Assembly: GCA_009777095.1 (NCBI GenBank) | Contig: WRMN01000001.1 | Coordinates: forward strand, 62,001-126,000 | Length of the DNA stretch: 64,000 nucleotides | Direction of reading: 5' to 3' | Source of the DNA: Bacteroidales bacterium | Lineage (GTDB): Bacteria > Bacteroidota > Bacteroidia > Bacteroidales > UBA932 | Shown: piece after piece, positions 1 to 64,000 of the stretch | Position numbering within the stretch: position 1 is the stretch's first letter | Layout of the letters: every line of letters starts with the position of its first letter | Notes under the pieces: model-generated | Databases searched by the model: none | The model's input: the letters and a program-made list of their open reading frames with translations, nothing else | Told to the model about the DNA's origin: nothing | Position numbers and translations under genes: made by a program

Positions 1-2773
1 TAATCGGGGCTTCTACGACCTCAAAATCAGCTCTATAGTCAATATTAGGATAACTGTCGAATAAAGGTTGTTGTTCTTGCAATATAATCTTTAGGTCAAT
101 AATTGAGGGCGTACTCTTATTTACTTTTGCAAAAGAAGAAAATTCCGAAGCGGTTTTTGTTAAGGTATCAATTTGCTCAAGAAAGGTTTTGGATACCTCA
201 TCGAAGCGCTTTTTCCACTCCGGACGGTTGTCTTTCTTTAGTCGAACAAGGTGTTGCAGGCTCAACCGCATGGGCGTTAGCGGATTTTTAATCTCGTGGG
301 CGATTTGCTGCGCCATTTCCCGCCATGCGCTTTCGCGCTCGCTCTTAGCCAATTGCTTGGCGCTTTTATTAAGGACGGTAAGCATTTCATTGTAAGCAGC
401 CACGACAGCGCCGATTTCATCGTCGGAAGTATAATCAATATAATCGGGAGCGGCTAAAATGTCGAGACCTTGCAAGTGGCGCTGAAGAATACTCAATGGC
501 CTGATTAATCGGTTCGACAAGGCCCAGCCCATGAATATGGCAATGATCATCAGTACAATATACAGATTGGCAAAGGCAGTGATAATGGTATAGATGTCTT
601 TTGTAATATTTTTTGTATCTAAAAAATTAGGTAAATTGACGAAGGCAACAAATTCGCCGTTTTGATTATGGTAAGGAGCGTAAATCGACAGGTAGGATTT
701 AGCTACAAGCTGCTCATTTGTCGTAAATTGCATGGTTCCTTTATGTCGAAGCGCTGTTAATGCGACAGTGTTCATTCGAGAACTTTGTATGTGCTTGGTG
801 AAAATTTCGGGGCGTGATGATATAATTAATTTGCCGTTGATATCGTACATATTAATATCAAGCAACAATCCGCGAGCTATGCGGGTTACTCTTTGCGCTA
901 AGTCCTTGTCATTATAAATCTTGTCGACTTGCACATCTTGCAGGTAAGGGTCTAAAGAAGCCAATACTAATTGAAGCCTGTCGTTCATCTTGCTGTCGGT
1001 AAGGTAACGGTATAGGACAATGGTATGCAAGATACTACTCACACCTACAAACAAGACAGAGAAAATAAGCAGGGAAAACAGGGTGAATGTGATGCGCTTA
1101 CGTAGTTTATTTTTTGGTCGGATACCTAAGCGCCTTCTTGTAATACGAAGCAGCAGAATGAAAAAAACAGTAAAAAAAAGCAGGTTATAGGACAATGCCG
1201 CAGTGTAAGCAAAAAAATCAGCATTTCTCCTGGTGATTACCACCGTGCAGCCGTCATCAAAATGGTAGAAAAAATGCCTAAAGCTTTCCTTATCTACCAT
1301 AGGCGACAAGGCGCCTTTCCATTGTTCTTTGAAGTGAAAAGGATAATCATACTCGCCGATACGACTGCTCAGTTGCTCCTTACTATATTTTCCGAAAGAA
1401 TAGGCAGGTGGCCATGCGAAAACTTCGGAACAGTTGTTTCTTTGCAACAACTCAGGATAACCGCTTTCTTGAGAAAAGGTGGTGATTACAGGCTCGTAAT
1501 GCGAAATGAGTTTACATGCCAAAATAGCAGTTTTGTGTTGCTCCAACTGTTGTCTGTAATGCGCAATAACATACAAGGTGTAGGCAGGCATTAAGAGGAG
1601 GAAGAAGAAGAAAAAAGCCCTTTTTATCCATCTGTGGTATTGTTTTTGGCAGAATGTTTTTAAACTTAAATGTATCATCAGGAACAAGGTGGTGTACATA
1701 AAGCCAAAAATAATGTAAGCAATAATCGAATATATATCTAAACTCTGCAGCCGTTGCAGAGCAAGGCCAATGACGGAATTTAGGGAAACCGACCGTACAA
1801 TATAATGAATCAGATAGATTGTTATTGCCGTAACAGCAAAAGCAATAGCGCTGCTTATATATTTTCTCATAGAAGAGGATCGGGCATAGCGTACACGCCA
1901 AACTCTACGCCAATGGTAGAGCATGCTAACAATCAGAAAAGCAAAAATCACATCTAATAATAACGAACCTAAGGAATGAAGATAACAGGAATCGGCAAAG
2001 ACTTTAGGAGAGAATAAACGGAGTTCGCCTGCAAAAAAATCATTGCCAAAAAATAATAAGGCTCTTAGCGCAATGAGGAGCGCAATAAATACAAGGATTA
2101 ATCGCGAACTGTTTGTATAAAGAAAGAAAAAGAAAATGCTGCATAGTGCGAGTACAACAGCTATCCAACGAAGAAGAAGATTGATCTTATAGTGCGAATG
2201 GCGATCGGCCGAAGTTATCTTGAACAAGGGTATATCCTCTAAACCATAGACCATGCTGCCGGTAGGGCTGTCGGTCGGAAGTATGGATATATCGTTTGAA
2301 AAGCCTAAGGCGGAATTAATTTCACCGATTAAAAATTGATTGGTATAAGGATAACAGGTTTGAATAAGCAGGGTTGCGACCACATCGAATTTGGCACGCT
2401 GGTATTTGCGGGCCAAGTACCAGCCGTGATTGATTTTCTGATATTGTAAACAGGTATCGATTTTAAGCAGTTCGGCCTCATCGGCAGGAATATCGTTTAT
2501 CCAATGCCGTAGTTGGCCATCTTCAAAAATAAATAAGGCAAGGTCCGGACTGATTTTATCGGTCGAGATGGCTTCAAAATCGGCAAGAGAATGAATATTT
2601 GAGGCTATGTTTTTAACCTCTTGCTGTTTTTTGCTGATAAGTTCACTGCAGCGGTCTATTGTTTTCCTGTTCACCACCGGAACAGAAAAATCTAATAAAG
2701 AAGCCGCAAAAACAAGCACCGCAATAACTGACGCGCTTAATGTACCATATAGCAGAAGGGTTTTGTTTTTCAT
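1..2773 (-). CDS. NtrY-like membrane sensor histidine kinase (3' end beyond window)
   Basis: The minus-strand frame is open from the ATG at 2773 to the window edge (924 codons), so the gene is truncated at its C-terminus. It begins with a membrane segment (about residues 6-26), followed by a soluble sensor part, several hydrophobic blocks between about 190 and 580, a second extracytoplasmic stretch, and a HAMP-like segment around 735-790. The H-box reads QIAHEIKNPLTPMRL with the phospho-acceptor at about H826. The E-I-K-N-P-L-T-P pattern is typical of NtrY/NtrB-type kinases. The ATPase domain lies outside the window. The start is 2 bases after the rlmH stop, so the two are probably cotranscribed. 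No partner regulator is visible. Ligand unknown. Confidence 0.9.
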   Translation of the reverse strand, partial: MKNKTLLLYGTLSASVIAVLVFAASLLDFSVPVVNRKTIDRCSELISKKQQEVKNIASNIHSLADFEAISTDKISPDLALFIFEDGQLRHWINDIPADEAELLKIDTCLQYQKINHGWYLARKYQRAKFDVVATLLIQTCYPYTNQFLIGEINSALGFSNDISILPTDSPTGSMVYGLEDIPLFKITSADRHSHYKINLLLRWIAVVLALCSIFFFFLYTNSSRLILVFIALLIALRALLFFGNDFFAGELRLFSPKVFADSCYLHSLGSLLLDVIFAFLIVSMLYHWRRVWRVRYARSSSMRKYISSAIAFAVTAITIYLIHYIVRSVSLNSVIGLALQRLQSLDIYSIIAYIIFGFMYTTLFLMIHLSLKTFCQKQYHRWIKRAFFFFFLLLMPAYTLYVIAHYRQQLEQHKTAILACKLISHYEPVITTFSQESGYPELLQRNNCSEVFAWPPAYSFGKYSKEQLSSRIGEYDYPFHFKEQWKGALSPMVDKESFRHFFYHFDDGCTVVITRRNADFFAYTAALSYNLLFFTVFFILLLRITRRRLGIRPKNKLRKRITFTLFSLLIFSVLFVGVSSILHTIVLYRYLTDSKMNDRLQLVLASLDPYLQDVQVDKIYNDKDLAQRVTRIARGLLLDINMYDINGKLIISSRPEIFTKHIQSSRMNTVALTALRHKGTMQFTTNEQLVAKSYLSIYAPYHNQNGEFVAFVNLPNFLDTKNITKDIYTIITAFANLYIVLMIIAIFMGWALSNRLIRPLSILQRHLQGLDILAAPDYIDYTSDDEIGAVVAAYNEMLTVLNKSAKQLAKSERESAWREMAQQIAHEIKNPLTPMRLSLQHLVRLKKDNRPEWKKRFDEVSKTFLEQIDTLTKTASEFSSFAKVNKSTPSIIDLKIILQEQQPLFDSYPNIDYRADFEVVEAPI

Positions 2774-2775
2774 GA

Positions 2776-3249
2776 TTAACGATGATGATAGGCCTCGCCT
2801 TTAATGATGGTAAATGCGCGATAAAGCTGCTCTACTGCAATTAATCGCACCATTTGATGAGAAAAAGTCATGGGCGAAAGCGATAATTTATCATTAGCCC
2901 TTTGGTATAGTTTGTCGGAAAATCCGAAAGCGCCGCCTATGACTATTACCAATGGTTTTTGCGCATACAATAAACGCTTTTCGAGATAGCCGGCAAAGGC
3001 TACAGATGAAAATTGCCGACCACTTTCATCTAATAGCAACAATTCGTCGTTGCTGCCCAAGGTTTGAAGAATCAATGCCCCCTCCTGAGCTTTTAATTGT
3101 TCCTGAGAAAGGTTTTTAGCATTGCGCACATCGGGAAGTTCCTTGTATTCAAAAGATGTATAATGTTGTAAACGTTCGACATACAACAAAATGCCTTCGC
3201 GCAGGTAGGCAAAATTGGTTTTTCCTATGGCTAACAAGGTTATTTTCAT
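2776..3249 (-). CDS. rlmH: 23S rRNA (pseudouridine-1915-N3)-methyltransferase RlmH
   Basis: This 157-residue protein has the size and layout of RlmH, the SPOUT-fold enzyme that methylates pseudouridine 1915 of 23S rRNA using SAM. It starts MKITLLAIGK, has the SPOUT glycine-rich segment VIVIGGAFGFSD, and ends in the family pattern SHQMVRLIAVEQLYRA...GEAYHHR. I chose the ATG at 3249 rather than the TTG three codons upstream, because that TTG is part of the promoter -7 box (3256-3263). The kinase gene follows after 2 bases. Confidence 0.95.
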   Translation of the reverse strand: MKITLLAIGKTNFAYLREGILLYVERLQHYTSFEYKELPDVRNAKNLSQEQLKAQEGALILQTLGSNDELLLLDESGRQFSSVAFAGYLEKRLLYAQKPLVIVIGGAFGFSDKLYQRANDKLSLSPMTFSHQMVRLIAVEQLYRAFTIIKGEAYHHR

Positions 3250-3255
3250 AATGTA

Positions 3256-3263
3256 CAAAGTTA
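3256..3263 (-). promoter_or_regulatory. rlmH promoter -7 box (TAACTTTG)
   Basis: TAACTTTG matches the Bacteroidota -7 consensus TAnnTTTG. Only six bases separate it from the rlmH ATG, so the transcript would be leaderless or nearly so. No clear -33 TTTG is seen. Confidence 0.55.
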
Positions 3264-3338
3264 GGAAAAATTTTGAGAACCCCCTTTCTCCGAAGACTGT
3301 ATTTGCATACCCTATATATTAATGCCAAATATTTTTAC

Positions 3339-3346
3339 TATATTTG
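3339..3346 (+). promoter_or_regulatory. -7 box (TATATTTG) of the DUF4783 gene
   Basis: TATATTTG lies 15 bases before the ATG at 3362. It fits TAnnTTTG. The -33 element is not clear. Confidence 0.5.
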
Positions 3347-3361
3347 CAAAAATCTTATGCT

Positions 3362-3766
3362 ATGAAAAAACTTACCAATTTAATACTCTGTCTGTTGTTA
3401 TTTGCGCCCTTGCCTGCACAGACTGATTGCAAGCCTTTGTTTGAACCCATAGCAGAAACCCTGCGTAAGACGGATTTTGCAGCCTTTTCGGACTATTTTG
3501 CCAAGGCTATAGAATGCAATATTCTGGGTGAAGAACAGACGTACAGCAAGGAACAGGCCTTGCAGGTCATTAGGAATTTCTTCAATGTCAATGGAGAGGT
3601 TCGTTCTTACACCATCAAACATTGCAGCGGCAAGGAATACCTGAAATATGCCATCGGTAATTTGACTACTACCAATGGATCTACTTACCGTATTACCTTG
3701 TTTGTAAGCCTTGACGAGGGGAATAAACCCAAAATCCAACAATTGCGCATAACACATAACTCATAA
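3362..3766 (+). CDS. DUF4783 family secreted protein
   Basis: A 134-residue protein with a Sec signal peptide (MKKLTNLILCLLLFAPLPA then Q). The mature part, with paired phrases such as FNVNGEVRSYTIKHCSGKEY and YRITLFVSLDEGNKPKI, resembles the DUF4783 family, small NTF2-like proteins common in Bacteroidota, often next to nadC and rlmH. The start is the ATG at 3362; the upstream TTG at 3344 lies inside the -7 box. The stop is immediately followed by the nadC ATG at 3767, so the two are translationally adjacent. Function unknown. Confidence 0.8.
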   Translation: MKKLTNLILCLLLFAPLPAQTDCKPLFEPIAETLRKTDFAAFSDYFAKAIECNILGEEQTYSKEQALQVIRNFFNVNGEVRSYTIKHCSGKEYLKYAIGNLTTTNGSTYRITLFVSLDEGNKPKIQQLRITHNS

Positions 3767-4612
3767 ATGAATTACCAGCCTTATATAGACCAATTAATTT
3801 CGCTGGCTATAGCTGAAGATATCGGCGACGGCGATCACACTTCCTTGTCTTGTATTTCGCCCGATGCCCTTGGTAAAATGAAGTTACTGGTAAAGCAAGA
3901 GGGCGTAATTGCCGGCATAGCCATTGCCCGACAGATTTTTCATCGTATTGATGCCGATTTACAAATGGAGCAATTACTCGAAGATGGCGCTAAAGTAGCC
4001 GTTGGCGATATTGCCTTTTATGTGTCGGGAAAAGTGCTTTCTTTATTGCAGGCCGAGCGGTTGTCGCTGAATGTGATGCAACGCATGAGTGGCGTAGCTA
4101 CGCAAACTGCTGTGTATGTTACACAATTGGAGGGTTTAAAAACAAAGGTGATAGATACGCGCAAAACCACGCCCGGCATGCGCGCTTTGGATAAATTAGC
4201 GGTAAAAATCGGCGGTGGCGGCAACCACCGCATGGGCTTGTTCGACATGATTCTTCTGAAAGATAATCATATTGATTTTGCAGGCAGCATAGAGTCGGCT
4301 ATTCGGAAAGCGCAGGATTACCTGCAGCGCAGCGGCCGAAACTTGGGCATTGAGGTAGAAGTGCGTTCGCTCGACGATGTGCGCACCGTAATGCGGGTAG
4401 GAGGGGTGCAGCGCATCATGCTCGACAATTTTGACATTCCTGCGACTAAGGAAGCCGTTGCTTTAATCAACGGGCAATATGAAACAGAATCATCGGGCGG
4501 TATTACTTTGGAAAACCTACGCGCTTATGCCGAATGCGGGGTTGATTTCATTTCCGTAGGCGCCCTTACCCACCAAATTAAGAGCCTTGATTTGAGTTTG
4601 AAGGCCTGTTAG
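3767..4612 (+). CDS. nadC: Nicotinate-nucleotide pyrophosphorylase (carboxylating)
   Basis: Quinolinate phosphoribosyltransferase converts quinolinate and PRPP to nicotinate mononucleotide, CO2 and PPi in de novo NAD synthesis. The 281-residue length is normal. Family motifs are the N-terminal AEDIGDGDHTS, the active-site block VIDTRKTTPGMRALDKLAV with the GGGGNHRMGL loop, KDNHI, and the C-terminal VDFISVGALTH barrel strand. It abuts the DUF4783 gene. Its stop codon overlaps the convergent OsmC stop (4609-4612). Confidence 0.97.
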   Translation: MNYQPYIDQLISLAIAEDIGDGDHTSLSCISPDALGKMKLLVKQEGVIAGIAIARQIFHRIDADLQMEQLLEDGAKVAVGDIAFYVSGKVLSLLQAERLSLNVMQRMSGVATQTAVYVTQLEGLKTKVIDTRKTTPGMRALDKLAVKIGGGGNHRMGLFDMILLKDNHIDFAGSIESAIRKAQDYLQRSGRNLGIEVEVRSLDDVRTVMRVGGVQRIMLDNFDIPATKEAVALINGQYETESSGGITLENLRAYAECGVDFISVGALTHQIKSLDLSLKAC

Positions 4613-5019
4613 CCTCCAAACGACATAGTTCGGGTAATCTTTATTTCCGACGACACGCTGTTGGCTACCGGACAAGCCTTGATAGACCCTTCGATAATTC
4701 GCAGTTCCTTTTCGCTGTAGTTGTTATGCGGAAACTTGAAGTGCTGTATAAGTTCTACAATCCGCCGAGGATTGTCGCCCATCACCTTTGTGGTTTCTAC
4801 TACTGTGCCGTCTATATTGAAGCCATGCGTTTGCGTAGCAATACCGATAATGGTCAATGCACAGCTGGCGTATGAAGCAGCAAATATATCGGTAGGAGAA
4901 AAAAACTCGCCATGCCCGCGATTGTCGGTAGGTGCATCGGTAATGATTTTGCTGCCCGATTGCAGATGTTCCGCTTCGGTGCGCAAATTTCCTAAATAAG
5001 TTGTTTTAACTGTTGCCAT
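4609..5019 (-). CDS. OsmC family peroxiredoxin-like protein
   Basis: The 136-residue OsmC/Ohr-type protein has the two conserved cysteines: one in SYASCALTIIGI (about residue 53) and one in IKACPVANSV (about 114). In this family the two cysteines reduce organic hydroperoxides in the cytoplasm. The order of motifs resembles the OsmC/YhfA branch more than Ohr; substrate unproven. It is monocistronic, with a full TTTG-N20-TATATTTG promoter upstream, and its stop overlaps that of nadC. Confidence 0.9.
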   Translation of the reverse strand: MATVKTTYLGNLRTEAEHLQSGSKIITDAPTDNRGHGEFFSPTDIFAASYASCALTIIGIATQTHGFNIDGTVVETTKVMGDNPRRIVELIQHFKFPHNNYSEKELRIIEGSIKACPVANSVSSEIKITRTMSFGG

Positions 5020-5044
5020 AATTTTCTATTTTAATTTTCTGCTA

Positions 5045-5076
5045 CAAATATACGCTTTTTTCGGCAGAAATGCAAA
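5045..5076 (-). promoter_or_regulatory. OsmC gene promoter, TTTG-N20-TATATTTG
   Basis: On the minus strand TTTG (5076-5073) and TATATTTG (5052-5045) are separated by exactly 20 bases, a full Bacteroidota-type promoter 25 bases before the OsmC start. Confidence 0.65.
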
Positions 5077-5095
5077 TCGCTTCATGCCTCACGTT

Positions 5096-6106
5096 TTAAA
5101 CCACATTCACTTCCATTTCTAATGCAATGTTGAAGCGTTCGGCGACCGATTGTTGGATAGCGGCAGCTAATTGCAAGATTTCTTCGCCTGTGCCTCCGCC
5201 GTAATTGACTAACACTAAGGCCTGCGCCTTGTGGACGCCTACCCGACCTCTTTGTTTGCCTTTCCAACCGCACTGCTCAATGAGCCAGCCTGCGGGAATT
5301 TTTGCCTGCCCTTTGCCTGTCGGATAAACCGTTAGTTGCGGATAACGCGCTTGCAACGCCAATGCTGTAGCTTCAGTAACCGTTGGATTTTTAAAGAAAC
5401 TTCCGGCATTGCCGATTTCAGCAGGATCAGGCAGTTTTTCTTTACGAATTTGTAAAACGGTTTCACGCACTTCCTGTATGCCGATTTTTGGCATAGCTTG
5501 CAACAATTTAGACAGGCTGTCGTATTGAATATTAAGTTTGGACTGTGTAGAGAGACAAAAACTTACTTTAGTAATTAAAAGTTTGTTTTTCCACGCTTGC
5601 TTAAAAATGCTGTCGCGATAGCCGAAACCACAGTCGGCATTACTGAAACGAATAGTTTCCAAACTGTCTAAACGTATAGCCTCTACTTCGGTAATGGTAT
5701 CCTTCACTTCAGCGCCGTAGGCTCCGATATTTTGTATCGGTGCGGCACCCACCGTTCCGGGAATTCCGCTCAGATTTTCCAAACCGCCCCAAGCCTGAGC
5801 AACGCAATGAGCGACCAGACTGTCCCATATTACGCCTGCGCCTGCGCTAATCATTACCTCACTGTTCGGCAAGGCGGTTGAGGTAATTTCCATGAACCGC
5901 GGGTGAACCACCAAGCCTTCGAAATCGCGGCAAAAAAGCAGGTTGCTGCCTTCGCCGAGTGCAACCAAAGGCAGTTCCCGAAAAAAAATGTCGGAAAATA
6001 ATGATTTTAATTCCTCTAAGCTGCTTGGCTCGGCGTAGTAGCGGGCTTTAACATCAAAGCCAAAGGTGTTTTGCGCCTTAAGCGGATAGTGTTCGTGAAT
6101 TTGCAT
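5096..6106 (-). CDS. murB: UDP-N-acetylenolpyruvoylglucosamine reductase
   Basis: MurB is the FAD/NADPH enzyme that reduces UDP-GlcNAc-enolpyruvate to UDP-MurNAc in the cytoplasm. At 336 residues it is of the long type I class. Seen are the FAD-binding VALGEGSNLLF and SGIPGTVGAAPIQNIGAYG, the YRDSIFK segment, the catalytic loop GNAGSFFKNP and AGWLIEQCGWKG. The ATG at 6106 is preferred over the GTG just before it. The start lies inside the end of the DoxX-like gene (29-bp overlap), so translation is probably coupled in a tmk-DoxX-murB operon. Confidence 0.96.
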   Translation of the reverse strand: MQIHEHYPLKAQNTFGFDVKARYYAEPSSLEELKSLFSDIFFRELPLVALGEGSNLLFCRDFEGLVVHPRFMEITSTALPNSEVMISAGAGVIWDSLVAHCVAQAWGGLENLSGIPGTVGAAPIQNIGAYGAEVKDTITEVEAIRLDSLETIRFSNADCGFGYRDSIFKQAWKNKLLITKVSFCLSTQSKLNIQYDSLSKLLQAMPKIGIQEVRETVLQIRKEKLPDPAEIGNAGSFFKNPTVTEATALALQARYPQLTVYPTGKGQAKIPAGWLIEQCGWKGKQRGRVGVHKAQALVLVNYGGGTGEEILQLAAAIQQSVAERFNIALEMEVNVV

Positions 6107-7364
6107 CACATTCTTTCTTGGGGCCGTATTTCCTGAAACAGTATGCCAACATAATCATTATAACAAAGAGTACAACGACTAATAACTGTGAAGTAAGTTT
6201 TTCCCAAGTTTGATGCTCGGCAATCAATTTGTCGGGATTTTTCGAAAGATATTTACTTTCTAATGCTTTGATGCTTGGTATATCACTATGGCTCCATTTG
6301 GCGATAATGGTGCCGTTATGCAGTAATAGCAGTCCGGGATTCGACCTGACCATGCTTTTTAACGGTTTCTCATCGGTAAAGTAAATAGGATATTCGGCAC
6401 TGGTTTGTTCAACAAATTGCTCTACCTTTTCTGCAGCCGAACCGGAAAGACCAATGAAATACATGCCGTCATGACGAAGTACATATTCGTTGATAGCATT
6501 GATTTTGTCTGTATGACTTAAAGAAGCTTTGTCGGCATGAGGCATGGTAACCATAAACAGATAACCCGACAAGCTCAGAATTTCATCAGTGATGTGTTCC
6601 CATTCGTTGGAATTAATGCTAAAATCGGCGATAGGCGGTTGATAGCCTTCTTTCTTTAACACGTTTATTGTTTCCACAAATTGCCATGAAGGATCATCTT
6701 GCGGGTAATCTTGCAGGGTAAAAGTACGGCGGCCTTCGGTTGCATGTTCATAAATTAAAGTAGTTTCATAAACATCTTGCGGAGCGCCTTCGGGAATTTC
6801 CATCGCCTGTTGGATGTTCACGCCGACTTTGTAAGGCAGGAAATCTATCAGTGGCAGGTGGCGCAGGCAATACACCGATAGCAATATCATACAGACGGTA
6901 AAAGCGCCGCCGGTAATAAATTCATTGCGGCAGTTCGACAAGGGACGGTATTTCTTTCGTTCTAAAAAAACGATAACTACAAAAATGTCGAGAATAACAT
7001 TTTTGAAAAAAGTTTCCCAGTTGGTCATTTTAATGGCTTCGCCGAAACAGCCGCAGTCGGTTACCGGATTGAAGATGGCTAGAATTAGCGTGAATACGGT
7101 AAAAAAGCCCATAAATGCCGCCGTAGCCCAAGCGGTGAGGTTCATTCGTAGTCCCATCAGCAGGCAGAAACCAAGCGCCAACTCGGCTGTGGATAGTAAG
7201 ATGCCTATAATAAAGGCAAAGGGACTAAAAAATTCCATGTGAAAAGCCTGAAAATCGGCAATAAAAATAAGTTCCGAACCAATGGGGTCTATGGCTTTTA
7301 CATAGCCCGAAAAGATAAATAACAGTCCTAAGAGGACACGGCTGGTAATACGTAATGCTTTCAT
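6078..7364 (-). CDS. DoxX/MauE-like membrane protein with C-terminal periplasmic domain (BT_3928-like)
   Basis: A 428-residue protein. The first ~150 residues carry four hydrophobic helices with FSGYVKAIDPIG, AELALGFCLLMGLR and the cysteine motif TDCGCFGEA, resembling the DoxX/MauE superfamily and the Bacteroidota BT_3928 family. A further membrane segment precedes a ~200-residue soluble part, then a final helix (LLVVVLFVIMIMLAYCF). The soluble part looks like a thioredoxin-fold derivative without a CxxC. A role in redox or lipoprotein biology is inference. It overlaps tmk by 4 bases (ATGA) and murB by 29. Confidence 0.75.
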   Translation of the reverse strand: MKALRITSRVLLGLLFIFSGYVKAIDPIGSELIFIADFQAFHMEFFSPFAFIIGILLSTAELALGFCLLMGLRMNLTAWATAAFMGFFTVFTLILAIFNPVTDCGCFGEAIKMTNWETFFKNVILDIFVVIVFLERKKYRPLSNCRNEFITGGAFTVCMILLSVYCLRHLPLIDFLPYKVGVNIQQAMEIPEGAPQDVYETTLIYEHATEGRRTFTLQDYPQDDPSWQFVETINVLKKEGYQPPIADFSINSNEWEHITDEILSLSGYLFMVTMPHADKASLSHTDKINAINEYVLRHDGMYFIGLSGSAAEKVEQFVEQTSAEYPIYFTDEKPLKSMVRSNPGLLLLHNGTIIAKWSHSDIPSIKALESKYLSKNPDKLIAEHQTWEKLTSQLLVVVLFVIMIMLAYCFRKYGPKKECDANSRTLSA

Positions 7365-8035
7365 GAGATTAAAGGTATAATGTGTGATTGTATTTTTTCA
7401 AAAATAGATGATGCAGGTAATATTTTGAAGCCATCGCCGCAATTGATGACGTGGAATTTAGGGTCTTGCGTCGATTGTTCGAGATACACGGCGCGCACCT
7501 GCTCCTGCAAGTTGAGGCTTTCCTCATGAATGTCTTTTTTCCCTTGCAGGTAACTACGATCTTCGCCTTGGCGGTCTTCGCTAAGTTTTTCTTCTACATG
7601 CGATAAAGGCACATCTAAGAAAAGGGTCAGGTCAGGCTGCGGAATGCCGAAATAGTCGTATTCCATTTGCAGAATCCATTGCCGTAAAGCCGGTCGTTCA
7701 GTCGGAGGCAACTTGGCGCACTGAAAGGCAATATTGGAATACACATAGCGGTCAAGCAGTACGCACTTGCCTGCTGAAATCCAACTGCGGATAATGGGCG
7801 CTGCGTTATTGCGGTCGCCGGCAAAAAGCAGCCCTACAATATAGGGGTCAACCGTTTGAATGTCGCCCAAGTCGCCACGCAAAAACTTGGCAATCAATTC
7901 GCCGAAAATCGGAGCATCGAATCGTGGAAAGTGCATCAATTCCGATTGCACATTGTTTTTTGTTAAAAAACTCTGTAACAACCTCATCTGCGTTGACTTA
8001 CCTGCTCCGTCAAGTCCTTCTAAAACAATAAACAT
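7361..8035 (-). CDS. tmk: Thymidylate kinase
   Basis: dTMP kinase phosphorylates dTMP to dTDP with ATP. The 224-residue protein has the P-loop LEGLDGAGKSTQM at its N-terminus, the DRYVYSN substrate motif (D-R-Y) and a lid region with EDRQGEDRS. It heads the operon tmk-DoxX-murB (ATGA overlap with the next gene), with TATTTTTG 24 bases upstream as the likely -7 box. thyA and folA, which supply dTMP, lie elsewhere in the window. Confidence 0.96.
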   Translation of the reverse strand: MFIVLEGLDGAGKSTQMRLLQSFLTKNNVQSELMHFPRFDAPIFGELIAKFLRGDLGDIQTVDPYIVGLLFAGDRNNAAPIIRSWISAGKCVLLDRYVYSNIAFQCAKLPPTERPALRQWILQMEYDYFGIPQPDLTLFLDVPLSHVEEKLSEDRQGEDRSYLQGKKDIHEESLNLQEQVRAVYLEQSTQDPKFHVINCGDGFKILPASSIFEKIQSHIIPLIS

Positions 8036-8058
8036 GCAAAAAATAACCTAAATTTTGG

Positions 8059-8066
8059 CAAAAATA
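8059..8066 (-). promoter_or_regulatory. tmk operon -7 box (TATTTTTG)
   Basis: TATTTTTG on the minus strand lies 23 bases before the tmk ATG; it fits TAnnTTTG. The -33 is not evident. Confidence 0.4.
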
Positions 8067-8112
8067 CAAAAAAAAATGCGAACTTGCAACGATTTACTAG
8101 GAAGCTTTTAAC

Positions 8113-8973
8113 ATGGAAGTAACACCATCTGTTTTAATTTGCGGCCAACATCGACTTTCACTGGAGGTGCCGCGTGTAATGGGAATTGTAAACCTGACCC
8201 CCGATTCGTTTTATGCCGAAAGCCGCTGTGCCGATGAGTATGAAGCCTTGCAGCGCATAGAGCAAATGTTGCGGGAAGGCGTTGATATTGTGGATATTGG
8301 AGCATATTCTACCCGTCCGGGCGCTACGGTGGTGAGCGCTGCAGCAGAAAAGGCCCGTTTGTCCTTGGTTTTCAAAGCTATTATTCGTAATTTCCCTAAG
8401 CTAATGCTATCGCTTGACACCTTTCGCGCCGGTGTAGTGAAGTACCTTTATGAGCATTACGGCGCTTTTATGGTGAACGATATAACCGCCGGAGCAGCCG
8501 ACAGGCGAATGATTCCCTATGTGGCTGCAACCAACTTGCCTTATGTTGTTATGCATACGCGGGGAACGCCGCAAACCATGCAGCAAATGACTGATTATAA
8601 AGATGCCGCAGAAGAAGTGATTGCCTATCTGCGTAAAAAGTTGATGGATCTTCGGAGGTCAGGCATACGACAAGTGATAATTGATCCCGGTTTTGGTTTT
8701 GCCAAGACGGTGGAGCAAAATTATCTTCTTTTTAACCGTTTAAAAGATTTTAGGGTACTTAATGCGCCTCTTTTGGCAGGAATTTCTCGCAAGTCGATGA
8801 TTTATAATCCATTGGGTATAACTCCCGAAGATGCGCTGAGCGCTACTTCCGCTTTGCATTTACAGGCCTTGTTGAACGGCGCTTCCATACTTCGGGTACA
8901 TGATGTGGCGGAAGCGGCGCAAATGGTTAAACTTTACCAATACCTGCAAGTCAATAAATCTGTAAATCCGTAA
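8113..8973 (+). CDS. folP: Dihydropteroate synthase
   Basis: DHPS condenses p-aminobenzoate with hydroxymethyl-dihydropterin diphosphate in folate synthesis and is the sulfonamide target. The 286-residue TIM barrel shows GIVNLTPDSFY (pterin/pABA loop), DIGAYSTRPGA, SLDTFR, VNDITAG, MHTRGTP, IIDPGFGFAK and the C-terminal GISRKSMIY and LRVHDV. The cdaA promoter lies just after the stop. Confidence 0.97.
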   Translation: MEVTPSVLICGQHRLSLEVPRVMGIVNLTPDSFYAESRCADEYEALQRIEQMLREGVDIVDIGAYSTRPGATVVSAAAEKARLSLVFKAIIRNFPKLMLSLDTFRAGVVKYLYEHYGAFMVNDITAGAADRRMIPYVAATNLPYVVMHTRGTPQTMQQMTDYKDAAEEVIAYLRKKLMDLRRSGIRQVIIDPGFGFAKTVEQNYLLFNRLKDFRVLNAPLLAGISRKSMIYNPLGITPEDALSATSALHLQALLNGASILRVHDVAEAAQMVKLYQYLQVNKSVNP

Positions 8974-8981
8974 ATTTTCTT

Positions 8982-8989
8982 TACCTTTG
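8982..8989 (+). promoter_or_regulatory. cdaA -7 box (TACCTTTG)
   Basis: TACCTTTG follows the folP stop and lies 18 bases before the cdaA ATG, giving cdaA its own promoter besides possible read-through. Confidence 0.5.
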
Positions 8990-9007
8990 TGGTTTAAATA
9001 ACAGACA

Positions 9008-9790
9008 ATGTTTAGTTTTATACCTGTTACGCTTACTGATATTATTGATATCCTTCTGGTAGCAATTCTTATTTATCAGGTTTACAAATTGATGAGAGGA
9101 ACTGCCGCTATTCGTATTTTTTTTAGCATAGTAGTTTTGTATTTGCTGTGGACCTTAGCGCGGGCTTTGAATATGGAGTTGTTGAGTACGCTTCTGGGAC
9201 AGGTACTGGGTGTAGGGGTATTAGCGGTGTTTATTGTCTTCCAGCCCGAGATACGAAGATTCTTATTGCACCTGAGCAGCCGTTATTTCGACCCTAACGG
9301 AAAGCGTGGAGTCTTTTTACGTACCCTCTTTTTTATACGCACGCCAAAGGTAAGTTTAGACATTGACGCCATTACCAATGCTTGCCGCGACATGGCGGAG
9401 CAGAAGACCGGAGCGCTGATATTGATTACCCGCCAATCGTCCTTGGATATCTATGTTGAAACCGGCGACCTTATAGATGCCCGTTTGAGCAGTCAATTGC
9501 TGAAAAATATTTTCTTCAAAAACTCTCCTTTGCACGATGGCGCTTTGATTATAGAGAACAACCGCATTAAGGCAGCCCGTTGCACGCTTCCCATTACAGA
9601 AAATCCGAATCTTCCGGCTAAATACGGCATGCGGCATCGTGCGGCTGTTGGCGTCAGCGAACAGACCGATGTTTTTGTCATTATTGTGTCGGAAGAAACC
9701 GGCCGCATCTCTGTGGCCGAGCACGGCGCAGTTATCGGCATGGCCAGCGTAGGCAAGCTACGCGCGAAATTAGCGGAAATGACCTTTTAA
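9008..9790 (+). CDS. cdaA: Diadenylate cyclase (c-di-AMP synthase, CdaA type)
   Basis: The enzyme makes cyclic di-AMP from two ATP. The 260-residue protein has about three N-terminal membrane helices (within residues 8-75) and a cytoplasmic DAC domain. The DAC signature is complete: SPLHDGALII (D-G-A) and MRHRAAVGVSEQTD (R-H-R). Length and layout match CdaA/DacA. It often sits beside folP in Bacteroidota, as here. It has its own -7 box. Confidence 0.96.
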   Translation: MFSFIPVTLTDIIDILLVAILIYQVYKLMRGTAAIRIFFSIVVLYLLWTLARALNMELLSTLLGQVLGVGVLAVFIVFQPEIRRFLLHLSSRYFDPNGKRGVFLRTLFFIRTPKVSLDIDAITNACRDMAEQKTGALILITRQSSLDIYVETGDLIDARLSSQLLKNIFFKNSPLHDGALIIENNRIKAARCTLPITENPNLPAKYGMRHRAAVGVSEQTDVFVIIVSEETGRISVAEHGAVIGMASVGKLRAKLAEMTF

Positions 9791-9811
9791 ACCTTTTTAA
9801 TTATCGGTCGC

Positions 9812-10105
9812 TCACATCGCCCCTTCTACATTCCAAACATAAGCATTGAGGCCTTGTTGCTCAGCCTGTTCGTTGAGGCGGCGCAAACGCGCTAATAAGC
9901 CCTCTACCTTATGATCTTCGACAATGGTAAGAATACTGGAATTTTTTGAAGGCCAGGCGTGGGAGCCGTAGTGCGGCTCCCCTGCATTGCTTCCTCTGCC
10001 GAAAGTTTCATCCCAGCGGGTAAACCCGCGAATACTTTCCATGTCTAATATGTTTTGTACAGGCTCTGTCAATGCCTGCCCATATACTATAAATACTGCT
10101 TTCAT
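9812..10105 (-). CDS. PII-like small protein linked to RND efflux
   Basis: The 97-residue protein MKAVFIVYGQALTEPV...STILTIVEDHKVEGLLARL-like has the alternating strand/helix pattern and size of PII-like proteins; I recognise a Bacteroidota family annotated as P-II-like and found with RND pumps. The T-loop tyrosine of classical GlnB is not apparent. It starts 4 bases after the RND permease stop, the last gene of the efflux operon. Which metabolite or ion it senses cannot be read from sequence. Confidence 0.65.
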   Translation of the reverse strand: MKAVFIVYGQALTEPVQNILDMESIRGFTRWDETFGRGSNAGEPHYGSHAWPSKNSSILTIVEDHKVEGLLARLRRLNEQAEQQGLNAYVWNVEGAM

Positions 10106-10109
10106 ATTT

Positions 10110-13100
10110 TTATACTTCTATTCTGTTATCTTTACGTTCTCTTTTCAGTTGCCGCCTGCCGAATACCGAATAGGTAGCCGGAACTACTAACAGGGTTAAT
10201 AAGGTAGAAAAGACCAAACCGCCTACTACTGCAATACCCATAGGTTTCCAAAGTTCAGAACCCTCACCGCCGCCTATGGCTAAGGGAAGCATACCAAGAA
10301 TGGTGGTTATGGAGGTCATCAATACCGGCCGCAGGCGCGATTTACCGGCTGTGATTACCGCCTGATTGATGGATAGTCCGCGCTCACGTTGCAGGTTGGT
10401 GAAGTCCACAATCACAATACCGTTTTTCACCACAATACCCACCAGCATAATAGCGCCAATTAAGGCAATCATGCCCAAGGGTGTGCCGGTCAGCCATAGC
10501 GCCAAAAACACTCCGGTAAACGCAAAAGGCACGGATAGCATGATGATAAAAGGCGAAAGGAAGGATTCAAACTGGGTGGCCATCACAATATATACCAAAA
10601 TAACGATTAAGACCAACAAGGTCAGCAGGTCGGCAAAAGAATCTTTTTGATCTTGCACCGATCCGGCAAGAACTATATCAATGCCATCGGGAATATCCAT
10701 AGTGTTAATTTTAGTCTGTGTAGCCTCGGCTACGGTTCCCAAAGCAACTTCGGAAAGGCCTGCCGATACGGTAATTACCCGTTGGCGGTTTTCATGTTCA
10801 ATCTTCGGCGGACTGAAACGTTCTACTATTTTTGCTACTTCCCGCAACCGTATGGGGTCGGGGTCGCCAAGACTATTATACAGTACAATATTTTCTATAT
10901 CTTCTATAGAGGTGCGGAAAGCTTCGTCGTATCGCACAACAATATCATATTCTTCGCCATGTTCACGGAATTTCGAGGCAGTCAAACCATTGATGCGGTT
11001 ACTTACAAACATAGCGGCAGATACGGTATTCAAGCCAAATCGGGCTAATTTTTCACGGTCGAAATCCACCTGAAGTTCCACCCGCATTTCTTCACGGCTG
11101 AGCGTAACGTCGCGCAGGCCGGGTATGGTTCTCATGCTGTCGGCTAAGGCCTTGGCTGCTTTTTCCGAGTCCTTGAAATCGTATCCGAATACCTTTACTT
11201 CAAGGCCGCTCGACATCATGCTGCCTCCACGGCCGCCGCCGGGCATTACGGCATATTTTGTTACCTCAGGCAATTTAGCAATTTCGGCGCGCATCACTTC
11301 GGCTATGGCTTCCATACCGCGTTGGCCTTTCCTTTTACGTGTGTTAAACGATTCCATTGCCCCCGTAAAGGTAATGGCATTCACGCCCGAATTACCCATT
11401 AAAGCAGCGAATCCGCCCCTGTCATCGGCTCCTGCGCTGATAGATAAGGCAATGATTTCAGGGCACAATTCCCTAAAAGTCTTTCCTAAACGGTGAGCTA
11501 CGCCTTTTGTTTGTTCGAGATTAGTGCCTATAGGTAATTCCACAGTGGCTGAGATTTGTCCGTTATCGGACATCGAAAACATTTCCGTAGGTACCTGTGT
11601 CAATAAGGTCAGACTTGACAGGAAAACAAGGAAAGCCGTAATAAGCGTTACACTGCGGTGGCGTACGGCCCAGGTCAAAAGAACAGCGTAAGCATCATCT
11701 AACTTATCTAAAAATTTATCAATAGGTTTGAAAATAACACCCAAGCCCTTGTAAGTATGTGCAGCCTGAAACTGCAAGAGCTTGGACGACAACATAGGCG
11801 TCAGGGTAATAGCCGCAATGGTCGATACCATTATCACTATGGATACAATCCAGCCCAAGGGTTTAAACATAATACCCGCTATACCGCCGGTCATGGTTAA
11901 GGGTAAAAATACCGCTATCACAGTCAATGTCGTAGCTATTACGGCTAACCATACCTCGTTGGTAGCATAAATGGCGGCATCTTTCGGGCGCGCTCCCCGC
12001 TCTAAGTGTTTCACTATATTTTCCAACACCACAATGGCATCGTCAACCACCATTCCGATAGCAATGGAAAGCGAACTCAGTGAGATAATGTTCAGAGAGC
12101 CTCCCATAAAGAGCAGGTAAACGAAACTTGCCATCAAGGATACGGGAATGGTGAGCGCAATAATAAAGGTTGCCCTCCAGCGGCCAAGAAAGAACAGCAC
12201 CACCAATACCACAAAAATAAAGGCGTACATTACTGTTTCGGTAAGACTGTTGATACTGTTGGTAATATACTGGGACGTGTCCACCAATACTTCCAATGTA
12301 ATATCAGGTGGAAGGGTGCTGCGGAGAGAGGGTAACAACTTTTGTATGGCCTTGGCTATTTCTACGGAGTTAGCGCCCGATTGCTTCTGGATAATAATAC
12401 GGACGCCTTTCTCTCCATTAATAGTTTCTTCTACCGTCATGGTTTTGATGGTATCTTTTACCGTAGCTATATCCGACAGGAGGACAATCTTGTCGCTCAC
12501 ACGCGATACTACCGTATTTTTCAACAAGTCGCTTTCTGCAAATTCGCCTTCAATGCGCAGGGCTAAACGCTCAGAGCCTATGTCAATGGCACCCGCAGGA
12601 ATATTAGCGTTTTCCTGTGCAATAATCTGGCCGATTTGTTCAACCGTCAATCGGTAGGCTTCTAATTTCTTCGGGTCAACATTCACCTGTACTTCACGAG
12701 TAGGACTGCCGTTGATGCTCACGGCGCCCACGCCATTGATGCGATTGATAGGATTAGCTACCTTTTCGTCCAATATTTTGTACAAGCCGTTGTAGCTCTC
12801 ATTAGCCGTAGCATACAGGAACATGATGGGAATCATGCTTGAGTTGAACTTGATGATCATGGGCTTATCTACATTATCGGGCAGAAAAGATTCTACGCGC
12901 CCTATAACGTCCCGAACATCATTAGACGCCTCATCAAGGTTACTACCCCATTCAAATTCTAAGGTAATGATAGACATGTTGTCCTGCGACCGAGAAGTGA
13001 TTTTTTTAAGATTGGATACCGTATTTAAATTGTCTTCCAGGCGTTTTGTTACATTCTGTTCAATATCGGCGGCGGCAGCCCCTGCATAAGAGGTGATCAC

Positions 13101-13238
13101 GCTCATGGCAGGAAAATCCATTTCGGGATACAGGTCAACAGAAAGCCTGTCGAGCGAGAACAACCCCAAGATGATAGCACCGATAAAAATCAGAATTGTT
13201 GATATCGGCTTCCGTACCGAGGTTTCGTATATTTTCAT
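10110..13238 (-). CDS. RND efflux permease (HAE1/AcrB family)
   Basis: The 1042-residue inner-membrane pump has the full AcrB layout: one N-terminal helix, a large periplasmic porter/docking domain, helices 2-6, a second periplasmic domain and helices 8-12. Helix 4 carries the proton-relay aspartate pair in GMVVDDAIVVLENI, which places it in the drug-exporting HAE1 group rather than the metal-exporting HME group. The C-terminal RPVLMTSITTILGMLPLA motif is present. With the adaptor and TolC genes upstream it forms a complete tripartite exporter driven by proton influx. Confidence 0.95.
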   Translation of the reverse strand: MKIYETSVRKPISTILIFIGAIILGLFSLDRLSVDLYPEMDFPAMSVITSYAGAAAADIEQNVTKRLEDNLNTVSNLKKITSRSQDNMSIITLEFEWGSNLDEASNDVRDVIGRVESFLPDNVDKPMIIKFNSSMIPIMFLYATANESYNGLYKILDEKVANPINRINGVGAVSINGSPTREVQVNVDPKKLEAYRLTVEQIGQIIAQENANIPAGAIDIGSERLALRIEGEFAESDLLKNTVVSRVSDKIVLLSDIATVKDTIKTMTVEETINGEKGVRIIIQKQSGANSVEIAKAIQKLLPSLRSTLPPDITLEVLVDTSQYITNSINSLTETVMYAFIFVVLVVLFFLGRWRATFIIALTIPVSLMASFVYLLFMGGSLNIISLSSLSIAIGMVVDDAIVVLENIVKHLERGARPKDAAIYATNEVWLAVIATTLTVIAVFLPLTMTGGIAGIMFKPLGWIVSIVIMVSTIAAITLTPMLSSKLLQFQAAHTYKGLGVIFKPIDKFLDKLDDAYAVLLTWAVRHRSVTLITAFLVFLSSLTLLTQVPTEMFSMSDNGQISATVELPIGTNLEQTKGVAHRLGKTFRELCPEIIALSISAGADDRGGFAALMGNSGVNAITFTGAMESFNTRKRKGQRGMEAIAEVMRAEIAKLPEVTKYAVMPGGGRGGSMMSSGLEVKVFGYDFKDSEKAAKALADSMRTIPGLRDVTLSREEMRVELQVDFDREKLARFGLNTVSAAMFVSNRINGLTASKFREHGEEYDIVVRYDEAFRTSIEDIENIVLYNSLGDPDPIRLREVAKIVERFSPPKIEHENRQRVITVSAGLSEVALGTVAEATQTKINTMDIPDGIDIVLAGSVQDQKDSFADLLTLLVLIVILVYIVMATQFESFLSPFIIMLSVPFAFTGVFLALWLTGTPLGMIALIGAIMLVGIVVKNGIVIVDFTNLQRERGLSINQAVITAGKSRLRPVLMTSITTILGMLPLAIGGGEGSELWKPMGIAVVGGLVFSTLLTLLVVPATYSVFGRRQLKRERKDNRIEV

Positions 13239-13281
13239 AATAATCTTTCGTTTTAATTAGTTGCGAGTTAAAAGTTACAAG

Positions 13282-14322
13282 TTACTCATCGCTTTTAATG
13301 GTTACTTTTGTTCCGTCAACTAAGCGGCTTTGTCCGGCTACAACTACTTGTTCTCCTCCCTCTAATCCCGACAAGACTTCATAGTGGTTGGTTTTCCGTT
13401 GCCCTAAGGTAATTTTCTTGTAGCTGACGGTAGAATCAGGGTTATGTGTAAAAACATAACGGTCGTTGGTGCCGCTTTGTTTGATTACAGCCCTGTCGGG
13501 AACCATTACACGGTCCTTAACGCCGTAATTCAGACTTACACGGGCAAACATTCCGGGACGGATTTTCAGATTGCCGTTATCTATCTTGATTTCCACCTCA
13601 AAGGTATGGCTTACCTGATTAATGGTAGGATAAATCAGCGATACTTTTCCCGTAAATACCTGTTCGGGGTAAATATCCAAACGTACTTGCGCGGGCATAC
13701 CTACTTTAACGGCAGGAAAATTTCCTTCTTCAGCATTAATCACAATTTTTACCGGATTGATTTGTTGTACCTCTAATGCCGGTTGTCCGCCGGTAAGCGC
13801 TCCGTTATCGAACATACGTCTGGTAACTATGCCGGCAACAGGAGAAACAAGGCGGGTATTCATTTCGAGGTTGGCCAGGCTCTCCTCAGCTACACCGATT
13901 TGGGTCTCCATTTGGTCAATCTGTTGTTTGGAGGCTCCGCCGTTTTCATACAGCGTTTTAGCGCGTTGATAATCGGTTTTAAGTTGCTCCAATTGCAATT
14001 TTGTCTGAAGGTAATTAGTGGCTTCCATCTTTATGAGCAATTGCCCTTTTTGCACCATGTCGCCCACTTCTACCATAAATTGTTCGATACGCATAGACGT
14101 TTGACTGCCAATCATATTGATTATGTTAGGCTTAATGACGCCGGTATATTCAAAAGTTTGCTCCACAGCCTCAAGGGACATCGTTTCCACAATAACTTCG
14201 GGCAACGATTTGGCGACCGTTTGTTCTGTGGTTTTTCCGCCGCAGCTGCTCATCAACAGCGCTACGCCCATCATTAGTAAAGGTAAACTCCATTTACCAC
14301 TGCTACAAATCATCTTTTTCAT
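13282..14322 (-). CDS. RND efflux periplasmic adaptor (membrane fusion protein) lipoprotein
   Basis: A 346-residue HlyD/AcrA-like adaptor. It has a lipoprotein signal with lipobox MSSC (Cys at about 27), a biotinyl-lipoyl-like half-motif VGDMVQKGQLLIKMEA, a coiled-coil hairpin (LQLEQLKTDYQRAKTLYENG...) and the beta-barrel segment IRPGMFARVSLNYG. It bridges the inner-membrane pump to TolC. The gene sits between tolC (41 bases) and the pump gene (43 bases). Confidence 0.94.
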   Translation of the reverse strand: MKKMICSSGKWSLPLLMMGVALLMSSCGGKTTEQTVAKSLPEVIVETMSLEAVEQTFEYTGVIKPNIINMIGSQTSMRIEQFMVEVGDMVQKGQLLIKMEATNYLQTKLQLEQLKTDYQRAKTLYENGGASKQQIDQMETQIGVAEESLANLEMNTRLVSPVAGIVTRRMFDNGALTGGQPALEVQQINPVKIVINAEEGNFPAVKVGMPAQVRLDIYPEQVFTGKVSLIYPTINQVSHTFEVEIKIDNGNLKIRPGMFARVSLNYGVKDRVMVPDRAVIKQSGTNDRYVFTHNPDSTVSYKKITLGQRKTNHYEVLSGLEGGEQVVVAGQSRLVDGTKVTIKSDE

Positions 14323-14363
14323 AAATATATTTTTAATTATTATTATCGAATTTTTTTAAATGC

Positions 14364-15713
14364 TCATTTTCCAATGAGTTGTTCATAATTGGCCTTAGCG
14401 GTAAGGTAATCGGCAATAGCCTGCATGTAGGCTAAACTTGCCTGTGTGAGCTGTTGCAGTGCGTTTTGTACTTCAAGTATAATCCCTGCGCCCGATTCAT
14501 AGCGCGAATTAGCAATCTTATATCCTTTTTCGGCTAATGTTACGCCCTGTTTGGCGGCGTCCATTTGTTTTACGGCCCTGTCCATATTGTCTAATTCCAT
14601 ACGAACCTGCAAACTCAAGTTGTCTGCTAAATAATTGCGCGTTAAATCTAACTGTTTTTCCTGCACCTGTATTTGTTTTTCTCTTGGTATATTGGTAAGC
14701 AGGCCTGTAAGAGGTATATTCAATTGTAAGCCTATCATTAAACCTTGTCCGAACCATTGCGAGCTCTTATCTACCTGTATAGGCATTCCGCCGAAATTCA
14801 GGGTGGTTTCCTTATTTCCCGTACCTACATAATTATAATTGGCAAAGGCCGCTAAGATAGGAAATCGTTGAGAGCGCACCATCTGCAATGATTTATGCAA
14901 TTGCTGCTGTTGAATTTCCAACTGGCGAAGGTCGCTGTTATTGTGCAGCGAAATATCACGGTTGCCGTCAGTAGCGGTAATACCGACTTCATAATCGGTG
15001 AAACTGCCTTCTACCTTTAACGGCGTGGCAACATCAACTCCCATCAGCACTTTCAGAAAGGTTTTAGCCAGTACAATACCATTCTCCACCTGCAGGAGCA
15101 TCGGTTTCTGGTTCTGCATTTGCGTTTCGGCCGTAACAACGTCGTATTCTGCTGCAACTCCTACTTCAAAACGCTGTTTGGCTAAATCATAATTATCTTT
15201 GAGCAGTTGGTAACCGTTCAACAGGGCTTGGTAGGATTCCTGCGCCAGCAATATATTGTAGTAAGCCTTATTAACCGCGTTGCGCATATTGATTTTGGAC
15301 GCCTGCGCCTTTTCGGTAGCCAATTGCATGTCAAGCGTTGTCATCTGAATTGATTTCCACAGGGCTGGCGCTATCAGCGGCAGCGACAAGGTTGCACCTA
15401 TGGCAGCCGTGTAGTCGGTGGGCTGGTCAATGATCATGCCCATCATCGACATTTTGGCGGGGATAAGGTATTTGGCCACTTGCGCCGTACCGTCTAATGT
15501 GGGCAACAGGCCTATCCAGGCGCTTTGCTTCGAGTAATCCACCCGTTTTATCTCCTGCTCGGCAATCTTAATTGTCGGGTTATCACTTAAAGCTATCTTC
15601 AAGGCTTGTTCCAAGTTCACGTACAGCGTGTCCTTAACTGTTTGTCCCCAGCCCAATATCGGAAGACAGGCTAAGGCCATGTAAACTCCCGATTTCATCA
15701 ATGTATTCCTCAT
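14364..15713 (-). CDS. TolC-family outer-membrane efflux protein
   Basis: The 449-residue protein has a signal peptide ending near ILGWGQ and two repeats of the OEP domain, each with long helices (NPTIKIAEQEI; NSRYESGAGIILEVQNALQQL). It forms the outer-membrane duct of the tripartite pump. It starts 2 bases after the TetR stop, so regulator and duct are on one transcript. Confidence 0.93.
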   Translation of the reverse strand: MRNTLMKSGVYMALACLPILGWGQTVKDTLYVNLEQALKIALSDNPTIKIAEQEIKRVDYSKQSAWIGLLPTLDGTAQVAKYLIPAKMSMMGMIIDQPTDYTAAIGATLSLPLIAPALWKSIQMTTLDMQLATEKAQASKINMRNAVNKAYYNILLAQESYQALLNGYQLLKDNYDLAKQRFEVGVAAEYDVVTAETQMQNQKPMLLQVENGIVLAKTFLKVLMGVDVATPLKVEGSFTDYEVGITATDGNRDISLHNNSDLRQLEIQQQQLHKSLQMVRSQRFPILAAFANYNYVGTGNKETTLNFGGMPIQVDKSSQWFGQGLMIGLQLNIPLTGLLTNIPREKQIQVQEKQLDLTRNYLADNLSLQVRMELDNMDRAVKQMDAAKQGVTLAEKGYKIANSRYESGAGIILEVQNALQQLTQASLAYMQAIADYLTAKANYEQLIGK

Positions 15714-15715
15714 TA

Positions 15716-16348
15716 TTATGATAATTTTTTTGTGTTTTCTATATACATGTCTAAATATTGGTCAAGGATTTTTAATCCTTTTTCCGTAGCAATTCCTCTA
15801 ACATAATTGAACATAAAACTATGGATTATCAATGCTTTATCGTAATTATAAGGAGCAAAGATGTCTTGAGTTAAAGTCATATTGATTATTGTTTGTATGA
15901 GAACGATAATCAATTCAGGGTCAAGGTCCTCCCTGAATAGACCGTCCTTTTGTCCCTTTTTCAGCATTTTTACGCCTGAATCAAAACTCTCTTGCTTAAA
16001 TTTTTGAATGGTCGCAGCATATACATCTGGAAAATATTTCTGCGTTTCGTTGAAAAAATCGAATTTGATTTCCCGCATAAACTCCGAATGACACTGCGTA
16101 CTTTGAAACATGGCCTCAATGATATTGTGAGAACTTTGTAAAGCATTGTTTATCATATTTTCTCGGAGTTGAAAAAAGTATTCCAGGCTTTGTGTCAGCA
16201 GGTCTTTTTTATCGGAGAAATTTTCATAAATGGTACGTTTAGAAATACCCATAGCGCCGGCAATATCATCCATGGTGATACTTTTACAGCCCTTTTTGGC
16301 AAACAATACGGCCGACTCCCGTATGATGCGTTCTTTTGTATTATTCAT
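15716..16348 (-). CDS. TetR/AcrR family transcriptional regulator
   Basis: The 210-residue protein has an N-terminal TetR helix-turn-helix (FAKKGCKSITMDDIAGAMGI followed by SKRTIYENFSDKKDLL) and an all-helical ligand domain. The ATG at 16348 is used; the TTG two codons earlier is less likely. It is the first gene of the operon tetR-tolC-adaptor-RND-PII-like, so it probably autoregulates the pump by binding near the promoter at 16382-16412 (inference). Confidence 0.92.
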   Translation of the reverse strand: MNNTKERIIRESAVLFAKKGCKSITMDDIAGAMGISKRTIYENFSDKKDLLTQSLEYFFQLRENMINNALQSSHNIIEAMFQSTQCHSEFMREIKFDFFNETQKYFPDVYAATIQKFKQESFDSGVKMLKKGQKDGLFREDLDPELIIVLIQTIINMTLTQDIFAPYNYDKALIIHSFMFNYVRGIATEKGLKILDQYLDMYIENTKKLS

Positions 16349-16381
16349 AGACAACTAATTCCTTATTTCAAAAATTTTCGG

Positions 16382-16412
16382 CAAAGCTACGCAAGAAAAC
16401 TGAAAAAACAAA
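16382..16412 (-). promoter_or_regulatory. Efflux operon promoter, TTTG-N19-TAGCTTTG
   Basis: Minus-strand TTTG (16412-16409) and TAGCTTTG (16389-16382) are 19 bases apart, 33 bases ahead of the TetR start. It is the only good promoter seen for the five-gene operon. Confidence 0.65.
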
Positions 16413-16458
16413 AAAAGTTTTCTGGTTTTTAGAGAAAGTTTGTACATTTAATATTAAT

Positions 16459-16472
16459 TTAACACTAAATTT
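16459..16472 (+). repeat. 14-bp direct repeat, copy 1
   Basis: TTAACACTAAATTT occurs here and, in the same orientation, at 17093-17106. The two copies bracket the LPD3-like gene and each sits within a promoter region. Confidence 0.7.
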
Positions 16473-16501
16473 GGTTATTTGCAGGAATGTTTGTATCTTT
16501 G
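16470..16501 (+). promoter_or_regulatory. Orphan promoter, TTTG-N20-TATCTTTG
   Basis: TTTG (16470-16473) and TATCTTTG (16494-16501) are 20 bases apart, a textbook promoter, but no plus-strand gene follows: transcription would run antisense into the 3' end of the LPD3-like gene. It may be left from an earlier gene order or drive a small RNA. Confidence 0.55.
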
Positions 16502-16561
16502 TTGTTAGAAATACCGGTTGTTCGGGGGAGAAAGTCAGCCATTTTTGGTATGCGGTCTCTA

Positions 16562-17029
16562 TTAGTCCCTGCCGGTGTAGTATTTGCCCGAATGATTGTT
16601 AAAATTATTCGGGTTTTTTATATTCATCACTTCATAAGAATAGGCTTTATTACCTTCAATTTTTGTTACTTTAATGGTAATCTTTACAAGATAAATCTTT
16701 CCTTCATAATTTATTGATCCATAGAAGCGTTGAATCTCTTTGATATTCTTATCCTCGTTTTTATCATTGTGTGTTTCTTTTAATATAGATACTTCAACAA
16801 GTTTTGGGATTATTAGCAATGCAGCTAAGTGTGCATCAAGGTTTGCACTTTTCTTAATAGCGCTTTCGCTTAAATATTTATTAATGCAAGTATTTGATAT
16901 ATTTATACTTTCACTGGTATTGTTATTTTTATACGTACCTGTGATATTTTTTTTCGCCCACATTTTGGCTTCTTTGATATTTTTGAAGTGGTGTTTGGGG
17001 ATATTTATGAGAGTGGGGCTATTGAGCAT
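16562..17029 (-). CDS. Small LPD3-domain-like protein, orphan
   Basis: A 155-residue, lysine- and asparagine-rich protein. The pattern INIPKHHFKNIKEAKMWAKK, a GTYKN segment, a helical KSANLDAHLAALLIIPKLVE and a C-terminal strand pair ending GKYYTGRD resembles the LPD3 domain, normally a part of very large polyvalent proteins of phages and conjugative elements (recognition by pattern, unconfirmed). Here it stands alone with its own -7 box. Base composition is clearly more A/T-rich than the neighbours, suggesting transfer. The ATG at 17029 is chosen over a TTG five codons upstream. Confidence 0.6.
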   Translation of the reverse strand: MLNSPTLINIPKHHFKNIKEAKMWAKKNITGTYKNNNTSESINISNTCINKYLSESAIKKSANLDAHLAALLIIPKLVEVSILKETHNDKNEDKNIKEIQRFYGSINYEGKIYLVKITIKVTKIEGNKAYSYEVMNIKNPNNFNNHSGKYYTGRD

Positions 17030-17060
17030 TTGAGTAGTGGTCAAATTTTAATTTTGAGTA

Positions 17061-17068
17061 CAAAGATA
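17061..17068 (-). promoter_or_regulatory. -7 box (TATCTTTG) of the LPD3-like gene
   Basis: TATCTTTG on the minus strand, 31 bases before the chosen start. It indicates that the small gene is transcribed on its own. Confidence 0.5.
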
Positions 17069-17085
17069 AGCTTTTTTATATAAAA

Positions 17086-17116
17086 TTGTATATTAACACT
17101 AAATTTCGTACCTTTG
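17086..17116 (+). promoter_or_regulatory. TlpA lipoprotein promoter, TTG-N20-TACCTTTG
   Basis: TTG (17086-17088) and TACCTTTG (17109-17116) are 20 bases apart. The second copy of the 14-bp repeat (17093-17106) fills the spacer. Confidence 0.6.
17093..17106 (+). repeat. 14-bp direct repeat, copy 2
   Basis: Second TTAACACTAAATTT, identical to 16459-16472, 634 bases away. Confidence 0.7.
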
Positions 17117-17161
17117 TAAATTAGTTTACTTTTTTATTAAAAAATACATAAATCAATCATT

Positions 17162-18340
17162 ATGAAAAGATTATTTTTCTCTTTATCAGCCGTTTTGGTC
17201 TTATTTTCTTGTGGTCAAAAGGCGAACTATACTATTAATGGTACCGTTTCGGGCATTGACGATGGTACCCAAATCACACTTTCTCGTATAGAAGATCGTA
17301 AGCCCCTTGCCGTGGACAGCGTTACCGTTACGAATGGCGCTTTCAAATTCCATGGCAACCTGCCGGCAGAAAGGTATTACCTTTCGATGCCTGCCATGAG
17401 AGGCTCTTTTTCTTTCTTTATTAGCGGCGACAATGAAACGATGGATATTGTACTAAACGGTGAAAATATGCAGGAAAGCACTGTTTCCGGCAGCGCTTTG
17501 AATGATATTTATATTAATTATCAGCAGGAATTACAGACTATCGCTCAGCAACAATCGGAGTTGGTCAATAGTTATCAAGCTGAGGTACAAGTGATTAGTG
17601 AAGATAAAAAATTGAAGGAAGCCGAAAAAGAAAAGCTACTGGCTGAGTTGGAAGAAAATATCGGAGCTGAATATAAACAACTCAACAAGCAAATAAATGA
17701 ATTGACCAAATCATTTATTTTAGCTAATGCTGATAATGTTGCAGGGCAAAGCGTGTTAATGCAAACGCCTTATACTTTGAATAGCGAAGAACTCAGCAGC
17801 TTTGCGGCCAATATTCAGGATAAAAAAACCATTTTGGCCGAAAAAATCATGCAGCGTTTGGAGAATGTAAATAATAGCGCCGCCGGAATGTCTTTTATCA
17901 ATATAGACTTAGTTGACCGCGACGACCAGCTCGTACCGCTTTCTACCTGGTTGGGTCAAGGCAACTATGTGTTGGTTGATTTCTGGGCTTCATGGTGTCC
18001 CCCTTGCCGTCACGAAAACCCCAATGTGGTAGCCTTGTATCACAAATACCACGAAAAAGGCTTAGAGATTTTAGGCATATCGCGCGACCGCGCAAAGGAA
18101 CCCTGGTTGAAAGCTATTGAAGATGACGGTTTGGTGTGGAATCATGTATGGGATAAAGATAATATCGCTTCTCCAAAATACGGAGTTGATTTTATTCCTA
18201 CCCTCTTTTTAATCGGCCCAGATGGAGATATTGTAATCCGTACCACCTATTTGTATGATGAGGAAGGAGATATTCAAGCCCATGGCCTGAGTGGTGAAAA
18301 CCTGAGCGAAAAATTAGCCGAAATTTTTGCAGAAGAATAA
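17162..18340 (+). CDS. TlpA-family thiol-disulfide oxidoreductase lipoprotein (DUF4369 + thioredoxin)
   Basis: A 392-residue lipoprotein with lipobox LFSC (Cys at about 17). A DUF4369-like beta domain (about 22-120) is followed by a long charged helical linker and a C-terminal AhpC/TSA-thioredoxin domain with the active-site VDFWASWCPPCRHEN (C-P-P-C) near residue 280 and the cis-proline in DFIPTLFLI. It likely reduces disulfides in the periplasm. It is monocistronic with a good promoter and a strong terminator behind it. Compare the CxxC-less relative at 37738-38877. Confidence 0.93.
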   Translation: MKRLFFSLSAVLVLFSCGQKANYTINGTVSGIDDGTQITLSRIEDRKPLAVDSVTVTNGAFKFHGNLPAERYYLSMPAMRGSFSFFISGDNETMDIVLNGENMQESTVSGSALNDIYINYQQELQTIAQQQSELVNSYQAEVQVISEDKKLKEAEKEKLLAELEENIGAEYKQLNKQINELTKSFILANADNVAGQSVLMQTPYTLNSEELSSFAANIQDKKTILAEKIMQRLENVNNSAAGMSFINIDLVDRDDQLVPLSTWLGQGNYVLVDFWASWCPPCRHENPNVVALYHKYHEKGLEILGISRDRAKEPWLKAIEDDGLVWNHVWDKDNIASPKYGVDFIPTLFLIGPDGDIVIRTTYLYDEEGDIQAHGLSGENLSEKLAEIFAEE

Positions 18341-18370
18341 TTTTTTTCTGTGGTTTAAAAATGTAAAAAG

Positions 18371-18409
18371 TAGAAGAAGGTTGTTGATATCCAATCTTCT
18401 TCTATTTTT
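18371..18409 (+). terminator. Rho-independent terminator after the TlpA lipoprotein gene
   Basis: Stem TAGAAGAAG (18371-18379) / CTTCTTCTA (18396-18404), extended by TTG/CAA inside, followed by TTTTTC. Confidence 0.8.
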
Positions 18410-18467
18410 CCTTGACTTTATAATCACGATGATTGGTTGAATCTGTAACGAATATTTAAGTTTATTC

Positions 18468-19574
18468 ATGGAACTTATTACAGACGTATTGAAAAACGCT
18501 TTCCTGATTACCGGTCTGGTAATGGTGATGATGTTGCTGATTGAGTATTTTAATATTCAGTCAAATGGTCGAATGTTTAGCCGCTTGGAGCGCTCACCGT
18601 TCGGACAGGTATTGCTTGGCGCCTTGCTGGGACTTATTCCCGGCTGTATCGGCGGCTTTGCATTAGTTTCCTTGTTTACCCACAGGATTGTCAGTTTCGG
18701 AGCACTCATTGCCATGATGATAGCGGCTACCGGCGACGAGGCCTTTATTTTGTTGGCGGTTATTCCTAAAACGGCCCTCTTATTAAACCTTGTTCTATTT
18801 CTATTAGCCATCGTTGTTGGTTTGTTAGTTGACCGTTTTGTGAAACGTTTCCCTACGCCCTTTACTCAACAGCATTTTGTCCTGCATGAGCATGAAGGCT
18901 GCGCCCACAGCGGCTCCGTCAAAATTAATTTCAGAAAAATAGCCCATAATCTTCGGCATATTTCTTTTGAACGTGCCTTGCTTTTATTCGGCTTGCTTTT
19001 ATTCGTGTTGAGTATGTTGTTCGGATTACTGGAACACGATCATGCAGCCCATGTCCACGGTGAAACTTGCGACCATGGCCATCACCATGAGGCGATGAAC
19101 TTCCTTTTTTCCGAACGGTGGATGAATGTGCTGTTCGGCCTTTTGAGTATTGTCGTGATGGCGTTGATTACCGTTGTCGATCAACATTTTTTGGAAGAAC
19201 ATCTTTGGGGGCATATTATTAAAAAACACTTTCTGAGAATCTTTTTGTGGACACTCGGCGCGCTCTTATTTATCCAGTTATTCTTGCAATATTTTGATGT
19301 TACCGAGTGGATTAGCGATAATCCCTTGCCCATATTGCTGGCGGCTGTGCTCATAGGGATAATTCCCGAATCGGGTCCGCACATTATTTTTATTACCCTT
19401 TTTGCTTCGGGACACATTCCTTTCAGCGTTTTGTTAGCAAGCTCCATTTCTCAGAACGGGCACACTACCTTGCCGCTGTTAGCCGAGAGTAAACGCGGTT
19501 TCCTGAGCGCAAAGCTGCTTTGCGCCGTTATAGCCTTGGTAGTCGGATTGATCGGCTTGGTGTTGGGCTACTAA
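18468..19574 (+). CDS. Putative multi-helix heavy-metal/manganese exporter (ArsP_2-like)
   Basis: A 368-residue polytopic protein of about ten helices in two halves. Each half holds a similar glycine-proline motif (LLGLIPGCIGGFALVSLF and IGIIPESGPHIIFITLF), pointing to internal duplication, as in the 10TM putative heavy-metal exporter family (PF11449 type). The central loop is histidine-rich (HDHAAHVHGE, CDHGHHHE), which suggests metal binding; a second cluster, HEHEGCAH, lies before it. Transported ion unproven. Confidence 0.8.
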   Translation: MELITDVLKNAFLITGLVMVMMLLIEYFNIQSNGRMFSRLERSPFGQVLLGALLGLIPGCIGGFALVSLFTHRIVSFGALIAMMIAATGDEAFILLAVIPKTALLLNLVLFLLAIVVGLLVDRFVKRFPTPFTQQHFVLHEHEGCAHSGSVKINFRKIAHNLRHISFERALLLFGLLLFVLSMLFGLLEHDHAAHVHGETCDHGHHHEAMNFLFSERWMNVLFGLLSIVVMALITVVDQHFLEEHLWGHIIKKHFLRIFLWTLGALLFIQLFLQYFDVTEWISDNPLPILLAAVLIGIIPESGPHIIFITLFASGHIPFSVLLASSISQNGHTTLPLLAESKRGFLSAKLLCAVIALVVGLIGLVLGY

Positions 19575-19580
19575 GGGGAA

Positions 19581-19622
19581 CATTGCGAGGAGCAGGTTGC
19601 TTCACCGCCGCTCGCAATGACG
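19581..19622. repeat. REP-like palindrome A
   Basis: CATTGCGAG (19581-19589) pairs with CTCGCAATG (19611-19619), followed by ACGA. Related elements are at 25260-25305 and 63094-63130. Confidence 0.65.
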
Positions 19623-19663
19623 ACTAAGCAAGTACGATTTGTCCGCAAATTATTCCTTATTCA

Positions 19664-19693
19664 TTGTTCATTATTAATTATTTGCTATATTTG
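19664..19693 (+). promoter_or_regulatory. HEPN/MNT operon promoter, TTG-N19-TATATTTG
   Basis: TTG (19664-19666) and TATATTTG (19686-19693), spaced 19. It directs the two-gene operon starting at 19727. Confidence 0.6.
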
Positions 19694-19726
19694 CAAGAAA
19701 GTTTTAGATGTTTTAAAAAAGAGGAT

Positions 19727-20212
19727 ATGGATAAAAACGTCCAAACAAGAACTTATACTATTGATACACAACAAGATATCAGATGGTTGCAACGTTTCTC
19801 TAATTTCCGGAAAGCGTTGACAAAACTTTACCAAGCCGCAAAAATCATTAAGGAAAAAATGGATTTTGAGGATGAGGTAGATGAACTTTTAGAAGAAGGA
19901 TTGATTCAACGTTTCGAATACACGCACGAATTAGCATGGAAAGTGATGAAAGACTATGCCGAGTATCAGGGTTATACCAATATTCGCGGTTCGCGCGATG
20001 CCATACGTCAAGCATTAGCAATAAACATTATTGACGATAAACAATGGATGGAAAGTATCGTAGATCGCAATTTAACATCTCATCACTACGACAACGATAC
20101 AGCTACTCGAATACATGAAAAAATTGTAGACATATACCTTCCTTTGCTTTGCCGATTTGAAAAAAAAATGATAAAAATATCGGGGACTGACCTTAACTTG
20201 TTTGATGAATGA
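19727..20212 (+). CDS. HEPN-domain protein (HI0074 family, nucleotidyltransferase partner)
   Basis: The 161-residue helical protein matches the HI0074-type nucleotidyltransferase substrate-binding family: WLQRFSNFRKALTKL, then FEYTHELAWKVMKDY and the sequence VDRNLTSHHYD, which contains the HEPN R-x4-H motif. With the MNT gene overlapping its stop (ATGA) it forms a HEPN/MNT module, a class that includes toxin-antitoxin pairs. The ATG at 19727 follows a GAGG ribosome site and agrees with the promoter; the upstream frame extension begins before the promoter. Confidence 0.9.
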   Translation: MDKNVQTRTYTIDTQQDIRWLQRFSNFRKALTKLYQAAKIIKEKMDFEDEVDELLEEGLIQRFEYTHELAWKVMKDYAEYQGYTNIRGSRDAIRQALAINIIDDKQWMESIVDRNLTSHHYDNDTATRIHEKIVDIYLPLLCRFEKKMIKISGTDLNLFDE

Positions 20213-20514
20213 TCTGTGGTTTAACAGATATGGACTTGGGCAAACTGCATGACCTCTTTTCTCAATATGTTGATATTGAAAAAGTGGTGTTGTATGGCTC
20301 GCGGGCAAAGGGGAAGTTCAAACCCTTTTCCGATGTTGACATTACGCTAATGGGGGATAGGCTTACGTACAGCCGACTTAATCAACTTTCGATGGATATT
20401 GACGATCTATTACTGCCTTATCAATTTGATGTGTCAATTTTTCACACATTGACCAATTCCGATTTGATTGAGCATATCCGACGAATAGGAATAACGATTT
20501 ATCAGAAAGAGTAA
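20209..20514 (+). CDS. MNT-type minimal nucleotidyltransferase
   Basis: A 101-residue Pol-beta-fold minimal nucleotidyltransferase. The motif VVLYGSRAKGKFKPFSDVDI gives GSRAKG and the D-x-D metal pair, and a third acidic residue follows in QFDVSIF. In characterised HEPN/MNT pairs the MNT protein nucleotidylates (AMPylates) the HEPN toxin and neutralises it; that this applies here is inference. The start codon overlaps the HEPN stop. Confidence 0.92.
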   Translation: MICGLTDMDLGKLHDLFSQYVDIEKVVLYGSRAKGKFKPFSDVDITLMGDRLTYSRLNQLSMDIDDLLLPYQFDVSIFHTLTNSDLIEHIRRIGITIYQKE

Positions 20515-20531
20515 GAATAGAAGAAATTCTT

Positions 20532-21017
20532 TTACCCTTTACCGTTCCGCTCATACACCACAAACGAAAAAGGATATGGAAATTTGTCCCCGTGGCTGTG
20601 GTCTTCGCGGCTGATTTCCCGCCATTGCTGCAAATCAATTTCAGGGAAGAACGTGTCGGCTTCGTAGTTTGCGTCAACATAAGTAATATACAGCTTTTGC
20701 GCTAAGGGTAGGGCGTTACGGTAAGTAATGCCGCCGCCTATGACAAATGCTTCTTCATCTGCTACATGCTGCAAGGCTGCTGCAAGATCAGGCACAACAA
20801 GCGTTCCCTCAATAGGGTCAGGCGTTTCGCTGATAACAATATTTCTACGATTAGGCAACGGCCGGCCTATGGATTGATAGGTCATCCAACCCATGATAAC
20901 CGTATGTCCTGAAGTAATGCGTTTGAAATATTTCAGGTCTTCGGAAATGTGCCACAAAAGTTGATTGTCTTTGCCTATGGCGTTGTTTTTAGCAATGGCT
21001 ACGATGATGGAAAGCAT
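20532..21017 (-). CDS. folA: Dihydrofolate reductase
   Basis: DHFR reduces dihydrofolate to tetrahydrofolate with NADPH. The 161-residue protein has MLSIIVAIAKNNAIG, the Trp-loop LLWHISEDLKYFK (W-x-x-x-E-D in place of the E. coli W-x-x-P-x-D), GHTVIMGWMTYQSIGRPLPNR and FVIGGG. It lies downstream of thyA on the same strand (111 bases apart), the usual thyA-folA pairing. Confidence 0.96.
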   Translation of the reverse strand: MLSIIVAIAKNNAIGKDNQLLWHISEDLKYFKRITSGHTVIMGWMTYQSIGRPLPNRRNIVISETPDPIEGTLVVPDLAAALQHVADEEAFVIGGGITYRNALPLAQKLYITYVDANYEADTFFPEIDLQQWREISREDHSHGDKFPYPFSFVVYERNGKG

Positions 21018-21128
21018 ACCTAATTATTTATTATTTATGATTTGATGACAATTGTTTTTATCTTATTTTCTCATCAATATTTTTTTTCAATAACAGTTCG
21101 TTTTAGCATATCTCATTTCAATTTTCAA

Positions 21129-21923
21129 TTATACTGCTATCTGCGCTTTAATAGCCGGATAGGGATCATAGTTTTGCAAGCTAAAATCTTCATACTGAAA
21201 ATCGAAGATAGACTGCACTGCTTTGTTGATATACATTATCGGCAACGGGCGCGGCCTGCGTTCCAACTGTGTGGCTACTTGCTCTAAGTGATTAAGGTAC
21301 AGATGCGCGTCGCCGAGGGTGTGTATAAACTCCCCCGCTTCTAAGCCGCATACCTGTGCAAGCATCATGGTGAGCAGGGCGTAGGAGGCAATGTTGAACG
21401 GTACGCCGAGGAACACATCGGCGCTTCGCTGGTAGAGTTGACAGGAAAGCCGATCATTGGCTACATAGAACTGAAAGAGCGCGTGGCAGGGCGGTAAAGC
21501 CATCTTGTCGAGTTCTCCCACATTCCACGCACATACAATGTGGCGGCGCGAATCGGGATTGGCGGCTATGGACTTCACCAACGCGCCGATTTGGTCAATA
21601 TAGCGACCATCGGCTGCAGGCCACGACCGCCATTGCCTGCCATATACAGGGCCAAGGTTGCCCTCCTTATCCGCCCACTCATTCCAAATAGTTACTCCGT
21701 GATCGTTCAGGTATTGGATATTGGTATTCCCTTGCAGGAACCACAGCAACTCGTAGATAATGGATTTCAGGTGCAACTTCTTGGTGGTAAGCAAAGGGAA
21801 ACCCTCCTGCAAATCGAAACGCATCTGGTAGCCGAACACGCTTTTGGTGCCGATGCCGGTACGGTCGGTCTTTTCTATGCCGTTTGCTTGTATGTGCCGC
21901 AGTAGGTCTAAGTATGCTTGCAT
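21129..21923 (-). CDS. thyA: Thymidylate synthase
   Basis: ThyA methylates dUMP to dTMP using methylene-tetrahydrofolate. The 264-residue length is exactly that of the short bacterial ThyA. Motifs seen are the phosphate-binding DRTGIGTKS, the active-site block [14 protein letters not shown] with the catalytic Cys, [15 protein letters not shown] and GDAHLYLNH. The ATG at 21923 is chosen because it follows an AGGAGG ribosome site and gives the family length. It is 13 bases after the S9 peptidase stop. Confidence 0.98.
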
Positions 21924-21936
21924 ATCGCCTTTCCTC

Positions 21937-24009
21937 CTACTGCATGCATTTATCCAACCACCGATAGAACATTCGGTGCCAGAAAATGTTGTTCTGCGGT
22001 TGTAATATCCAGTGATTTTCTTCGGGGAATACAATCAATTCGGCGGGAATGCCGTGCAGGCGCGCGGAATTGAAAGCTGCCAGCGCCTGTTCGTAGGGAA
22101 TGCGGAAATCAAGTTCCCCGTGGGTAATGAGGATAGGCGTATCCCACTTGCCGACGGTAGTATGCGGAGAGCCCGCGTAGGTGCGTTGCGCTATTTTGTT
22201 GTTCTTATCCCAGGGCGCGCCGCCATTGTCCCAGTTCGCAAACCAAATTTCTTCTGTACTCATATACAACTGCTCGGAATTGAAAATGCCGGCATGGGCA
22301 ATAAAAGCGCGGAAGCGTTTTTCGTGGTGGCCGGCTAACCAGAACACCGAATAACCGCCGTAGCTGGCGCCGGTGCAGGCAATGCGGTTAGCGTCAATAA
22401 AAGGCTCTTTCCGCATTTCATCTACTGCCGTGATGTAATCTTTCATGTTTTGTCCCGTATAATCGCCGCTGATTTGTTCTTTCCATTCTTTACCGAAGGC
22501 CGAAGTTCCGCGGCGGTTAGGCAGAATCACCACATAGCCTTGCGAGGCCATCAGACGGTAGTTCCAGCGATACGACCAGCTTTGGCTGATAGTTCCCTGC
22601 GGGCCGCCCATACACATCATTATAGCGGGGTATTTCTTTGTTTTGTCAAAATCGGGAGGATATACTATCCATGTTAACATTTTTTTATTGTCGGTGGTAG
22701 TAATCCAGCGCGCTTCTACCTCAATGGGTTTCAACTGGTCGAAAAGGTGTTTGTTTTCCGAAGTAATAAAATTAAATGCGCCGATTTCAGGGTCAATAAC
22801 CACCACCTCGTTAGGTTCTTTCATCGATTGACAAAGGCTCACCAATTTATCGCCCGCCTGTACGGGAGCGCCCATATCGTTCATACCCTGCGTGATTTGG
22901 CGAAACACTTTAGCATCAAGCAAATCAAGTTGATAGATATGGACTAAACCATCAATGCAAGCCCTAATATAAAAACCTTTGGAATCAGGTGTCCAGATAT
23001 AAGCGTCAACGTTAATAATATCCTCGTATTCGCGGGTAACGTGAATTTTTTCTTTTGTGGCCAAATTCATCACAAATAGGCGCACCTGATCCGACTCATA
23101 ACCGTCTCGCTCCATGCTTGTCCATGCAATCCATTCTCCATCAGGAGAGTATAGCGGGTGCATATCGTAGCCCATCATGCCTTCGGTAATATTTTCCACT
23201 TCGCGGGTAGTAAGGTTATAGAGGTAAATATCGGTATTGGTAGAAATGGCGTACTCCACGCCCGATTTCTTGCGGCAGGTGTAAGCTATGGTTTGGCTGT
23301 CGTTGCTCCATGCCAATTCCGAAATGTCGCCGAAGGGTTTCGAGGGACATTCATAAGTAGTACCTTCCAGCAGGTCAATGATATTGCTCAATTGCTTTCC
23401 GTCATAGTCGGCAACAAAGGGGTGCGGCACTGTTTTCACCCACTCGTCCCAGTGGCGGTAGTTCATGTCGTCGGCAATATGTGCATTGGCTTTAGGCAGG
23501 TCGGGGTAAATATCCGCTGGCCCTTGTCCGTACTTCACCTCGCTGATAAAGAGAATCTTTTTTCCATCGGGAGAATACATAAATTCGTTGATGCCTCCTG
23601 CATAATCGCTAATTTGTTGTGCGTCGGAGCCGTCGGGATTCATTTCCCAGATTTGGCCGCCCATGAGGTAGGCTATTTTACGGCCGTCTTTTACCCAACG
23701 TGCATTGTTTTCGCTTTTAGGCGTATGGGTAATTTGCTGATTATTAGTTCCATCGATGTTTACGGTGAATAACTCGCGGTTACTCTTGTTTTGTTCAATA
23801 TTCGGAAAACTAACGCCATACAGAACAACTTTGCCATCGGGCGATACCTGCGGGTCGCTTACCCGTCCGAAACTGTTGAGTATATTAGGAGTAAGCACTC
23901 CGTCGGTTATTTCCAAGACGTTACGTCCAATTGGTTTTTCTTCTTTGTTCTCGGCATAAGCGCTAAGGGTTGCAGCAGTTAGCATACAGACATAAATTAG
24001 TTTTTTCAT
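21937..24009 (-). CDS. Secreted S9-family prolyl oligopeptidase / dipeptidyl aminopeptidase
   Basis: The 690-residue protein has a signal peptide (cleavage after AYA). The first ~400 residues are a TolB/WD40-like beta-propeller with repeats such as [24 protein letters not shown] and [12 protein letters not shown]. The C-terminal alpha/beta-hydrolase has the nucleophile in GASYGGYS (about 548), the acid in HGELDFRIP (about 630) and the histidine in EENHWI (about 664). It trims peptides in the periplasm or outside the cell. It precedes thyA by 13 bases, and its own -7 box lies upstream. Confidence 0.95.
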
Positions 24010-24030
24010 AAAAAAGACAAGTTTAAACTA

Positions 24031-24038
24031 CAAATGTA
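24031..24038 (-). promoter_or_regulatory. S9 peptidase -7 box (TACATTTG), inside a palindrome
   Basis: TACATTTG on the minus strand lies within the perfect palindrome ACTAC-AAAT-GTAGT (24027-24040), a possible operator overlapping the promoter. Confidence 0.45.
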
Positions 24039-24115
24039 GTAAAAAAAGTTCAAAGTTTAAAAGACGACGAAACAATTAATTTTATAAACTTTTAACTTTT
24101 TAGAAAAAAAATACG

Positions 24116-24123
24116 TACATTTG
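24116..24123 (+). promoter_or_regulatory. -7 box (TACATTTG) of the ferredoxin-domain gene
   Basis: TACATTTG lies 22 bases before the ATG at 24146. Confidence 0.5.
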
Positions 24124-24145
24124 GACTTTAAAATAATTTTTCGAA

Positions 24146-25258
24146 ATGCAGTCAAAAGTTTATTTTACCGATTTACATACAACGCCGACTATGAGTTTGC
24201 CTGCTAAATTTGAACGTTTAATACGAGAGGCAGGGATAGCGCAACTTGATTGTAAGGACAAATTTACCGCTGTAAAAATCCATTTCGGCGAACCCGGCAA
24301 CATGGCCTACTTACGTCATAATTATGCAGCCCGCTTGGTTGCCGTCCTGCATGAATTAGGAGCGCGGGTCTTCCTGACCGATGCCAATACCCTCTATTCC
24401 GGCCAGCGGTCGAATGCTATCCAACACTTGAAGGCAGCCTTTGAGCATGGTTACAACATAATAAGCGTTCCTGCTCCTGTAATTATTGCTGACGGACTGA
24501 AAGGCACCGAATACCGCGAACTTTCGGTAAATTCGGCCATCTGCGCAACTGCTAAAGTAGGCTCAGTCATTGCCGATGCAGACGTGATTGTGTCGTTGAA
24601 TCATTTCAAAGGACACGAACAGACCGGTTTTGGCGGCGCTTTGAAGAATATAGGCATGGGCTCGGCCAGCCGTAGGGGGAAATTAGAGTTGCATTCCTCG
24701 TCGAAACCCCGTGTTGCCGAAAAATATTGCGTGGGTTGCGGACAGTGTGTGAAAGACTGCAACTACGCAGCCATAACCTTAAATGCGCAAAAACGGGCGG
24801 TAATTAATTTCGATGCCTGCGTGGGCTGTGGACAGTGTATTGCCGTATGCCGCTACGGCGCTGCGCAGCCTGTGTGGGACAATGCTTCGGAAATTATGAA
24901 TAAGATGATAGCCGAATACACGCTGGCGATAGTAAAGGATAAACCGCACTTCCATGTAAGCCTTATCGTTGATGTGTCGCCCGAGTGCGATTGCTGGGGA
25001 AGCAACGATGTGCCGTTGGTACCGAATATCGGCATGGCAGCTTCTTTCGACCCCGTGGCCTTGGATATGGCCTGCGCCGATTTGGTAAAAGCTGCTCCGG
25101 CCGCCGCAGGTTCAGTCATCAATAAAGATGGAAAAGATGATTTGACAGGCAAGGATAAATTTATGCACTTGCACCCTAACACCGACTGGCGCGTAGGCCT
25201 CGAACATGCCGAAAAAATCGGACTCGGCGCCACACAATATGAGTTGATAATAGTTTAA
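24146..25258 (+). CDS. DUF362 protein with 2x[4Fe-4S] ferredoxin domain
   Basis: The 370-residue protein has an N-terminal DUF362 domain (VKIHFGEPGNMAYLRHNYA; VSLNHFKGHEQTGFGGALKN) into which two ferredoxin cluster motifs are inserted at about 195-240: CVGCGQCVKDC and CVGCGQCIAVC, each C-x2-C-x2-C-x3-C. It ends in the DUF362 pattern with FDPVALDMACADL. It is probably an electron-transfer protein in the cytoplasm; the partner is unknown. A REP-like element follows. Confidence 0.9.
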   Translation: MQSKVYFTDLHTTPTMSLPAKFERLIREAGIAQLDCKDKFTAVKIHFGEPGNMAYLRHNYAARLVAVLHELGARVFLTDANTLYSGQRSNAIQHLKAAFEHGYNIISVPAPVIIADGLKGTEYRELSVNSAICATAKVGSVIADADVIVSLNHFKGHEQTGFGGALKNIGMGSASRRGKLELHSSSKPRVAEKYCVGCGQCVKDCNYAAITLNAQKRAVINFDACVGCGQCIAVCRYGAAQPVWDNASEIMNKMIAEYTLAIVKDKPHFHVSLIVDVSPECDCWGSNDVPLVPNIGMAASFDPVALDMACADLVKAAPAAAGSVINKDGKDDLTGKDKFMHLHPNTDWRVGLEHAEKIGLGATQYELIIV

Positions 25259-25259
25259 T

Positions 25260-25305
25260 CGTCATTGCGGGTTGCTTCGTTCCTCGCAATGACGACGAAG
25301 CAATC
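25260..25305. repeat. REP-like palindrome B
   Basis: CGTCATTGCG (25260-25269) pairs with CGCAATGACG (25285-25294), a perfect 10-bp stem, followed by ACGAAGCAATC as in copy C. Confidence 0.7.
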
Positions 25306-25335
25306 AAAGTTCAATATCTAAATCATCAATCATCA

Positions 25336-26259
25336 ATGGGAATAGTCGCAACAACAGGTTTTTTTGACGGCGTACATATAGGTCATCAGTCAGTGCTAAA
25401 CAAGGTGCTTAGCACGGCTGAGGCACAGGGGAAAGAAAATGCGGTAATCACTTTCTGGCCGCACCCCCGCACCATTCTCGGGCAAGATGCCGAGAAATTA
25501 CGCCTACTCAATTCTCTGGAGGAAAAGAAAAAAATACTTACACGTTTGGGTATTCAGCATATCCATATCATTCCTTTTACCAACGAATTGGCACAGCTTT
25601 GCACCTCTCGCTTTTTTGAACTTCACCTGAAACAGGAATTGAACGTCGATACCTTGATTGTAGGATACGACCACCGTTTGGGCATCAACGCTTCCGATAA
25701 TTATGCCACGATGAAAAGTATCGGCGGAGCTCTGGGAATTGCAGTAGAACAAGTAGAAAGCGTAGAGTATTCTTCTTTCTTTTCGTCGGGTATCTCCTCA
25801 TTTGCTCCGAAGAATAATGCGGTGAGTTCCACAAAAATCAGAGAAGCCCTGAAAGGCGGCGATGTGCAAACTGCCAACGAATGCTTGGGCTATCGCTACA
25901 GCTTGCAGGGAGTAGTGGTGGTAGGCAACAAATTAGGCAGAATGTTAGGATTCCCTACGGCCAATATGCAATTGTATGAGCCTCTGAAGCAACTTCCGGC
26001 CGACGGCGTTTATGCCGTAATCGTATCAATAGCCGAACAAAGCTATAAGGGATTGATGAATATAGGATTACGGCCTACCGTGCGGGGAACAACCCGAACG
26101 ATAGAAACGCATATCCTTGATTTCGACCAAGATATATATGGTCAACCTATTGAAGTACAATTATTAGCGCATATCCGCGAAGAACAGCGTTTCGACTCCT
26201 TAGATGCTCTAAAACAGCAAATTACAAAAGACAAAGAAGATAGTAGAAATTATTTTTAA
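25336..26259 (+). CDS. ribF: Bifunctional riboflavin kinase / FAD synthetase
   Basis: RibF makes FMN and FAD. The 307-residue protein has the N-terminal nucleotidyltransferase motif FFDGVHIGHQSVL and VGYDHRLG, and the C-terminal riboflavin kinase motif GNKLGRMLGFPTANM with the ADGVYAV and RPTVRGTTRTIETHILDF segments. The N-terminus is short: the HIGH-type motif starts at about residue 13, with no long leader. Separate from other riboflavin genes; no riboswitch is seen. Confidence 0.95.
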   Translation: MGIVATTGFFDGVHIGHQSVLNKVLSTAEAQGKENAVITFWPHPRTILGQDAEKLRLLNSLEEKKKILTRLGIQHIHIIPFTNELAQLCTSRFFELHLKQELNVDTLIVGYDHRLGINASDNYATMKSIGGALGIAVEQVESVEYSSFFSSGISSFAPKNNAVSSTKIREALKGGDVQTANECLGYRYSLQGVVVVGNKLGRMLGFPTANMQLYEPLKQLPADGVYAVIVSIAEQSYKGLMNIGLRPTVRGTTRTIETHILDFDQDIYGQPIEVQLLAHIREEQRFDSLDALKQQITKDKEDSRNYF

Positions 26260-26318
26260 CAAGAAAATTAAACCATTACCCCAAAATTGTATCTATATAT
26301 AGTAGCCAAAGTTAAAAA

Positions 26319-26858
26319 ATGACCGATAGAGAACTGGTTCAATTATTCCAAGAAGGTGATAATCCTAATTACGCTTTCAACCTCATTGTGCGCAAGTACC
26401 GTGAGCGGCTCTATTGGCATATTCGTAAATTAGTTATAGATCATGATGATACCGATGATGTGTTACAAAATACCTTAGTGAAGACATGGACAGCCTTGGC
26501 TGATTTTCGTGGTGATTCCCAGTTGTTTACATGGTTATATCGGATTGCTACCAATGAGGCCTTGACTTTTTTGAAAGCTAAGCGTACCAGATTTTTCCTT
26601 CCCTTGGTAGATGTGGAAAATCAACTTAAAAATAAATTAGAAGATGACCCTTATTTTGACGGCAACGAATTACAGCGGCAATTGCAAAAAGCCATTCTCA
26701 CCTTACCTGAGAAACAACGTGTAGTGTTCAATATGAGGTACTTCGATGATTTAAAATATGAAGAAATGTCCGAAATTCTGGGAACTTCGGTGGGCGCTTT
26801 GAAGGCCTCGTACCACCACGCAGTAAAAAAAGTTGAAGAATTAATGAATGTCGATTAA
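26319..26858 (+). CDS. ECF-type RNA polymerase sigma factor
   Basis: A 179-residue ECF sigma factor with region 2 (HDDTDDVLQNTLVKTWTAL and TWLYRIATNEALTFLKA) and region 4 (LPEKQRVVFNMRYFDDLKYE, then an HTH VGALKASYHHAVKKVEEL). It heads a three-gene cluster with a small membrane protein (38 bases on) and a secreted helical protein. It probably directs a small envelope-response regulon (inference). Confidence 0.93.
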   Translation: MTDRELVQLFQEGDNPNYAFNLIVRKYRERLYWHIRKLVIDHDDTDDVLQNTLVKTWTALADFRGDSQLFTWLYRIATNEALTFLKAKRTRFFLPLVDVENQLKNKLEDDPYFDGNELQRQLQKAILTLPEKQRVVFNMRYFDDLKYEEMSEILGTSVGALKASYHHAVKKVEELMNVD

Positions 26859-26895
26859 ACCAAATACAAAAAAAAGAGTCTAATAAATGTTAATT

Positions 26896-27318
26896 ATGGA
26901 AAAAAAGCAATTTAAATTAACGGAAGAGCATAAACAAAATGCCTTTAAAACACCGGAAGGGTATTTTGATGCCATGCAAGACCGTCTCACAGCGCGTATT
27001 GCTGTTGAAACGCAACCTCAACTGGGATGGTGGGCGACTTTACGTCCGCAGTTGGCTTTTGCCGCAGGTTTTGTGGCATTAGTCATAGCCGGTTATGGTG
27101 GAATGTATTTGCTCAATAGTATCAACAATTCTTCATCGGATATAGCGAATGACGATTTTTATGCTTATGTCATCGATATGTTGAATGTTGATGAAAATGC
27201 AGTATTGAGGGTCTTGTCTGAAGACGCACAAGAGCACCCCTCCATCGACGCCGATGCTATTATGAATTACCTTGCTGATGCCTCTATCAGCCTTTCCGAT
27301 TTTGCTTCTTTAGATTAA
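26896..27318 (+). CDS. Small single-helix membrane protein, probable anti-sigma or sigma-linked protein
   Basis: A 140-residue protein with a cytoplasmic N-terminus (KLTEEHKQNAFKTPEGYFDAMQ), one membrane helix (about 52-74) and an acidic C-terminal part. The gene order ECF sigma / single-pass protein suggests an anti-sigma factor; the zinc-binding HxxxCxxC motif of ZAS anti-sigmas is absent. The ATG at 26896 is chosen; an ATG three codons upstream is equally possible. Confidence 0.7.
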   Translation: MEKKQFKLTEEHKQNAFKTPEGYFDAMQDRLTARIAVETQPQLGWWATLRPQLAFAAGFVALVIAGYGGMYLLNSINNSSSDIANDDFYAYVIDMLNVDENAVLRVLSEDAQEHPSIDADAIMNYLADASISLSDFASLD

Positions 27319-27339
27319 TTAACGAATTTTTTGAATATT

Positions 27340-27894
27340 ATGTTACATATTAAACATACCTTAGTTTTTATAGTAGCGGCAAGTTTTGTTTTACCCTTAG
27401 CTGCTCAAAAACCCACAGCAACCTCCAAGCCTCGTGTAGATACTGTCAGTCAAACTTATCGTGATGCCCAAGGCAATGTTATTGGTTTCAGTTTTCTTGA
27501 ATGGCGTATGGACGGGAGTGTTGATGCGCGTAAAGATAATCTTAAAGCTCAGAGGGTTACGTTGTTCTCTAATTATATAGGTTTTACCTCTAAAGAGGCC
27601 GAGCGTTTTTGGCCGGTGTATAATGAATGGCAGGAAAAATTAGAAGCCCTGCAAAAAGAACGACGAAAAGTGTTGGAGCAATTAGCGAATTTTGAACGAA
27701 TGAATAACGAAAAAGAAGTGAAAGCCTTGCTTGATGCTTACGTAAACAGCCGTGTACAGGAGAGTGCGCTCTTTCAGGAATATTATAAGAAATTTTCTGC
27801 TATTCTTCCTCCTATAAAGGTGGTGCGCTTATACATAGCGGAAGAAGAATTCAAACAAAGACTTTTGCAAATCCTCCGTAGCAGAGGGTTCTAA
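27340..27894 (+). CDS. Secreted helical protein, Spy/CpxP-like
   Basis: A 184-residue protein with a signal peptide ending near LPLAAQ. The C-terminal half is helical and charged (FTSKEAERFWPVYNEWQEKLEAL then KERRKVLEQLANFE), the pattern of small periplasmic Spy/CpxP-like chaperone or sensor proteins. As the third gene after an ECF sigma factor it could be the signal-sensing or effector part; this is inference. The ATG at 27340 is used rather than a TTG three codons earlier. Confidence 0.7.
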   Translation: MLHIKHTLVFIVAASFVLPLAAQKPTATSKPRVDTVSQTYRDAQGNVIGFSFLEWRMDGSVDARKDNLKAQRVTLFSNYIGFTSKEAERFWPVYNEWQEKLEALQKERRKVLEQLANFERMNNEKEVKALLDAYVNSRVQESALFQEYYKKFSAILPPIKVVRLYIAEEEFKQRLLQILRSRGF

Positions 27895-27913
27895 CCCTGT
27901 TATTGAATGATGA

Positions 27914-28708
27914 TTACAATCTCACCACCTCTTTCAGCGCCCTGTATCCCTTGAGGCTGGCTTTTAGTATGGTGTTGTTTTTTAAGTGTATATGAAATTT
28001 TTCTTTTTCATAAAGTGCTATTTTGGCTACATAGTCAACATTGACGATATAGGAGCGGTGTATGCGCACAAACTGTTGCTGCGGAAGGTTTTCTTCAAAA
28101 TACTTCATGGTTTTTTCTTTCAGAAAAGTTCCTTCCGAACTGTGCAGTTTGACATAATCGCCGTCGGCTTCAAGAAAATGAATTTCCTGTACCGGAATAA
28201 GGTGAATTTCCTGTCGGTCTTTTACGGCTATCCGACTCAGGCTTTCGGCAGATCGGCGCTTTTCGGCGCTTTCATTTAATTTTTCGATGTACATCAGCAG
28301 ATAATACGCCAAAAGGCCGATGATATACACCAATATGCCTTCCAAAATTTTCCATGAGATAGAACTGTTAAGAAAGTGCATATAAACGGAGTCGGTTTCC
28401 ATTAACCATTGCAGCAGTAAGTAGCCGACGCCTATACTGAACAATAGAAATAAGGCCGCTATCAGGATATTATTGGTAATAAAACTATACCAAAGGGTGG
28501 CGCTTTTTCGATTGAAATATACCGGATACCAAAGGAACAGCAGGAAAAAGGCGAAACTCAGGTTAAATACGGCGGCATCTAAACAGGCATAGCCTATGGC
28601 CAAACCGTAAATGTAATGTACAACCAGCGTTTGTATGGTAATCATTACCACCACACAAACGCCGTAGAGCATGGCTGCCTGATAATTTCTGAAAAGAGGG
28701 TTACGCAT
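27914..28708 (-). CDS. Membrane-anchored LytTR-family transcriptional regulator
   Basis: The 264-residue protein has five or so N-terminal membrane helices (about 10-150), a short coiled segment and a C-terminal LytTR DNA-binding domain (about 170-264) with IHFLEADGDYVKLHSSEG, KTMKYFEENLPQQQFVRIHRSYIVN and LKGYRALKE. There is no receiver domain: it is a one-component, membrane-tethered LytTR type. Its ATG overlaps the stop of the LiaF-like gene by one base (TAATG), so the two are cotranslated and probably work together. Confidence 0.9.
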   Translation of the reverse strand: MRNPLFRNYQAAMLYGVCVVVMITIQTLVVHYIYGLAIGYACLDAAVFNLSFAFFLLFLWYPVYFNRKSATLWYSFITNNILIAALFLLFSIGVGYLLLQWLMETDSVYMHFLNSSISWKILEGILVYIIGLLAYYLLMYIEKLNESAEKRRSAESLSRIAVKDRQEIHLIPVQEIHFLEADGDYVKLHSSEGTFLKEKTMKYFEENLPQQQFVRIHRSYIVNVDYVAKIALYEKEKFHIHLKNNTILKASLKGYRALKEVVRL

Positions 28709-29463
28709 TACTTACATTTTATTTCGCCGCCGCCGAGTACTACATGAGTATGGATAATCAATATTTTGTCCTTATTCATTTCAACGCTCCGCTTTGGACG
28801 CTTGTCTTCAACATGGCCTAAAACATCATGATGTTGGATTTCAATATTCCAATCTACAGGTACACAGATAATTATGCCTCCGAAAACAGTGTGCAGTTCA
28901 AGATGGCTTACCCCCTCGGCCAATTCAGCCTCGCTCAGGTCTAATTCTATGCCTCCGAAAACACAACTGATTTTTCCGCCTTTAAAATTTTTAGTAGTAA
29001 CGCTTTCTTTAGAACCGCCGAATACATATTCACGATAGAGATAACCGGGTTCGTTGCTATTGCTTTTAAATTTGCTATAATTATGCTGATAGTCTTTGTT
29101 CGATTGCAGTTTCCAATAGAAATATTGTTTTTTCTCGAACAAGGCCTTATAAACAATAATAACTCCTATGATTATAAGGATAATAGCCCATCGATTTTCA
29201 TTAATAAAGCTAAAACCTTCAATATTTAATTTCGGGAGCAGGAAAAACCCTCCTATCAACATTAGTAACAGGCCGAAATCTCGGTTGTCCCGTGAGCAAA
29301 GGCTGACAAGTCCAATGCAAATCAGAATCATGGGCCAGGAGAAAATAACGGGCTTACAGGCCGAAGGCAGTACCTCTGCCTTAAATAAGAGTAGCAGGAT
29401 ACCTGCCGTAATAATCAACATACCAATCAGTACATTGCTGCTGTTAATTTTTATTTGTTTCAT
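28708..29463 (-). CDS. LiaF-like membrane protein (DUF5668/cell-wall stress response type)
   Basis: The 251-residue protein has four short hydrophobic helices in two hairpins (about 8-110) and a C-terminal beta-rich domain with the phrases CVFGGIELDLSEAEL and LHTVFGGIIICVPVDWNI, characteristic of the LiaF/DUF2154-like C-terminal fold. LiaF in Firmicutes inhibits a cell-envelope stress system; here the partner would be the LytTR protein encoded directly downstream. The ATG at 29463 is preferred over that at 29469. Confidence 0.82.
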   Translation of the reverse strand: MKQIKINSSNVLIGMLIITAGILLLLFKAEVLPSACKPVIFSWPMILICIGLVSLCSRDNRDFGLLLMLIGGFFLLPKLNIEGFSFINENRWAIILIIIGVIIVYKALFEKKQYFYWKLQSNKDYQHNYSKFKSNSNEPGYLYREYVFGGSKESVTTKNFKGGKISCVFGGIELDLSEAELAEGVSHLELHTVFGGIIICVPVDWNIEIQHHDVLGHVEDKRPKRSVEMNKDKILIIHTHVVLGGGEIKCK

Positions 29464-29570
29464 AATCATACTATTAAATTATGCCGCAAAATTCAGCATT
29501 ATTTTCAACGGCGGCAATAGTTTTTCTGTTAATTGACCCTATATCTCGACAAATAACGTTTTTTACCCGA

Positions 29571-29578
29571 CAAAGATA
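29571..29578 (-). promoter_or_regulatory. LiaF-LytTR operon -7 box (TATCTTTG)
   Basis: TATCTTTG on the minus strand, leaving a leader of about 100 bases before the LiaF-like start. Confidence 0.4.
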
Positions 29579-29600
29579 GAAAAAATGCTTCAAGATTTCA

Positions 29601-29660
29601 AGTTCAAGGTTTAAATGTCAATAAATCTAACCTTAAACTCTGAACTTTAAACTTTGAACC
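29601..29660. repeat. AAACTTTGAAC-type intergenic repeats
   Basis: This stretch has several direct and inverted copies of TTCAAGGTTTAA / CTTAAACT / GAACTTTAAACTTTGAAC. A like sequence (GTTCAAAGTTTAAAAG) is at 24049-24064. Low-complexity repeat family; no gene seen. Confidence 0.35.
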
Positions 29661-29672
29661 AAAAAAAATTGT

Positions 29673-29680
29673 TACATTTG
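29673..29680 (+). promoter_or_regulatory. DUF4836 gene -7 box (TACATTTG)
   Basis: TACATTTG lies 42 bases before the ATG at 29723. Confidence 0.45.
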
Positions 29681-29722
29681 TACAAAATTTTCAATTATTT
29701 ACAAATTTAACCCAATAAAACT

Positions 29723-31273
29723 ATGAAAAAAATGAAACAATGTGTACTTGGTTTATTCCTTGTATCTCTGATGTTTAGCTCTTGTCAGAAAACCGATCAA
29801 TCCCCCTTGTTGAACGTTATTCCCAAAGATGCTAAATTTGTATTGACCGTGAATAAAGAGCAATTGATTAAGAAAGGCGGTTTAGATCATTTAAAGAATT
29901 TTTCCTTTTATGAGAAAGCTCGTATGGCCGCGGCGGAAACAGGAATTAATTTAGAAGAGAATTTCCTGCTCAATTCCTCAAAGAGAGGCTTGGGACTGAA
30001 AGATGCTTATATCTTTATGCAAACAGAAAATGAAAATTTTCGCTTTGTTTATCTTACCGGCATGAAGGACCAAATTTTGTTTGAGAACAATGTACGCGAT
30101 GTACTTAATAAATTAAATGAAGAAGATGATCCCGCTCCTGAAATTCAGGATAAATTGTCTTATAAAATGCTGAAAAACGATGACGGTGAGATAACTATGG
30201 CGTGGAATGATAAGTTGTTCTTTGTTTTTGTCGGTAGTACGGAAGATATAAATTATGATGCTTATTTCAGACGTTCGGCCGAAGAAAGTTTAATGGCTGT
30301 GGCCGACTTTAAGCAATTCAGCGAACGTACGAGCGATATTGGTTTGTGGCTATCGATGCAAATGTATGTTGAATTCGTGGAACAGGCTGCAAAGTATTCG
30401 AGTATAGATATGAGTATTCCGGTGATAGATGATATGGCCGGTATGAATATGCATACCTACTTGGATTTTAAGGATAATGAAATTACATTTGAAACAATTA
30501 TGACGCCGGAAGAACAAATGGATACTTTCTACGAAAAATATCCTGTGTTGAAATGGGAATCCGACCAAAACATGTTGAAAGACTTTCCTGCAGCTTCTTA
30601 TTTTGCGCTTAAAGCAGCGTTTGACCTTCCGCAATATGTTAAAATATTGAAAGAAAACATGTTGGGAATGCCTGAAATGGCAGAAGTAGTCGATATTTTG
30701 GAAAATCCTGAAATAGCCGATATTTTGGATATTTTGGGCGGCGAACTTATGTTTAGCCTCTATGGTTTTTCCGATGGACCTATGTCCTTGCCTTTACTCG
30801 GTTTGTCGTTTACGGTAAATGGCGATGAGGGGTTCCAAAAAGTATTAGCTATGATTCCGCAAGAAATGGTGTATGACAATGGAAAATATTATGATCTTTC
30901 CACAGGTTTTGTAGGTGTACACTTTGCCTATAAGGATAATCGCGTGTTTGTAACCGACGATGAAAAAGCTATTCAGGCTTTCATCGCTGGCGGTAATGCT
31001 AAAAATATTACAGCGAACGCCACTATAGGGAAAGTTATAAAATCTTCTCCCATGTTATTTTACATTAATCTGAATCTTGATGATTATCCCTCGCTTATCA
31101 GAGAATCCCTGTCAGGTTTTGTTCCTCAGGAAGCCATAGCCACATTAGATATATTTAAGGATTTTTCTGTTTATATGACTTCCAAATATAGCACGCAAAT
31201 GTCCCTGAAGTTCAAGAGCGATAAAGAAAATTCGTTGAAACAATTGATAACATTAGCGGATAAGAGCAATTAA
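29723..31273 (+). CDS. DUF4836 family lipoprotein
   Basis: The 516-residue protein has a lipoprotein signal with lipobox FSSC (Cys about 21). The opening LLNVIPKDAKFVLTVNKEQLIKKGGL, two repeats of a beta-alpha domain and the C-terminal SMSLKFKSDKENSLKQL-like ending fit DUF4836, a Bacteroidota family of surface or periplasmic proteins. No enzyme motif is seen. The ABC ATPase gene starts 10 bases after its stop, so it may be coexpressed with the transporter. Confidence 0.85.
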   Translation: MKKMKQCVLGLFLVSLMFSSCQKTDQSPLLNVIPKDAKFVLTVNKEQLIKKGGLDHLKNFSFYEKARMAAAETGINLEENFLLNSSKRGLGLKDAYIFMQTENENFRFVYLTGMKDQILFENNVRDVLNKLNEEDDPAPEIQDKLSYKMLKNDDGEITMAWNDKLFFVFVGSTEDINYDAYFRRSAEESLMAVADFKQFSERTSDIGLWLSMQMYVEFVEQAAKYSSIDMSIPVIDDMAGMNMHTYLDFKDNEITFETIMTPEEQMDTFYEKYPVLKWESDQNMLKDFPAASYFALKAAFDLPQYVKILKENMLGMPEMAEVVDILENPEIADILDILGGELMFSLYGFSDGPMSLPLLGLSFTVNGDEGFQKVLAMIPQEMVYDNGKYYDLSTGFVGVHFAYKDNRVFVTDDEKAIQAFIAGGNAKNITANATIGKVIKSSPMLFYINLNLDDYPSLIRESLSGFVPQEAIATLDIFKDFSVYMTSKYSTQMSLKFKSDKENSLKQLITLADKSN

Positions 31274-31283
31274 ATCCCTAAGA

Positions 31284-31925
31284 ATGACTAACATCTCGTT
31301 GAATAATGTCTTACCTTCCTTTCTTTCCGACACCTCTGTGGTGTCGGAAATTTGGGGTAAGGATATTGTTTTTGCCAAGGGTGAATATAGCTTGGTAACA
31401 GCAGTTTCGGGAGTAGGTAAATCGTCGCTCCTGAGTTATATATTCGGCGAGCGCTGCGATTTTAGCGGAACTATTGCTTACGACGGACAAGGCTTGGAAG
31501 CCATAAAAGCGGACTGCTGGAGCGCTATTCGTCGTCGGCATATCAGCTATGTTTTTCAGGGGTTGAGGTTGTTTTCGGATTTAACGGCATTAGAAAATGT
31601 TTTGGTAAAAAACCGACTTACCCAACAAAAAAGCGAGGCGGAAATTCATGCCATGTTCGATGCCTTATGCCTTGCCGATAAGAAACAAGAAAAGGCTGCA
31701 CGGCTTTCTTTCGGCCAATTGCAGCGGGTAGCTATTATCCGCGCCTTGTGCCAGCCCTTCGACTTTTTGTTGTTAGATGAGCCATTCAGCCATTTAGACG
31801 AGATGAATATCAGCGTGGCCACAGCCTTGATTGAGCAGGAGGTGCAAAGCCGCAAGGCGGGGCTGCTCCTTTGCTCCTTAGGGCAGGAATACCCTTTTAA
31901 TTACCATCATAAGTTCAAACTTTAA
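31284..31925 (+). CDS. ABC transporter ATP-binding protein
   Basis: A 213-residue nucleotide-binding protein: Walker A VSGVGKSSLL, signature RLSFGQLQRVAIIRAL (LSFGQ instead of LSGGQ), Walker B FDFLLLDEPFSHLDE. The size and the neighbouring FtsX-type permease point to a LolD/MacB-like export or mechanotransmission ATPase. It lies between DUF4836 (10 bases) and the permease (4 bases). Confidence 0.92.
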   Translation: MTNISLNNVLPSFLSDTSVVSEIWGKDIVFAKGEYSLVTAVSGVGKSSLLSYIFGERCDFSGTIAYDGQGLEAIKADCWSAIRRRHISYVFQGLRLFSDLTALENVLVKNRLTQQKSEAEIHAMFDALCLADKKQEKAARLSFGQLQRVAIIRALCQPFDFLLLDEPFSHLDEMNISVATALIEQEVQSRKAGLLLCSLGQEYPFNYHHKFKL

Positions 31926-31929
31926 CGCC

Positions 31930-33129
31930 ATGCTAAGGAAATTGCTTAATAAAAATATCAGTATTCCTCAATTGCTGGGCTATGTGTTTGCCGCCTGTGC
32001 AGGTATGGCGATTATTTTTTCGGCCTTTTGTTTTTCTATGGATATCCGCCCCTTGTTGTCATCGGAACGTACAGGTTTGTTTAAGCCCGAATTTATGGTG
32101 CTGAACAAGCGGGTGCCCGTTGTTTCCATGAATATAGCCGCTATGGCTTTCAGTGATGCGGAAGTGGCCGAATTGAAGCAACAAAGTTTTGTGCGTTCGC
32201 TCTCGGCCTTTACCCCCGCACAATATACCGTGCAGCTATATACCGACAGAAACAGCGCCATTCCTTTTGCTACCGATGCTTTTTTTGAATCAGTGCCCGA
32301 CCGCCTGCTCGGCGATGCTTATTCCCCTTGGGGCTGGGATATTGATTTGCGCCTCATTCCTATTATTATTCCCCGCGATTATTTGGCCTTATATAATTTC
32401 GGCTTCGCCGGAACTCAAGGCTTGCCGCTCATTTCGGAAGCAGTGGTGCAACAGGTAGGCTTTAATGTCTTGTTGCGCGGAAGGGGGAGGATAGAAGAAT
32501 TTCAGGGGCGGATTGCAGGTTTTTCCGACGATTTGAATACTATTTTGGTGCCCGAAGCCTTTATGCTTTGGGCAAACGAACGTTTTGGCGATAGTCGCCA
32601 GCCGCAGCAGGCGTCGCGCCTGATTTTGGAGGTGAATAATCCCGCCGACCCGCAAATTGCCGCTTTCTTTGCTTCGAAAGAAAATTATGAAATCAACAGT
32701 AATAAGGGGGAGCAGGGAAAACTCTCTTACTTCCTTACTTTGCTGATTTTGCTGCTCTTGGCCATAGGCGTATTGATTATGCTGCCCGCTATAGGATTGA
32801 TGCTGCTGAGTATTAATTTATTAGTCTATAAAAATCAAAAAACGCTGGGCAATCTTATCTTGTTGGGTTATACGCGAATGCGTTTGGCGCGTTCCTATTG
32901 CCTGTTGGTCTTATTTTTGAATATATTGACAGGCCTGATTAGTGTTGCGCTTGCTTATATAGCTCAGAGTTGGTATATGCTAAAGTTAGCTGTTTTTGAC
33001 TTACAGCAGTCTGTCGGCTTTGGCCGTACCCTGCTTTTTGCCCTGCTCTTTGTGGCGCTGGTGTCTATCTTGGATATAGTATGGATTCACCGAAAAATCC
33101 GCCGTATCCCCACTCCCGCCAGAGGATAA
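31930..33129 (+). CDS. FtsX/MacB-like ABC permease
   Basis: A 399-residue permease: one N-terminal helix (about 12-35), a large extracytoplasmic domain (about 40-265) and three C-terminal helices (about 270-390), the MacB/LolE/FtsX topology. It is coupled to the ATPase gene 4 bases upstream. Substrate is unknown; the tie to the DUF4836 lipoprotein suggests lipoprotein or envelope work (inference). Confidence 0.85.
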   Translation: MLRKLLNKNISIPQLLGYVFAACAGMAIIFSAFCFSMDIRPLLSSERTGLFKPEFMVLNKRVPVVSMNIAAMAFSDAEVAELKQQSFVRSLSAFTPAQYTVQLYTDRNSAIPFATDAFFESVPDRLLGDAYSPWGWDIDLRLIPIIIPRDYLALYNFGFAGTQGLPLISEAVVQQVGFNVLLRGRGRIEEFQGRIAGFSDDLNTILVPEAFMLWANERFGDSRQPQQASRLILEVNNPADPQIAAFFASKENYEINSNKGEQGKLSYFLTLLILLLLAIGVLIMLPAIGLMLLSINLLVYKNQKTLGNLILLGYTRMRLARSYCLLVLFLNILTGLISVALAYIAQSWYMLKLAVFDLQQSVGFGRTLLFALLFVALVSILDIVWIHRKIRRIPTPARG

Positions 33130-33182
33130 CCACCCTTTAAACAACAATAAATAAAATCAATAAACATTAAAACAAACAATTT

Positions 33183-33737
33183 ATGAAAAAGAAATTTATT
33201 TGTACCGTATGTGGTTACGTACACGAAGGTACTGAAGCCCCTGACTTCTGTCCGCAATGCAAACAACCGAAATCGAAGTTTAAAGAAATGGAAGAAATCG
33301 AAGGCGCTTTGCAGTTTGCCGACGAACACCGTTTGGGCGTAGCTAAAGATGTTGACGCCGAAGTATTGGAAGGTTTGAGGGCACATTTCATGGGCGAAAG
33401 CACAGAGATAGGCATGTATCTGGCCATGGGCCGCCAAGCCGACCGCGAAGGCTATCCTGAAATTGCCGAGGCTTTCAAACGTTATGCTTTGGAAGAAGCT
33501 GACCACGCATCGCGCTTTGCCGAACTTTTAGGCGAGGTAGTTTGGGATACCAAAACCAATCTGAAGAAACGTATGGAAGCTGAAGTTGGCGCCTGCGCCG
33601 ATAAGAAGCGTATTGCCACCCGCGCCAAAGAATTGAACTTAGACGCTATTCACGACACGGTACATGAAATGTGTAAAGACGAAGCCCGCCACGGCAAAGG
33701 CTTTGAGGGACTGTATAACCGTTATTTCAAGCAATAA
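33183..33737 (+). CDS. Rubrerythrin with N-terminal rubredoxin domain (NADH peroxidase type)
   Basis: A 184-residue protein. Residues 1-35 form a short rubredoxin site (CTVCG and CPQC), and the rest is a four-helix diiron domain with [25 protein letters not shown] and CKDEARHG supplying the E/H ligands. The rubredoxin-first order is that of reverse rubrerythrins/NADH peroxidases, which detoxify H2O2 in anaerobes. A terminator follows. Confidence 0.93.
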
Positions 33738-33775
33738 ACGTTTCTTCTGCCTCTCACGTTAAAAGAGCAACAATA

Positions 33776-33815
33776 AATCCCAACATTTTCATAATGAATT
33801 TGTTGGGATTTTAGT
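33776..33815. terminator. Bidirectional terminator between rubrerythrin and propeller lipoprotein
   Basis: AATCCCAACA (33776-33785) pairs with TGTTGGGATT (33801-33810), with T-rich sequence beyond on both strands; the loop can form a further TTCAT/ATGAA stem. It lies between two convergent genes. Confidence 0.8.
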
Positions 33816-33832
33816 TTTATTTATGAATATCC

Positions 33833-35095
33833 TTATTTGATTTTATAAGCCATTAGCGCGTTGCCATGGCGGAGATACAACATGCCTTGGTAGATTACAG
33901 GGTGCGCCCAATGTTGGGCAGTGCCTAAGGTAACTTTAAAACTGCTTACTATTTCTAACTCTTCAGGATTGGGTTTTACCAAAAACATTTCACCTCTTTC
34001 GCTGTAACAATAAAGCATACCTTCGGCAAAAATGATATTACTTCTACCGATTTCTTCTACCTTATATTTGGTTTCGCCTGTTTTCCAGTCCACGCAAAAC
34101 CAGTAATTGTTGGTGTGTCCCGAAGCATAAAGATAATCGCCAACCTTTATTGCACCACCCATTTGATTGTCCATTTCGTCGTTTTTCCAAACAAGCTCTG
34201 CGGTTTTTCCACCGTCTTTCAAGCGATATAACCATGCACCGCCTTTGTAGCCTGTAACGGCAAGAATCATGCCGTCAATATATATCGGGGTGTTGGGATT
34301 AATTCTGTTTTGGCTGGGCAGCGTTTGCGACCACAGCTGTTCGCCGGTTTCGGCGTTAAAAGCTACAAGTTCATTGTCATACCACGTATCACGCGACGCC
34401 CCTTCTATGGCTAATGGTGACAGCCACGTAACTACCATGGGTACTGACTGGTCGGCTATATACAGCGGCGAACAGTAGGAAGAAACCATGCCTGTTCCCG
34501 ACGACGACCATATCAACTCGCCTGTTTCTTTGTTTAAGGCCACCATGCTGTGTTGCTCTCCTCCCGGCGTCATAAAAATCGTATTTCCTGCAATTAAAGG
34601 GCTTTCGGTCATGCCGAACATAAGGTTTTCACCCTCAAATTCGGTTAATAAATCCTTTGTCCATACCTCGTTAAGCGTCGCTTCGTCCAAGCAAAAAAGT
34701 GTTCCGAGCGCGTTGAAGATATATAGCTTTCCATCGTTGATGCAGACCGACGACCGCGTGCCGTTCCAGTTGGTATCCCATTCCTTGCCTATAATCTTTT
34801 CGGTAAGTAGTTTTCCTGTCAAGTCAAACACGTAAAGCACAAGATCGTCGCCGTGCATTCCGGTAGCATAGAGTTTTTCGCCTGTAATAGCTACGGAGGT
34901 ATGACCTTCGCCCAATTCTTCAAAGTACCACAACAGTTGAGGTCCCTCTTCAGGCCATTCTTTCAACAAACCTGTTTCGTTGTACATGCCGTTACGGTTT
35001 TCGCCGCGCCACTGCCAGTTTTTCGCTGTATCCTGAGAAGAATTGACACAACTTGCGCATAAAAAAATTGCGATGAGGAGTAAGTAGTTTTTCAT
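33833..35095 (-). CDS. PQQ-binding-like beta-propeller lipoprotein
   Basis: The 420-residue protein has a lipoprotein signal (lipobox CASC, Cys about 16) and repeats of the eight-bladed PQQ-type propeller: NWQWRGENRNG, LYVFDLTGKLL, IAGNTIFMTPGG, VALNKETGELIW, VAFNAETGEQLW, FCVDWKTGETKY. Enzyme residues of quinoproteins are not evident, so it is more likely a scaffold like BamB (inference). The ATG at 35095 is chosen: the promoter at 35146-35177 excludes the upstream frame extension. Confidence 0.9.
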   Translation of the reverse strand: MKNYLLLIAIFLCASCVNSSQDTAKNWQWRGENRNGMYNETGLLKEWPEEGPQLLWYFEELGEGHTSVAITGEKLYATGMHGDDLVLYVFDLTGKLLTEKIIGKEWDTNWNGTRSSVCINDGKLYIFNALGTLFCLDEATLNEVWTKDLLTEFEGENLMFGMTESPLIAGNTIFMTPGGEQHSMVALNKETGELIWSSSGTGMVSSYCSPLYIADQSVPMVVTWLSPLAIEGASRDTWYDNELVAFNAETGEQLWSQTLPSQNRINPNTPIYIDGMILAVTGYKGGAWLYRLKDGGKTAELVWKNDEMDNQMGGAIKVGDYLYASGHTNNYWFCVDWKTGETKYKVEEIGRSNIIFAEGMLYCYSERGEMFLVKPNPEELEIVSSFKVTLGTAQHWAHPVIYQGMLYLRHGNALMAYKIK

Positions 35096-35145
35096 AAGAT
35101 TTTTTTTAAAATTGTTTAACACCCGTTTTTTTTGAAATACGGGTA

Positions 35146-35177
35146 CAAAGATAGTATTTTTAAGGTATTTTACCAAA
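35146..35177 (-). promoter_or_regulatory. Propeller lipoprotein promoter, TTTG-N20-TATCTTTG
   Basis: TTTG (35177-35174) and TATCTTTG (35153-35146) on the minus strand, spaced 20. Confidence 0.65.
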
Positions 35178-35203
35178 CACAGGCATTTTAGGCGGGATTA
35201 TTT

Positions 35204-35289
<86 letters not shown>

Positions 35290-35303
35290 AAAATTTTGAG
35301 GTG

Positions 35304-35334
35304 CAAAGATACGCCTTTTTGCCGTATTTCCAAA
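35304..35334 (-). promoter_or_regulatory. tRNA-Ser promoter, TTTG-N19-TATCTTTG
   Basis: TTTG (35334-35331) and TATCTTTG (35311-35304) on the minus strand. It interleaves with the divergent mutY promoter. Confidence 0.7.
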
Positions 35335-35343
35335 ATATCTGCG

Positions 35344-35351
35344 TATTTTTG
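35344..35351 (+). promoter_or_regulatory. mutY -7 box (TATTTTTG)
   Basis: TATTTTTG ends 10 bases before the mutY ATG; a TTTG at 35318-35321 is 22 bases upstream, slightly long. The transcript would have a very short leader. Confidence 0.45.
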
Positions 35352-35361
35352 TATTTTAGAT

Positions 35362-36444
35362 ATGGATTTTACTGCAATTTTGTTACACTGGTTTAAGAAT
35401 CACCAACGCAATTTGCCCTGGAAAGGCACTGCCGACCCGTACAAAATATGGCTGTCGGAGATTATCCTTCAGCAAACCAGGGTAGAGCAGGGTTACGATT
35501 ATTATCTCCGTTTTGTTCAACAATATCCCACCGTAAAAGTTTTAGCTGCAGCGCCTATTGACGAGGTGCTGAAACTGTGGCAGGGTTTGGGTTATTATTC
35601 CCGTGCTCGAAACTTGCATTATACGGCTCAAATCATTGCGAATGAGTTCAAAGGAAAATTTCCGACAAGTTACAAAAGTTTATTGAACTTAAAGGGCGTG
35701 GGAGAGTACACGGCTGCTGCTATCGCCTCTTTTGCTTATAACGAAGCGGTGGTGGCCATTGACGGTAACGGCTACCGCATCTTGTCGCGTTTTTTCGGAG
35801 TGGAAACCCCTATAGATACTACTACAGGCAAGAAAGAAATCTATGCCTTGGTTGAGGAGTTGTTGCCGCGCAAGGAAGCGGGACGCTTTAATCAGGCCCT
35901 CATGGATTTCGGGTCCTTAGTGTGTACGCCGAAGAATACGCAGTGTGCCGCTTGTCCGCTTTCGGAGGCTTGCTTTGCCTTTAACCACGCTAAGGTAGCG
36001 GCTTTGCCGATAAAGAGTAAGAAGGTGGCCGTGCGTTCCCGCTATTTCCATTATTTCATTGTCAGCGACGGACATTATACTTATTTGCACAAGCGCTCGG
36101 CAAATGATATCTGGAAAGGTTTATATGAGTTTCCCCTGATTGAAACTACCGCTCCGACGGAAGTTGATCATATTATTGAACAGCAGCTTTTTAAATCACT
36201 GTTCGGAAAATATGCGCCGAAAATTACGGCTTATTCTCAGGTGATTAAACACCAGTTGACCCATCAAAGGCTTTGGACCCGCTTTTATGCCATAAAATTA
36301 GATGCCATGCCGAAGCGCTTAGCTAAGGATTTTTGTAAGGTGCCTATAGCTCAGATAGAAACATATAGTATTCCTCGCTTAATTGACGCTTTTTTAGAAA
36401 AAAAGGCAGGACAGTTTTTATTTCAAAAAAAATGCTTACCTTAG
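35362..36444 (+). CDS. mutY: A/G-specific adenine DNA glycosylase
   Basis: MutY removes adenine mispaired with 8-oxoguanine. The 360-residue protein has the HhH-GPD fold with ILQQTRVEQGYDYY (catalytic Glu), LKGVGEYTAAAIASFAY and the catalytic Asp in VAIDGNGYRI, a C-x6-C-x2-C-x5-C [4Fe-4S] motif (CTPKNTQCAACPLSEAC) and a C-terminal NUDIX-like 8-oxoG recognition domain. The ATG at 35362 gives the family N-terminus; the longer frame starts before the promoter. Confidence 0.96.
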   Translation: MDFTAILLHWFKNHQRNLPWKGTADPYKIWLSEIILQQTRVEQGYDYYLRFVQQYPTVKVLAAAPIDEVLKLWQGLGYYSRARNLHYTAQIIANEFKGKFPTSYKSLLNLKGVGEYTAAAIASFAYNEAVVAIDGNGYRILSRFFGVETPIDTTTGKKEIYALVEELLPRKEAGRFNQALMDFGSLVCTPKNTQCAACPLSEACFAFNHAKVAALPIKSKKVAVRSRYFHYFIVSDGHYTYLHKRSANDIWKGLYEFPLIETTAPTEVDHIIEQQLFKSLFGKYAPKITAYSQVIKHQLTHQRLWTRFYAIKLDAMPKRLAKDFCKVPIAQIETYSIPRLIDAFLEKKAGQFLFQKKCLP

Positions 36445-36488
36445 CGCTGTGAATTAATACAAGTATCAACCACCTAAAATTAATTTTT

Positions 36489-36935
36489 ATGGCATTAAAC
36501 AAAGCAATGTTAATTGGGAACCTTGGAAAGGACCCCGAAGTGCGTCACCTCGAAAGCGGAGTGCCGGTAGTAACTATTCCCTTAGCTACCACCGAGCGTT
36601 ACAAAGATCGTAATGGCGAAGTAAAAGAACAAACGGAATGGCACAATGTAGTGCTCTGGCGGTCATGGGCTGAATTTGCGGAGAAGTATCTTCGTAAGGG
36701 CATGCAAATTTACGTAGAAGGGAAAATTCGTTCACGTAGCTGGGAAGACCAAAGCGGGCAGAAACGCTACATTACTGAGATTGTAGCTGATGTAGTGCGT
36801 ATGTTGGGACGTAAGTCCGACAACGAACACCAGGGCGCAGCAGCAGCTAAACCCGCAGTTGTTTCCGCCCCGACACCTCCTCCTGCCGAAGAGGTGCTTG
36901 TGGAGCAGCAAGAAGGCGATGATCTCCCCTTCTAA
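36489..36935 (+). CDS. ssb: Single-stranded DNA-binding protein
   Basis: The 148-residue SSB has the OB-fold (NKAMLIGNLGKDPEVRHLESG, then TEWHNVVLWRSWAEFAEKYL and KGMQIYVEGKIRSRSWED) and the acidic tip EGDDLPF that recruits repair and replication partners. It is 44 bases after mutY, with a terminator directly behind it. Confidence 0.97.
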   Translation: MALNKAMLIGNLGKDPEVRHLESGVPVVTIPLATTERYKDRNGEVKEQTEWHNVVLWRSWAEFAEKYLRKGMQIYVEGKIRSRSWEDQSGQKRYITEIVADVVRMLGRKSDNEHQGAAAAKPAVVSAPTPPPAEEVLVEQQEGDDLPF

Positions 36936-36971
36936 TCTCTGCGGAACGAGTAAAACCTGTCACCATAAATG

Positions 36972-37004
36972 AACAGCCTTGGCTTTTGCCGAGGCTGTTT
37001 TTTA
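36972..37004 (+). terminator. Rho-independent terminator after ssb
   Basis: AACAGCCTTGGC (36972-36983) / GCCGAGGCTGTT (36988-36999) with a TTTT loop and a TTTTT tail: a 12-bp stem with one G-T pair. Confidence 0.9.
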
Positions 37005-37009
37005 GTTGT

Positions 37010-37747
37010 TCAATTATTCGTGAGTTTCAATTCCCCATTCTCAAACACCGCATACTCGCAACCCTGTATCCATTCGCCAAGAATAACAAGGCGGGAATGT
37101 TCGTTTACAGGTAGAGATACAGGCGTGTGCCGGTGTCCGAAAATAAAATAATCGATAGCATGTTCTTTGGAGTAGGCCTGTGCAAATTGGTAAACCTGCT
37201 CTTTTTCCTGCTGAAAAGGAAATGGCAAGCCATTGGATAAACGACTGCGCCGCGACCAACGATGAGCAAAGGCCACGCCCCAGCGCGGGTGTATGGCCGA
37301 AAAACATTTTTGAAACAAAGGCGAAGAAAATATGCTTCTCAGAAAACGGTAGCCGCTGTCCATTTTCCCGACATTATCGCCATGCGCCAAGTAAAACATT
37401 TTGCCGTTCAAGTTAATTTCAAGTGGACGGTGATGCACCTGAAGACCCAATTCATCGGCAAAATAACCGAAGGTCCAGAGGTCGTGATTACCGGGGAAAA
37501 AATGTATTTCAACGCCCCGATCGGTTAATTCAGCTAACTTGCCCAGCGTGCGGACAAAACCTTTGGGCACTACTTTTTTATATTCGCACCAAAAATCAAA
37601 AATATCGCCCAGAAGAAAAATAGCTTTAGCATCTTGCGCCGCCCTGTCTAACCACGCAACGAAATGTTGTTCGCGCTTCTGCGGGTCGTTTACCGGAAGG
37701 CCTAAATGCACATCGGAAGCAAAATAATATTTATCTTTTATTTGCAA
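37010..37747 (-). CDS. lpxH: UDP-2,3-diacylglucosamine diphosphatase, LpxH-like
   Basis: A 245-residue calcineurin-type phosphoesterase: ASDVHLG, GDIFDFW, PGNHDLW, LAHGDNV and FGHRHTP supply the two-metal site. In the LpxH family it cleaves UDP-diacylglucosamine to lipid X in lipid A synthesis. No ATG is available: the frame opens with TTG at 37747, inside the end of the preceding gene (10-bp overlap), suggesting translational coupling. Last gene of the greA-HIT-thioredoxin-like-lpxH operon. Confidence 0.88.
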   Translation of the reverse strand: MQIKDKYYFASDVHLGLPVNDPQKREQHFVAWLDRAAQDAKAIFLLGDIFDFWCEYKKVVPKGFVRTLGKLAELTDRGVEIHFFPGNHDLWTFGYFADELGLQVHHRPLEINLNGKMFYLAHGDNVGKMDSGYRFLRSIFSSPLFQKCFSAIHPRWGVAFAHRWSRRSRLSNGLPFPFQQEKEQVYQFAQAYSKEHAIDYFIFGHRHTPVSLPVNEHSRLVILGEWIQGCEYAVFENGELKLTNN

Positions 37748-38877
37748 AGTTCCGCTATTTTTTTCTCTAAATCTTTACCGAAAATATTACTTGCTACAAT
37801 CTGCCCGCTCTTGTCAATGATAAAAGAAGCAGGTACGCGTTGTATATTATAAATTTGAATGGCACGCGAGCCGGTTCCCAAGCCGTCACATACATTAACC
37901 CAAGGCAGGCCTTGTGTTTTTACTTGCTTGGCCCAGGCGGGCTTGTCGGTATCTAAGGCCACCTGATAAATTTCAAATCCTTTCGACGAATATTTATTGT
38001 ACAGATTGATAAGTTCATTATTTTCCATACGTTGTTCAATATTTGCCGAAACCCAAAAATAAATTAATATTACCTTATCTTTTATGGCTGATAATTTGAT
38101 TTTTTGAGCATTTACATCAGGTAAGTCCAAATCGGGAAAGCCGATTTCTTCCACGTTTATGGAGCTAAGCTCATCGTTGCGCATACGGTATTCATATTCA
38201 TCGCGCAAGGCGGCTACATAAGCCGAATTAGGATATATAGATTGCAAACTGTCGTGCAGCATTTTGAAATAGACGCCGTCGCTCGTTGCGGCAAATACCG
38301 GTAATCCGTCGGGGTAGCGTTGGTAAATGGCTGCTATGGCAGCAAAGGAGGTCGGATTTTGGAAAATGAACTTAATGGCATCGCGTTTTTGTTTTACATA
38401 AACGCTTCCTAATTCAATGTTAATCTGCTTATATACGGCATCGTAATCTTTAGTGCCTTTGTGCTCATCTAAGACCTTATATAAAGAATCAAAACGGAGC
38501 ATCGAAATATTAAAATTCTTATTTAATTCTTTTAATAATAAAGAATTTTCGGAACCGCTTACCATATATTCGGGACCACCATCGGAAGTCAATTCTACTT
38601 TTTCGCCTGCATTTACGAGTAAAGTTAACTGAAGACTGTCGGTTGTTAATAACAGAAATGCAGGTTCGGTGGCATTCGGCATTTTATATTTATATTTAAA
38701 ACACCCCTTAGCGTCAGTGCGGATAGTGTCGAGCAGCAATTGCGTGGTTGCGCCTAATCGGCTAATGCTGAACTTAGTGTCGGGGGCAGAGGAAATACAG
38801 CCGGAAATGTTGGCCGACGGTTGGGAACACGACCAAGCCATAATAGCCAATACCGATAATAAAACTATTTTCTTCAT
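37738..38877 (-). CDS. DUF4369/thioredoxin-fold lipoprotein lacking the CxxC active site
   Basis: A 379-residue lipoprotein (lipobox AWSC, Cys about 17) with the same architecture as the TlpA lipoprotein at 17162: an N-terminal DUF4369-like domain, a helical middle, and a C-terminal thioredoxin-like domain. At the position of W-C-x-x-C the sequence reads IYFWVSANIEQRMENN (about 271-286), with neither cysteine. The cis-proline segment VPASFIID is kept. It therefore cannot do thiol chemistry there; a binding or sensing role is inference. One base separates it from the HIT gene. Confidence 0.88.
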   Translation of the reverse strand: MKKIVLLSVLAIMAWSCSQPSANISGCISSAPDTKFSISRLGATTQLLLDTIRTDAKGCFKYKYKMPNATEPAFLLLTTDSLQLTLLVNAGEKVELTSDGGPEYMVSGSENSLLLKELNKNFNISMLRFDSLYKVLDEHKGTKDYDAVYKQINIELGSVYVKQKRDAIKFIFQNPTSFAAIAAIYQRYPDGLPVFAATSDGVYFKMLHDSLQSIYPNSAYVAALRDEYEYRMRNDELSSINVEEIGFPDLDLPDVNAQKIKLSAIKDKVILIYFWVSANIEQRMENNELINLYNKYSSKGFEIYQVALDTDKPAWAKQVKTQGLPWVNVCDGLGTGSRAIQIYNIQRVPASFIIDKSGQIVASNIFGKDLEKKIAELCK

Positions 38878-38878
38878 A

Positions 38879-39271
38879 TTAAAAATTACTGCGTATTTGA
38901 TTAGCTAATGTAATAAACTCTTCGGCGCTTAACTCCAATTTAGGACGGCTGAAATTAATGTCGGCCTCGCTGTTCATAGGAATAAGGTGAATGTGTGCGT
39001 GCGGTACTTCCAAGCCTATAACCACAACGCCTATGCGTTTGCAGATTACGCTTTGTTTTAACGCATGTGCTACTTTTTGTGCAAACTGCATCAGTCCGCC
39101 CAGCAATTCGGGCTGCAGGTCGAACAGATAGTCGGTTTCCTGTTTAGGAATCACTAAGGTGTGTCCTTTACTGAGAGGACGAATGTCGAGAAAAGCAAAG
39201 AAACGCTCGTCTTCCGCCACTTTGTAACAGGGAATTTCCCCATTAATGATGCGCGTGAAAATGCTGGCCAT
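38879..39271 (-). CDS. HIT family nucleotide hydrolase/transferase
   Basis: A 130-residue Hint/Fhit-type protein with the family opening FTRIINGEIPCYKV, LSKGHTLVIPK and the histidine triad VPHAHIHLIP. HINT enzymes hydrolyse phosphoramidate or acyl nucleotides. It is 2 bases after greA and 1 base before the next gene, so it is within a tight operon. Confidence 0.95.
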   Translation of the reverse strand: MASIFTRIINGEIPCYKVAEDERFFAFLDIRPLSKGHTLVIPKQETDYLFDLQPELLGGLMQFAQKVAHALKQSVICKRIGVVVIGLEVPHAHIHLIPMNSEADINFSRPKLELSAEEFITLANQIRSNF

Positions 39272-39273
39272 AA

Positions 39274-39747
39274 TTATTTACTGATATTTAAAATTTCTAA
39301 CTTCATAATACCTGAAGGTACTTTCACCTCTACCACGTCTCCTTTCTTTTTCCCCAGAAGCGCTTTGGCAATAGGAGTGCCCACCGCTAATTTATTTTCT
39401 TTGAGGTTGGCCTCCGATTCGGCGACCAGCATGTACTCCATCACTGCTTTAGTGCCAAGGTTTTGAATTTTCACCTTGGTCATAATTTGTACCTGCGACA
39501 AATCAATACGCGACTCATCAATCACACGTGCACTGGCGACAGTATTTTCCAGCTTGGCAATTTTCATTTCCAACAAGCCCTGCGCTTCTTTTGCAGCGTC
39601 GTATTCGGCGTTTTCCGACAAGTCGCCTTTGTCGCGTGCTTCGGCAATCTGGCGCGAAATGGCAGGACGTTCTATGTTTTTCAACTGCTCTAATTCGGCG
39701 CGTAACTTTTGCAATCCTTCTTCTGTTACATAAATAATTTTAGGCAT
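39274..39747 (-). CDS. greA: Transcription elongation factor GreA
   Basis: GreA rescues backtracked RNA polymerase by stimulating transcript cleavage. The 157-residue protein has the N-terminal coiled coil (LRAELEQLKNIERPAISRQI, then EARDKGDLSENAEYD with the acidic tip) and the C-terminal FKBP-like domain (TPIAKALLGKKKGDVVEV). It leads an operon of greA, HIT, pseudo-TlpA and lpxH. Its leader contains a terminator-like hairpin (39797-39816). Confidence 0.97.
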   Translation of the reverse strand: MPKIIYVTEEGLQKLRAELEQLKNIERPAISRQIAEARDKGDLSENAEYDAAKEAQGLLEMKIAKLENTVASARVIDESRIDLSQVQIMTKVKIQNLGTKAVMEYMLVAESEANLKENKLAVGTPIAKALLGKKKGDVVEVKVPSGIMKLEILNISK

Positions 39748-39796
39748 AGCTAATAAAATATTTTTACGTTTTTATTATACTTATAAAAGAAAAGAA

Positions 39797-39816
39797 TTTC
39801 GGTCATTAGACCGAAA
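39797..39816 (-). terminator. Terminator-like hairpin in the sulP-greA gap / greA leader
   Basis: TTTCGGTC (39797-39804) pairs perfectly with GACCGAAA (39809-39816) around an ATTA loop. Read on the minus strand it is followed by TTCTTTTCTTTT. It lies after the sulP stop but also downstream of the presumed greA -7 box, so it may both end sulP and attenuate greA. Confidence 0.75.
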
Positions 39817-39837
39817 CTCTTTTACTTAAATATTTTG

Positions 39838-39845
39838 CAAAGTTA
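39838..39845 (-). promoter_or_regulatory. greA -7 box (TAACTTTG)
   Basis: TAACTTTG on the minus strand, directly after the sulP stop and about 90 bases before greA. No clear -33 is seen. Confidence 0.45.
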
Positions 39846-39859
39846 GTAAAAAGAAACTA

Positions 39860-41551
39860 TTATTCTAATATTTCCTTCGCTTTTTTTAATGCATTTCCTA
39901 TATTATTACAAATGAGTTCTTTACCAATCTCGTCGGCTAAGCCTGATTTTTCGAGCGTAGCGAATACATCATTATTTACTCCTGATAATATAATTCTGAT
40001 TTTCCATTGCTTACATCGCTTGTGCAGATTTCGGAGGTTATGCAGGCCGGTAGAATCCATAAATGGCACTTTACGCATGCGCAGGATACGGATTTTAGGC
40101 CGTTTACTGCCCGAAACATGTTCTGCCTCGTCAAATTTGTTGGCTAAACCGAAAAAGAAAGGCCCGTTAATCTCATATACTTCAACGCCTTCGGGGATAT
40201 TCAGCAGTTCATTTTCGGCGCTGTCGTCGTAGTCGGCGCTGTTGATTTCGTTCTGGATAACCGAAATACTCGAAGTTTCGGCCACTCGCTTGAGGAAAAG
40301 AATGATGGCCATCAGCAAACCGAACTCAATAGCAATGGTGAGGTCAATGAATACAGTAAGGAAAAAGGTGGTGAGCAACACCATAACATCGGCGCGCGAG
40401 TTGCGCAGCAGGGCTTTGAACGAACGCCACTCGCTCATGTTGTAAGCCACCATCACTAAAATTCCCGCTAAGCAAGGCAGTGGAATATAGGAGGCTAAGG
40501 GCATCAGGCACACAAAAATGAGCAAGAGTACAATGGCGTGGATAACCCCTGCAACAGGCGTGCGGCCGCCGTTATTAATGTTAGTCATGGTACGGGCAAT
40601 GGCGCCGGTGGCCGGAATACCGCCGAAAATCGGGGTAACGATATTAGCGACTCCTTGGGCTATAAGTTCGGTATTGGAATGGTGCTTTTTGCCGGTAACG
40701 CCGTCGGCTACCATGGCGGCCAGCAGAGATTCAATAGCGCCCAGTATGGCTATGGTAAAAGCAGGCTGCATCAACATACGTATGGCTTTCATATCAATGA
40801 TCGGCGCTTCGGGCGAAGGCAGGGCGGCGCCTCCCGCCAATTCGGGAAACTTACTCCCGATAGTTTCTACATTAAGATCTAAAACGGCCGTGAGGATGGT
40901 AGTAACAATAATAGCAACGAGCGATCCCGGAATTTTTCTGTAAGGCCAAAAAACAATAAGCAATACGGTGAATAGGGCAATACCCATGCTTAAGAGCTTG
41001 GCCGAAGCGAAATGTTCAAAATAAACTATCCACTTATCAATAAATTCCGAAGGCACCGCCCCCATGTCAAGCCCAAAAAAATCCTTAATTTGAGAAGAAA
41101 AAATTACCACCGCTATGCCGCCGGTAAAGCCTACAATAATAGGGTAGGGGATATATTTAATGATACTGCCCAGTCGGAGTATGCCCATGAGTACTAACAT
41201 GATACCGGCCAAAATAGTGGCAATAATCAGGCCGTTCATGCCGTAAGTTGTTACAATTCCGTAAACAATGACCATAAAAGCGCCGGTAGGGCCGCCTACC
41301 AGAACGTTAGTACCGCCAAAGAAAGAGATGATAAATCCGGCGATAATGGCGGTAATCAGTCCCTGCTGAGGCGAAACGCCCGAGGCAATCCCGAAAGCAA
41401 TAGCTAAGGGGAGGGCTACTATCCCTACTATGATTCCGGCCATAAGGTCGGCGGTAAAATCATTTTTGGTATAATTTTTTTTCTTTATCAGCGTAAATAG
41501 CTTCGGTTGGAAAATATCGCTGATTTTAACCTTCTTAATGTAGTTACTCAT
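39860..41551 (-). CDS. SulP-family anion transporter with STAS domain
   Basis: A 563-residue SLC26/SulP carrier: about 12-14 helices with the signature TADLMAGIIVGIVALPLAIAF, GGPTGAFMVIVYG and GGIPATGAIARTMTNI, and a C-terminal cytoplasmic STAS domain (about 440-563) with the phosphorylation-type serine in VPFMDSTGLHNL. The substrate (sulfate, bicarbonate or other anion) cannot be read. The ATG at 41551 is used, because the frame extension begins within the -7 box at 41576-41583. Confidence 0.93.
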   Translation of the reverse strand: MSNYIKKVKISDIFQPKLFTLIKKKNYTKNDFTADLMAGIIVGIVALPLAIAFGIASGVSPQQGLITAIIAGFIISFFGGTNVLVGGPTGAFMVIVYGIVTTYGMNGLIIATILAGIMLVLMGILRLGSIIKYIPYPIIVGFTGGIAVVIFSSQIKDFFGLDMGAVPSEFIDKWIVYFEHFASAKLLSMGIALFTVLLIVFWPYRKIPGSLVAIIVTTILTAVLDLNVETIGSKFPELAGGAALPSPEAPIIDMKAIRMLMQPAFTIAILGAIESLLAAMVADGVTGKKHHSNTELIAQGVANIVTPIFGGIPATGAIARTMTNINNGGRTPVAGVIHAIVLLLIFVCLMPLASYIPLPCLAGILVMVAYNMSEWRSFKALLRNSRADVMVLLTTFFLTVFIDLTIAIEFGLLMAIILFLKRVAETSSISVIQNEINSADYDDSAENELLNIPEGVEVYEINGPFFFGLANKFDEAEHVSGSKRPKIRILRMRKVPFMDSTGLHNLRNLHKRCKQWKIRIILSGVNNDVFATLEKSGLADEIGKELICNNIGNALKKAKEILE

Positions 41552-41575
41552 GTCTTTTAAGCTAAAAAAGAAAGG

Positions 41576-41583
41576 CAAAAGTA
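41576..41583 (-). promoter_or_regulatory. sulP -7 box (TACTTTTG)
   Basis: TACTTTTG on the minus strand, 24 bases before the sulP ATG, back to back with the tRNA-Leu promoter. Confidence 0.5.
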
Positions 41584-41591
41584 CTTATTTT

Positions 41592-41622
41592 TTTGTAAGA
41601 ATAAAAGAAATGTGTAACTTTG
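41592..41622 (+). promoter_or_regulatory. tRNA-Leu promoter, TTTG-N19-TAACTTTG
   Basis: TTTG (41592-41595) and TAACTTTG (41615-41622), 19 bases apart, 27 bases before the tRNA. Confidence 0.7.
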
Positions 41623-41649
41623 TGCCCCTTTAAAGTGATTTGAGAAATT

Positions 41650-41733
41650 GCCCGGATGGCGGAATTGGTAGACGCGCTGGTCTCAAACACCAGTGACAGC
41701 AATGTTGTGTCGGTTCGATCCCGACTCCGGGTA
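41650..41733 (+). tRNA. tRNA-Leu (anticodon CAA)
   Basis: Acceptor GCCCGGA / TCCGGGT (terminal G-U pair), D-arm, anticodon stem CTGGT/ACCAG with loop CTCAAAC (anticodon CAA), a long variable arm, T-arm with GGTTCGATCC. CCA is not encoded. A terminator follows. Confidence 0.96.
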
Positions 41734-41740
41734 CAAGAAG

Positions 41741-41780
41741 CACCTATTAATACAATGATTAACAGGTGTTTTTGTTTTAT
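41741..41780 (+). terminator. Terminator after tRNA-Leu
   Basis: CACCT-A-TTAAT pairs with ATTAA-C-AGGTG (one internal mismatch), followed by TTTTTGTTTT. Confidence 0.75.
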
Positions 41781-41804
41781 TGGGGCGCTATTTTTATTTT
41801 TTCG

Positions 41805-41812
41805 TACCTTTG
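41805..41812 (+). promoter_or_regulatory. CDF exporter -7 box (TACCTTTG)
   Basis: TACCTTTG lies 40 bases before the ATG at 41853. Confidence 0.5.
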
Positions 41813-41852
41813 CAAACTATTTCATCTTGATATTTAATACCTGATACAATAC

Positions 41853-42761
41853 ATGAGCGACGACCATAATAAACAACGCGAGAGAAAAATTTACCAAATA
41901 ACCCTTGTCGGAGGTATAGTAAATTTACTGTTGATGCTATTTAAGTTTTTTGCCGGTATTGCAGGCCGCAGCTCTGCTATGATTGCCGATGCCGTTCATT
42001 CCTTATCCGATTTTGCTACCGACATTGTTGTGCTGGTATTTGTCCGTATTTCAGGCAAACCCAAAGATAAAAACCATAAGTACGGCCATGGGAAGTTCGA
42101 AACCTTAGCCACGTTGATTATCGGATTTATCCTCTTGCTGGTAGGCGGCGGCATTGCCTGGGACGGGATAAGCAATATTATGCAGGTACTCAAAGGAGAA
42201 GTTTTGCCTTCCCCCGGCGTACTGGCCTTAGTGGCCGCCCTTGTGTCGATTCTGATGAAGGAAGCCTTATATTGGTACACTGTTATTGTTGGAAAGAAAG
42301 TAAATTCAATGGCAGTAGTGGCCAATGCCTGGCACCATCGCAGCGATGCCCTTTCGTCAATAGCGGCGGCTGTTGGTATTGGAGGCGCTTTGCTGCTGGG
42401 CGAAAAATGGACGATTTTAGACCCTTTGGCGGCATTGGTGGTAAGCCTCTTTATTATACTGGTTGCCTTACGCCTGATGAAGCCTTGCTTAGACGAATTG
42501 ATGGAAAAATCCTTGCCCGAAAAGGTAGAGCAGGAAATAGTAAGCATAGTGAATACATTTGAACAGGTGGGCGATTTGCATAACTTGCGTACTCGAAAAA
42601 TAGGAAATACTTATGCCATAGAGTTTCACATCAGAATGGACGGCACACTTCCGCTTCAAGAGGCGCACCAAATAATTACAGACATAGAAATGAAGCTAAG
42701 AAATTATTATGGCGCTGATACTCACGTTGTTGTTCATTTAGAGCCATATAAGGAAAGTTAA
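41853..42761 (+). CDS. Cation diffusion facilitator (CDF) metal exporter
   Basis: A 302-residue CDF transporter with six helices and a cytoplasmic C-terminal domain. The two metal-site motifs are present: MIADAVHSLSDFATD (helix 2, D-x3-D region) and AWHHRSDALSS (helix 5, H-x3-D). The C-terminal domain carries metal-binding-like histidines (VGDLHNLRTR, EFHIRMDG, HVVVHLEP). It exports divalent cations such as Zn, Fe or Mn by proton antiport; the exact ion is unproven. Confidence 0.95.
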   Translation: MSDDHNKQRERKIYQITLVGGIVNLLLMLFKFFAGIAGRSSAMIADAVHSLSDFATDIVVLVFVRISGKPKDKNHKYGHGKFETLATLIIGFILLLVGGGIAWDGISNIMQVLKGEVLPSPGVLALVAALVSILMKEALYWYTVIVGKKVNSMAVVANAWHHRSDALSSIAAAVGIGGALLLGEKWTILDPLAALVVSLFIILVALRLMKPCLDELMEKSLPEKVEQEIVSIVNTFEQVGDLHNLRTRKIGNTYAIEFHIRMDGTLPLQEAHQIITDIEMKLRNYYGADTHVVVHLEPYKES

Positions 42762-42787
42762 AATTTTCTAAAATCGACTAAAAAATA

Positions 42788-42795
42788 TATCTTTG
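42788..42795 (+). promoter_or_regulatory. Response-regulator gene -7 box (TATCTTTG)
   Basis: TATCTTTG lies 18 bases before the ATG at 42814. It rules out the upstream frame extension as coding. Confidence 0.5.
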
Positions 42796-42813
42796 TGGGA
42801 TAAAACAGGAGCG

Positions 42814-44139
42814 ATGTATAAAATCCTTATTGTAGAAGATGATATTACTTTTGGCGCTATGTTGCAAAGCTGGTTCGACAGAAATGGTTTTGAGGCATTA
42901 TTGCTGTCGAGTGTGGAGCAGGCGAAGAAGGCGCTGCTGAAGAATGATTTTAATTTGGTGTTGACCGATCTTCGACTGCCCGATGGCGACGGCATCATGT
43001 TGCTGGCTTGGATCAAAGAACGGATAGCACATCTTCCTGTAATCATTATGACCGGCTATGCCGAAATACAAAGCGCCGTTTCAGCTATTAAACTTGGAGC
43101 TTTCGATTTTTTGGAAAAACCTGTAAATCCCTCTATTCTTAAACAAAAAATAGAGCAGGCCATTCAAACCGATAAGGCCCCTGTATCCGTTTTAAAAGAA
43201 AAAAAATCGGTATCCGGCATAGTGGCAGGAAAAAGCCAAGCCATGAAGGAATTATGGCAAATGGTGCAGATGGTCGCTCCTACGCGTATGTCGGTAATAA
43301 TTTTGGGCGAAAGCGGTACAGGCAAAGAATACATAGCCCATCAGATTCATGATTTGAGCGACCGTAGCAAGGCGCCTTTTATAGCGGTGGACTGCGGCAG
43401 TCTCTCTCGTGAACTGGCGCCCAGCGAACTGTTCGGCCATCTGAAAGGCTCTTTTACCTCGGCTATTGCCGATAAGAAGGGGGTTTTTGAACAGGCTAAC
43501 GGAGGCACCATCTTTTTAGATGAGGTAGGCAACCTTCCTTACGAAGTGCAGATGCAATTGTTGAGATCTTTACAGGAAAAGAAAGTACGGCCGGTGGGCG
43601 CCGCTATGGACATTTCCGTAGATGTACGGATTATTGTGGCTACCAACGAAGATTTGGAACAGGCAATTGTTAAAGGACGGTTCCGCGAAGACCTGTATTA
43701 TCGTCTTAATGAATTTTCAATAACAGCACCGCCCTTACGTGAGCGTAAGGAGGACATTTCTGTATTTGCAACGCATTTCCTGCAGGAAGCTAATCGTGAA
43801 TTGGGAAAAGAGATTAAAAGCATATCCAAAGAAACATTACAGATATTGGAAAACCATGTTTGGAGCGGCAACCTTCGGGAACTTCGCAATGTGATAAGGC
43901 GTTCCGCGCTTTTCGCCTATAGCGACGTCATTACTCCCGACCATCTTCCGCTATTATCGGCCGCTTCTTTCAAAAACCGCGTGGAGCAGGCCAAGCCTTT
44001 ACGTCCGGAGAATGAGCGGGAGTTAATAGAAGCAGCTTTGCGTCGGGCTAAAGGAAATAAAACAGAAGCTGCCCGCATTCTGCAGGTCGATAGAAAAACC
44101 TTATACAACAAGATGCACCACTACGGCATAGAACTTTAG
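42814..44139 (+). CDS. Sigma-54-dependent response regulator (NtrC family)
   Basis: A 441-residue activator: a receiver domain (KILIVEDD, phospho-acceptor D52 in LTDLRLPDGDG), a AAA+ sigma-54 interaction domain (Walker A GESGTGKEYIAHQI, FLDEVGNLPYEVQMQLL) and a Fis-type C-terminal HTH (NKTEAARILQVDRKTLYNKM). The L1 loop that contacts sigma-54 reads GSFTSA instead of the consensus GAFTGA. It converges on the hybrid kinase gene, their stops overlapping, so the two are almost certainly partners. Confidence 0.95.
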   Translation: MYKILIVEDDITFGAMLQSWFDRNGFEALLLSSVEQAKKALLKNDFNLVLTDLRLPDGDGIMLLAWIKERIAHLPVIIMTGYAEIQSAVSAIKLGAFDFLEKPVNPSILKQKIEQAIQTDKAPVSVLKEKKSVSGIVAGKSQAMKELWQMVQMVAPTRMSVIILGESGTGKEYIAHQIHDLSDRSKAPFIAVDCGSLSRELAPSELFGHLKGSFTSAIADKKGVFEQANGGTIFLDEVGNLPYEVQMQLLRSLQEKKVRPVGAAMDISVDVRIIVATNEDLEQAIVKGRFREDLYYRLNEFSITAPPLRERKEDISVFATHFLQEANRELGKEIKSISKETLQILENHVWSGNLRELRNVIRRSALFAYSDVITPDHLPLLSAASFKNRVEQAKPLRPENERELIEAALRRAKGNKTEAARILQVDRKTLYNKMHHYGIEL

Positions 44140-46484
44140 CCTATATCTTTGACAGCCCTTAGACTTTCTTCGATAATCGCCTTTACGTCTTCTTGCCATT
44201 GCGGATATTCCTTATCGCGCGCAGCGTCCATCTTCTTTAATAAGTACGCTACATTCGTGATGTTTAATTGCAAAAACATCGGCAGCATTTTGTGGCATAA
44301 ATGTTGTGCGGTATTGAAGTCATTGTCGGCAATTGCCGCATTCAAGGCATTAATATTATTACTTGTCGATTTTGTAAAGATATCTAAAATGTGCCGTACA
44401 GCCTCCTTATCGTTATCGAACATTTCTTCTAAGGAGGTTAAGGATTTGTTTGTTTTACTGCCAAGCAGCAAGGCAAGGCTGTTTAGGTTTACCGGCTTGG
44501 CCAAATAACCGTCAAATCCGTATTCTGCAGCTGTAACACTATGAAAATTGCCTCGGCCGGTCATAATAATTACGGGTATAACTACATTGCTTTTCTTTAT
44601 TTGCGTAAGAATATCTGTGCCCGAAACATCTCCCATTTCCATATCGGTAATTACCATATCGTAATCAGACAGATGTACGAGATATTCATTAAATTCCGCG
44701 GGTGCGTTACAAACCTCAACGCTATGTCCCAGTTTAACCAGCATATCCTTTAACAAGGCAAGGAAACTGAGGTCGTCATCAATGACCAATAGGTGTTTTG
44801 CTTTAAATACCGCATTGATTACGGCAATTTTCATGGGAATGCTAATCGTTATTCGGGTGCCTTTTCCTACGGTGGAATCTATATCAATAGCGCCGTTCAG
44901 GAGCTCTACTAATCCTTTGACAACAAACATTCCTAATCCGCTTCCTTCGGCTAAGGCAATATTGTCGGCTACTCTTGAAAAAGCTTTGAAAATATCGTTA
45001 AGCTGGTCTTTCGGAATGCCTGCTCCTGTGTCAGTTACGATGAAATCAACCAATTCGTTTTCTGCTTTGATTTCAAAATGGATTTCACCCTTTGTGGTAT
45101 ATTTTACGGCATTGGAAAGAATATTGATGAGAATTTGTTTTACTTTCAACTGGTCGGAATAGACCGAAAAGGCCTTGTCTATGTTCAGCGAAGAGTGAAA
45201 AGATAATTGTTTTTGCTGCGCCAGCGGACGGAACATTTCGGCTGTTTCTACACAAAGTTCATACAGGTTAAAAGCGCTTTCCGTTACCTGCAATGTTCCC
45301 TGTTCGAGGCTGGAAAACTCAAGCAGGTTCTCAAGCAGGGCTAAGATGTGCTTACCGGAGTTTTGCATTGAAGCAAGTGCGGTTTTATTGATTTTTTCGC
45401 TGTCGCTCCATAATTCTAAGTGGCCTAATATTGAATTTAGCGGCGTTTTTATATCGTGTGAAACGGAAAGCAATAAACGGTGTCGGCTTTCCATAATTTG
45501 CCGAGTACGTTCATTCGCCTGTTCAAGGGCCTTGCGCGCCGCATATCCTTTATTGACATCGCTGATGATAAGCAGTATAAATATTAAAATCAATAAGAGG
45601 GCGGTGCCGCCTCCAATAATAATAAGATGGTAGTTTTTGTTAATTTGCTGTTCACTCTTTTTGACTTTTTCCAAGGCGCTTGCAGAGGTTTGGTAATGAA
45701 ATTCCTTTAACAAAGTTGATATTTGCAGCGAAATTTCCAGGTCGGTAATTACTAACCGTGCAATTTCATGTTCAATAGCGTTGATTTTACGAATAAATTT
45801 ACGACCTGCCTGCTTCATGGTCCTGTTGAGTTCTTCCAAAATGTGTTTTCGGGCGTTGGGAGCCAGCGTTAGCGTGTCGTAGCTCATAGTGCTGACCCTG
45901 AGCATGGTGTCAATACTCTTTGAAGGCGTAAAAACATTGCCGATCCTTTGCCAGAAACTTCGTTGAGGGGTAGTATGAATAGTGGTGTCTTGTGTTTGGA
46001 AGGTAACGATAAGCGAATCCACAAAGTTCAGAAGCGTATATTCCTGCACTTTTTTGCTGATGGAATCAAGCGGATTTTGGGCATCTAACTGTTCATGGAG
46101 CGCTGCAGCTATTTCTTCTTTTTGCAACAACAATTCCTGAAGTTCCAGCAGAAGTTTTTGTTGAGCCGTATCTTGCACTATGAGCGTGGAAAGAGAATCG
46201 ATTAACGTTCCCACCGAAATGCTGTTCTCTCTGAAACTTTGCAAATGGGACGATTTTCTAGTGATGAGGTAGAAATTGGCTTCCGACTGAGCCTGATTTA
46301 CCGCATAGACCAATTTGTGGGCTAATTGAATCGGAAAATAGGATTGCTCAATGTGTTGACGATGACTGTCAATTTCTTCTTTAGCTTTATAAATGTAAAA
46401 AACCATTACTGCACACAAGACAGCAATCACGAGATAGGCCAAAACGGCATTCATTCGGATTTTATGTTCTATACTTTGCCTCAT
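44136..46484 (-). CDS. Hybrid sensor histidine kinase (HK-REC-Hpt)
   Basis: A 782-residue kinase: a membrane helix at about 12-32, a ~240-residue helical sensor region in the periplasm, a second helix at about 275-297, HisKA with H343 in SVSHDIKTPLNS, an HATPase domain (LSNAVKYTTKG; DTGAGIPKDQL; GSGLGMFVVKGLVELLNG), a receiver with D614 (MVITDMEMG) and a C-terminal Hpt-like domain with H731 (AQHLCHKMLPM). The parts suffice for an internal phosphorelay ending on the convergent sigma-54 regulator. The ATG at 46484 is chosen because a -7 box lies 8 bases upstream. Confidence 0.93.
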   Translation of the reverse strand: MRQSIEHKIRMNAVLAYLVIAVLCAVMVFYIYKAKEEIDSHRQHIEQSYFPIQLAHKLVYAVNQAQSEANFYLITRKSSHLQSFRENSISVGTLIDSLSTLIVQDTAQQKLLLELQELLLQKEEIAAALHEQLDAQNPLDSISKKVQEYTLLNFVDSLIVTFQTQDTTIHTTPQRSFWQRIGNVFTPSKSIDTMLRVSTMSYDTLTLAPNARKHILEELNRTMKQAGRKFIRKINAIEHEIARLVITDLEISLQISTLLKEFHYQTSASALEKVKKSEQQINKNYHLIIIGGGTALLLILIFILLIISDVNKGYAARKALEQANERTRQIMESRHRLLLSVSHDIKTPLNSILGHLELWSDSEKINKTALASMQNSGKHILALLENLLEFSSLEQGTLQVTESAFNLYELCVETAEMFRPLAQQKQLSFHSSLNIDKAFSVYSDQLKVKQILINILSNAVKYTTKGEIHFEIKAENELVDFIVTDTGAGIPKDQLNDIFKAFSRVADNIALAEGSGLGMFVVKGLVELLNGAIDIDSTVGKGTRITISIPMKIAVINAVFKAKHLLVIDDDLSFLALLKDMLVKLGHSVEVCNAPAEFNEYLVHLSDYDMVITDMEMGDVSGTDILTQIKKSNVVIPVIIMTGRGNFHSVTAAEYGFDGYLAKPVNLNSLALLLGSKTNKSLTSLEEMFDNDKEAVRHILDIFTKSTSNNINALNAAIADNDFNTAQHLCHKMLPMFLQLNITNVAYLLKKMDAARDKEYPQWQEDVKAIIEESLRAVKDIG

Positions 46485-46492
46485 TTCGTGTG

Positions 46493-46500
46493 CAAATATA
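46493..46500 (-). promoter_or_regulatory. Hybrid kinase -7 box (TATATTTG)
   Basis: TATATTTG on the minus strand ends 8 bases before the ATG, giving a nearly leaderless transcript. Confidence 0.5.
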
Positions 46501-46631
46501 CAAAAAAATATGTTGTGGTGTGGATTTTTTCTACAAATTCCCCGCCTTTCCTCAATTGGCACGGATTTTTTAATTTTTTATATAAAATTGACATTCAATA
46601 TATTCATCATTTTTCTGTAAGAATAATAAAT

Positions 46632-46648
46632 TTGGTATGCCTTTTGCT
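46632..46648 (+). promoter_or_regulatory. Sigma-54-type (-24/-12) promoter
   Basis: TTGGTATGCCTTTTGCT matches the RpoN pattern yTGGCACGrnnnTTGCw with invariant GG (46634-46635) and GC (46646-46647) exactly 10 bases apart. The predicted start is near 46659. It lies next to a sigma-54 activator and its kinase. Confidence 0.6.
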
Positions 46649-46658
46649 TTTTAAATTA

Positions 46659-46780
46659 AGCAGAATAGAAATGTGTTTTAACTAAAGACAATTTGCTATT
46701 CTTTAAAATCGTTCTTTAGATAGTGTTAGTTAATTGTTCCTGGTTTAGGGCGGAGAGCTTATCTTCGCCCTAATTTCTTT
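46659..46780 (+). ncRNA. Candidate sigma-54-dependent small RNA (or tnaA leader)
   Basis: The stretch from the predicted RpoN start to the hairpin terminator is about 120 bases with no ORF beyond a four-codon MCFN. It can form a stem from AGAATAG (46662-46668) with CTATTCT further on, and ends in TTAGGGCG...CGCCCTAA plus a TTTCTTTT tail. A compact promoter-RNA-terminator unit is visible in the sequence; that it is a separate sRNA and not a tnaA attenuator leader is inference. Confidence 0.4.
46745..46780 (+). terminator. Hairpin terminator upstream of tnaA
   Basis: TTAGGGCG (46745-46752) pairs with CGCCCTAA (46766-46773), then TTTCTTTTAT. Confidence 0.75.
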
Positions 46781-46822
46781 TATAGAGGTATAGCCTTATT
46801 ACATAATAATTTGCAACTTTAA

Positions 46823-46854
46823 TTTGTGTATTTTTGAAAAATGTTATACATTTG
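46823..46854 (+). promoter_or_regulatory. tnaA promoter, TTTG-N20-TACATTTG
   Basis: TTTG (46823-46826) and TACATTTG (46847-46854), 20 bases apart, 34 bases before the tnaA ATG. Confidence 0.65.
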
Positions 46855-46888
46855 TCTGAGAAAAGTATGAATTTATAATTGACGCGCT

Positions 46889-48268
46889 ATGGAACTTCCC
46901 TTTGTCGAATCGTATAAAATTAAGATGGTGGAACCGCTCCGCCGCAGCACCCGCGCCGAGCGTGAAACGTGGATTAAAGCGGCGCATTACAATCTGTTTA
47001 ACTTGCGTAGCGAACAAGTGTTTATTGATTTGCTGACCGATTCGGGCACCGGCGCCATGAGCGACCGTCAGTGGGCGGCTATGATGATGGGCGATGAAAG
47101 CTACGCCGGCGCTTCTTCTTATTATAACCTGAAAGCCGCGATTCAAAATATACTTGGCTTTGATTATTTTCTGCCTACTCATCAGGGGCGCGCAGCTGAA
47201 AATGTCTTGTTTTCGGTATTAATTAAGGAAGGCGATATAATTCCCGGCAACTCCCACTTCGATACCACTAAAGGGCATATAGAATTTCGTAAGGCGATGG
47301 CCCTCGACTGCACTATAGACGAGGCTTCCGATACCCAAAAAGAATTGCCTTTTAAGGGAAATATGTGCTTGAATAAATTAGCAAACGCCCTATCCGAGCA
47401 TCATGAAAAAATTCCCTTTGTATTGATTACCATTACCAATAACACGGCGGGCGGCCAGCCTGTGTCAATGGAGTGTATCCGTAATGTACGCGCTTTAGCC
47501 GATAAATATAAAAAACCGGTAGTTGTTGACGCTGCCCGTTTTGCCGAAAATGCTTATTTTATTAAGACCCGTGAAAAAGGATTCGAGCATAAAACCATCA
47601 AGGAAATTGTAAAAGAAATGTTTTCCTATGCCGATGCTATGACTATGAGCAGTAAGAAAGACGCTATTGTAAACATTGGCGGCTTTGTTGCCATGCGTCA
47701 TAAAGACTGGTTCGATAAGGCTTCGGTGTTTAATATTATGTTTGAAGGCTATGTAACTTACGGCGGCATGAGCGGTCGCGATATGAATGCAGTAGCTGTT
47801 GGTTTGGACGAAGGTACCGAATTTGATTACCTCGAAACACGGATTAAACAGGTAGCCTATTTAGGCGAACAGTTAGACAAGTATGGCATACCTTATCAAC
47901 GTCCTGCCGGCGGTCATGCTATCTTTGTTGATGCAAAAAAACTTTTGTCGAAAGTACCCCGCGAGGAGTTTCAGGCGCAAACCTTAGGTGTAGAACTGTA
48001 TTTGGAAGCCGGTATCCGCGGCGTGGAAATTGGTGCTATTTTAGCCGACCGCGACCCCCTTACCCGCGAGAACCGTTATCCTGAATTGGAGATGCTGCGC
48101 TTGGCTATTCCGCGCCGCACTTACACCAATAACCATATAGACCTGATTGCCGCTGCGTTGAAAAACGTATATGACCGTTGCGACACCATTACCCACGGTT
48201 ACAAAATTGTGAAAGAAGCTCCAATCATGCGGCATTTTACGGTGGAGTTAGCGCCGGTAGACAGTTAG
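46889..48268 (+). CDS. tnaA: Tryptophanase (beta-eliminating, PLP enzyme)
   Basis: A 459-residue PLP enzyme that splits tryptophan to indole, pyruvate and ammonia. Family motifs: LLTDSGTGAMSDRQWAAMM, PTHQGRAAEN, TITNNTAGGQPVS, and the PLP lysine in TMSSKKDAIVNIGGF. Tyrosine phenol-lyase is the close alternative. I prefer tryptophanase because the residue after GNSHF is Asp (FDTTKGH, Thr in TPL) and because the C-terminal reads VEIGAILADRDP as in TnaA, not the SMERG (substrate Arg) of TPL. Monocistronic. No permease gene is nearby. Confidence 0.88.
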   Translation: MELPFVESYKIKMVEPLRRSTRAERETWIKAAHYNLFNLRSEQVFIDLLTDSGTGAMSDRQWAAMMMGDESYAGASSYYNLKAAIQNILGFDYFLPTHQGRAAENVLFSVLIKEGDIIPGNSHFDTTKGHIEFRKAMALDCTIDEASDTQKELPFKGNMCLNKLANALSEHHEKIPFVLITITNNTAGGQPVSMECIRNVRALADKYKKPVVVDAARFAENAYFIKTREKGFEHKTIKEIVKEMFSYADAMTMSSKKDAIVNIGGFVAMRHKDWFDKASVFNIMFEGYVTYGGMSGRDMNAVAVGLDEGTEFDYLETRIKQVAYLGEQLDKYGIPYQRPAGGHAIFVDAKKLLSKVPREEFQAQTLGVELYLEAGIRGVEIGAILADRDPLTRENRYPELEMLRLAIPRRTYTNNHIDLIAAALKNVYDRCDTITHGYKIVKEAPIMRHFTVELAPVDS

Positions 48269-48333
48269 GTATCAATAGTGTTATAAGGAATTTTACAAGT
48301 TCATAATCCGCGCCTCTCAGCCTTTACCTTTAA

Positions 48334-49149
48334 TTAATACTGTTCTTTTTCATTCGGAAAATCACCTGCTTTCACATCTTTCACATAATGCCGAAAGGCC
48401 TTGTGCATTTCTTCGTATAGATTATGATAACGACGAAGGAAGCGCGGCGAAAAGTCTTGATTCAACCCTAACATATCGTGTACTACCAATACCTGTCCGT
48501 CAACCCCATTGCCCGCGCCTATGCCGATGATGGGTATTTTTAATTCCGCGGCTACTGTGGCCGCTAAACTTGCCGGAATTTTTTCTAAAACAATGGCAAA
48601 ACAACCGGCCTCTTCCAATAAATGCGCGTCGGCTATTAATTTTTCCGCTTCGGCTTCTTCTTTTGCCCTAACGGAATAAGTACCGAATTTCAGAATTGAT
48701 TGCGGGGTTAAACCTAAATGCCCCATCACCGGAATACCTGCCGAAAGAATGCGCCGCACCGATTCAATAACCTGCTCTCCGCCTTCCAACTTCACGGCAT
48801 CGGCTTCGCTCTCTTTCATCATACGTATGGCCGACACTACAGCTTCTTTAGAATTACCCTGATAGGTGCCAAAGGGCATATCTACTACCACCATTGGATT
48901 TTTAACCGCACGTACTACGCTTTGGGCATGGTAAATCATCTGGTCTAAAGTGATGGGCAGAGTTGTTTCATGACCGGCTATGACGTTAGCCGCCGAATCG
49001 CCCACTAAGATAATATCTATCCCTGCGGCGTCCAGAATTTTTGCCATGGTATAATCATAAGCCGTAAGCATGGCAATTTTTTCACCTCTTTGTTTCATTT
49101 CAAAAAGGCTGCGAGTGGTAACAACACGGTTTTTTCCTTCTACTGACAT
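48334..49149 (-). CDS. panB: 3-methyl-2-oxobutanoate hydroxymethyltransferase
   Basis: PanB makes ketopantoate from alpha-ketoisovalerate and methylene-tetrahydrofolate, the first step of pantothenate synthesis. The 271-residue barrel shows [56 protein letters not shown] and [15 protein letters not shown]. Divergent from dnaK; its own promoter is at 49212-49242. No other pan gene is in the window. Confidence 0.97.
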
Positions 49150-49211
49150 ATTTTTGACTGTTTAATCGTTTAAAGGTTTAATCGTTTAAGTATTAATTAA
49201 CGATTATAAAA

Positions 49212-49242
49212 CAAAGGTAATAGAAATAAAGGATATAACAAA
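49212..49242 (-). promoter_or_regulatory. panB promoter, TTTG-N19-TACCTTTG
   Basis: TTTG (49242-49239) and TACCTTTG (49219-49212) on the minus strand, 62 bases before panB. Confidence 0.6.
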
Positions 49243-49257
49243 ATCGGAATAAAGAAG

Positions 49258-49280
49258 TGACATTTTGTCATCATTTTGAC
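49258..49280. promoter_or_regulatory. Palindrome upstream of dnaK, TGACA-TTT-TGTCA
   Basis: TGACATTTTGTCA (49258-49270) is a perfect palindrome, and a further TGAC half-site lies at 49277-49280. It sits just upstream of the -24 element, a place for an activator or repressor. Confidence 0.5.
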
Positions 49281-49282
49281 TT

Positions 49283-49298
49283 TGGCATAACTCTTGTA
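49283..49298 (+). promoter_or_regulatory. dnaK sigma-54-like promoter
   Basis: TGGCAT-AACTC-TTGTA has the -24 GG and, 10 bases on, GT in place of the -12 GC: a near match to the RpoN consensus TGGCAC-N5-TTGCA. Predicted start about 49309, leaving a ~56-base leader with a hairpin. No TAnnTTTG box is seen in front of dnaK. Confidence 0.5.
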
Positions 49299-49315
49299 TT
49301 ACAATAATGCATAAA

Positions 49316-49330
49316 ACAGGAAAGTCCTGT
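49316..49330 (+). other. dnaK 5'-leader stem-loop
   Basis: ACAGGA-AAG-TCCTGT, a perfect 6-bp stem with a 3-base loop, at the expected 5' end of the dnaK mRNA; possibly a stability element. Confidence 0.5.
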
Positions 49331-49364
49331 AATACACAAGGAAATAAATAAAAATTATAAAAAT

Positions 49365-51296
49365 ATGGGAAAAATTATTGGAATTGACTTAGGTACAACC
49401 AACTCATGCGTTGCCGTAATGGAAGGTAACGAACCGGTTGTAATTATTAACAGCGAAGGCAAGCGTACAACGCCTTCCGTAGTCGCTTTTGCCGATAACG
49501 GTGAACGTAAAATCGGCGACCCTGCCAAGCGCCAGGCCATTACTAACCCTCATAAAACCATTTTTTCTATCAAACGTTTTATGGGCGAGCCATTTGACAA
49601 AGTAAGTCAGGAAGTTGGCCGTGTGCCGTATAAGGTGGCTAAGGGTGACAATAATACATCACGGGTGCAAATTGACGACCGTATGTACACGCCTCAGGAG
49701 ATTTCTGCCATGATTTTGCAAAAGATGAAGAAAACAGCTGAAGACTTTATTGGACAAGAAATTACAGAGGCAGTAATTACCGTGCCCGCTTATTTTAGCG
49801 ACTCTCAACGTCAGGCTACCAAAGAGGCCGGTGAGATTGCCGGATTAACGGTAAAACGCATCATCAACGAGCCTACCGCTGCCGCTTTGGCCTATGGCCT
49901 CGACAAGCAGCATAAGGACATGAAGGTAGCAGTATTTGACCTCGGCGGCGGCACCTTCGATATCTCTATTATGGAGTTGGGCGAAGGCGTGTTTGAAGTT
50001 AAATCAACCAACGGCGATACCCACCTCGGCGGAGACGATTTCGACCACGTGTTGATTGACTGGTTAGCCGAAGAGTTTAAAGGCGAAAACAGCGGCCTTG
50101 ACTTGCGTAAAGACCCCATGGCCTTGCAACGTTTGAAAGAAGCCGCCGAAAAAGCGAAAATCGAACTGTCGAGCCAGACTTCTACGGAAATCAACCTGCC
50201 CTACATTATGCCTGTGGACGGTATTCCCAAACACTTGGTGAAAACCCTGAGCCGCGCTAAGTTCGAGCAACTTTGCGACAAACTGATACAACGTTGTATT
50301 GAGCCTTGCCGCAAAGCCTTATCCGACGCCAAAATGCAGCCTTCCGATATTGATGAGGTTCTTTTGGTGGGCGGCTCTACCCGTATTCCGGCTATTCAAG
50401 CCATGGTGGAAAAAATCTTCGGCAAGGCGCCAAGCAAGGGTGTGAACCCCGATGAAGTAGTAGCCGTAGGCGCAGCTATCCAAGGCGGCGTGTTGGTAGG
50501 CGACGTGAAAGACGTGCTCTTGCTCGATGTAACTCCGCTCTCGTTGGGTATTGAAACCATGGGCAGCGTGATGACCAAGTTGATTGAGTCGAATACGACC
50601 ATTCCCACCAAGCGCAGCGAGAAGTTCACTACCGCCTCCGACAACCAGCCTTCGGTAGAAATACACGTGCTGCAAGGCGAGCGTCCAATGGCGCGCGACA
50701 ATAAGACTATCGGGCGTTTCCACTTAGACGGCATACCGCCTGCCCCGCGCGGCGTTCCTCAGATTGAAGTAACCTTCGACATTGACGCCAACGGTATCTT
50801 GCAGGTTTCGGCTAAGGATATGGGCACCGGCAAGGAGCAAAAAATCCGCATCGAAGCCTCTTCGGGCTTGAGCGATGCCGAAATCAAACGCATGAAAGCC
50901 GAAGCCGAAGCGAATGCCGAGGCGGATAAAAAGGAAAAAGAGCGTATTGATAAAATCAACCACGCCGACAGTATGGTTTTCCAAACGGAAAAGTTGCTGA
51001 AAGAGTCGGGCGACAAGATTCCTGCCGACAAGAAAGAAGCAATTGAAGCAGCCCTCGCCAAGGTGAAGGAGGCGCACAAGTCGCAAGACATGGCAGCCAT
51101 TGACACCGCATTAAACGAGTTGAATACCGTATGGCAAGCGGCTTCGCAAGACATTTACAATGCTACACAAGCACAGAACGGCGGCGCGGCTAATCCCTTC
51201 GAGAACATGCCCGGCGGCGACCCCTTTGCTAACGCCTCCGCCCCCGACAATGAAGGCGGCGAGGTAAAAGATGTAGATTTTGAGGAAGTGAAGTAA
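49365..51296 (+). CDS. dnaK: Chaperone Hsp70 (DnaK)
   Basis: The 643-residue DnaK has the Hsp70 signatures [31 protein letters not shown] and [18 protein letters not shown], a substrate-binding domain ([16 protein letters not shown]) and the C-terminal acidic end [11 protein letters not shown]. It folds and protects proteins in the cytoplasm with DnaJ and GrpE, which are not in the window. Codon use is G/C-rich relative to the next genes, as usual for an abundant protein. It has a terminator and an unusual sigma-54-like promoter. Confidence 0.98.
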
Positions 51297-51333
51297 AGCC
51301 CCTCACAAAGCATATATCAAAAAAATATAAAAT

Positions 51334-51362
51334 GCGGTAAATCAAAAGTTTGCCGCTTTTTT
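51334..51362 (+). terminator. Terminator after dnaK
   Basis: GCGGTAAA (51334-51341) with TTTGCCGC (51349-51356, one G-T pair), then TTTTTT. Confidence 0.85.
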
Positions 51363-51409
51363 ATTTATGCTGTTACGAGCAAATGCAGCAATAATTCGCT
51401 AAAATTATT

Positions 51410-51417
51410 TAACTTTG
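51410..51417 (+). promoter_or_regulatory. Helicase gene -7 box (TAACTTTG)
   Basis: TAACTTTG lies 27 bases before the helicase ATG at 51445. Confidence 0.5.
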
Positions 51418-51444
51418 CCAATAAATGTCAGGACTATAAAAAGT

Positions 51445-54400
51445 ATGTCGTCAAAATTTTTTACCAACGAGAGCGAAAACACCTTACTTAATAAGATTAA
51501 AGGAGTTTTTGAGCATAAAAACGTTCATTTTTTCGATGCCCTTGTGGGCTATTTTCGGGCTTCGGGCTATTTTCAAGTGCGACCGTTTATTGAAAAAGCA
51601 GCTGAAATTCGCGTGTTGGTCGGCATCAACATTGATGAGGCAGTTTACGATGCCAACAACAAAGGATTGCTTTTTACCGGAAACGAAGAAAAAAGCGTTG
51701 ATACCTACATTGACAACTTGAAAAAAGACATTCAATCTGCAAAATACGACAAAACAGTTGAAGACGGAATGTTGCAGTTTATCCGCGATTTGATTGAAAG
51801 TAAAGTGCAAATTCGAGTTTATCCAAAGCAGAATTTACACGCCAAAATTTATATTTTCCGCGAAAAAGAGAAACATGCTCACGGTTACGGTTCGGTTATT
51901 ACGGGTTCGAGCAATTTGACCGACAGTGGATTGCAACACAATTTTGAGTTTAATGTAGAATTACGAGAAGATGCCGACATAGAATTTGCAACCGAAACTT
52001 TTGAAAATCTTTGGCAGCAAAGTATCGAAATAGATAAAAAGTTTGTAGAAAAACTACAAACTGAAACTTACTTAAATGATTCGTTTACGCCTTTTGAAAT
52101 TTACTACAAATTTTTGATAGAGTATTTTGGGAAAAGCGTTGAGTATGACCCCAATTCTTTGCGCGATTTACCCAAAGAATACAAAAAACTTTCGTATCAA
52201 GCAGATGCCGTGAGCGATGGTTATGCGAAATTAGAAAAGCACAATGGCTTTTTCCTTTCCGACGTGGTTGGACTTGGCAAGACGGTGGTGGCTGCGCAAA
52301 TTGCCAAAAACTTTTTCTATCACAATGGGTTCCCCGACTATCTTTCAAAAACGCTTGTCATTTGTCCGCCAGCGTTATACGATAATTGGAGCGAAACATT
52401 GGAAAACTTCGGCATAAACGATTATAAGATATACACCAACGGCAGTTTGCACAAAATTCGTGATGCAAAACAATATGATTTAATTATTGTGGACGAAGCG
52501 CATAAATTCCGCAACGATACGGCAGAAATGTACGATGCTTTGCAGAAAATATGCAAAACACCTACTCGCTCGAATAGTCCGAGTGTTCGCAAAAAAATAA
52601 TGCTAGTGTCGGCAACGCCGCTCAACAATCGTCCCGAAGATATTGCCAATCAAGTTTATTTGTTTCAAGACAAAAAAGATTCAACACTCGAAATCAGTAA
52701 TTTGCAACATTTCTTTGCACCGAGGATTAAGAAATACAAAGAATTGAAAAAAGAAGATGATGTAAAAAAAATGGCGAAAGGAGTGAAAGAGTTGTACGAA
52801 GATATTCGTAATATAGTGATTGATCCGCTTACTGTTCGTAGAACTCGTACCGACTTGTTGGAAAATGAAACATATAAGAAAGATTTGGATAAACAGGACA
52901 TAGAATTTCCTGTGGTACAAATACCTCAAAAAATATTGTATCAACTTGATAATGAATTGGAAAAGCTTTACGACAAGACTATAAAAATCTTGCACCATGA
53001 ATTGACGTATTACCGCTATCAGGCAATAAAATTTCTCATTCCCGAAAAGAAAGCGAAATACAAAACAGCCGAATTGGCTTCCTTACAGTTGAAATTCATT
53101 ATGAAAACTTTGCTTGTCAAACGCCTTGACAGCAGTTTCTTTGCTTTCCGTGCCTCGCTCGAACGCTTTGCGTTGGCAACGGCAAATATGGTTAAGATGT
53201 TTAACGATAATTGCGTTTTTATTGCGCCGAAGGTGGATGTAAATAGATACATTGAAGAAGACCGCGAAGAAGAACTATTGCAGGTTTTGATAAACCTGCA
53301 AGACACCGACCCTACGATTGAAATATGTACAGCAGCCGATTTTGAAAAAGGTTTTGTTGAAGGTTTGAAACACGATTATGATATTCTACAAAATCTTGTC
53401 AATGAATGGGGAAAAGTAAATACAGACCCCAAATTAGATATTTTCAAAGAGTATCTGCAACACAAACTTCTATCTTCAAAAATCAACAAAGAAGGAAAAT
53501 TAGTGGTGTTTTCAGAATCGCAGGAAACAACCGATTATCTTTCCAAAGAACTTAAAAAAGCAGGCTTCGATAAAATATTGACTGTTAGTAGCAAAAACCG
53601 CAAAGATAAATTTCCGTTTATCCGTGAAAATTTTGATGCAAATATCAAAAGGGAGGAGCAGAAAAACGATTATAACATTGTGATTTCCACCGAAGTATTG
53701 GCAGAAGGCGTGAATATGCACCGCGCTAACGTGATTGTGAATTACGACACGCCTTGGAACTCAACGCGACTGATGCAGCGTATCGGGCGTGTAAACCGTA
53801 TTGGCAGTACGGCAAAAGAAGTGCATATTTTCAATTTTTTCCCTACCGCCAAAGTAGAAAACGATATTGAATTGAAAAAAAGGGCAATTCTCAAATTACA
53901 AGCATTCCATAGTGCATTGGGCGAAGACAGCCAGATTTATTCCGACGAAGAGATTGTAGAAAGTTTTGGGCTTTTTGATAAAACGGCACAGGAAGAAAAA
54001 GACGAAAAATTAACAATTTTGCTCGACCTTCGTAAATTCAAAGAAGAAAATCCCGAACTGTTTAAGCAAATCAAAAATATGACACTTCGCGCTCGCACAG
54101 GGCGAGAAAATTCTGAACTGTACGATACCACCATTGCATTTATTCGCAGCGAAAAACGAAATTCATTTTTGTTGCTTAAAGAAAACGAAGAGCCGCAGGA
54201 GCTCACATTTTTGCAGGCAGAAGAAATTTACCGCGCCAATAAAGAGGAAAAATCCGTACCGCTTACCGATAACCACCACACGCAGGTAGAAAGAGCGATT
54301 GCGTTTTTCAAACAGCAATTGGAAGTTGAAAAACAGGCAGAACGTGCAGTCGTTATCACACAAAGCCCTGCCGAAAAACAGGCCTTAAACTACCTTGACG

Positions 54401-54684
54401 CAATCATTAGCCTGCAACTTGCAGATAATCAGGAAAAAGAATTGTTAATTTTAGCAAAAGAAGCGGTAAGTTTAGGAAAATTTCAAAAATTGGCAAAGGA
54501 AGTCAGCGCTTTGGTTAAGAACCTCAAAAAAATATCGATACCGCCCGCCAAACAATTAGATGCAGTGATAAAAATTGCTAAAAATTATCCTTTGTACGAA
54601 AGCGAAGAGCAACAGGAAACGGAAAAAATAAAAGAAAACAAAAATTTTATACCTGAAATCATTATAAGTGAAAGCTTTAGCTAA
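51445..54684 (+). CDS. PLD-like nuclease-helicase (SNF2/SF2), defence-type
   Basis: A 1079-residue protein. The N-terminal part (about 20-210) is phospholipase-D-like with HAKIYIF (H132) and TGSSNLTDSGLQHNFEFNVEL, one HKD-type site. The rest is an SF2 helicase: Walker A VGLGKTVVAA (about 275-284), DEAH at 350-353, VSATPLNNRPEDI, and the C-terminal motifs STEVLAEGVNMHRANVIVNY and QRIGRVNRIGS. Such proteins accompany DNA methyltransferases in restriction systems (family knowledge); here the methyltransferase is two genes on. DNA is clearly more A/T-rich than dnaK. The ATG at 51445 is chosen over a TTG inside the -7 box. Confidence 0.9.
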   Translation: MSSKFFTNESENTLLNKIKGVFEHKNVHFFDALVGYFRASGYFQVRPFIEKAAEIRVLVGINIDEAVYDANNKGLLFTGNEEKSVDTYIDNLKKDIQSAKYDKTVEDGMLQFIRDLIESKVQIRVYPKQNLHAKIYIFREKEKHAHGYGSVITGSSNLTDSGLQHNFEFNVELREDADIEFATETFENLWQQSIEIDKKFVEKLQTETYLNDSFTPFEIYYKFLIEYFGKSVEYDPNSLRDLPKEYKKLSYQADAVSDGYAKLEKHNGFFLSDVVGLGKTVVAAQIAKNFFYHNGFPDYLSKTLVICPPALYDNWSETLENFGINDYKIYTNGSLHKIRDAKQYDLIIVDEAHKFRNDTAEMYDALQKICKTPTRSNSPSVRKKIMLVSATPLNNRPEDIANQVYLFQDKKDSTLEISNLQHFFAPRIKKYKELKKEDDVKKMAKGVKELYEDIRNIVIDPLTVRRTRTDLLENETYKKDLDKQDIEFPVVQIPQKILYQLDNELEKLYDKTIKILHHELTYYRYQAIKFLIPEKKAKYKTAELASLQLKFIMKTLLVKRLDSSFFAFRASLERFALATANMVKMFNDNCVFIAPKVDVNRYIEEDREEELLQVLINLQDTDPTIEICTAADFEKGFVEGLKHDYDILQNLVNEWGKVNTDPKLDIFKEYLQHKLLSSKINKEGKLVVFSESQETTDYLSKELKKAGFDKILTVSSKNRKDKFPFIRENFDANIKREEQKNDYNIVISTEVLAEGVNMHRANVIVNYDTPWNSTRLMQRIGRVNRIGSTAKEVHIFNFFPTAKVENDIELKKRAILKLQAFHSALGEDSQIYSDEEIVESFGLFDKTAQEEKDEKLTILLDLRKFKEENPELFKQIKNMTLRARTGRENSELYDTTIAFIRSEKRNSFLLLKENEEPQELTFLQAEEIYRANKEEKSVPLTDNHHTQVERAIAFFKQQLEVEKQAERAVVITQSPAEKQALNYLDAIISLQLADNQEKELLILAKEAVSLGKFQKLAKEVSALVKNLKKISIPPAKQLDAVIKIAKNYPLYESEEQQETEKIKENKNFIPEIIISESFS

Positions 54685-54735
54685 TTAGTTGGCAAAAAAA
54701 TGTTGTAATCTTACGCTTATTCGTTGAAAAAAATG

Positions 54736-54743
54736 TAATTTTG
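54736..54743 (+). promoter_or_regulatory. ATPase-methyltransferase operon -7 box (TAATTTTG)
   Basis: TAATTTTG fits TAnnTTTG and lies 54 bases before the ATPase ATG; no -33 is seen. Confidence 0.4.
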
Positions 54744-54754
54744 CACACTTTTAT

Positions 54755-54802
54755 CTTGATAAAAATGTAATAATTTGACAAAAAGTGCTTGATAAAAATG
54801 TA
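54755..54802 (+). repeat. 15-bp direct repeat CTTGATAAAAATGTA, two copies
   Basis: Copies at 54755-54769 and 54788-54802, 33 bases apart. The second includes the ATG and first bases of the ATPase gene. Confidence 0.8.
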
Positions 54803-56090
54803 TAGAACAAAGATTAGAGAGTTAATTCAATGGAAAATAAGCAAAGGCAGAAAGCCGCTTATTGTACAGGGGGCAAGGCAAGTAGGAAAAACTTGGCTCT
54901 TAAAAGAATTTGGCAAAACGGAATTTGAGCAAACCGTTTATGTCAATTTTGAAAAAGAAATTCGTTTACAAGAATTGTTTCTACAGGACTTAAACCCCAA
55001 GCGCATTATTACCGCTTTGGAAACATTTTTTGAGACAAAAATTGATGTCGAAAACACGCTGATTATTTTCGACGAAATTCAATCCGCACCAAAAGGACTT
55101 ACTTCATTGAAATATTTTTGCGAAGAAACACCTGAATATTTTGTTACCGCTTCCGATTCGCTTTTGGGAATGAATTTGCATAACAAAGTGTCGTTTCCTG
55201 TGGGAAAAGTAAATTTTTTGTATATGTTCCCGATGAATTTCTATGAGTATTTGCTTGCCGTAGGCGAAAGTGGTTTGTCAAAAGTGTTAGCGGAAAAAAG
55301 TTGGGATATATTACCCATTTTTACCGAAAAATTCAAAGAAAATTTGCGCTATTACTGCCATATTGGAGGAATGCCGGAAGTGGTAAATGATTTTGTCGTA
55401 AACCGTGATTTGAAAATGGTACGAAGAAAGCAAGAGGAAATTTTGGCAACTTACGAAAACGATTTCTCGAAGCATGCGCCCACCGAAATGGTACCTCGCC
55501 TGAATATGGTTTGGCAAAACATTCCGGCGCAACTCGCCAAAGAAAATAAAAAATTTATTTATGGCGTGATGAAAGAAGGTGCAAGGGCAAAAGATTTTGA
55601 ACTGGCAATTCAATGGTTAGTCGATTCGGGTATTTTGCTGAAAAGTTATCGCATTTCAAAACCTGATATGCCGCTCATTGCCTATCAAAACATGTCGGTT
55701 TTTAAACTGTTTTTCAACGATGTAGGATTGCTTGCCGCCAAATCGAATTTGGATTTGAAAACGGCTATTTTGGGAAATGATATTTTTACAGAATATAAAG
55801 GAGCGTTTACAGAACAGTTTGTAATGCAGCAGTTTAAAGCCGCCGAAATCGACTATATCGGCTATTGGACAAACGAGCGTTCAACGTCGGAAGTAGATTT
55901 TGTAATACAAAATGAAGGCGATATTATTCCCATAGAAGTAAAGGCAAGCGAGAATTTACAAGCCAAAAGTTTCAAATTCTTCTGCGAAAAATACAAACCT
56001 CAAACCGCCATTCGTACCTCTTTGTCCAATTTCAAAGAGGAAAATTGGATGACAAATGTTCCGCTGTATATTATCGGCAATTATTTTTAA
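54798..56090 (+). CDS. AAA ATPase with DUF4143 / PD-(D/E)XK-like C-terminus
   Basis: The 430-residue protein starts with the ATPase module (Walker A VQGARQVGKTWLL, about 23-35; Walker B TLIIFDEIQ, about 88-96; sensor FVTASDSLLG) and ends in a DUF4143 domain with SEVDFVIQNEGDIIPIEVKA (about 360-380), which has the D...ExK spacing of PD-(D/E)XK nucleases. DUF4143 ATPases are usually stand-alone genes of unclear role. Here its stop overlaps the methyltransferase ATG by one base (TAATG), so the two are translationally coupled. It may provide DNA cleavage (inference). Confidence 0.88.
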   Translation: MYRTKIRELIQWKISKGRKPLIVQGARQVGKTWLLKEFGKTEFEQTVYVNFEKEIRLQELFLQDLNPKRIITALETFFETKIDVENTLIIFDEIQSAPKGLTSLKYFCEETPEYFVTASDSLLGMNLHNKVSFPVGKVNFLYMFPMNFYEYLLAVGESGLSKVLAEKSWDILPIFTEKFKENLRYYCHIGGMPEVVNDFVVNRDLKMVRRKQEEILATYENDFSKHAPTEMVPRLNMVWQNIPAQLAKENKKFIYGVMKEGARAKDFELAIQWLVDSGILLKSYRISKPDMPLIAYQNMSVFKLFFNDVGLLAAKSNLDLKTAILGNDIFTEYKGAFTEQFVMQQFKAAEIDYIGYWTNERSTSEVDFVIQNEGDIIPIEVKASENLQAKSFKFFCEKYKPQTAIRTSLSNFKEENWMTNVPLYIIGNYF

Positions 56091-59000
56091 TGATTAACAG
56101 TATGACACAACAAAATTTACAACAAGCATACTCTCGCCAAAATTGGCAAACTTGGCTCGGCGACATTTTCGGTTCGCAAATGCAATTTGAAACCCAAGCA
56201 GAAAATATTGACATTGATCGTGAAAACATGAAATCCGTTCAGCGTTTTGCCGTTGTGAAACTTGCCGATGGAAAAAACCTTGCCGTATTGGATATTGAAA
56301 CCCGCGCAGGCGTACAGATTTCCCGCAATCGTGTGGGTTTGCGAGAGATAGTCGTTAGATTTATCGACCACGCTCGCTATCACGGCATTTTGGCATTTTA
56401 CTATTGTTCGGAAACGGCAGATTGTGGGGGCGTACTGCATACGCCCGAATACCGAATGTCGTTTATCAGCAGCGAGCCAAAAATTGACGACAATGGAAAT
56501 TTTATAGTTGAACATACCGCCCCCAAGCGATATACTTATGTTTTAGGCGAAAACGAAAAAACAAAAACGCCTGCCGACCGTCTGAAAATCATTGCCGCAA
56601 AAAACGGAAAGGCGACTTTGGAAGATATTCGCAATGCTTTCAGTGTAGAAGCATTAAACAAAGAATTTTACAAAATTGTGGCACAGCGCTTCTATCAGTT
56701 GGTAGGCGCCACCGAAGGAAAAGGATCAAAAGCAATTACTTACAAAAGAGCCTTGCAATTACCTTCTGTTAATCCCGATGATAGTCGGACAAAGAAAATT
56801 TATCAGGAATTTGCAGTACGACTGATAGGGCGAGCCGTTTTTTGCTGGTTTCTGAAGATGAAAAAATCGAAAGCGGGCGAGTCACTTTTACCCGAACATT
56901 TATTAAGCAGTAAGGCAGTCAAAGAAAACAATAATTACTACCATTCCATTCTGGAAAAACTCTTTTTTCAAACACTCAATACGCCAATGGACAAACGCAT
57001 AGAAGATTTACCCAAAGGCTGTGAACAAATCCCGTTTTTGAATGGAGGATTGTTTGAACCGCAAAACGATGATTATTATATGCCGAATAAATTCACGGGA
57101 CTCTCAAACCATATCAATACATTGAAAATCCCTGATGAATGGTTTTACGACCTCTTTACAAACTTGGAGCAATACAACTTTACCATTGATGAAAACAGCA
57201 TGTTGGACGTTGAAGTAAGCGTTGACCCTGAAATGTTAGGGCGAATTTTTGAAAATCTTTTGGCAGAAATTGACCCCGACAGCGGAGAATCGGCACGAAA
57301 TGCCACAGGTAGTTTTTATACTCCTCGTGAAATTGTGGATTACATGGCAACCGAAAGTTTGGAGAGTTACCTTTTTACCCAACTTCAAAACAAAAACAAA
57401 ACATTAACCATAGGACAAGATGATTTAAAAGAGTTATTTCTATTAGATGGTGTGATGGATGAAAATACAGAAATTGCAAAATATAAAACAGATATTTTAA
57501 ATGCTCTTGACCAACTGAAAATACTCGACCCTGCATGCGGTTCAGGCGCATTTCCGATGGGAATATTACAAAAAATTGTGATGGTTTTGCAGAAATTAGA
57601 CCCAAACTCCGAATGGTGGAAAAACAAACAGGTGGAAAAAATAGACAACGCCGTATTACGCAAATTGGTAAAACAAAAATTAGAACAAACCACTGTAGAA
57701 TATGCACGAAAAATAGGCATTATTCAGAACAGTTTGTATGGTGTTGATATACAGCCCATTGCCGCCGAAATATCCAAACTTCGTTGTTTCCTTACGCTGA
57801 TTGTAGATGAAAATATTGACGACAGCAAGCCCAACCGTGGCGTAGAGCCTTTGCCAAACTTGGAATTTAAGTTTGTAACGGCAAATACGTTGTTGCAACT
57901 GCCCAAAGAAAACGACTTTGGCGGTTTATTTAATGCTAACGACAACTTGAACGAACTGCATAAAATCCGCTTGGAATACTTACAAAGTTATGGCGAAGAA
58001 AAAAACGAATTAAAAGAGCGTTTTTTGAGCATACAAAACGACACATACAAACAGCAACTAAAAGATTTAGGAGCAGCAATAAATATCGATAGCAGAGCAT
58101 ATAAAATCAGTGCTTGGAATCCGTTTCGCCACGATAAAACAGATTGGTTCGACTCTGAATGGATGTTTGGATTGAAAGATGGGTTTGATATAGTGATTGG
58201 AAACCCGCCGTATGTACAACTTCAAAACAATAGTGGAGAATTAGCTAACCTGTACCAAAATTGCAGATACAAAACATTTGCTCGTACCGGAGATATTTAT
58301 TGCCTTTTTTATGAGTGCGGATACCAATTGTTAAAACCGCAAGGAAAGCTTTGTTTTATTACTTCCAACAAATGGATGCGAGCTGGCTATGGCGAAAATA
58401 TTCGAAAATTTTTATCCGAAAATACAAACCCCGAACTGTTGATTGATTTTGCCGGTGTAAAAGTATTTGAATCGGCAACGGTTGACACGAATATTTTAAT
58501 GTTCTGCAAGGATAAAAACCGACAACAAACACAGGCTTGTGTCGTAAAAAAAGAGGGTATAAAAGATTTGAGCGTTTTTGTTAGACAATCATCTACCGTT
58601 TGTCATTTTGGTGCAGATAGTTGGGTTATATTGTCGCCTATTGAACAACGCATAAAGGCTAAGATTGAGGCAGTTGGAACGCCGTTGAAGGATTGGGATA
58701 TCAATATCTATCGTGGTGTTTTGACAGGTTACAACGAAGCCTTTATTATTGATGGGAAAAAGAAAAATGAATTGATTGTTGAAGATCCCAAAAGTGCAGA
58801 AATTATAAGACCTTTATTAAGGGGGCGTGATATTAAACGTTACGGATACGAATTTGCCGATTTGTATTTGATTTGCACTTTTCCCGCATTACATATTGAT
58901 ATTGAAAAATATCCAGCCCTGAAAAATCACTTACTTTCCTTTGGCATAGAGCGATTAGAGCAAACAGGAAAAGAACACATTGTGAACGGAGAAAAGATAA

Positions 59001-59431
59001 AAGCACGCAAAAAGACCAATAATAAATGGTTTGAAACGCAAGACCAGATAGGTTATTGGGAGGATTTTTATAAACAAAAAATTGCTTGGAATCGAATTGC
59101 CAGCGAAAAACTTTTTTCTTATGTAGATGAAGGCATATTTATTCAAGATAGTATGCATTTTTTTACAGGTAATCACTTGAAGTACCTGTGTGGTATATTA
59201 AATTCAAAACTGTTTGCTTGGCTAATGTATTTAATAGTTGGTGAAGCCGCAGGAGGAAATGCAGGAAATGCCGATAATGTTAAAAACCTGACTGTTCCAA
59301 TACCAAATTCAAAAGTTGAACAAGAAATTGAAAAATTATTGGAAATCGAAAATTATAACGCAATAGATAATCTTGTTTTTGAAATTTATGGATTGACAAA
59401 AGAAGAAATTCTGTTTATTGAAAAAATATGA
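56090..59431 (+). CDS. Eco57I-type N6-adenine DNA methyltransferase with switchable recognition domain
   Basis: A 1113-residue protein. The N-terminus (about 40-150) has a conserved LAVLDIETRAGVQISRNRVG block. The methyltransferase core has motif I DPACGSGAFPMGIL (about 480-493) and motif IV IGNPPYVQL (N705-PPY). The C-terminal part from about residue 830 is the target-recognition region. Residues 828-908 are encoded by the left copy of a 243-bp inverted repeat; the ~205 residues after it can be replaced by inversion. Stop TGA at 59429-59431. An ATG at 56102 is an alternative start; 56090 overlaps the ATPase stop. Confidence 0.92.
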   Translation: MINSMTQQNLQQAYSRQNWQTWLGDIFGSQMQFETQAENIDIDRENMKSVQRFAVVKLADGKNLAVLDIETRAGVQISRNRVGLREIVVRFIDHARYHGILAFYYCSETADCGGVLHTPEYRMSFISSEPKIDDNGNFIVEHTAPKRYTYVLGENEKTKTPADRLKIIAAKNGKATLEDIRNAFSVEALNKEFYKIVAQRFYQLVGATEGKGSKAITYKRALQLPSVNPDDSRTKKIYQEFAVRLIGRAVFCWFLKMKKSKAGESLLPEHLLSSKAVKENNNYYHSILEKLFFQTLNTPMDKRIEDLPKGCEQIPFLNGGLFEPQNDDYYMPNKFTGLSNHINTLKIPDEWFYDLFTNLEQYNFTIDENSMLDVEVSVDPEMLGRIFENLLAEIDPDSGESARNATGSFYTPREIVDYMATESLESYLFTQLQNKNKTLTIGQDDLKELFLLDGVMDENTEIAKYKTDILNALDQLKILDPACGSGAFPMGILQKIVMVLQKLDPNSEWWKNKQVEKIDNAVLRKLVKQKLEQTTVEYARKIGIIQNSLYGVDIQPIAAEISKLRCFLTLIVDENIDDSKPNRGVEPLPNLEFKFVTANTLLQLPKENDFGGLFNANDNLNELHKIRLEYLQSYGEEKNELKERFLSIQNDTYKQQLKDLGAAINIDSRAYKISAWNPFRHDKTDWFDSEWMFGLKDGFDIVIGNPPYVQLQNNSGELANLYQNCRYKTFARTGDIYCLFYECGYQLLKPQGKLCFITSNKWMRAGYGENIRKFLSENTNPELLIDFAGVKVFESATVDTNILMFCKDKNRQQTQACVVKKEGIKDLSVFVRQSSTVCHFGADSWVILSPIEQRIKAKIEAVGTPLKDWDINIYRGVLTGYNEAFIIDGKKKNELIVEDPKSAEIIRPLLRGRDIKRYGYEFADLYLICTFPALHIDIEKYPALKNHLLSFGIERLEQTGKEHIVNGEKIKARKKTNNKWFETQDQIGYWEDFYKQKIAWNRIASEKLFSYVDEGIFIQDSMHFFTGNHLKYLCGILNSKLFAWLMYLIVGEAAGGNAGNADNVKNLTVPIPNSKVEQEIEKLLEIENYNAIDNLVFEIYGLTKEEILFIEKI
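58571..58813 (+). repeat. 243-bp inverted repeat, left arm
   Basis: Starts AGCGTTTTTGTTAGACAATC and ends AATTATAAGACCT. Matches the reverse complement of 60384-60626 throughout; the only difference I see is A at 58630 (C in the other arm), silent (Ile). Confidence 0.95.
59059..59083 (+). repeat. Degenerate copy of the 25-bp cassette repeat
   Basis: GGAGGATTTTTATAAACAAAAAATT differs at two positions from the copies at 59452-59476. It encodes the conserved EDFxKQKI turn inside the active recognition domain. Confidence 0.6.
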
Positions 59432-59449
59432 TTTTTCACTTTTTGAAAA

Positions 59450-59833
59450 TTGGAGGATTTTTCTAAACAGAAAATTATGTATAGTGAACTTACACAAGGC
59501 AGTTGTTTTATACTTGACGAAACACGCGGCTTATTTTCTTTGCAAACAGGTTACATTATTGTTGGTAATAATTTGAAATATCTTTTAGCTGTGCTTAATT
59601 CAAGATTAATCGAATTTAGTTTTAGAAAATTTTATTCAATAGAACTCGGTGGAAGTGGTTTGCGCTGGCTAAAACAATATGTTGAAAACATACCTATTCC
59701 AAAACCTAGTATCGAAATTGAGTTGCAAATTGAAAAATTATTACTCGAAAAAAATTATCAAGCAATAAATAAATTAGTTTATGAAATTTATAAATTAGAT
59801 AAAAACGAAATAGATTTTATTGATTTTCAATAA
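59450..59833 (+). CDS. Silent half recognition cassette (no start of its own)
   Basis: This 127-codon frame, beginning 18 bases after the methyltransferase stop, encodes only the C-terminal half of a recognition domain: EDFSKQKIMYSEL..., a LDETRGLF segment, LLAVLNSRLIEF, NIPIPKPS and the ending NEIDFIDFQ, the same order of motifs as the ends of the active domain (...KEEILFIEKI) and the inverted cassette (...EEIYFIENQ). It has no promoter, no ribosome site and only a TTG. It is a donor segment connected by the 25-bp inverted repeat at 59451-59475. Confidence 0.75.
   Translation: MEDFSKQKIMYSELTQGSCFILDETRGLFSLQTGYIIVGNNLKYLLAVLNSRLIEFSFRKFYSIELGGSGLRWLKQYVENIPIPKPSIEIELQIEKLLLEKNYQAINKLVYEIYKLDKNEIDFIDFQ
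59451..59475 (+). repeat. 25-bp nested inverted repeat, left copy
   Basis: TGGAGGATTTTTCTAAACAG followed by AAAAT, matching the reverse complement of 60145-60169 exactly; after one mismatch another five bases (ATGTA) match. Confidence 0.9.
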
Positions 59834-59836
59834 AAT
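59814..59836. repeat. 23-bp perfect palindrome between opposed cassette ends
   Basis: ATTTTATTGA-TTT-TCAATAAAAT. It contains the stop codons of both convergent cassettes (59831-59833 plus, 59817-59819 minus). T-rich flanks could let it act as a bidirectional terminator. Confidence 0.85.
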
Positions 59837-60626
59837 AGATTTCTTCATCAGATAATAGAAATAAATCACAAATTGATTTTTCAATATTTCCCAAATCAAA
59901 ATTATCTGTTGGTTTGGGTATAGGCAAATTTTCCAAGAATTTTTTCTTGTATCTATAACCTTCTTCACCTAAACCACCACCTGCATAAAACTTTTTGAAA
60001 AAATAAGTTACGGCTTTGGTATGCAATGCGTGATACAAAAATTCCAAATGGTCGCCTATCATAATAAAAGCAGTTGCTTCTGGGTAAAAATTACCTTCTT
60101 TATCAAGATAAAATTGAGGTTCTCTCACTATTTCGCTGTACATTATTTTCTGTTTAGAAAAATCCTCCATATACGCACAATTCCGCAGATTGTAGGGTGT
60201 ATCGCCTTTATCTTGTCGTTTTTTTAATTGTGGATAATACTGGTCTAAATGCCTTTTGATTGCAGGGTAATTGTTTACATCAACCGGTTTTAAGCCTTTT
60301 TCTCGAACGCCGTTATGCGTATTGATTAACCATAAATCAGCGAAATCATAATCGTACCTTTTTATGTCCCTGCCACGCAAAATAGGTCTTATAATTTCTG
60401 CACTTTTGGGATCTTCAACAATCAATTCATTTTTCTTTTTCCCATCAATAATAAAGGCTTCGTTGTAACCTGTCAAAACACCACGATAGATATTGATATC
60501 CCAATCCTTCAACGGCGTTCCAACTGCCTCAATCTTAGCCTTTATGCGTTGTTCAATAGGCGACAAGATAACCCAACTATCTGCACCAAAATGACAAACG
60601 GTAGATGATTGTCTAACAAAAACGCT
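59817..60626 (-). CDS. Silent alternative recognition cassette of the methyltransferase (inverted, no start)
   Basis: On the minus strand a 269-codon frame begins in the right arm of the 243-bp repeat with the same residues as the active gene (SVFVRQSS...SPIEQRIKAKIEAVG...AEIIRP) and then diverges: LRGRDIKRYDYDFADLWLIN, YMEDFSKQKIMYSEI, AGGGLGEEGYRYKKKFLENL, LPIPKPTDN, ending EEIYFIENQ. In-frame TAA lies just outside the arm (minus strand, about 60645), and no ATG precedes, so it is silent until inversion places it behind codon 908 of the methyltransferase. Confidence 0.88.
   Translation of the reverse strand, partial: SVFVRQSSTVCHFGADSWVILSPIEQRIKAKIEAVGTPLKDWDINIYRGVLTGYNEAFIIDGKKKNELIVEDPKSAEIIRPILRGRDIKRYDYDFADLWLINTHNGVREKGLKPVDVNNYPAIKRHLDQYYPQLKKRQDKGDTPYNLRNCAYMEDFSKQKIMYSEIVREPQFYLDKEGNFYPEATAFIMIGDHLEFLYHALHTKAVTYFFKKFYAGGGLGEEGYRYKKKFLENLPIPKPTDNFDLGNIEKSICDLFLLSDEEIYFIENQ
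60145..60169 (-). repeat. 25-bp nested inverted repeat, right copy
   Basis: Reverse complement of 59451-59475. It lies inside the inverted cassette at the EDFSKQKI codons, in the same reading frame, so exchange between the two copies would swap C-terminal halves in frame. Confidence 0.9.
60384..60626 (-). repeat. 243-bp inverted repeat, right arm
   Basis: Reverse complement of 58571-58813 with one silent difference seen (position 60567). The match stops sharply at both ends. Confidence 0.95.
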
Positions 60627-60635
60627 ACATAAAAA

Positions 60636-60657
60636 TTGTCTGTATTAATTTAGACAA
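60636..60657. promoter_or_regulatory. Candidate recombinase site, TTGTCT-N10-AGACAA
   Basis: TTGTCT (60636-60641) and AGACAA (60652-60657) form an inverted pair just outside the right arm; TTAGACAA also occurs inside each arm (58581-58588 and, inverted, 60609-60616). Spacing and size resemble a serine-invertase binding site; unproven. Confidence 0.35.
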
Positions 60658-60762
60658 ATAGCCCTATTTTCATTTCATTGAGCATGTTTCTGTTATGTGT
60701 TGAAAAATCACTATATTCCCTTTGATAATTTTATCACTCAACAATTTAAACAATGAAATAAT

Positions 60763-61356
60763 ATGATTTATGGTTACATTCGCGTAAGCACCGACAGACA
60801 AACAGTAGAAAATCAACGGTTTGAAATCAACAATTTTTGCGAGCAAAAAGTAATGGTTGTGGACAAATGGATTGAGGAAACCATTTCGGGAACAAAAACA
60901 GTTCAGGAACGCAAACTCGGCAAACTCCTCAAAAAAATGAAACGCGAGGACATTCTGATTTGTTCGGAACTCTCGCGCCTCGGCAGAAACTTGCTGATGA
61001 TTATGGGCATTCTCAACGAGTGTATGAACCGCGACATTCAGGTTTGGACTATCAAAGACAATTATCGCTTGGGTAGCGACATCAATTCCAAAGTTCTCGC
61101 CTTCGCTTTTGGTCTTTCCGCAGAAATCGAGCGCAACCTCATTTCTCAACGCACCAAAGAAGCACTTGCACGCAAAAAAGCCGAAGGCGTAATTCTCGGT
61201 CGTCCCAAAGGCAGCAAATCGAAAGTAAAAAAACTCACGGGTAAAGAAGCGGAAATCAAAACTTTATTAGACAAAAAAGTCTCCAAATCGGCAATAGCTC
61301 GTATTTTGGGTGTTCATCGACTAACGGTGGCAGAGTTTGTGAAAAATAATTTGTAA
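60763..61356 (+). CDS. Serine recombinase (Hin/resolvase-type DNA invertase)
   Basis: A 197-residue site-specific recombinase. The catalytic domain (about 1-135) has the nucleophile S9 in YIRVSTDRQ, the SELSRLGRNLL motif, FAFGLSAEIERNLISQRTKEAL and the RPKGSKS hinge; the C-terminal HTH reads SKSAIARILGVHRLTVAEFV. It is the size of Hin/Gin invertases. Its position 137 bases outside the 243-bp repeat makes it the likely enzyme for switching the methyltransferase. No clear promoter is seen. Confidence 0.94.
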   Translation: MIYGYIRVSTDRQTVENQRFEINNFCEQKVMVVDKWIEETISGTKTVQERKLGKLLKKMKREDILICSELSRLGRNLLMIMGILNECMNRDIQVWTIKDNYRLGSDINSKVLAFAFGLSAEIERNLISQRTKEALARKKAEGVILGRPKGSKSKVKKLTGKEAEIKTLLDKKVSKSAIARILGVHRLTVAEFVKNNL

Positions 61357-61360
61357 TGTC

Positions 61361-63007
61361 TTACAACTTCCCTTCCACTATCGCCAATATTTCCTGCTCT
61401 TTAACCTGCGCTTTTGCGGCAATGGCGGCACTTTCTTGAAGTACTTGCGCTACGTAAGCTTTGTCGTCTAAGCCTGAAGCGTTGATTTTAACATTGAGCC
61501 AGGCGCCCATTACTCCCGAGCGGGCAGCCAAGGCGCCCACGCCTGCATCGCTCACCGAGTTGGGATTGCCTGTTTCGGCCATTGCTTTGATGATGTCCAT
61601 ACTGTTGTAGCACAAATTCATCACTTTTAACGGTACGGCAATAGCATATTTGGTAGCCTCTTCTATAGCTGCTTTACGCGCTGCTTTTTCGGCCTCGTTG
61701 CTCTTGGGCAGGGCGAATGCTTCCATGATTTTGTTAAAGGCGCGGGTGTCTTCATCAACCATAGCCGTCAGTTCATTCATGATGCTTTTGGCCTTTACCG
61801 CCCAGTCGGAAAACTCTTGCCAGCGGGCGTCCCAGCCGGGCTTGTGGGCCGAGAGGTTGGCCACCATGCCGCCGAGGGCAATGCCCATAGCGCCCATGTA
61901 GGCGCTCACGGAGCCGCCGCCGGGAGCAGGCGATTCCGAGAGTGTTTCATTTGCAAAGGCTTTCAGGGTCATGCCTGCTAACTTGTAGGCAGGAGTGCCG
62001 ACCATCTTGTATTCAATAATTTTTTGCTGCGGGTCAAAAGGCGTCAGTTCGTCCAAACCCATGGTGCGCACGGCAATTTTGATGATTTCGGCATCGGGAA
62101 TACCTGTGGAACGTTGTTGTTTGGCTAAGAAATAGCGGCCTGCATCTAATATGGCTTGCAGCGGTACCAAGCCTACCAACTCGGAGCCGGTAACACGCAG
62201 TCCGCGCTTTTGCGCACACTCGCAGGTGGTGTCGAAAGCAATGTGCCAAGGGGTAACGCTAATGTCGGTAAGGTTTAGCGATACCTGTGCAACGCCGTAT
62301 TCTTCAATATACCAGCCTATGCCTTTCACGGACTTTAATAAACCCGCTTGCCAGCTTTCGTTGCCGACGGTATCCTTTACCTTGCGGCCTTTTTCGCGTA
62401 CATCAAAGGCTACGGCATTGGCGCGGCGGGTTGATGTAGTGTTGAGATTAACGTTGTAAGCTATGAGAAAATTACGCGCACCCACTGCTATAGCACCTGT
62501 TTTAGGCACAAAGAGCGCAGGGCCGAAGTCGGGTTTCCATTCGGGTTTGGCCAATTTGTCTTTGAGGCCTTCATATTCGCCTGCGCGGCAGTTGGCCAAG
62601 TTGCGGCGCTCTTCCGTAAAGGCGGCCGACTCGTAGCAATAAACGGGGAACTGCAGTTCCTCGCCTATGCGTTTGGCCAAGCGGCGCGCATATTCGGCAG
62701 TTTCTTCCATGCTGATGCCTGAAATCGGGATAAGAGGACACACATCGGTAGCGCCAAAGCGGGGGTGTTCGCCGTGGTGCTTACTCATGTCAATCACTTC
62801 GCAGGCCTTGCTCACGGCGCGGAAGGCGGCTTCGCAAACCGCTTCGGGCTCGCCCACAAAGGTTACCACCGTGCGGTTGGTGGCCTTTCCAGGATCAACG
62901 TCCAAGAGGCGCACACCTTCTATTGCTTCAATAACATCGGTAATTTGTTTGATGACTTGCATGTCGCGGCCTTCGCTGAAATTAGGCACGCATTCGATTA
63001 GTTTCAT
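61361..63007 (-). CDS. ftcD: Glutamate formiminotransferase / formiminotetrahydrofolate cyclodeaminase (fused)
   Basis: A 548-residue bifunctional enzyme of histidine breakdown. Residues 1-~325 are the formiminotransferase (ECVPNFSEGRD, HHGEHPRFGATDVCPL, VGARNFLIAYNVNL) and ~340-548 the cyclodeaminase (ETLSESPAPGGGSVSAYMGAMG, AIEEATKYAIAVPLKVM). The formimino group from formiminoglutamate passes to tetrahydrofolate, then ammonia is lost. Other hut genes are not seen in the window. It lies 4 bases beyond the end of the convergent recombinase gene, marking the right edge of the island. Confidence 0.96.
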   Translation of the reverse strand: MKLIECVPNFSEGRDMQVIKQITDVIEAIEGVRLLDVDPGKATNRTVVTFVGEPEAVCEAAFRAVSKACEVIDMSKHHGEHPRFGATDVCPLIPISGISMEETAEYARRLAKRIGEELQFPVYCYESAAFTEERRNLANCRAGEYEGLKDKLAKPEWKPDFGPALFVPKTGAIAVGARNFLIAYNVNLNTTSTRRANAVAFDVREKGRKVKDTVGNESWQAGLLKSVKGIGWYIEEYGVAQVSLNLTDISVTPWHIAFDTTCECAQKRGLRVTGSELVGLVPLQAILDAGRYFLAKQQRSTGIPDAEIIKIAVRTMGLDELTPFDPQQKIIEYKMVGTPAYKLAGMTLKAFANETLSESPAPGGGSVSAYMGAMGIALGGMVANLSAHKPGWDARWQEFSDWAVKAKSIMNELTAMVDEDTRAFNKIMEAFALPKSNEAEKAARKAAIEEATKYAIAVPLKVMNLCYNSMDIIKAMAETGNPNSVSDAGVGALAARSGVMGAWLNVKINASGLDDKAYVAQVLQESAAIAAKAQVKEQEILAIVEGKL

Positions 63008-63019
63008 GGATATAGGGGT

Positions 63020-63080
63020 TGTTTAATTGTTTAACTGTTTAATTGTTGATTTGATGAAGATTGATGAAGGTTGATGAAGA
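63020..63080. repeat. Short tandem repeats upstream of ftcD
   Basis: Three consecutive 10-mers TTGATGAAGA/G/A (63051-63080), preceded by GTTTAATTGTTTAACTGTTT-type repeats. Similar TTTAATCGTTTAA repeats precede panB at about 49160-49190. Confidence 0.6.
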
Positions 63081-63093
63081 TTGTTTTTCTTCT

Positions 63094-63130
63094 GTCATTG
63101 CGACTGCGAGGCACGAAGCAGGAAGCAATC
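63094..63130. repeat. REP-like element C
   Basis: GTCATTGCGA (63094-63103) and, further on, ACGAAGCAGGAAGCAATC, like copy B but with the second stem arm degraded. Confidence 0.5.
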
Positions 63131-63189
63131 TCTCTTTCTACTTTAATATTCATTGTTCATTAATCGTAGGGAATATCGCTCGGTAGAGA

Positions 63190-64000
63190 TTAAAAATAAT
63201 TAACGGTTTTGCAGGTTATTTCGGTGAGCAGGTTGTTGGCTAAGCGGCTGGCGCCAAGGCGGAACAGTTTCGGTGTAAGCCAAGTTTCGCCGAGTACGGT
63301 TTTCACAATGGTATAATAAATCACAGCGTCTTGCGCCGTAATAATACCGCCGGCGGGTTTGAAGCCGATTTTTTTGCCGGTCTTGTCGAAGTAATCTTTT
63401 ATGGCATGGCACATGATCCATGCAGCTTCGGGCGTGGCAGCGGGTTCCATCTTTCCGGTAGAGGTTTTGATGAAATCGGCGCCAGCCTCAATAGAGAGTT
63501 GGCTTGCTATAGCTATTTGTTCGGGGTTTAGGGCGCCTGTTTCCAAAATCACTTTCAGATGCGCTTCGCCGATGGCCTTTTTTATTTGCCTGATTTCGTC
63601 CTGCATCAACTCGTGGTTGTTGGCAAGAAAAGCGCCCAGCGAAATCACTATATCAATTTCATCAGCGCCGACCGCCACGGTGAGGCGGCATTCCTCACAT
63701 TTCACTTCGATGAAGCTTTGCGAAGAGGGGAAGCAGGCTCCCACTGCGGCTATCTTCACCTCCGACGCTTGCAAGGCGCTTCGGGCTATGGACGCTAAGT
63801 TGGGATATACACAAACGGCAGCTACATTCGGCAGTTCGGGAAAACGTTTGGGAAAATCGTTCACCTTTTCCATCATGGCTGCGATTTTGTCGGGAGTATC
63901 GGTAGCGTTCAGCGAAGTTAAATCGATGAAGCTGAAACATTGCGTCAACACCTCCGAGGTGTGGTGCGCGGCAAGGGGAAGTTGTTCAAGAGAGAAGTTG
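63190..64000 (-). CDS. deoC: Deoxyribose-phosphate aldolase (5' end beyond window)
   Basis: DeoC splits 2-deoxyribose 5-phosphate to glyceraldehyde 3-phosphate and acetaldehyde in nucleoside breakdown. Visible are FIDLTSLNATDT, VAAVCVYP, IAAVGACFPSSQ, GADEIDIVISLGAFL, KVILETGAL, the Schiff-base lysine in ADFIKTSTGKM and IGFKPAGGI. A GTG at 63951 could be read as a start, but the frame stays open to the window edge with family-like residues (FSLEQLPLAAHHTSEV), so the true start is beyond 64000. Confidence 0.95.
   Translation of the reverse strand, partial: NFSLEQLPLAAHHTSEVLTQCFSFIDLTSLNATDTPDKIAAMMEKVNDFPKRFPELPNVAAVCVYPNLASIARSALQASEVKIAAVGACFPSSQSFIEVKCEECRLTVAVGADEIDIVISLGAFLANNHELMQDEIRQIKKAIGEAHLKVILETGALNPEQIAIASQLSIEAGADFIKTSTGKMEPAATPEAAWIMCHAIKDYFDKTGKKIGFKPAGGIITAQDAVIYYTIVKTVLGETWLTPKLFRLGASRLANNLLTEITCKTVNYF

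What the first reader, a model, noticed from the sequence alone, without database searches (positions are those of the whole stretch)
58571..61356. Phase-variable methyltransferase: invertible recognition-domain segment plus its own serine invertase
A 243-bp inverted repeat (one mismatch seen) brackets a segment in which the minus strand holds a start-less alternative C-terminal domain for the Eco57I-type methyltransferase. Both arms start on the same codon position, so inversion swaps residues after 908 without breaking the frame (1113 to 1096 residues). A Hin-sized serine recombinase gene lies 137 bases outside. Invertible specificity genes are established for type I hsdS with tyrosine recombinases; inversion inside a single-chain Eco57I-type enzyme that is partnered with a PLD-helicase and a DUF4143 ATPase is, as far as I know, not a described system.
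Basis: partly seen in the sequence, partly recalled or inferred. Interest (0 to 1): 0.93.

Follow-up and report, generated by a model that had tools for sequence, protein, structure and literature searches.

The report
Flip-switched DNA-recognition end of defence enzyme
A bacterial anti-virus enzyme carries two interchangeable DNA-recognition ends on a stretch of DNA that its own flipping enzyme can turn around, so a cell lineage can change which DNA sequence it marks as its own; the same arrangement recurs in many unrelated bacteria, and two closely related Lactococcus plasmids were found in opposite orientations.

Summary
A 243-bp inverted repeat (one mismatch; 58571-58813 / 60384-60626) brackets a minus-strand alternative C-terminal specificity domain of an Eco57I-type methyltransferase. 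An Mpi-family serine invertase lies 137 bp outside. Inverting the segment in silico changes a 1113-aa protein into a 1096-aa one. The architecture is conserved: among 103 related stretches, opposite-strand arm copies and the invertase co-occur (23 both, 71 neither). The crossover site maps to about 17-24 bp at the outer arm edge (AGCGTTTTYGTKCAGCA): 98.6% identical between arms across 21 loci, against 40% just outside. Direct evidence of switching: the expressed cassette of Lactococcus plasmid pJM1F is 99% identical to the silent cassette of pUCCL629A, and the reverse pair also matches, swapped at that site. Recognition domains are two-part mosaics with three first-half classes; expressed and silent copies never share a class (23/23 loci). 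The conserved partner is a PLD-SNF2 helicase; the DUF4143 gene is incidental. Specificity switching is inferred: no methylome or reads were available. Filed as a new variant of a known kind: inversion-switched restriction-modification specificity, here in a single-chain MTase with a serine invertase. One systematic survey of gene-altering inversions (Milman et al. 2023) could not be read.

The parts
51415..54684 (+). PLD (HKD-type) nuclease + SNF2 helicase, predicted restriction effector; conserved upstream partner of the MTase
   Evidence: Pfam PLDc_2, SNF2-rel_dom, Helicase_C; PADLOC HKD+Snf2; HxK, GSSN, ExN, GLGKT, DE[AS]H, QRxGR conserved in 94-100% of 63 aligned homologues
54789..56090 (+). 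DUF4143/AAA_14 ATPase inserted in the operon; not part of the conserved system
   Evidence: Pfam; PADLOC PDC-S01 576 bits; seen in no other locus
56090..59431 (+). Eco57I/N6 adenine methyltransferase, 1113 aa, currently expressed form (first-half class A recognition domain)
   Evidence: PF07669 E 2.8e-41, TaqI_C; PADLOC REase_MTase_IIG; profile aligns residues ~682-1090 to CamA and M.BseCI
58571..60626 (.). predicted invertible segment, site to site
   Evidence: natural inversion of the homologous segment in Lactococcus plasmids
58571..58813 (+). left inverted-repeat arm, 243 bp
60384..60626 (-). right inverted-repeat arm, 243 bp, one mismatch
58571..58587 (+). left crossover site core (AGCGTTTTTGTTAGACA)
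   Evidence: arm-to-arm identity 98.6% over this 17-mer in 21 loci against 40% outside
60610..60626 (-). right crossover site core
59817..60626 (-). silent start-less alternative C-terminal recognition cassette (269 codons open from the site; first-half class B)
59450..59833 (+). extra second-half recognition-domain remnant that begins exactly at the hinge motif (EDFSKQKIMYSE)
   Evidence: TaqI_C 1.4e-09 to profile positions 37-118 only
59451..59488 (+). 38-nt hinge repeat, inverted copy at 60132-60169 (92%); possible second-tier exchange point
   Evidence: (I2)
60763..61356 (+). Mpi-family serine DNA invertase, 197 aa, only copy in the genome
   Evidence: PF00239; NCBIfam PRK13413 347 bits (cutoff 272)

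Best explanation
This is a restriction-modification-like defence locus whose single-chain adenine methyltransferase has a switchable DNA-recognition end. The Mpi-family serine invertase cuts and rejoins two short inverted sites (58571-58587 and 60610-60626, inside codons for SVFVRQ) and flips the 2056-bp segment between them. The flip moves the silent C-terminal cassette behind the fixed N-terminal and catalytic part (residues 1-827) in frame and parks the other cassette on the opposite strand. The two proteins (1113 and 1096 aa) carry different two-part recognition domains and so should methylate different sequences. The partner PLD-SNF2 helicase is the likely restriction effector against unmodified DNA. 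Shown: the repeat, frames, families, site, co-occurrence, natural opposite orientations in homologues, and mosaic structure of the cassettes. Inferred: that the adjacent invertase acts on these sites in this organism, that the two forms methylate different motifs, and that the helicase is the nuclease arm.
For: Repeat and frames. Mpi-family invertase adjacent. Both domains TaqI_C. Co-occurrence of opposite-strand arm and invertase, 23 both / 71 neither / 9 mixed. Arm-to-arm identity peaks at a 17-bp site whose variants co-vary within a locus: 18 of 21 loci have the same 17-mer on both sides, against a mean of 1.8 and maximum of 8 in 20,000 re-pairings. Silent frames open for 266-338 codons in 21 loci. 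pJM1F expressed = pUCCL629A silent, 99.2% over 496 bp, and the reverse pair 85.5%, swapped at the site with flanks unchanged. Other opposite-position pairs at 87-93% DNA identity. Expressed and silent copies always of different first-half class, 23/23; P(no match by chance) 8e-5 (one unclassified silent copy, L085, reads class B by eye). CamA and M.BseCI alignment covers the swapped end. PLD and helicase motifs conserved.
Against: No reads, PCR or methylome; for the window's own genome only one orientation is seen. In this window the arms are nearly identical over 243 bp, so RecA-type recombination could also invert the segment. Nothing shows directly that the two forms recognise different DNA, or that either is active. 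The pUCCL629A and pJM1F cassettes also differ beyond the half-domain hinge, so that pair reflects inversion plus module exchange, not a single clean flip.
Confidence: 0.87

Rival explanations
1. The inverted repeat is only a relic: a duplicated C-terminal fragment in inverse orientation, used at most occasionally as a gene-conversion donor, with no programmed inversion.
For: The nearest relative L025 (67% identity) keeps the invertase but shows no opposite-strand arm, and several loci have lost one part or the other. The window contains a half-domain remnant, a sign of decay or past exchange.
Against: Silent frames are intact in at least 21 loci across phyla; the crossover sites stay identical in each locus while the rest of the arms drifts to 76-79%; the invertase is next to the silent arm wherever both occur; a natural flip at the site is seen.
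Confidence: 0.06
2. The segment inverts, but by RecA-dependent recombination between the 243-bp arms; the neighbouring invertase serves some other target.
For: The arms are 99.6% identical over 243 bp in this window; recombinase-independent hsdS shuffling is known in pneumococcus (PMC6620402, listed).
Against: In most homologues only about 17-26 bp at the outer edge is identical while the rest is near 76-79%; the invertase is usually single-copy in its genome (15 of 20 genomes, and the window's own) and locus-linked.
Confidence: 0.05
3. The switch is mainly ON/OFF (active and inactive enzyme) rather than a change of specificity.
For: In L039 (same locus as L107), L071 and L088 the expressed end is truncated, while L039 and L088 keep an intact silent copy.
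Against: In the window and nearly all loci both cassettes are full length, and they always belong to different first-half classes, which fits selection for two different specificities.
Confidence: 0.1

Closest known systems
Phase-variable Type I R-M with inverting hsdS (SpnIII/SpnD39III, SsuCC20p, B. fragilis; survey PMC7394358)
   Same: DNA inversion between repeats swaps recognition-domain cassettes of an adenine methyltransferase system; a recombinase gene is at the locus
   Different: There the specificity is a separate HsdS subunit; where the recombinase class is stated in the papers I saw it is a tyrosine recombinase (PsrA, PMC7096588). Here the domain is the C-terminus of a single-chain MTase and the recombinase is an Mpi-family serine invertase
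BREX PglX/BrxX and BREX-related (BR) systems (PMC12839542)
   Same: N6-MTase of related fold (8c45, 9ewz top Foldseek hits) and, in Type-2 BR, an N-terminal HKD nuclease fused to a Swi2/Snf2 helicase
   Different: BR systems are defined there by a DUF499 ATPase (and DUF3780 in Type 2), which I did not see as a conserved component here; that paper mentions no inversion or recombinase. From memory, pglX loci with inverted copies and recombinases have been reported; not verified here
Type IIG/IIL enzymes (MmeI, BpuSI, BsaXI, DrdV) and domain movement in Helicobacter type IIG (PMC3077401)
   Same: Single chain with MTase and C-terminal recognition domain; best PADLOC class is REase_MTase_IIG; recognition domains move between alleles
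   Different: No conserved nuclease motif in the N-terminal domain and no confident nuclease fold match; helicase partner; movement by programmed inversion instead of homologous exchange. Known type IIG phase variation (C. jejuni, cited in PMC5903667) is, from memory, ON/OFF by simple repeats
Mpi global invertase of Bacteroides fragilis (PMC5903667, PMC10939037)
   Same: Same invertase family (NCBIfam PRK13413)
   Different: Mpi flips many dispersed regions; here the invertase is linked to one locus and flips coding sequence
CamA (C. difficile) and M.BseCI methyltransferases
   Same: Closest solved sequences across MTase and recognition domain (E 1.6e-52 and 7e-46)
   Different: Solitary or type II MTases without alternative recognition cassettes or invertase (from general knowledge)

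Membership tests
Inversion-switched R-M specificity system | Inverted repeats flanking alternative recognition-domain cassettes that join the gene in frame | tested here: met
Inversion-switched R-M specificity system | Site-specific recombinase at the locus | tested here: met
   Mpi-family invertase; linked in 23 loci
Inversion-switched R-M specificity system | Both orientations occur in nature | tested here: met
   For homologous Lactococcus plasmid loci; not testable for the window's own strain
Inversion-switched R-M specificity system | The two forms methylate different motifs | not testable with these tools
   needs SMRT or nanopore methylomes of locked forms
Type I R-M (hsdRMS) | Separate HsdS specificity subunit and HsdR | tested here: not met
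   Specificity domain is fused to the MTase; no HsdS or HsdR family hits among the locus proteins
Type IIG R-M | MTase and recognition domain in one chain | tested here: met
Type IIG R-M | Endonuclease domain in the same chain | tested here: inconclusive
   No conserved D...(D/E)xK in 32 aligned N-termini; AF2 model (pLDDT 86.6) has no confident PDB match
BREX / BREX-related systems | PglX above curated cutoff; BrxC/PglZ or DUF499 partners | tested here: not met
   PglX 89.8 bits against cutoff 500; the two partner genes here are a PLD-SNF2 helicase and DUF4143
DISARM | DrmD/DrmMI above cutoff plus DrmA/DrmB | tested here: not met
   DrmD 148.9 bits against cutoff 610; no second helicase-sized gene among the ORFs of the locus
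Mpi master DNA invertase family (PRK13413) | Score above curated equivalog cutoff | tested here: met
   347.4 against 272 bits

The most novel reading that the evidence does not exclude
A widespread, previously unnamed class of restriction-modification-like defence (PLD-SNF2 helicase + single-chain N6-MTase) in which a dedicated Mpi-type serine invertase flips recognition-domain cassettes, and in which half-domain modules also recombine at a hinge, giving a combinatorial, multi-specificity, self-diversifying defence shared across several phyla and on plasmids.
Probability: 0.5. Interest if true: 0.85.

Novelty: new variant of a known kind. Interest (0 to 1): 0.72.

Why it matters
Specificity switching by DNA inversion is well described for Type I systems with a separate specificity subunit. 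Here the same strategy appears in single-chain methyltransferases with a different recombinase class, in Bacteroidota, Firmicutes (including dairy Lactococcus plasmids), Spirochaetes and others. It gives a defined crossover site and testable predictions: two methylomes per clone, and a possible phasevarion. It also offers a natural modular code of recognition half-domains that could help predict methyltransferase specificity. Lactococcus plasmids already sequenced in both arrangements make a safe, simple test system.

Tried and rejected
DUF4143 as a partner: rejected, absent from other loci. The whole 243-bp arm as recombination target: rejected in favour of the 17-24-bp outer edge. N-terminal endonuclease domain: no conserved catalytic motif, fold searches gave no credible nuclease match. 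BREX and DISARM membership: scores far below cutoffs. The key survey of gene-altering inversions (Milman, Yelin and Kishony 2023) and the intragenic inversion paper (Chanin 2024) are not held, so prior notice cannot be excluded. A resemblance between the hinge repeat and the invertase site looked codon-driven and was not pursued. The silent domain has no single-sequence PDB match.
Full report
1. Observation. The repeat finder and a direct arm comparison confirm arms 58571-58813 and 60384-60626, reverse complements over 243 bp with one synonymous mismatch at 58630; homology continues inward at lower identity to 58872 and stops abruptly outward. Both arms enter the same frame. Read from the site the plus-strand frame is open for 286 codons and the minus-strand frame for 269, the latter without an in-frame ATG upstream of the site. 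In-silico inversion turns the 1113-aa protein into 1096 aa. Both C-termini match TaqI_C (PF12950), as does a 127-aa plus-strand remnant at 59450-59833. The recombinase (60763-61356) is 137 bp outside the right arm and passes the curated cutoff of the Mpi master-invertase family; it is the only match in the 2.05-Mb genome.

2. Neighbours. Upstream are a PLD-SNF2 helicase (51415-54684), a DUF4143 ATPase (54789-56090) and the MTase, whose ATG overlaps the previous stop by one base. In relatives the helicase lies directly before the MTase, but DUF4143 is absent; PADLOC scores it as the separate candidate PDC-S01. In 63 homologues the helicase's HxK, GSSN, ExN and helicase motifs are conserved in 94-100%, consistent with an active PLD nuclease. 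The MTase N-terminal domain has no conserved D...(D/E)xK motif and its confident model (pLDDT 86.6) has no credible fold match, so it is probably not a classical type IIG nuclease.

3. Conservation of the switch. From 149 related genomes and a scan of species genomes I collected relatives. Among 103 stretches including the window, an opposite-strand copy of the arm and the invertase occur together in 23 and are both absent in 71; arm only 4 (three at short contig ends), invertase only 5. Carriers include Bacteroidota, Firmicutes (L087, L088), Spirochaetes/Treponema (L091, L092) and a MAG assigned to Campylobacteraceae (L057). Three IMG/VR contigs have the same set. The invertase lies just outside the silent arm in both transcriptional orientations.

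4. Crossover site. Arms of 21 loci were compared position by position. Identity between the two arms of one locus is 40% in the 26 bp outside, 98.6% over a 17-bp core (AGCGTTTTYGTKCAGCA), 84% in the next 7 bp and 76-79% further in. Variants of the core co-vary: 18 of 21 loci have the identical 17-mer on both sides, against a mean of 1.8 and a maximum of 8 in 20,000 random re-pairings; mismatches 5 against a minimum of 38. This is the pattern of a site-specific recombination site, and it places the window's sites at 58571-58587 and 60610-60626.

5. Natural inversion. Lactococcus plasmids carry the same operon. In pJM1F and pUCCL629A the invertase has the same protein accession (WP_021164920.1), the MTase core is 92.6% identical and the downstream flank 93.5%. 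The expressed cassette of pJM1F is 99.2% identical over 496 bp to the silent cassette of pUCCL629A, and the silent cassette of pJM1F matches the expressed one of pUCCL629A at 85.5%; flanks outside the site stay in place and the exchange begins at the site GAGCGATTATGT...ACAAAAT. pUCCL635A and pLLUC147A have the same MTase core without the invertase next to it, apparently locked. Beyond Lactococcus, cassettes at 87-93% DNA identity sit in opposite positions in other species (L086/L094, L043/L047, L046/L107, L102/L118).

6. The recognition domains. Cassettes are two-part mosaics joined at an EDFxKxKI hinge. First halves fall into three classes (TFPSRHYDI, THNG, IPWHFP) across phyla; second halves are more diverse. 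In 82 pairs the first halves are at least 60% identical while the second halves do not align, in 20 pairs the reverse, and in only 10 are both alike. In all 23 loci with both cassettes, expressed and silent first halves differ in class (22 by the script; L085's silent copy, left unclassified, carries the THNG motif on reading), where random pairing expects about 7.7 matches and gives none with P = 8e-5. The AB and BA arrangements are both common (8 or 9, and 6), as free inversion predicts. In the window, the remnant 59450-59833 begins exactly at the hinge and shares a 38-nt inverted repeat with the silent cassette, which suggests, but does not prove, a second tier of exchange of half-domains. 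The MTase profile aligns to CamA and M.BseCI through the recognition domain, so the swapped residues correspond to the DNA-reading end.

7. Mechanism. Best supported: the linked serine invertase flips the 2056-bp segment at the two sites, fusing either cassette in frame to the constant catalytic part, so that the clone alternates between two methylation specificities while the PLD-SNF2 helicase restricts unmodified DNA. Shown by sequence: anatomy, site, natural flips in homologues, intact and dissimilar silent domains. Inferred: catalysis by this invertase, different motifs, effector role of the helicase. A minority of loci (L039, L071, L088) have a truncated expressed end, so ON/OFF switching may also occur.

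8. Comparison with the known. It works like phase-variable Type I hsdS systems (PMC7394358) but is not one: specificity is not a separate subunit and the recombinase is a serine invertase. Its MTase and helicase resemble BREX-related Type-2 components (PMC12839542), but it scores far below BREX and DISARM cutoffs and lacks their other genes. The pan-plasmidome paper (PMC6458302) lists the CP016750 plasmid, called pJM1D there, among complete Type II systems; the word invertase does not occur in it. Papers found on inversion surveys report hsdS and surface genes. The gene-altering inversion survey of Milman et al. 2023 was not available, so I do not claim first notice.

Noticed in passing
59450-59833: Plus-strand second-half recognition-domain remnant starting exactly at the hinge motif, with a 38-nt inverted match in the silent cassette; possible second-tier half-domain shuffling.
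   Followed up: partly
54696-56090: A DUF4143/AAA ATPase (PADLOC PDC-S01) sits inside the operon in this genome only, preceded by AT-rich imperfect direct repeats (54696-54802).
   Followed up: partly
L039 10431 (= L107), L071 10224, L088 6647: Expressed C-terminus truncated 88-160 codons after the site; in L039 and L088 the silent cassette is intact, so inversion there could be an ON switch.
   Followed up: partly
L151, L152 (pUCCL635A, pLLUC147A): Same MTase core in one recognition form with the invertase and silent cassette gone from beside it: apparently locked descendants.
   Followed up: partly
L106, L108, L111, L112: Contigs of several drafts end within or just after the arm, as expected if both orientations or the repeat break assembly.
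   Followed up: no
window 56090-56600: Conserved N-terminal MTase domain (R-V-x-x-R, W19, D60, R122) with confident model but no recognisable fold match.
   Followed up: partly
L025: Nearest relative (67% MTase, Bacteroidales MAG) keeps the invertase but shows no opposite-strand arm: possible loss of switching.
   Followed up: no
window 59000-60500: GC falls to 28-31% over the cassettes against about 50% in the flanking dnaK and formiminotransferase genes, consistent with horizontal acquisition of the island.
   Followed up: no
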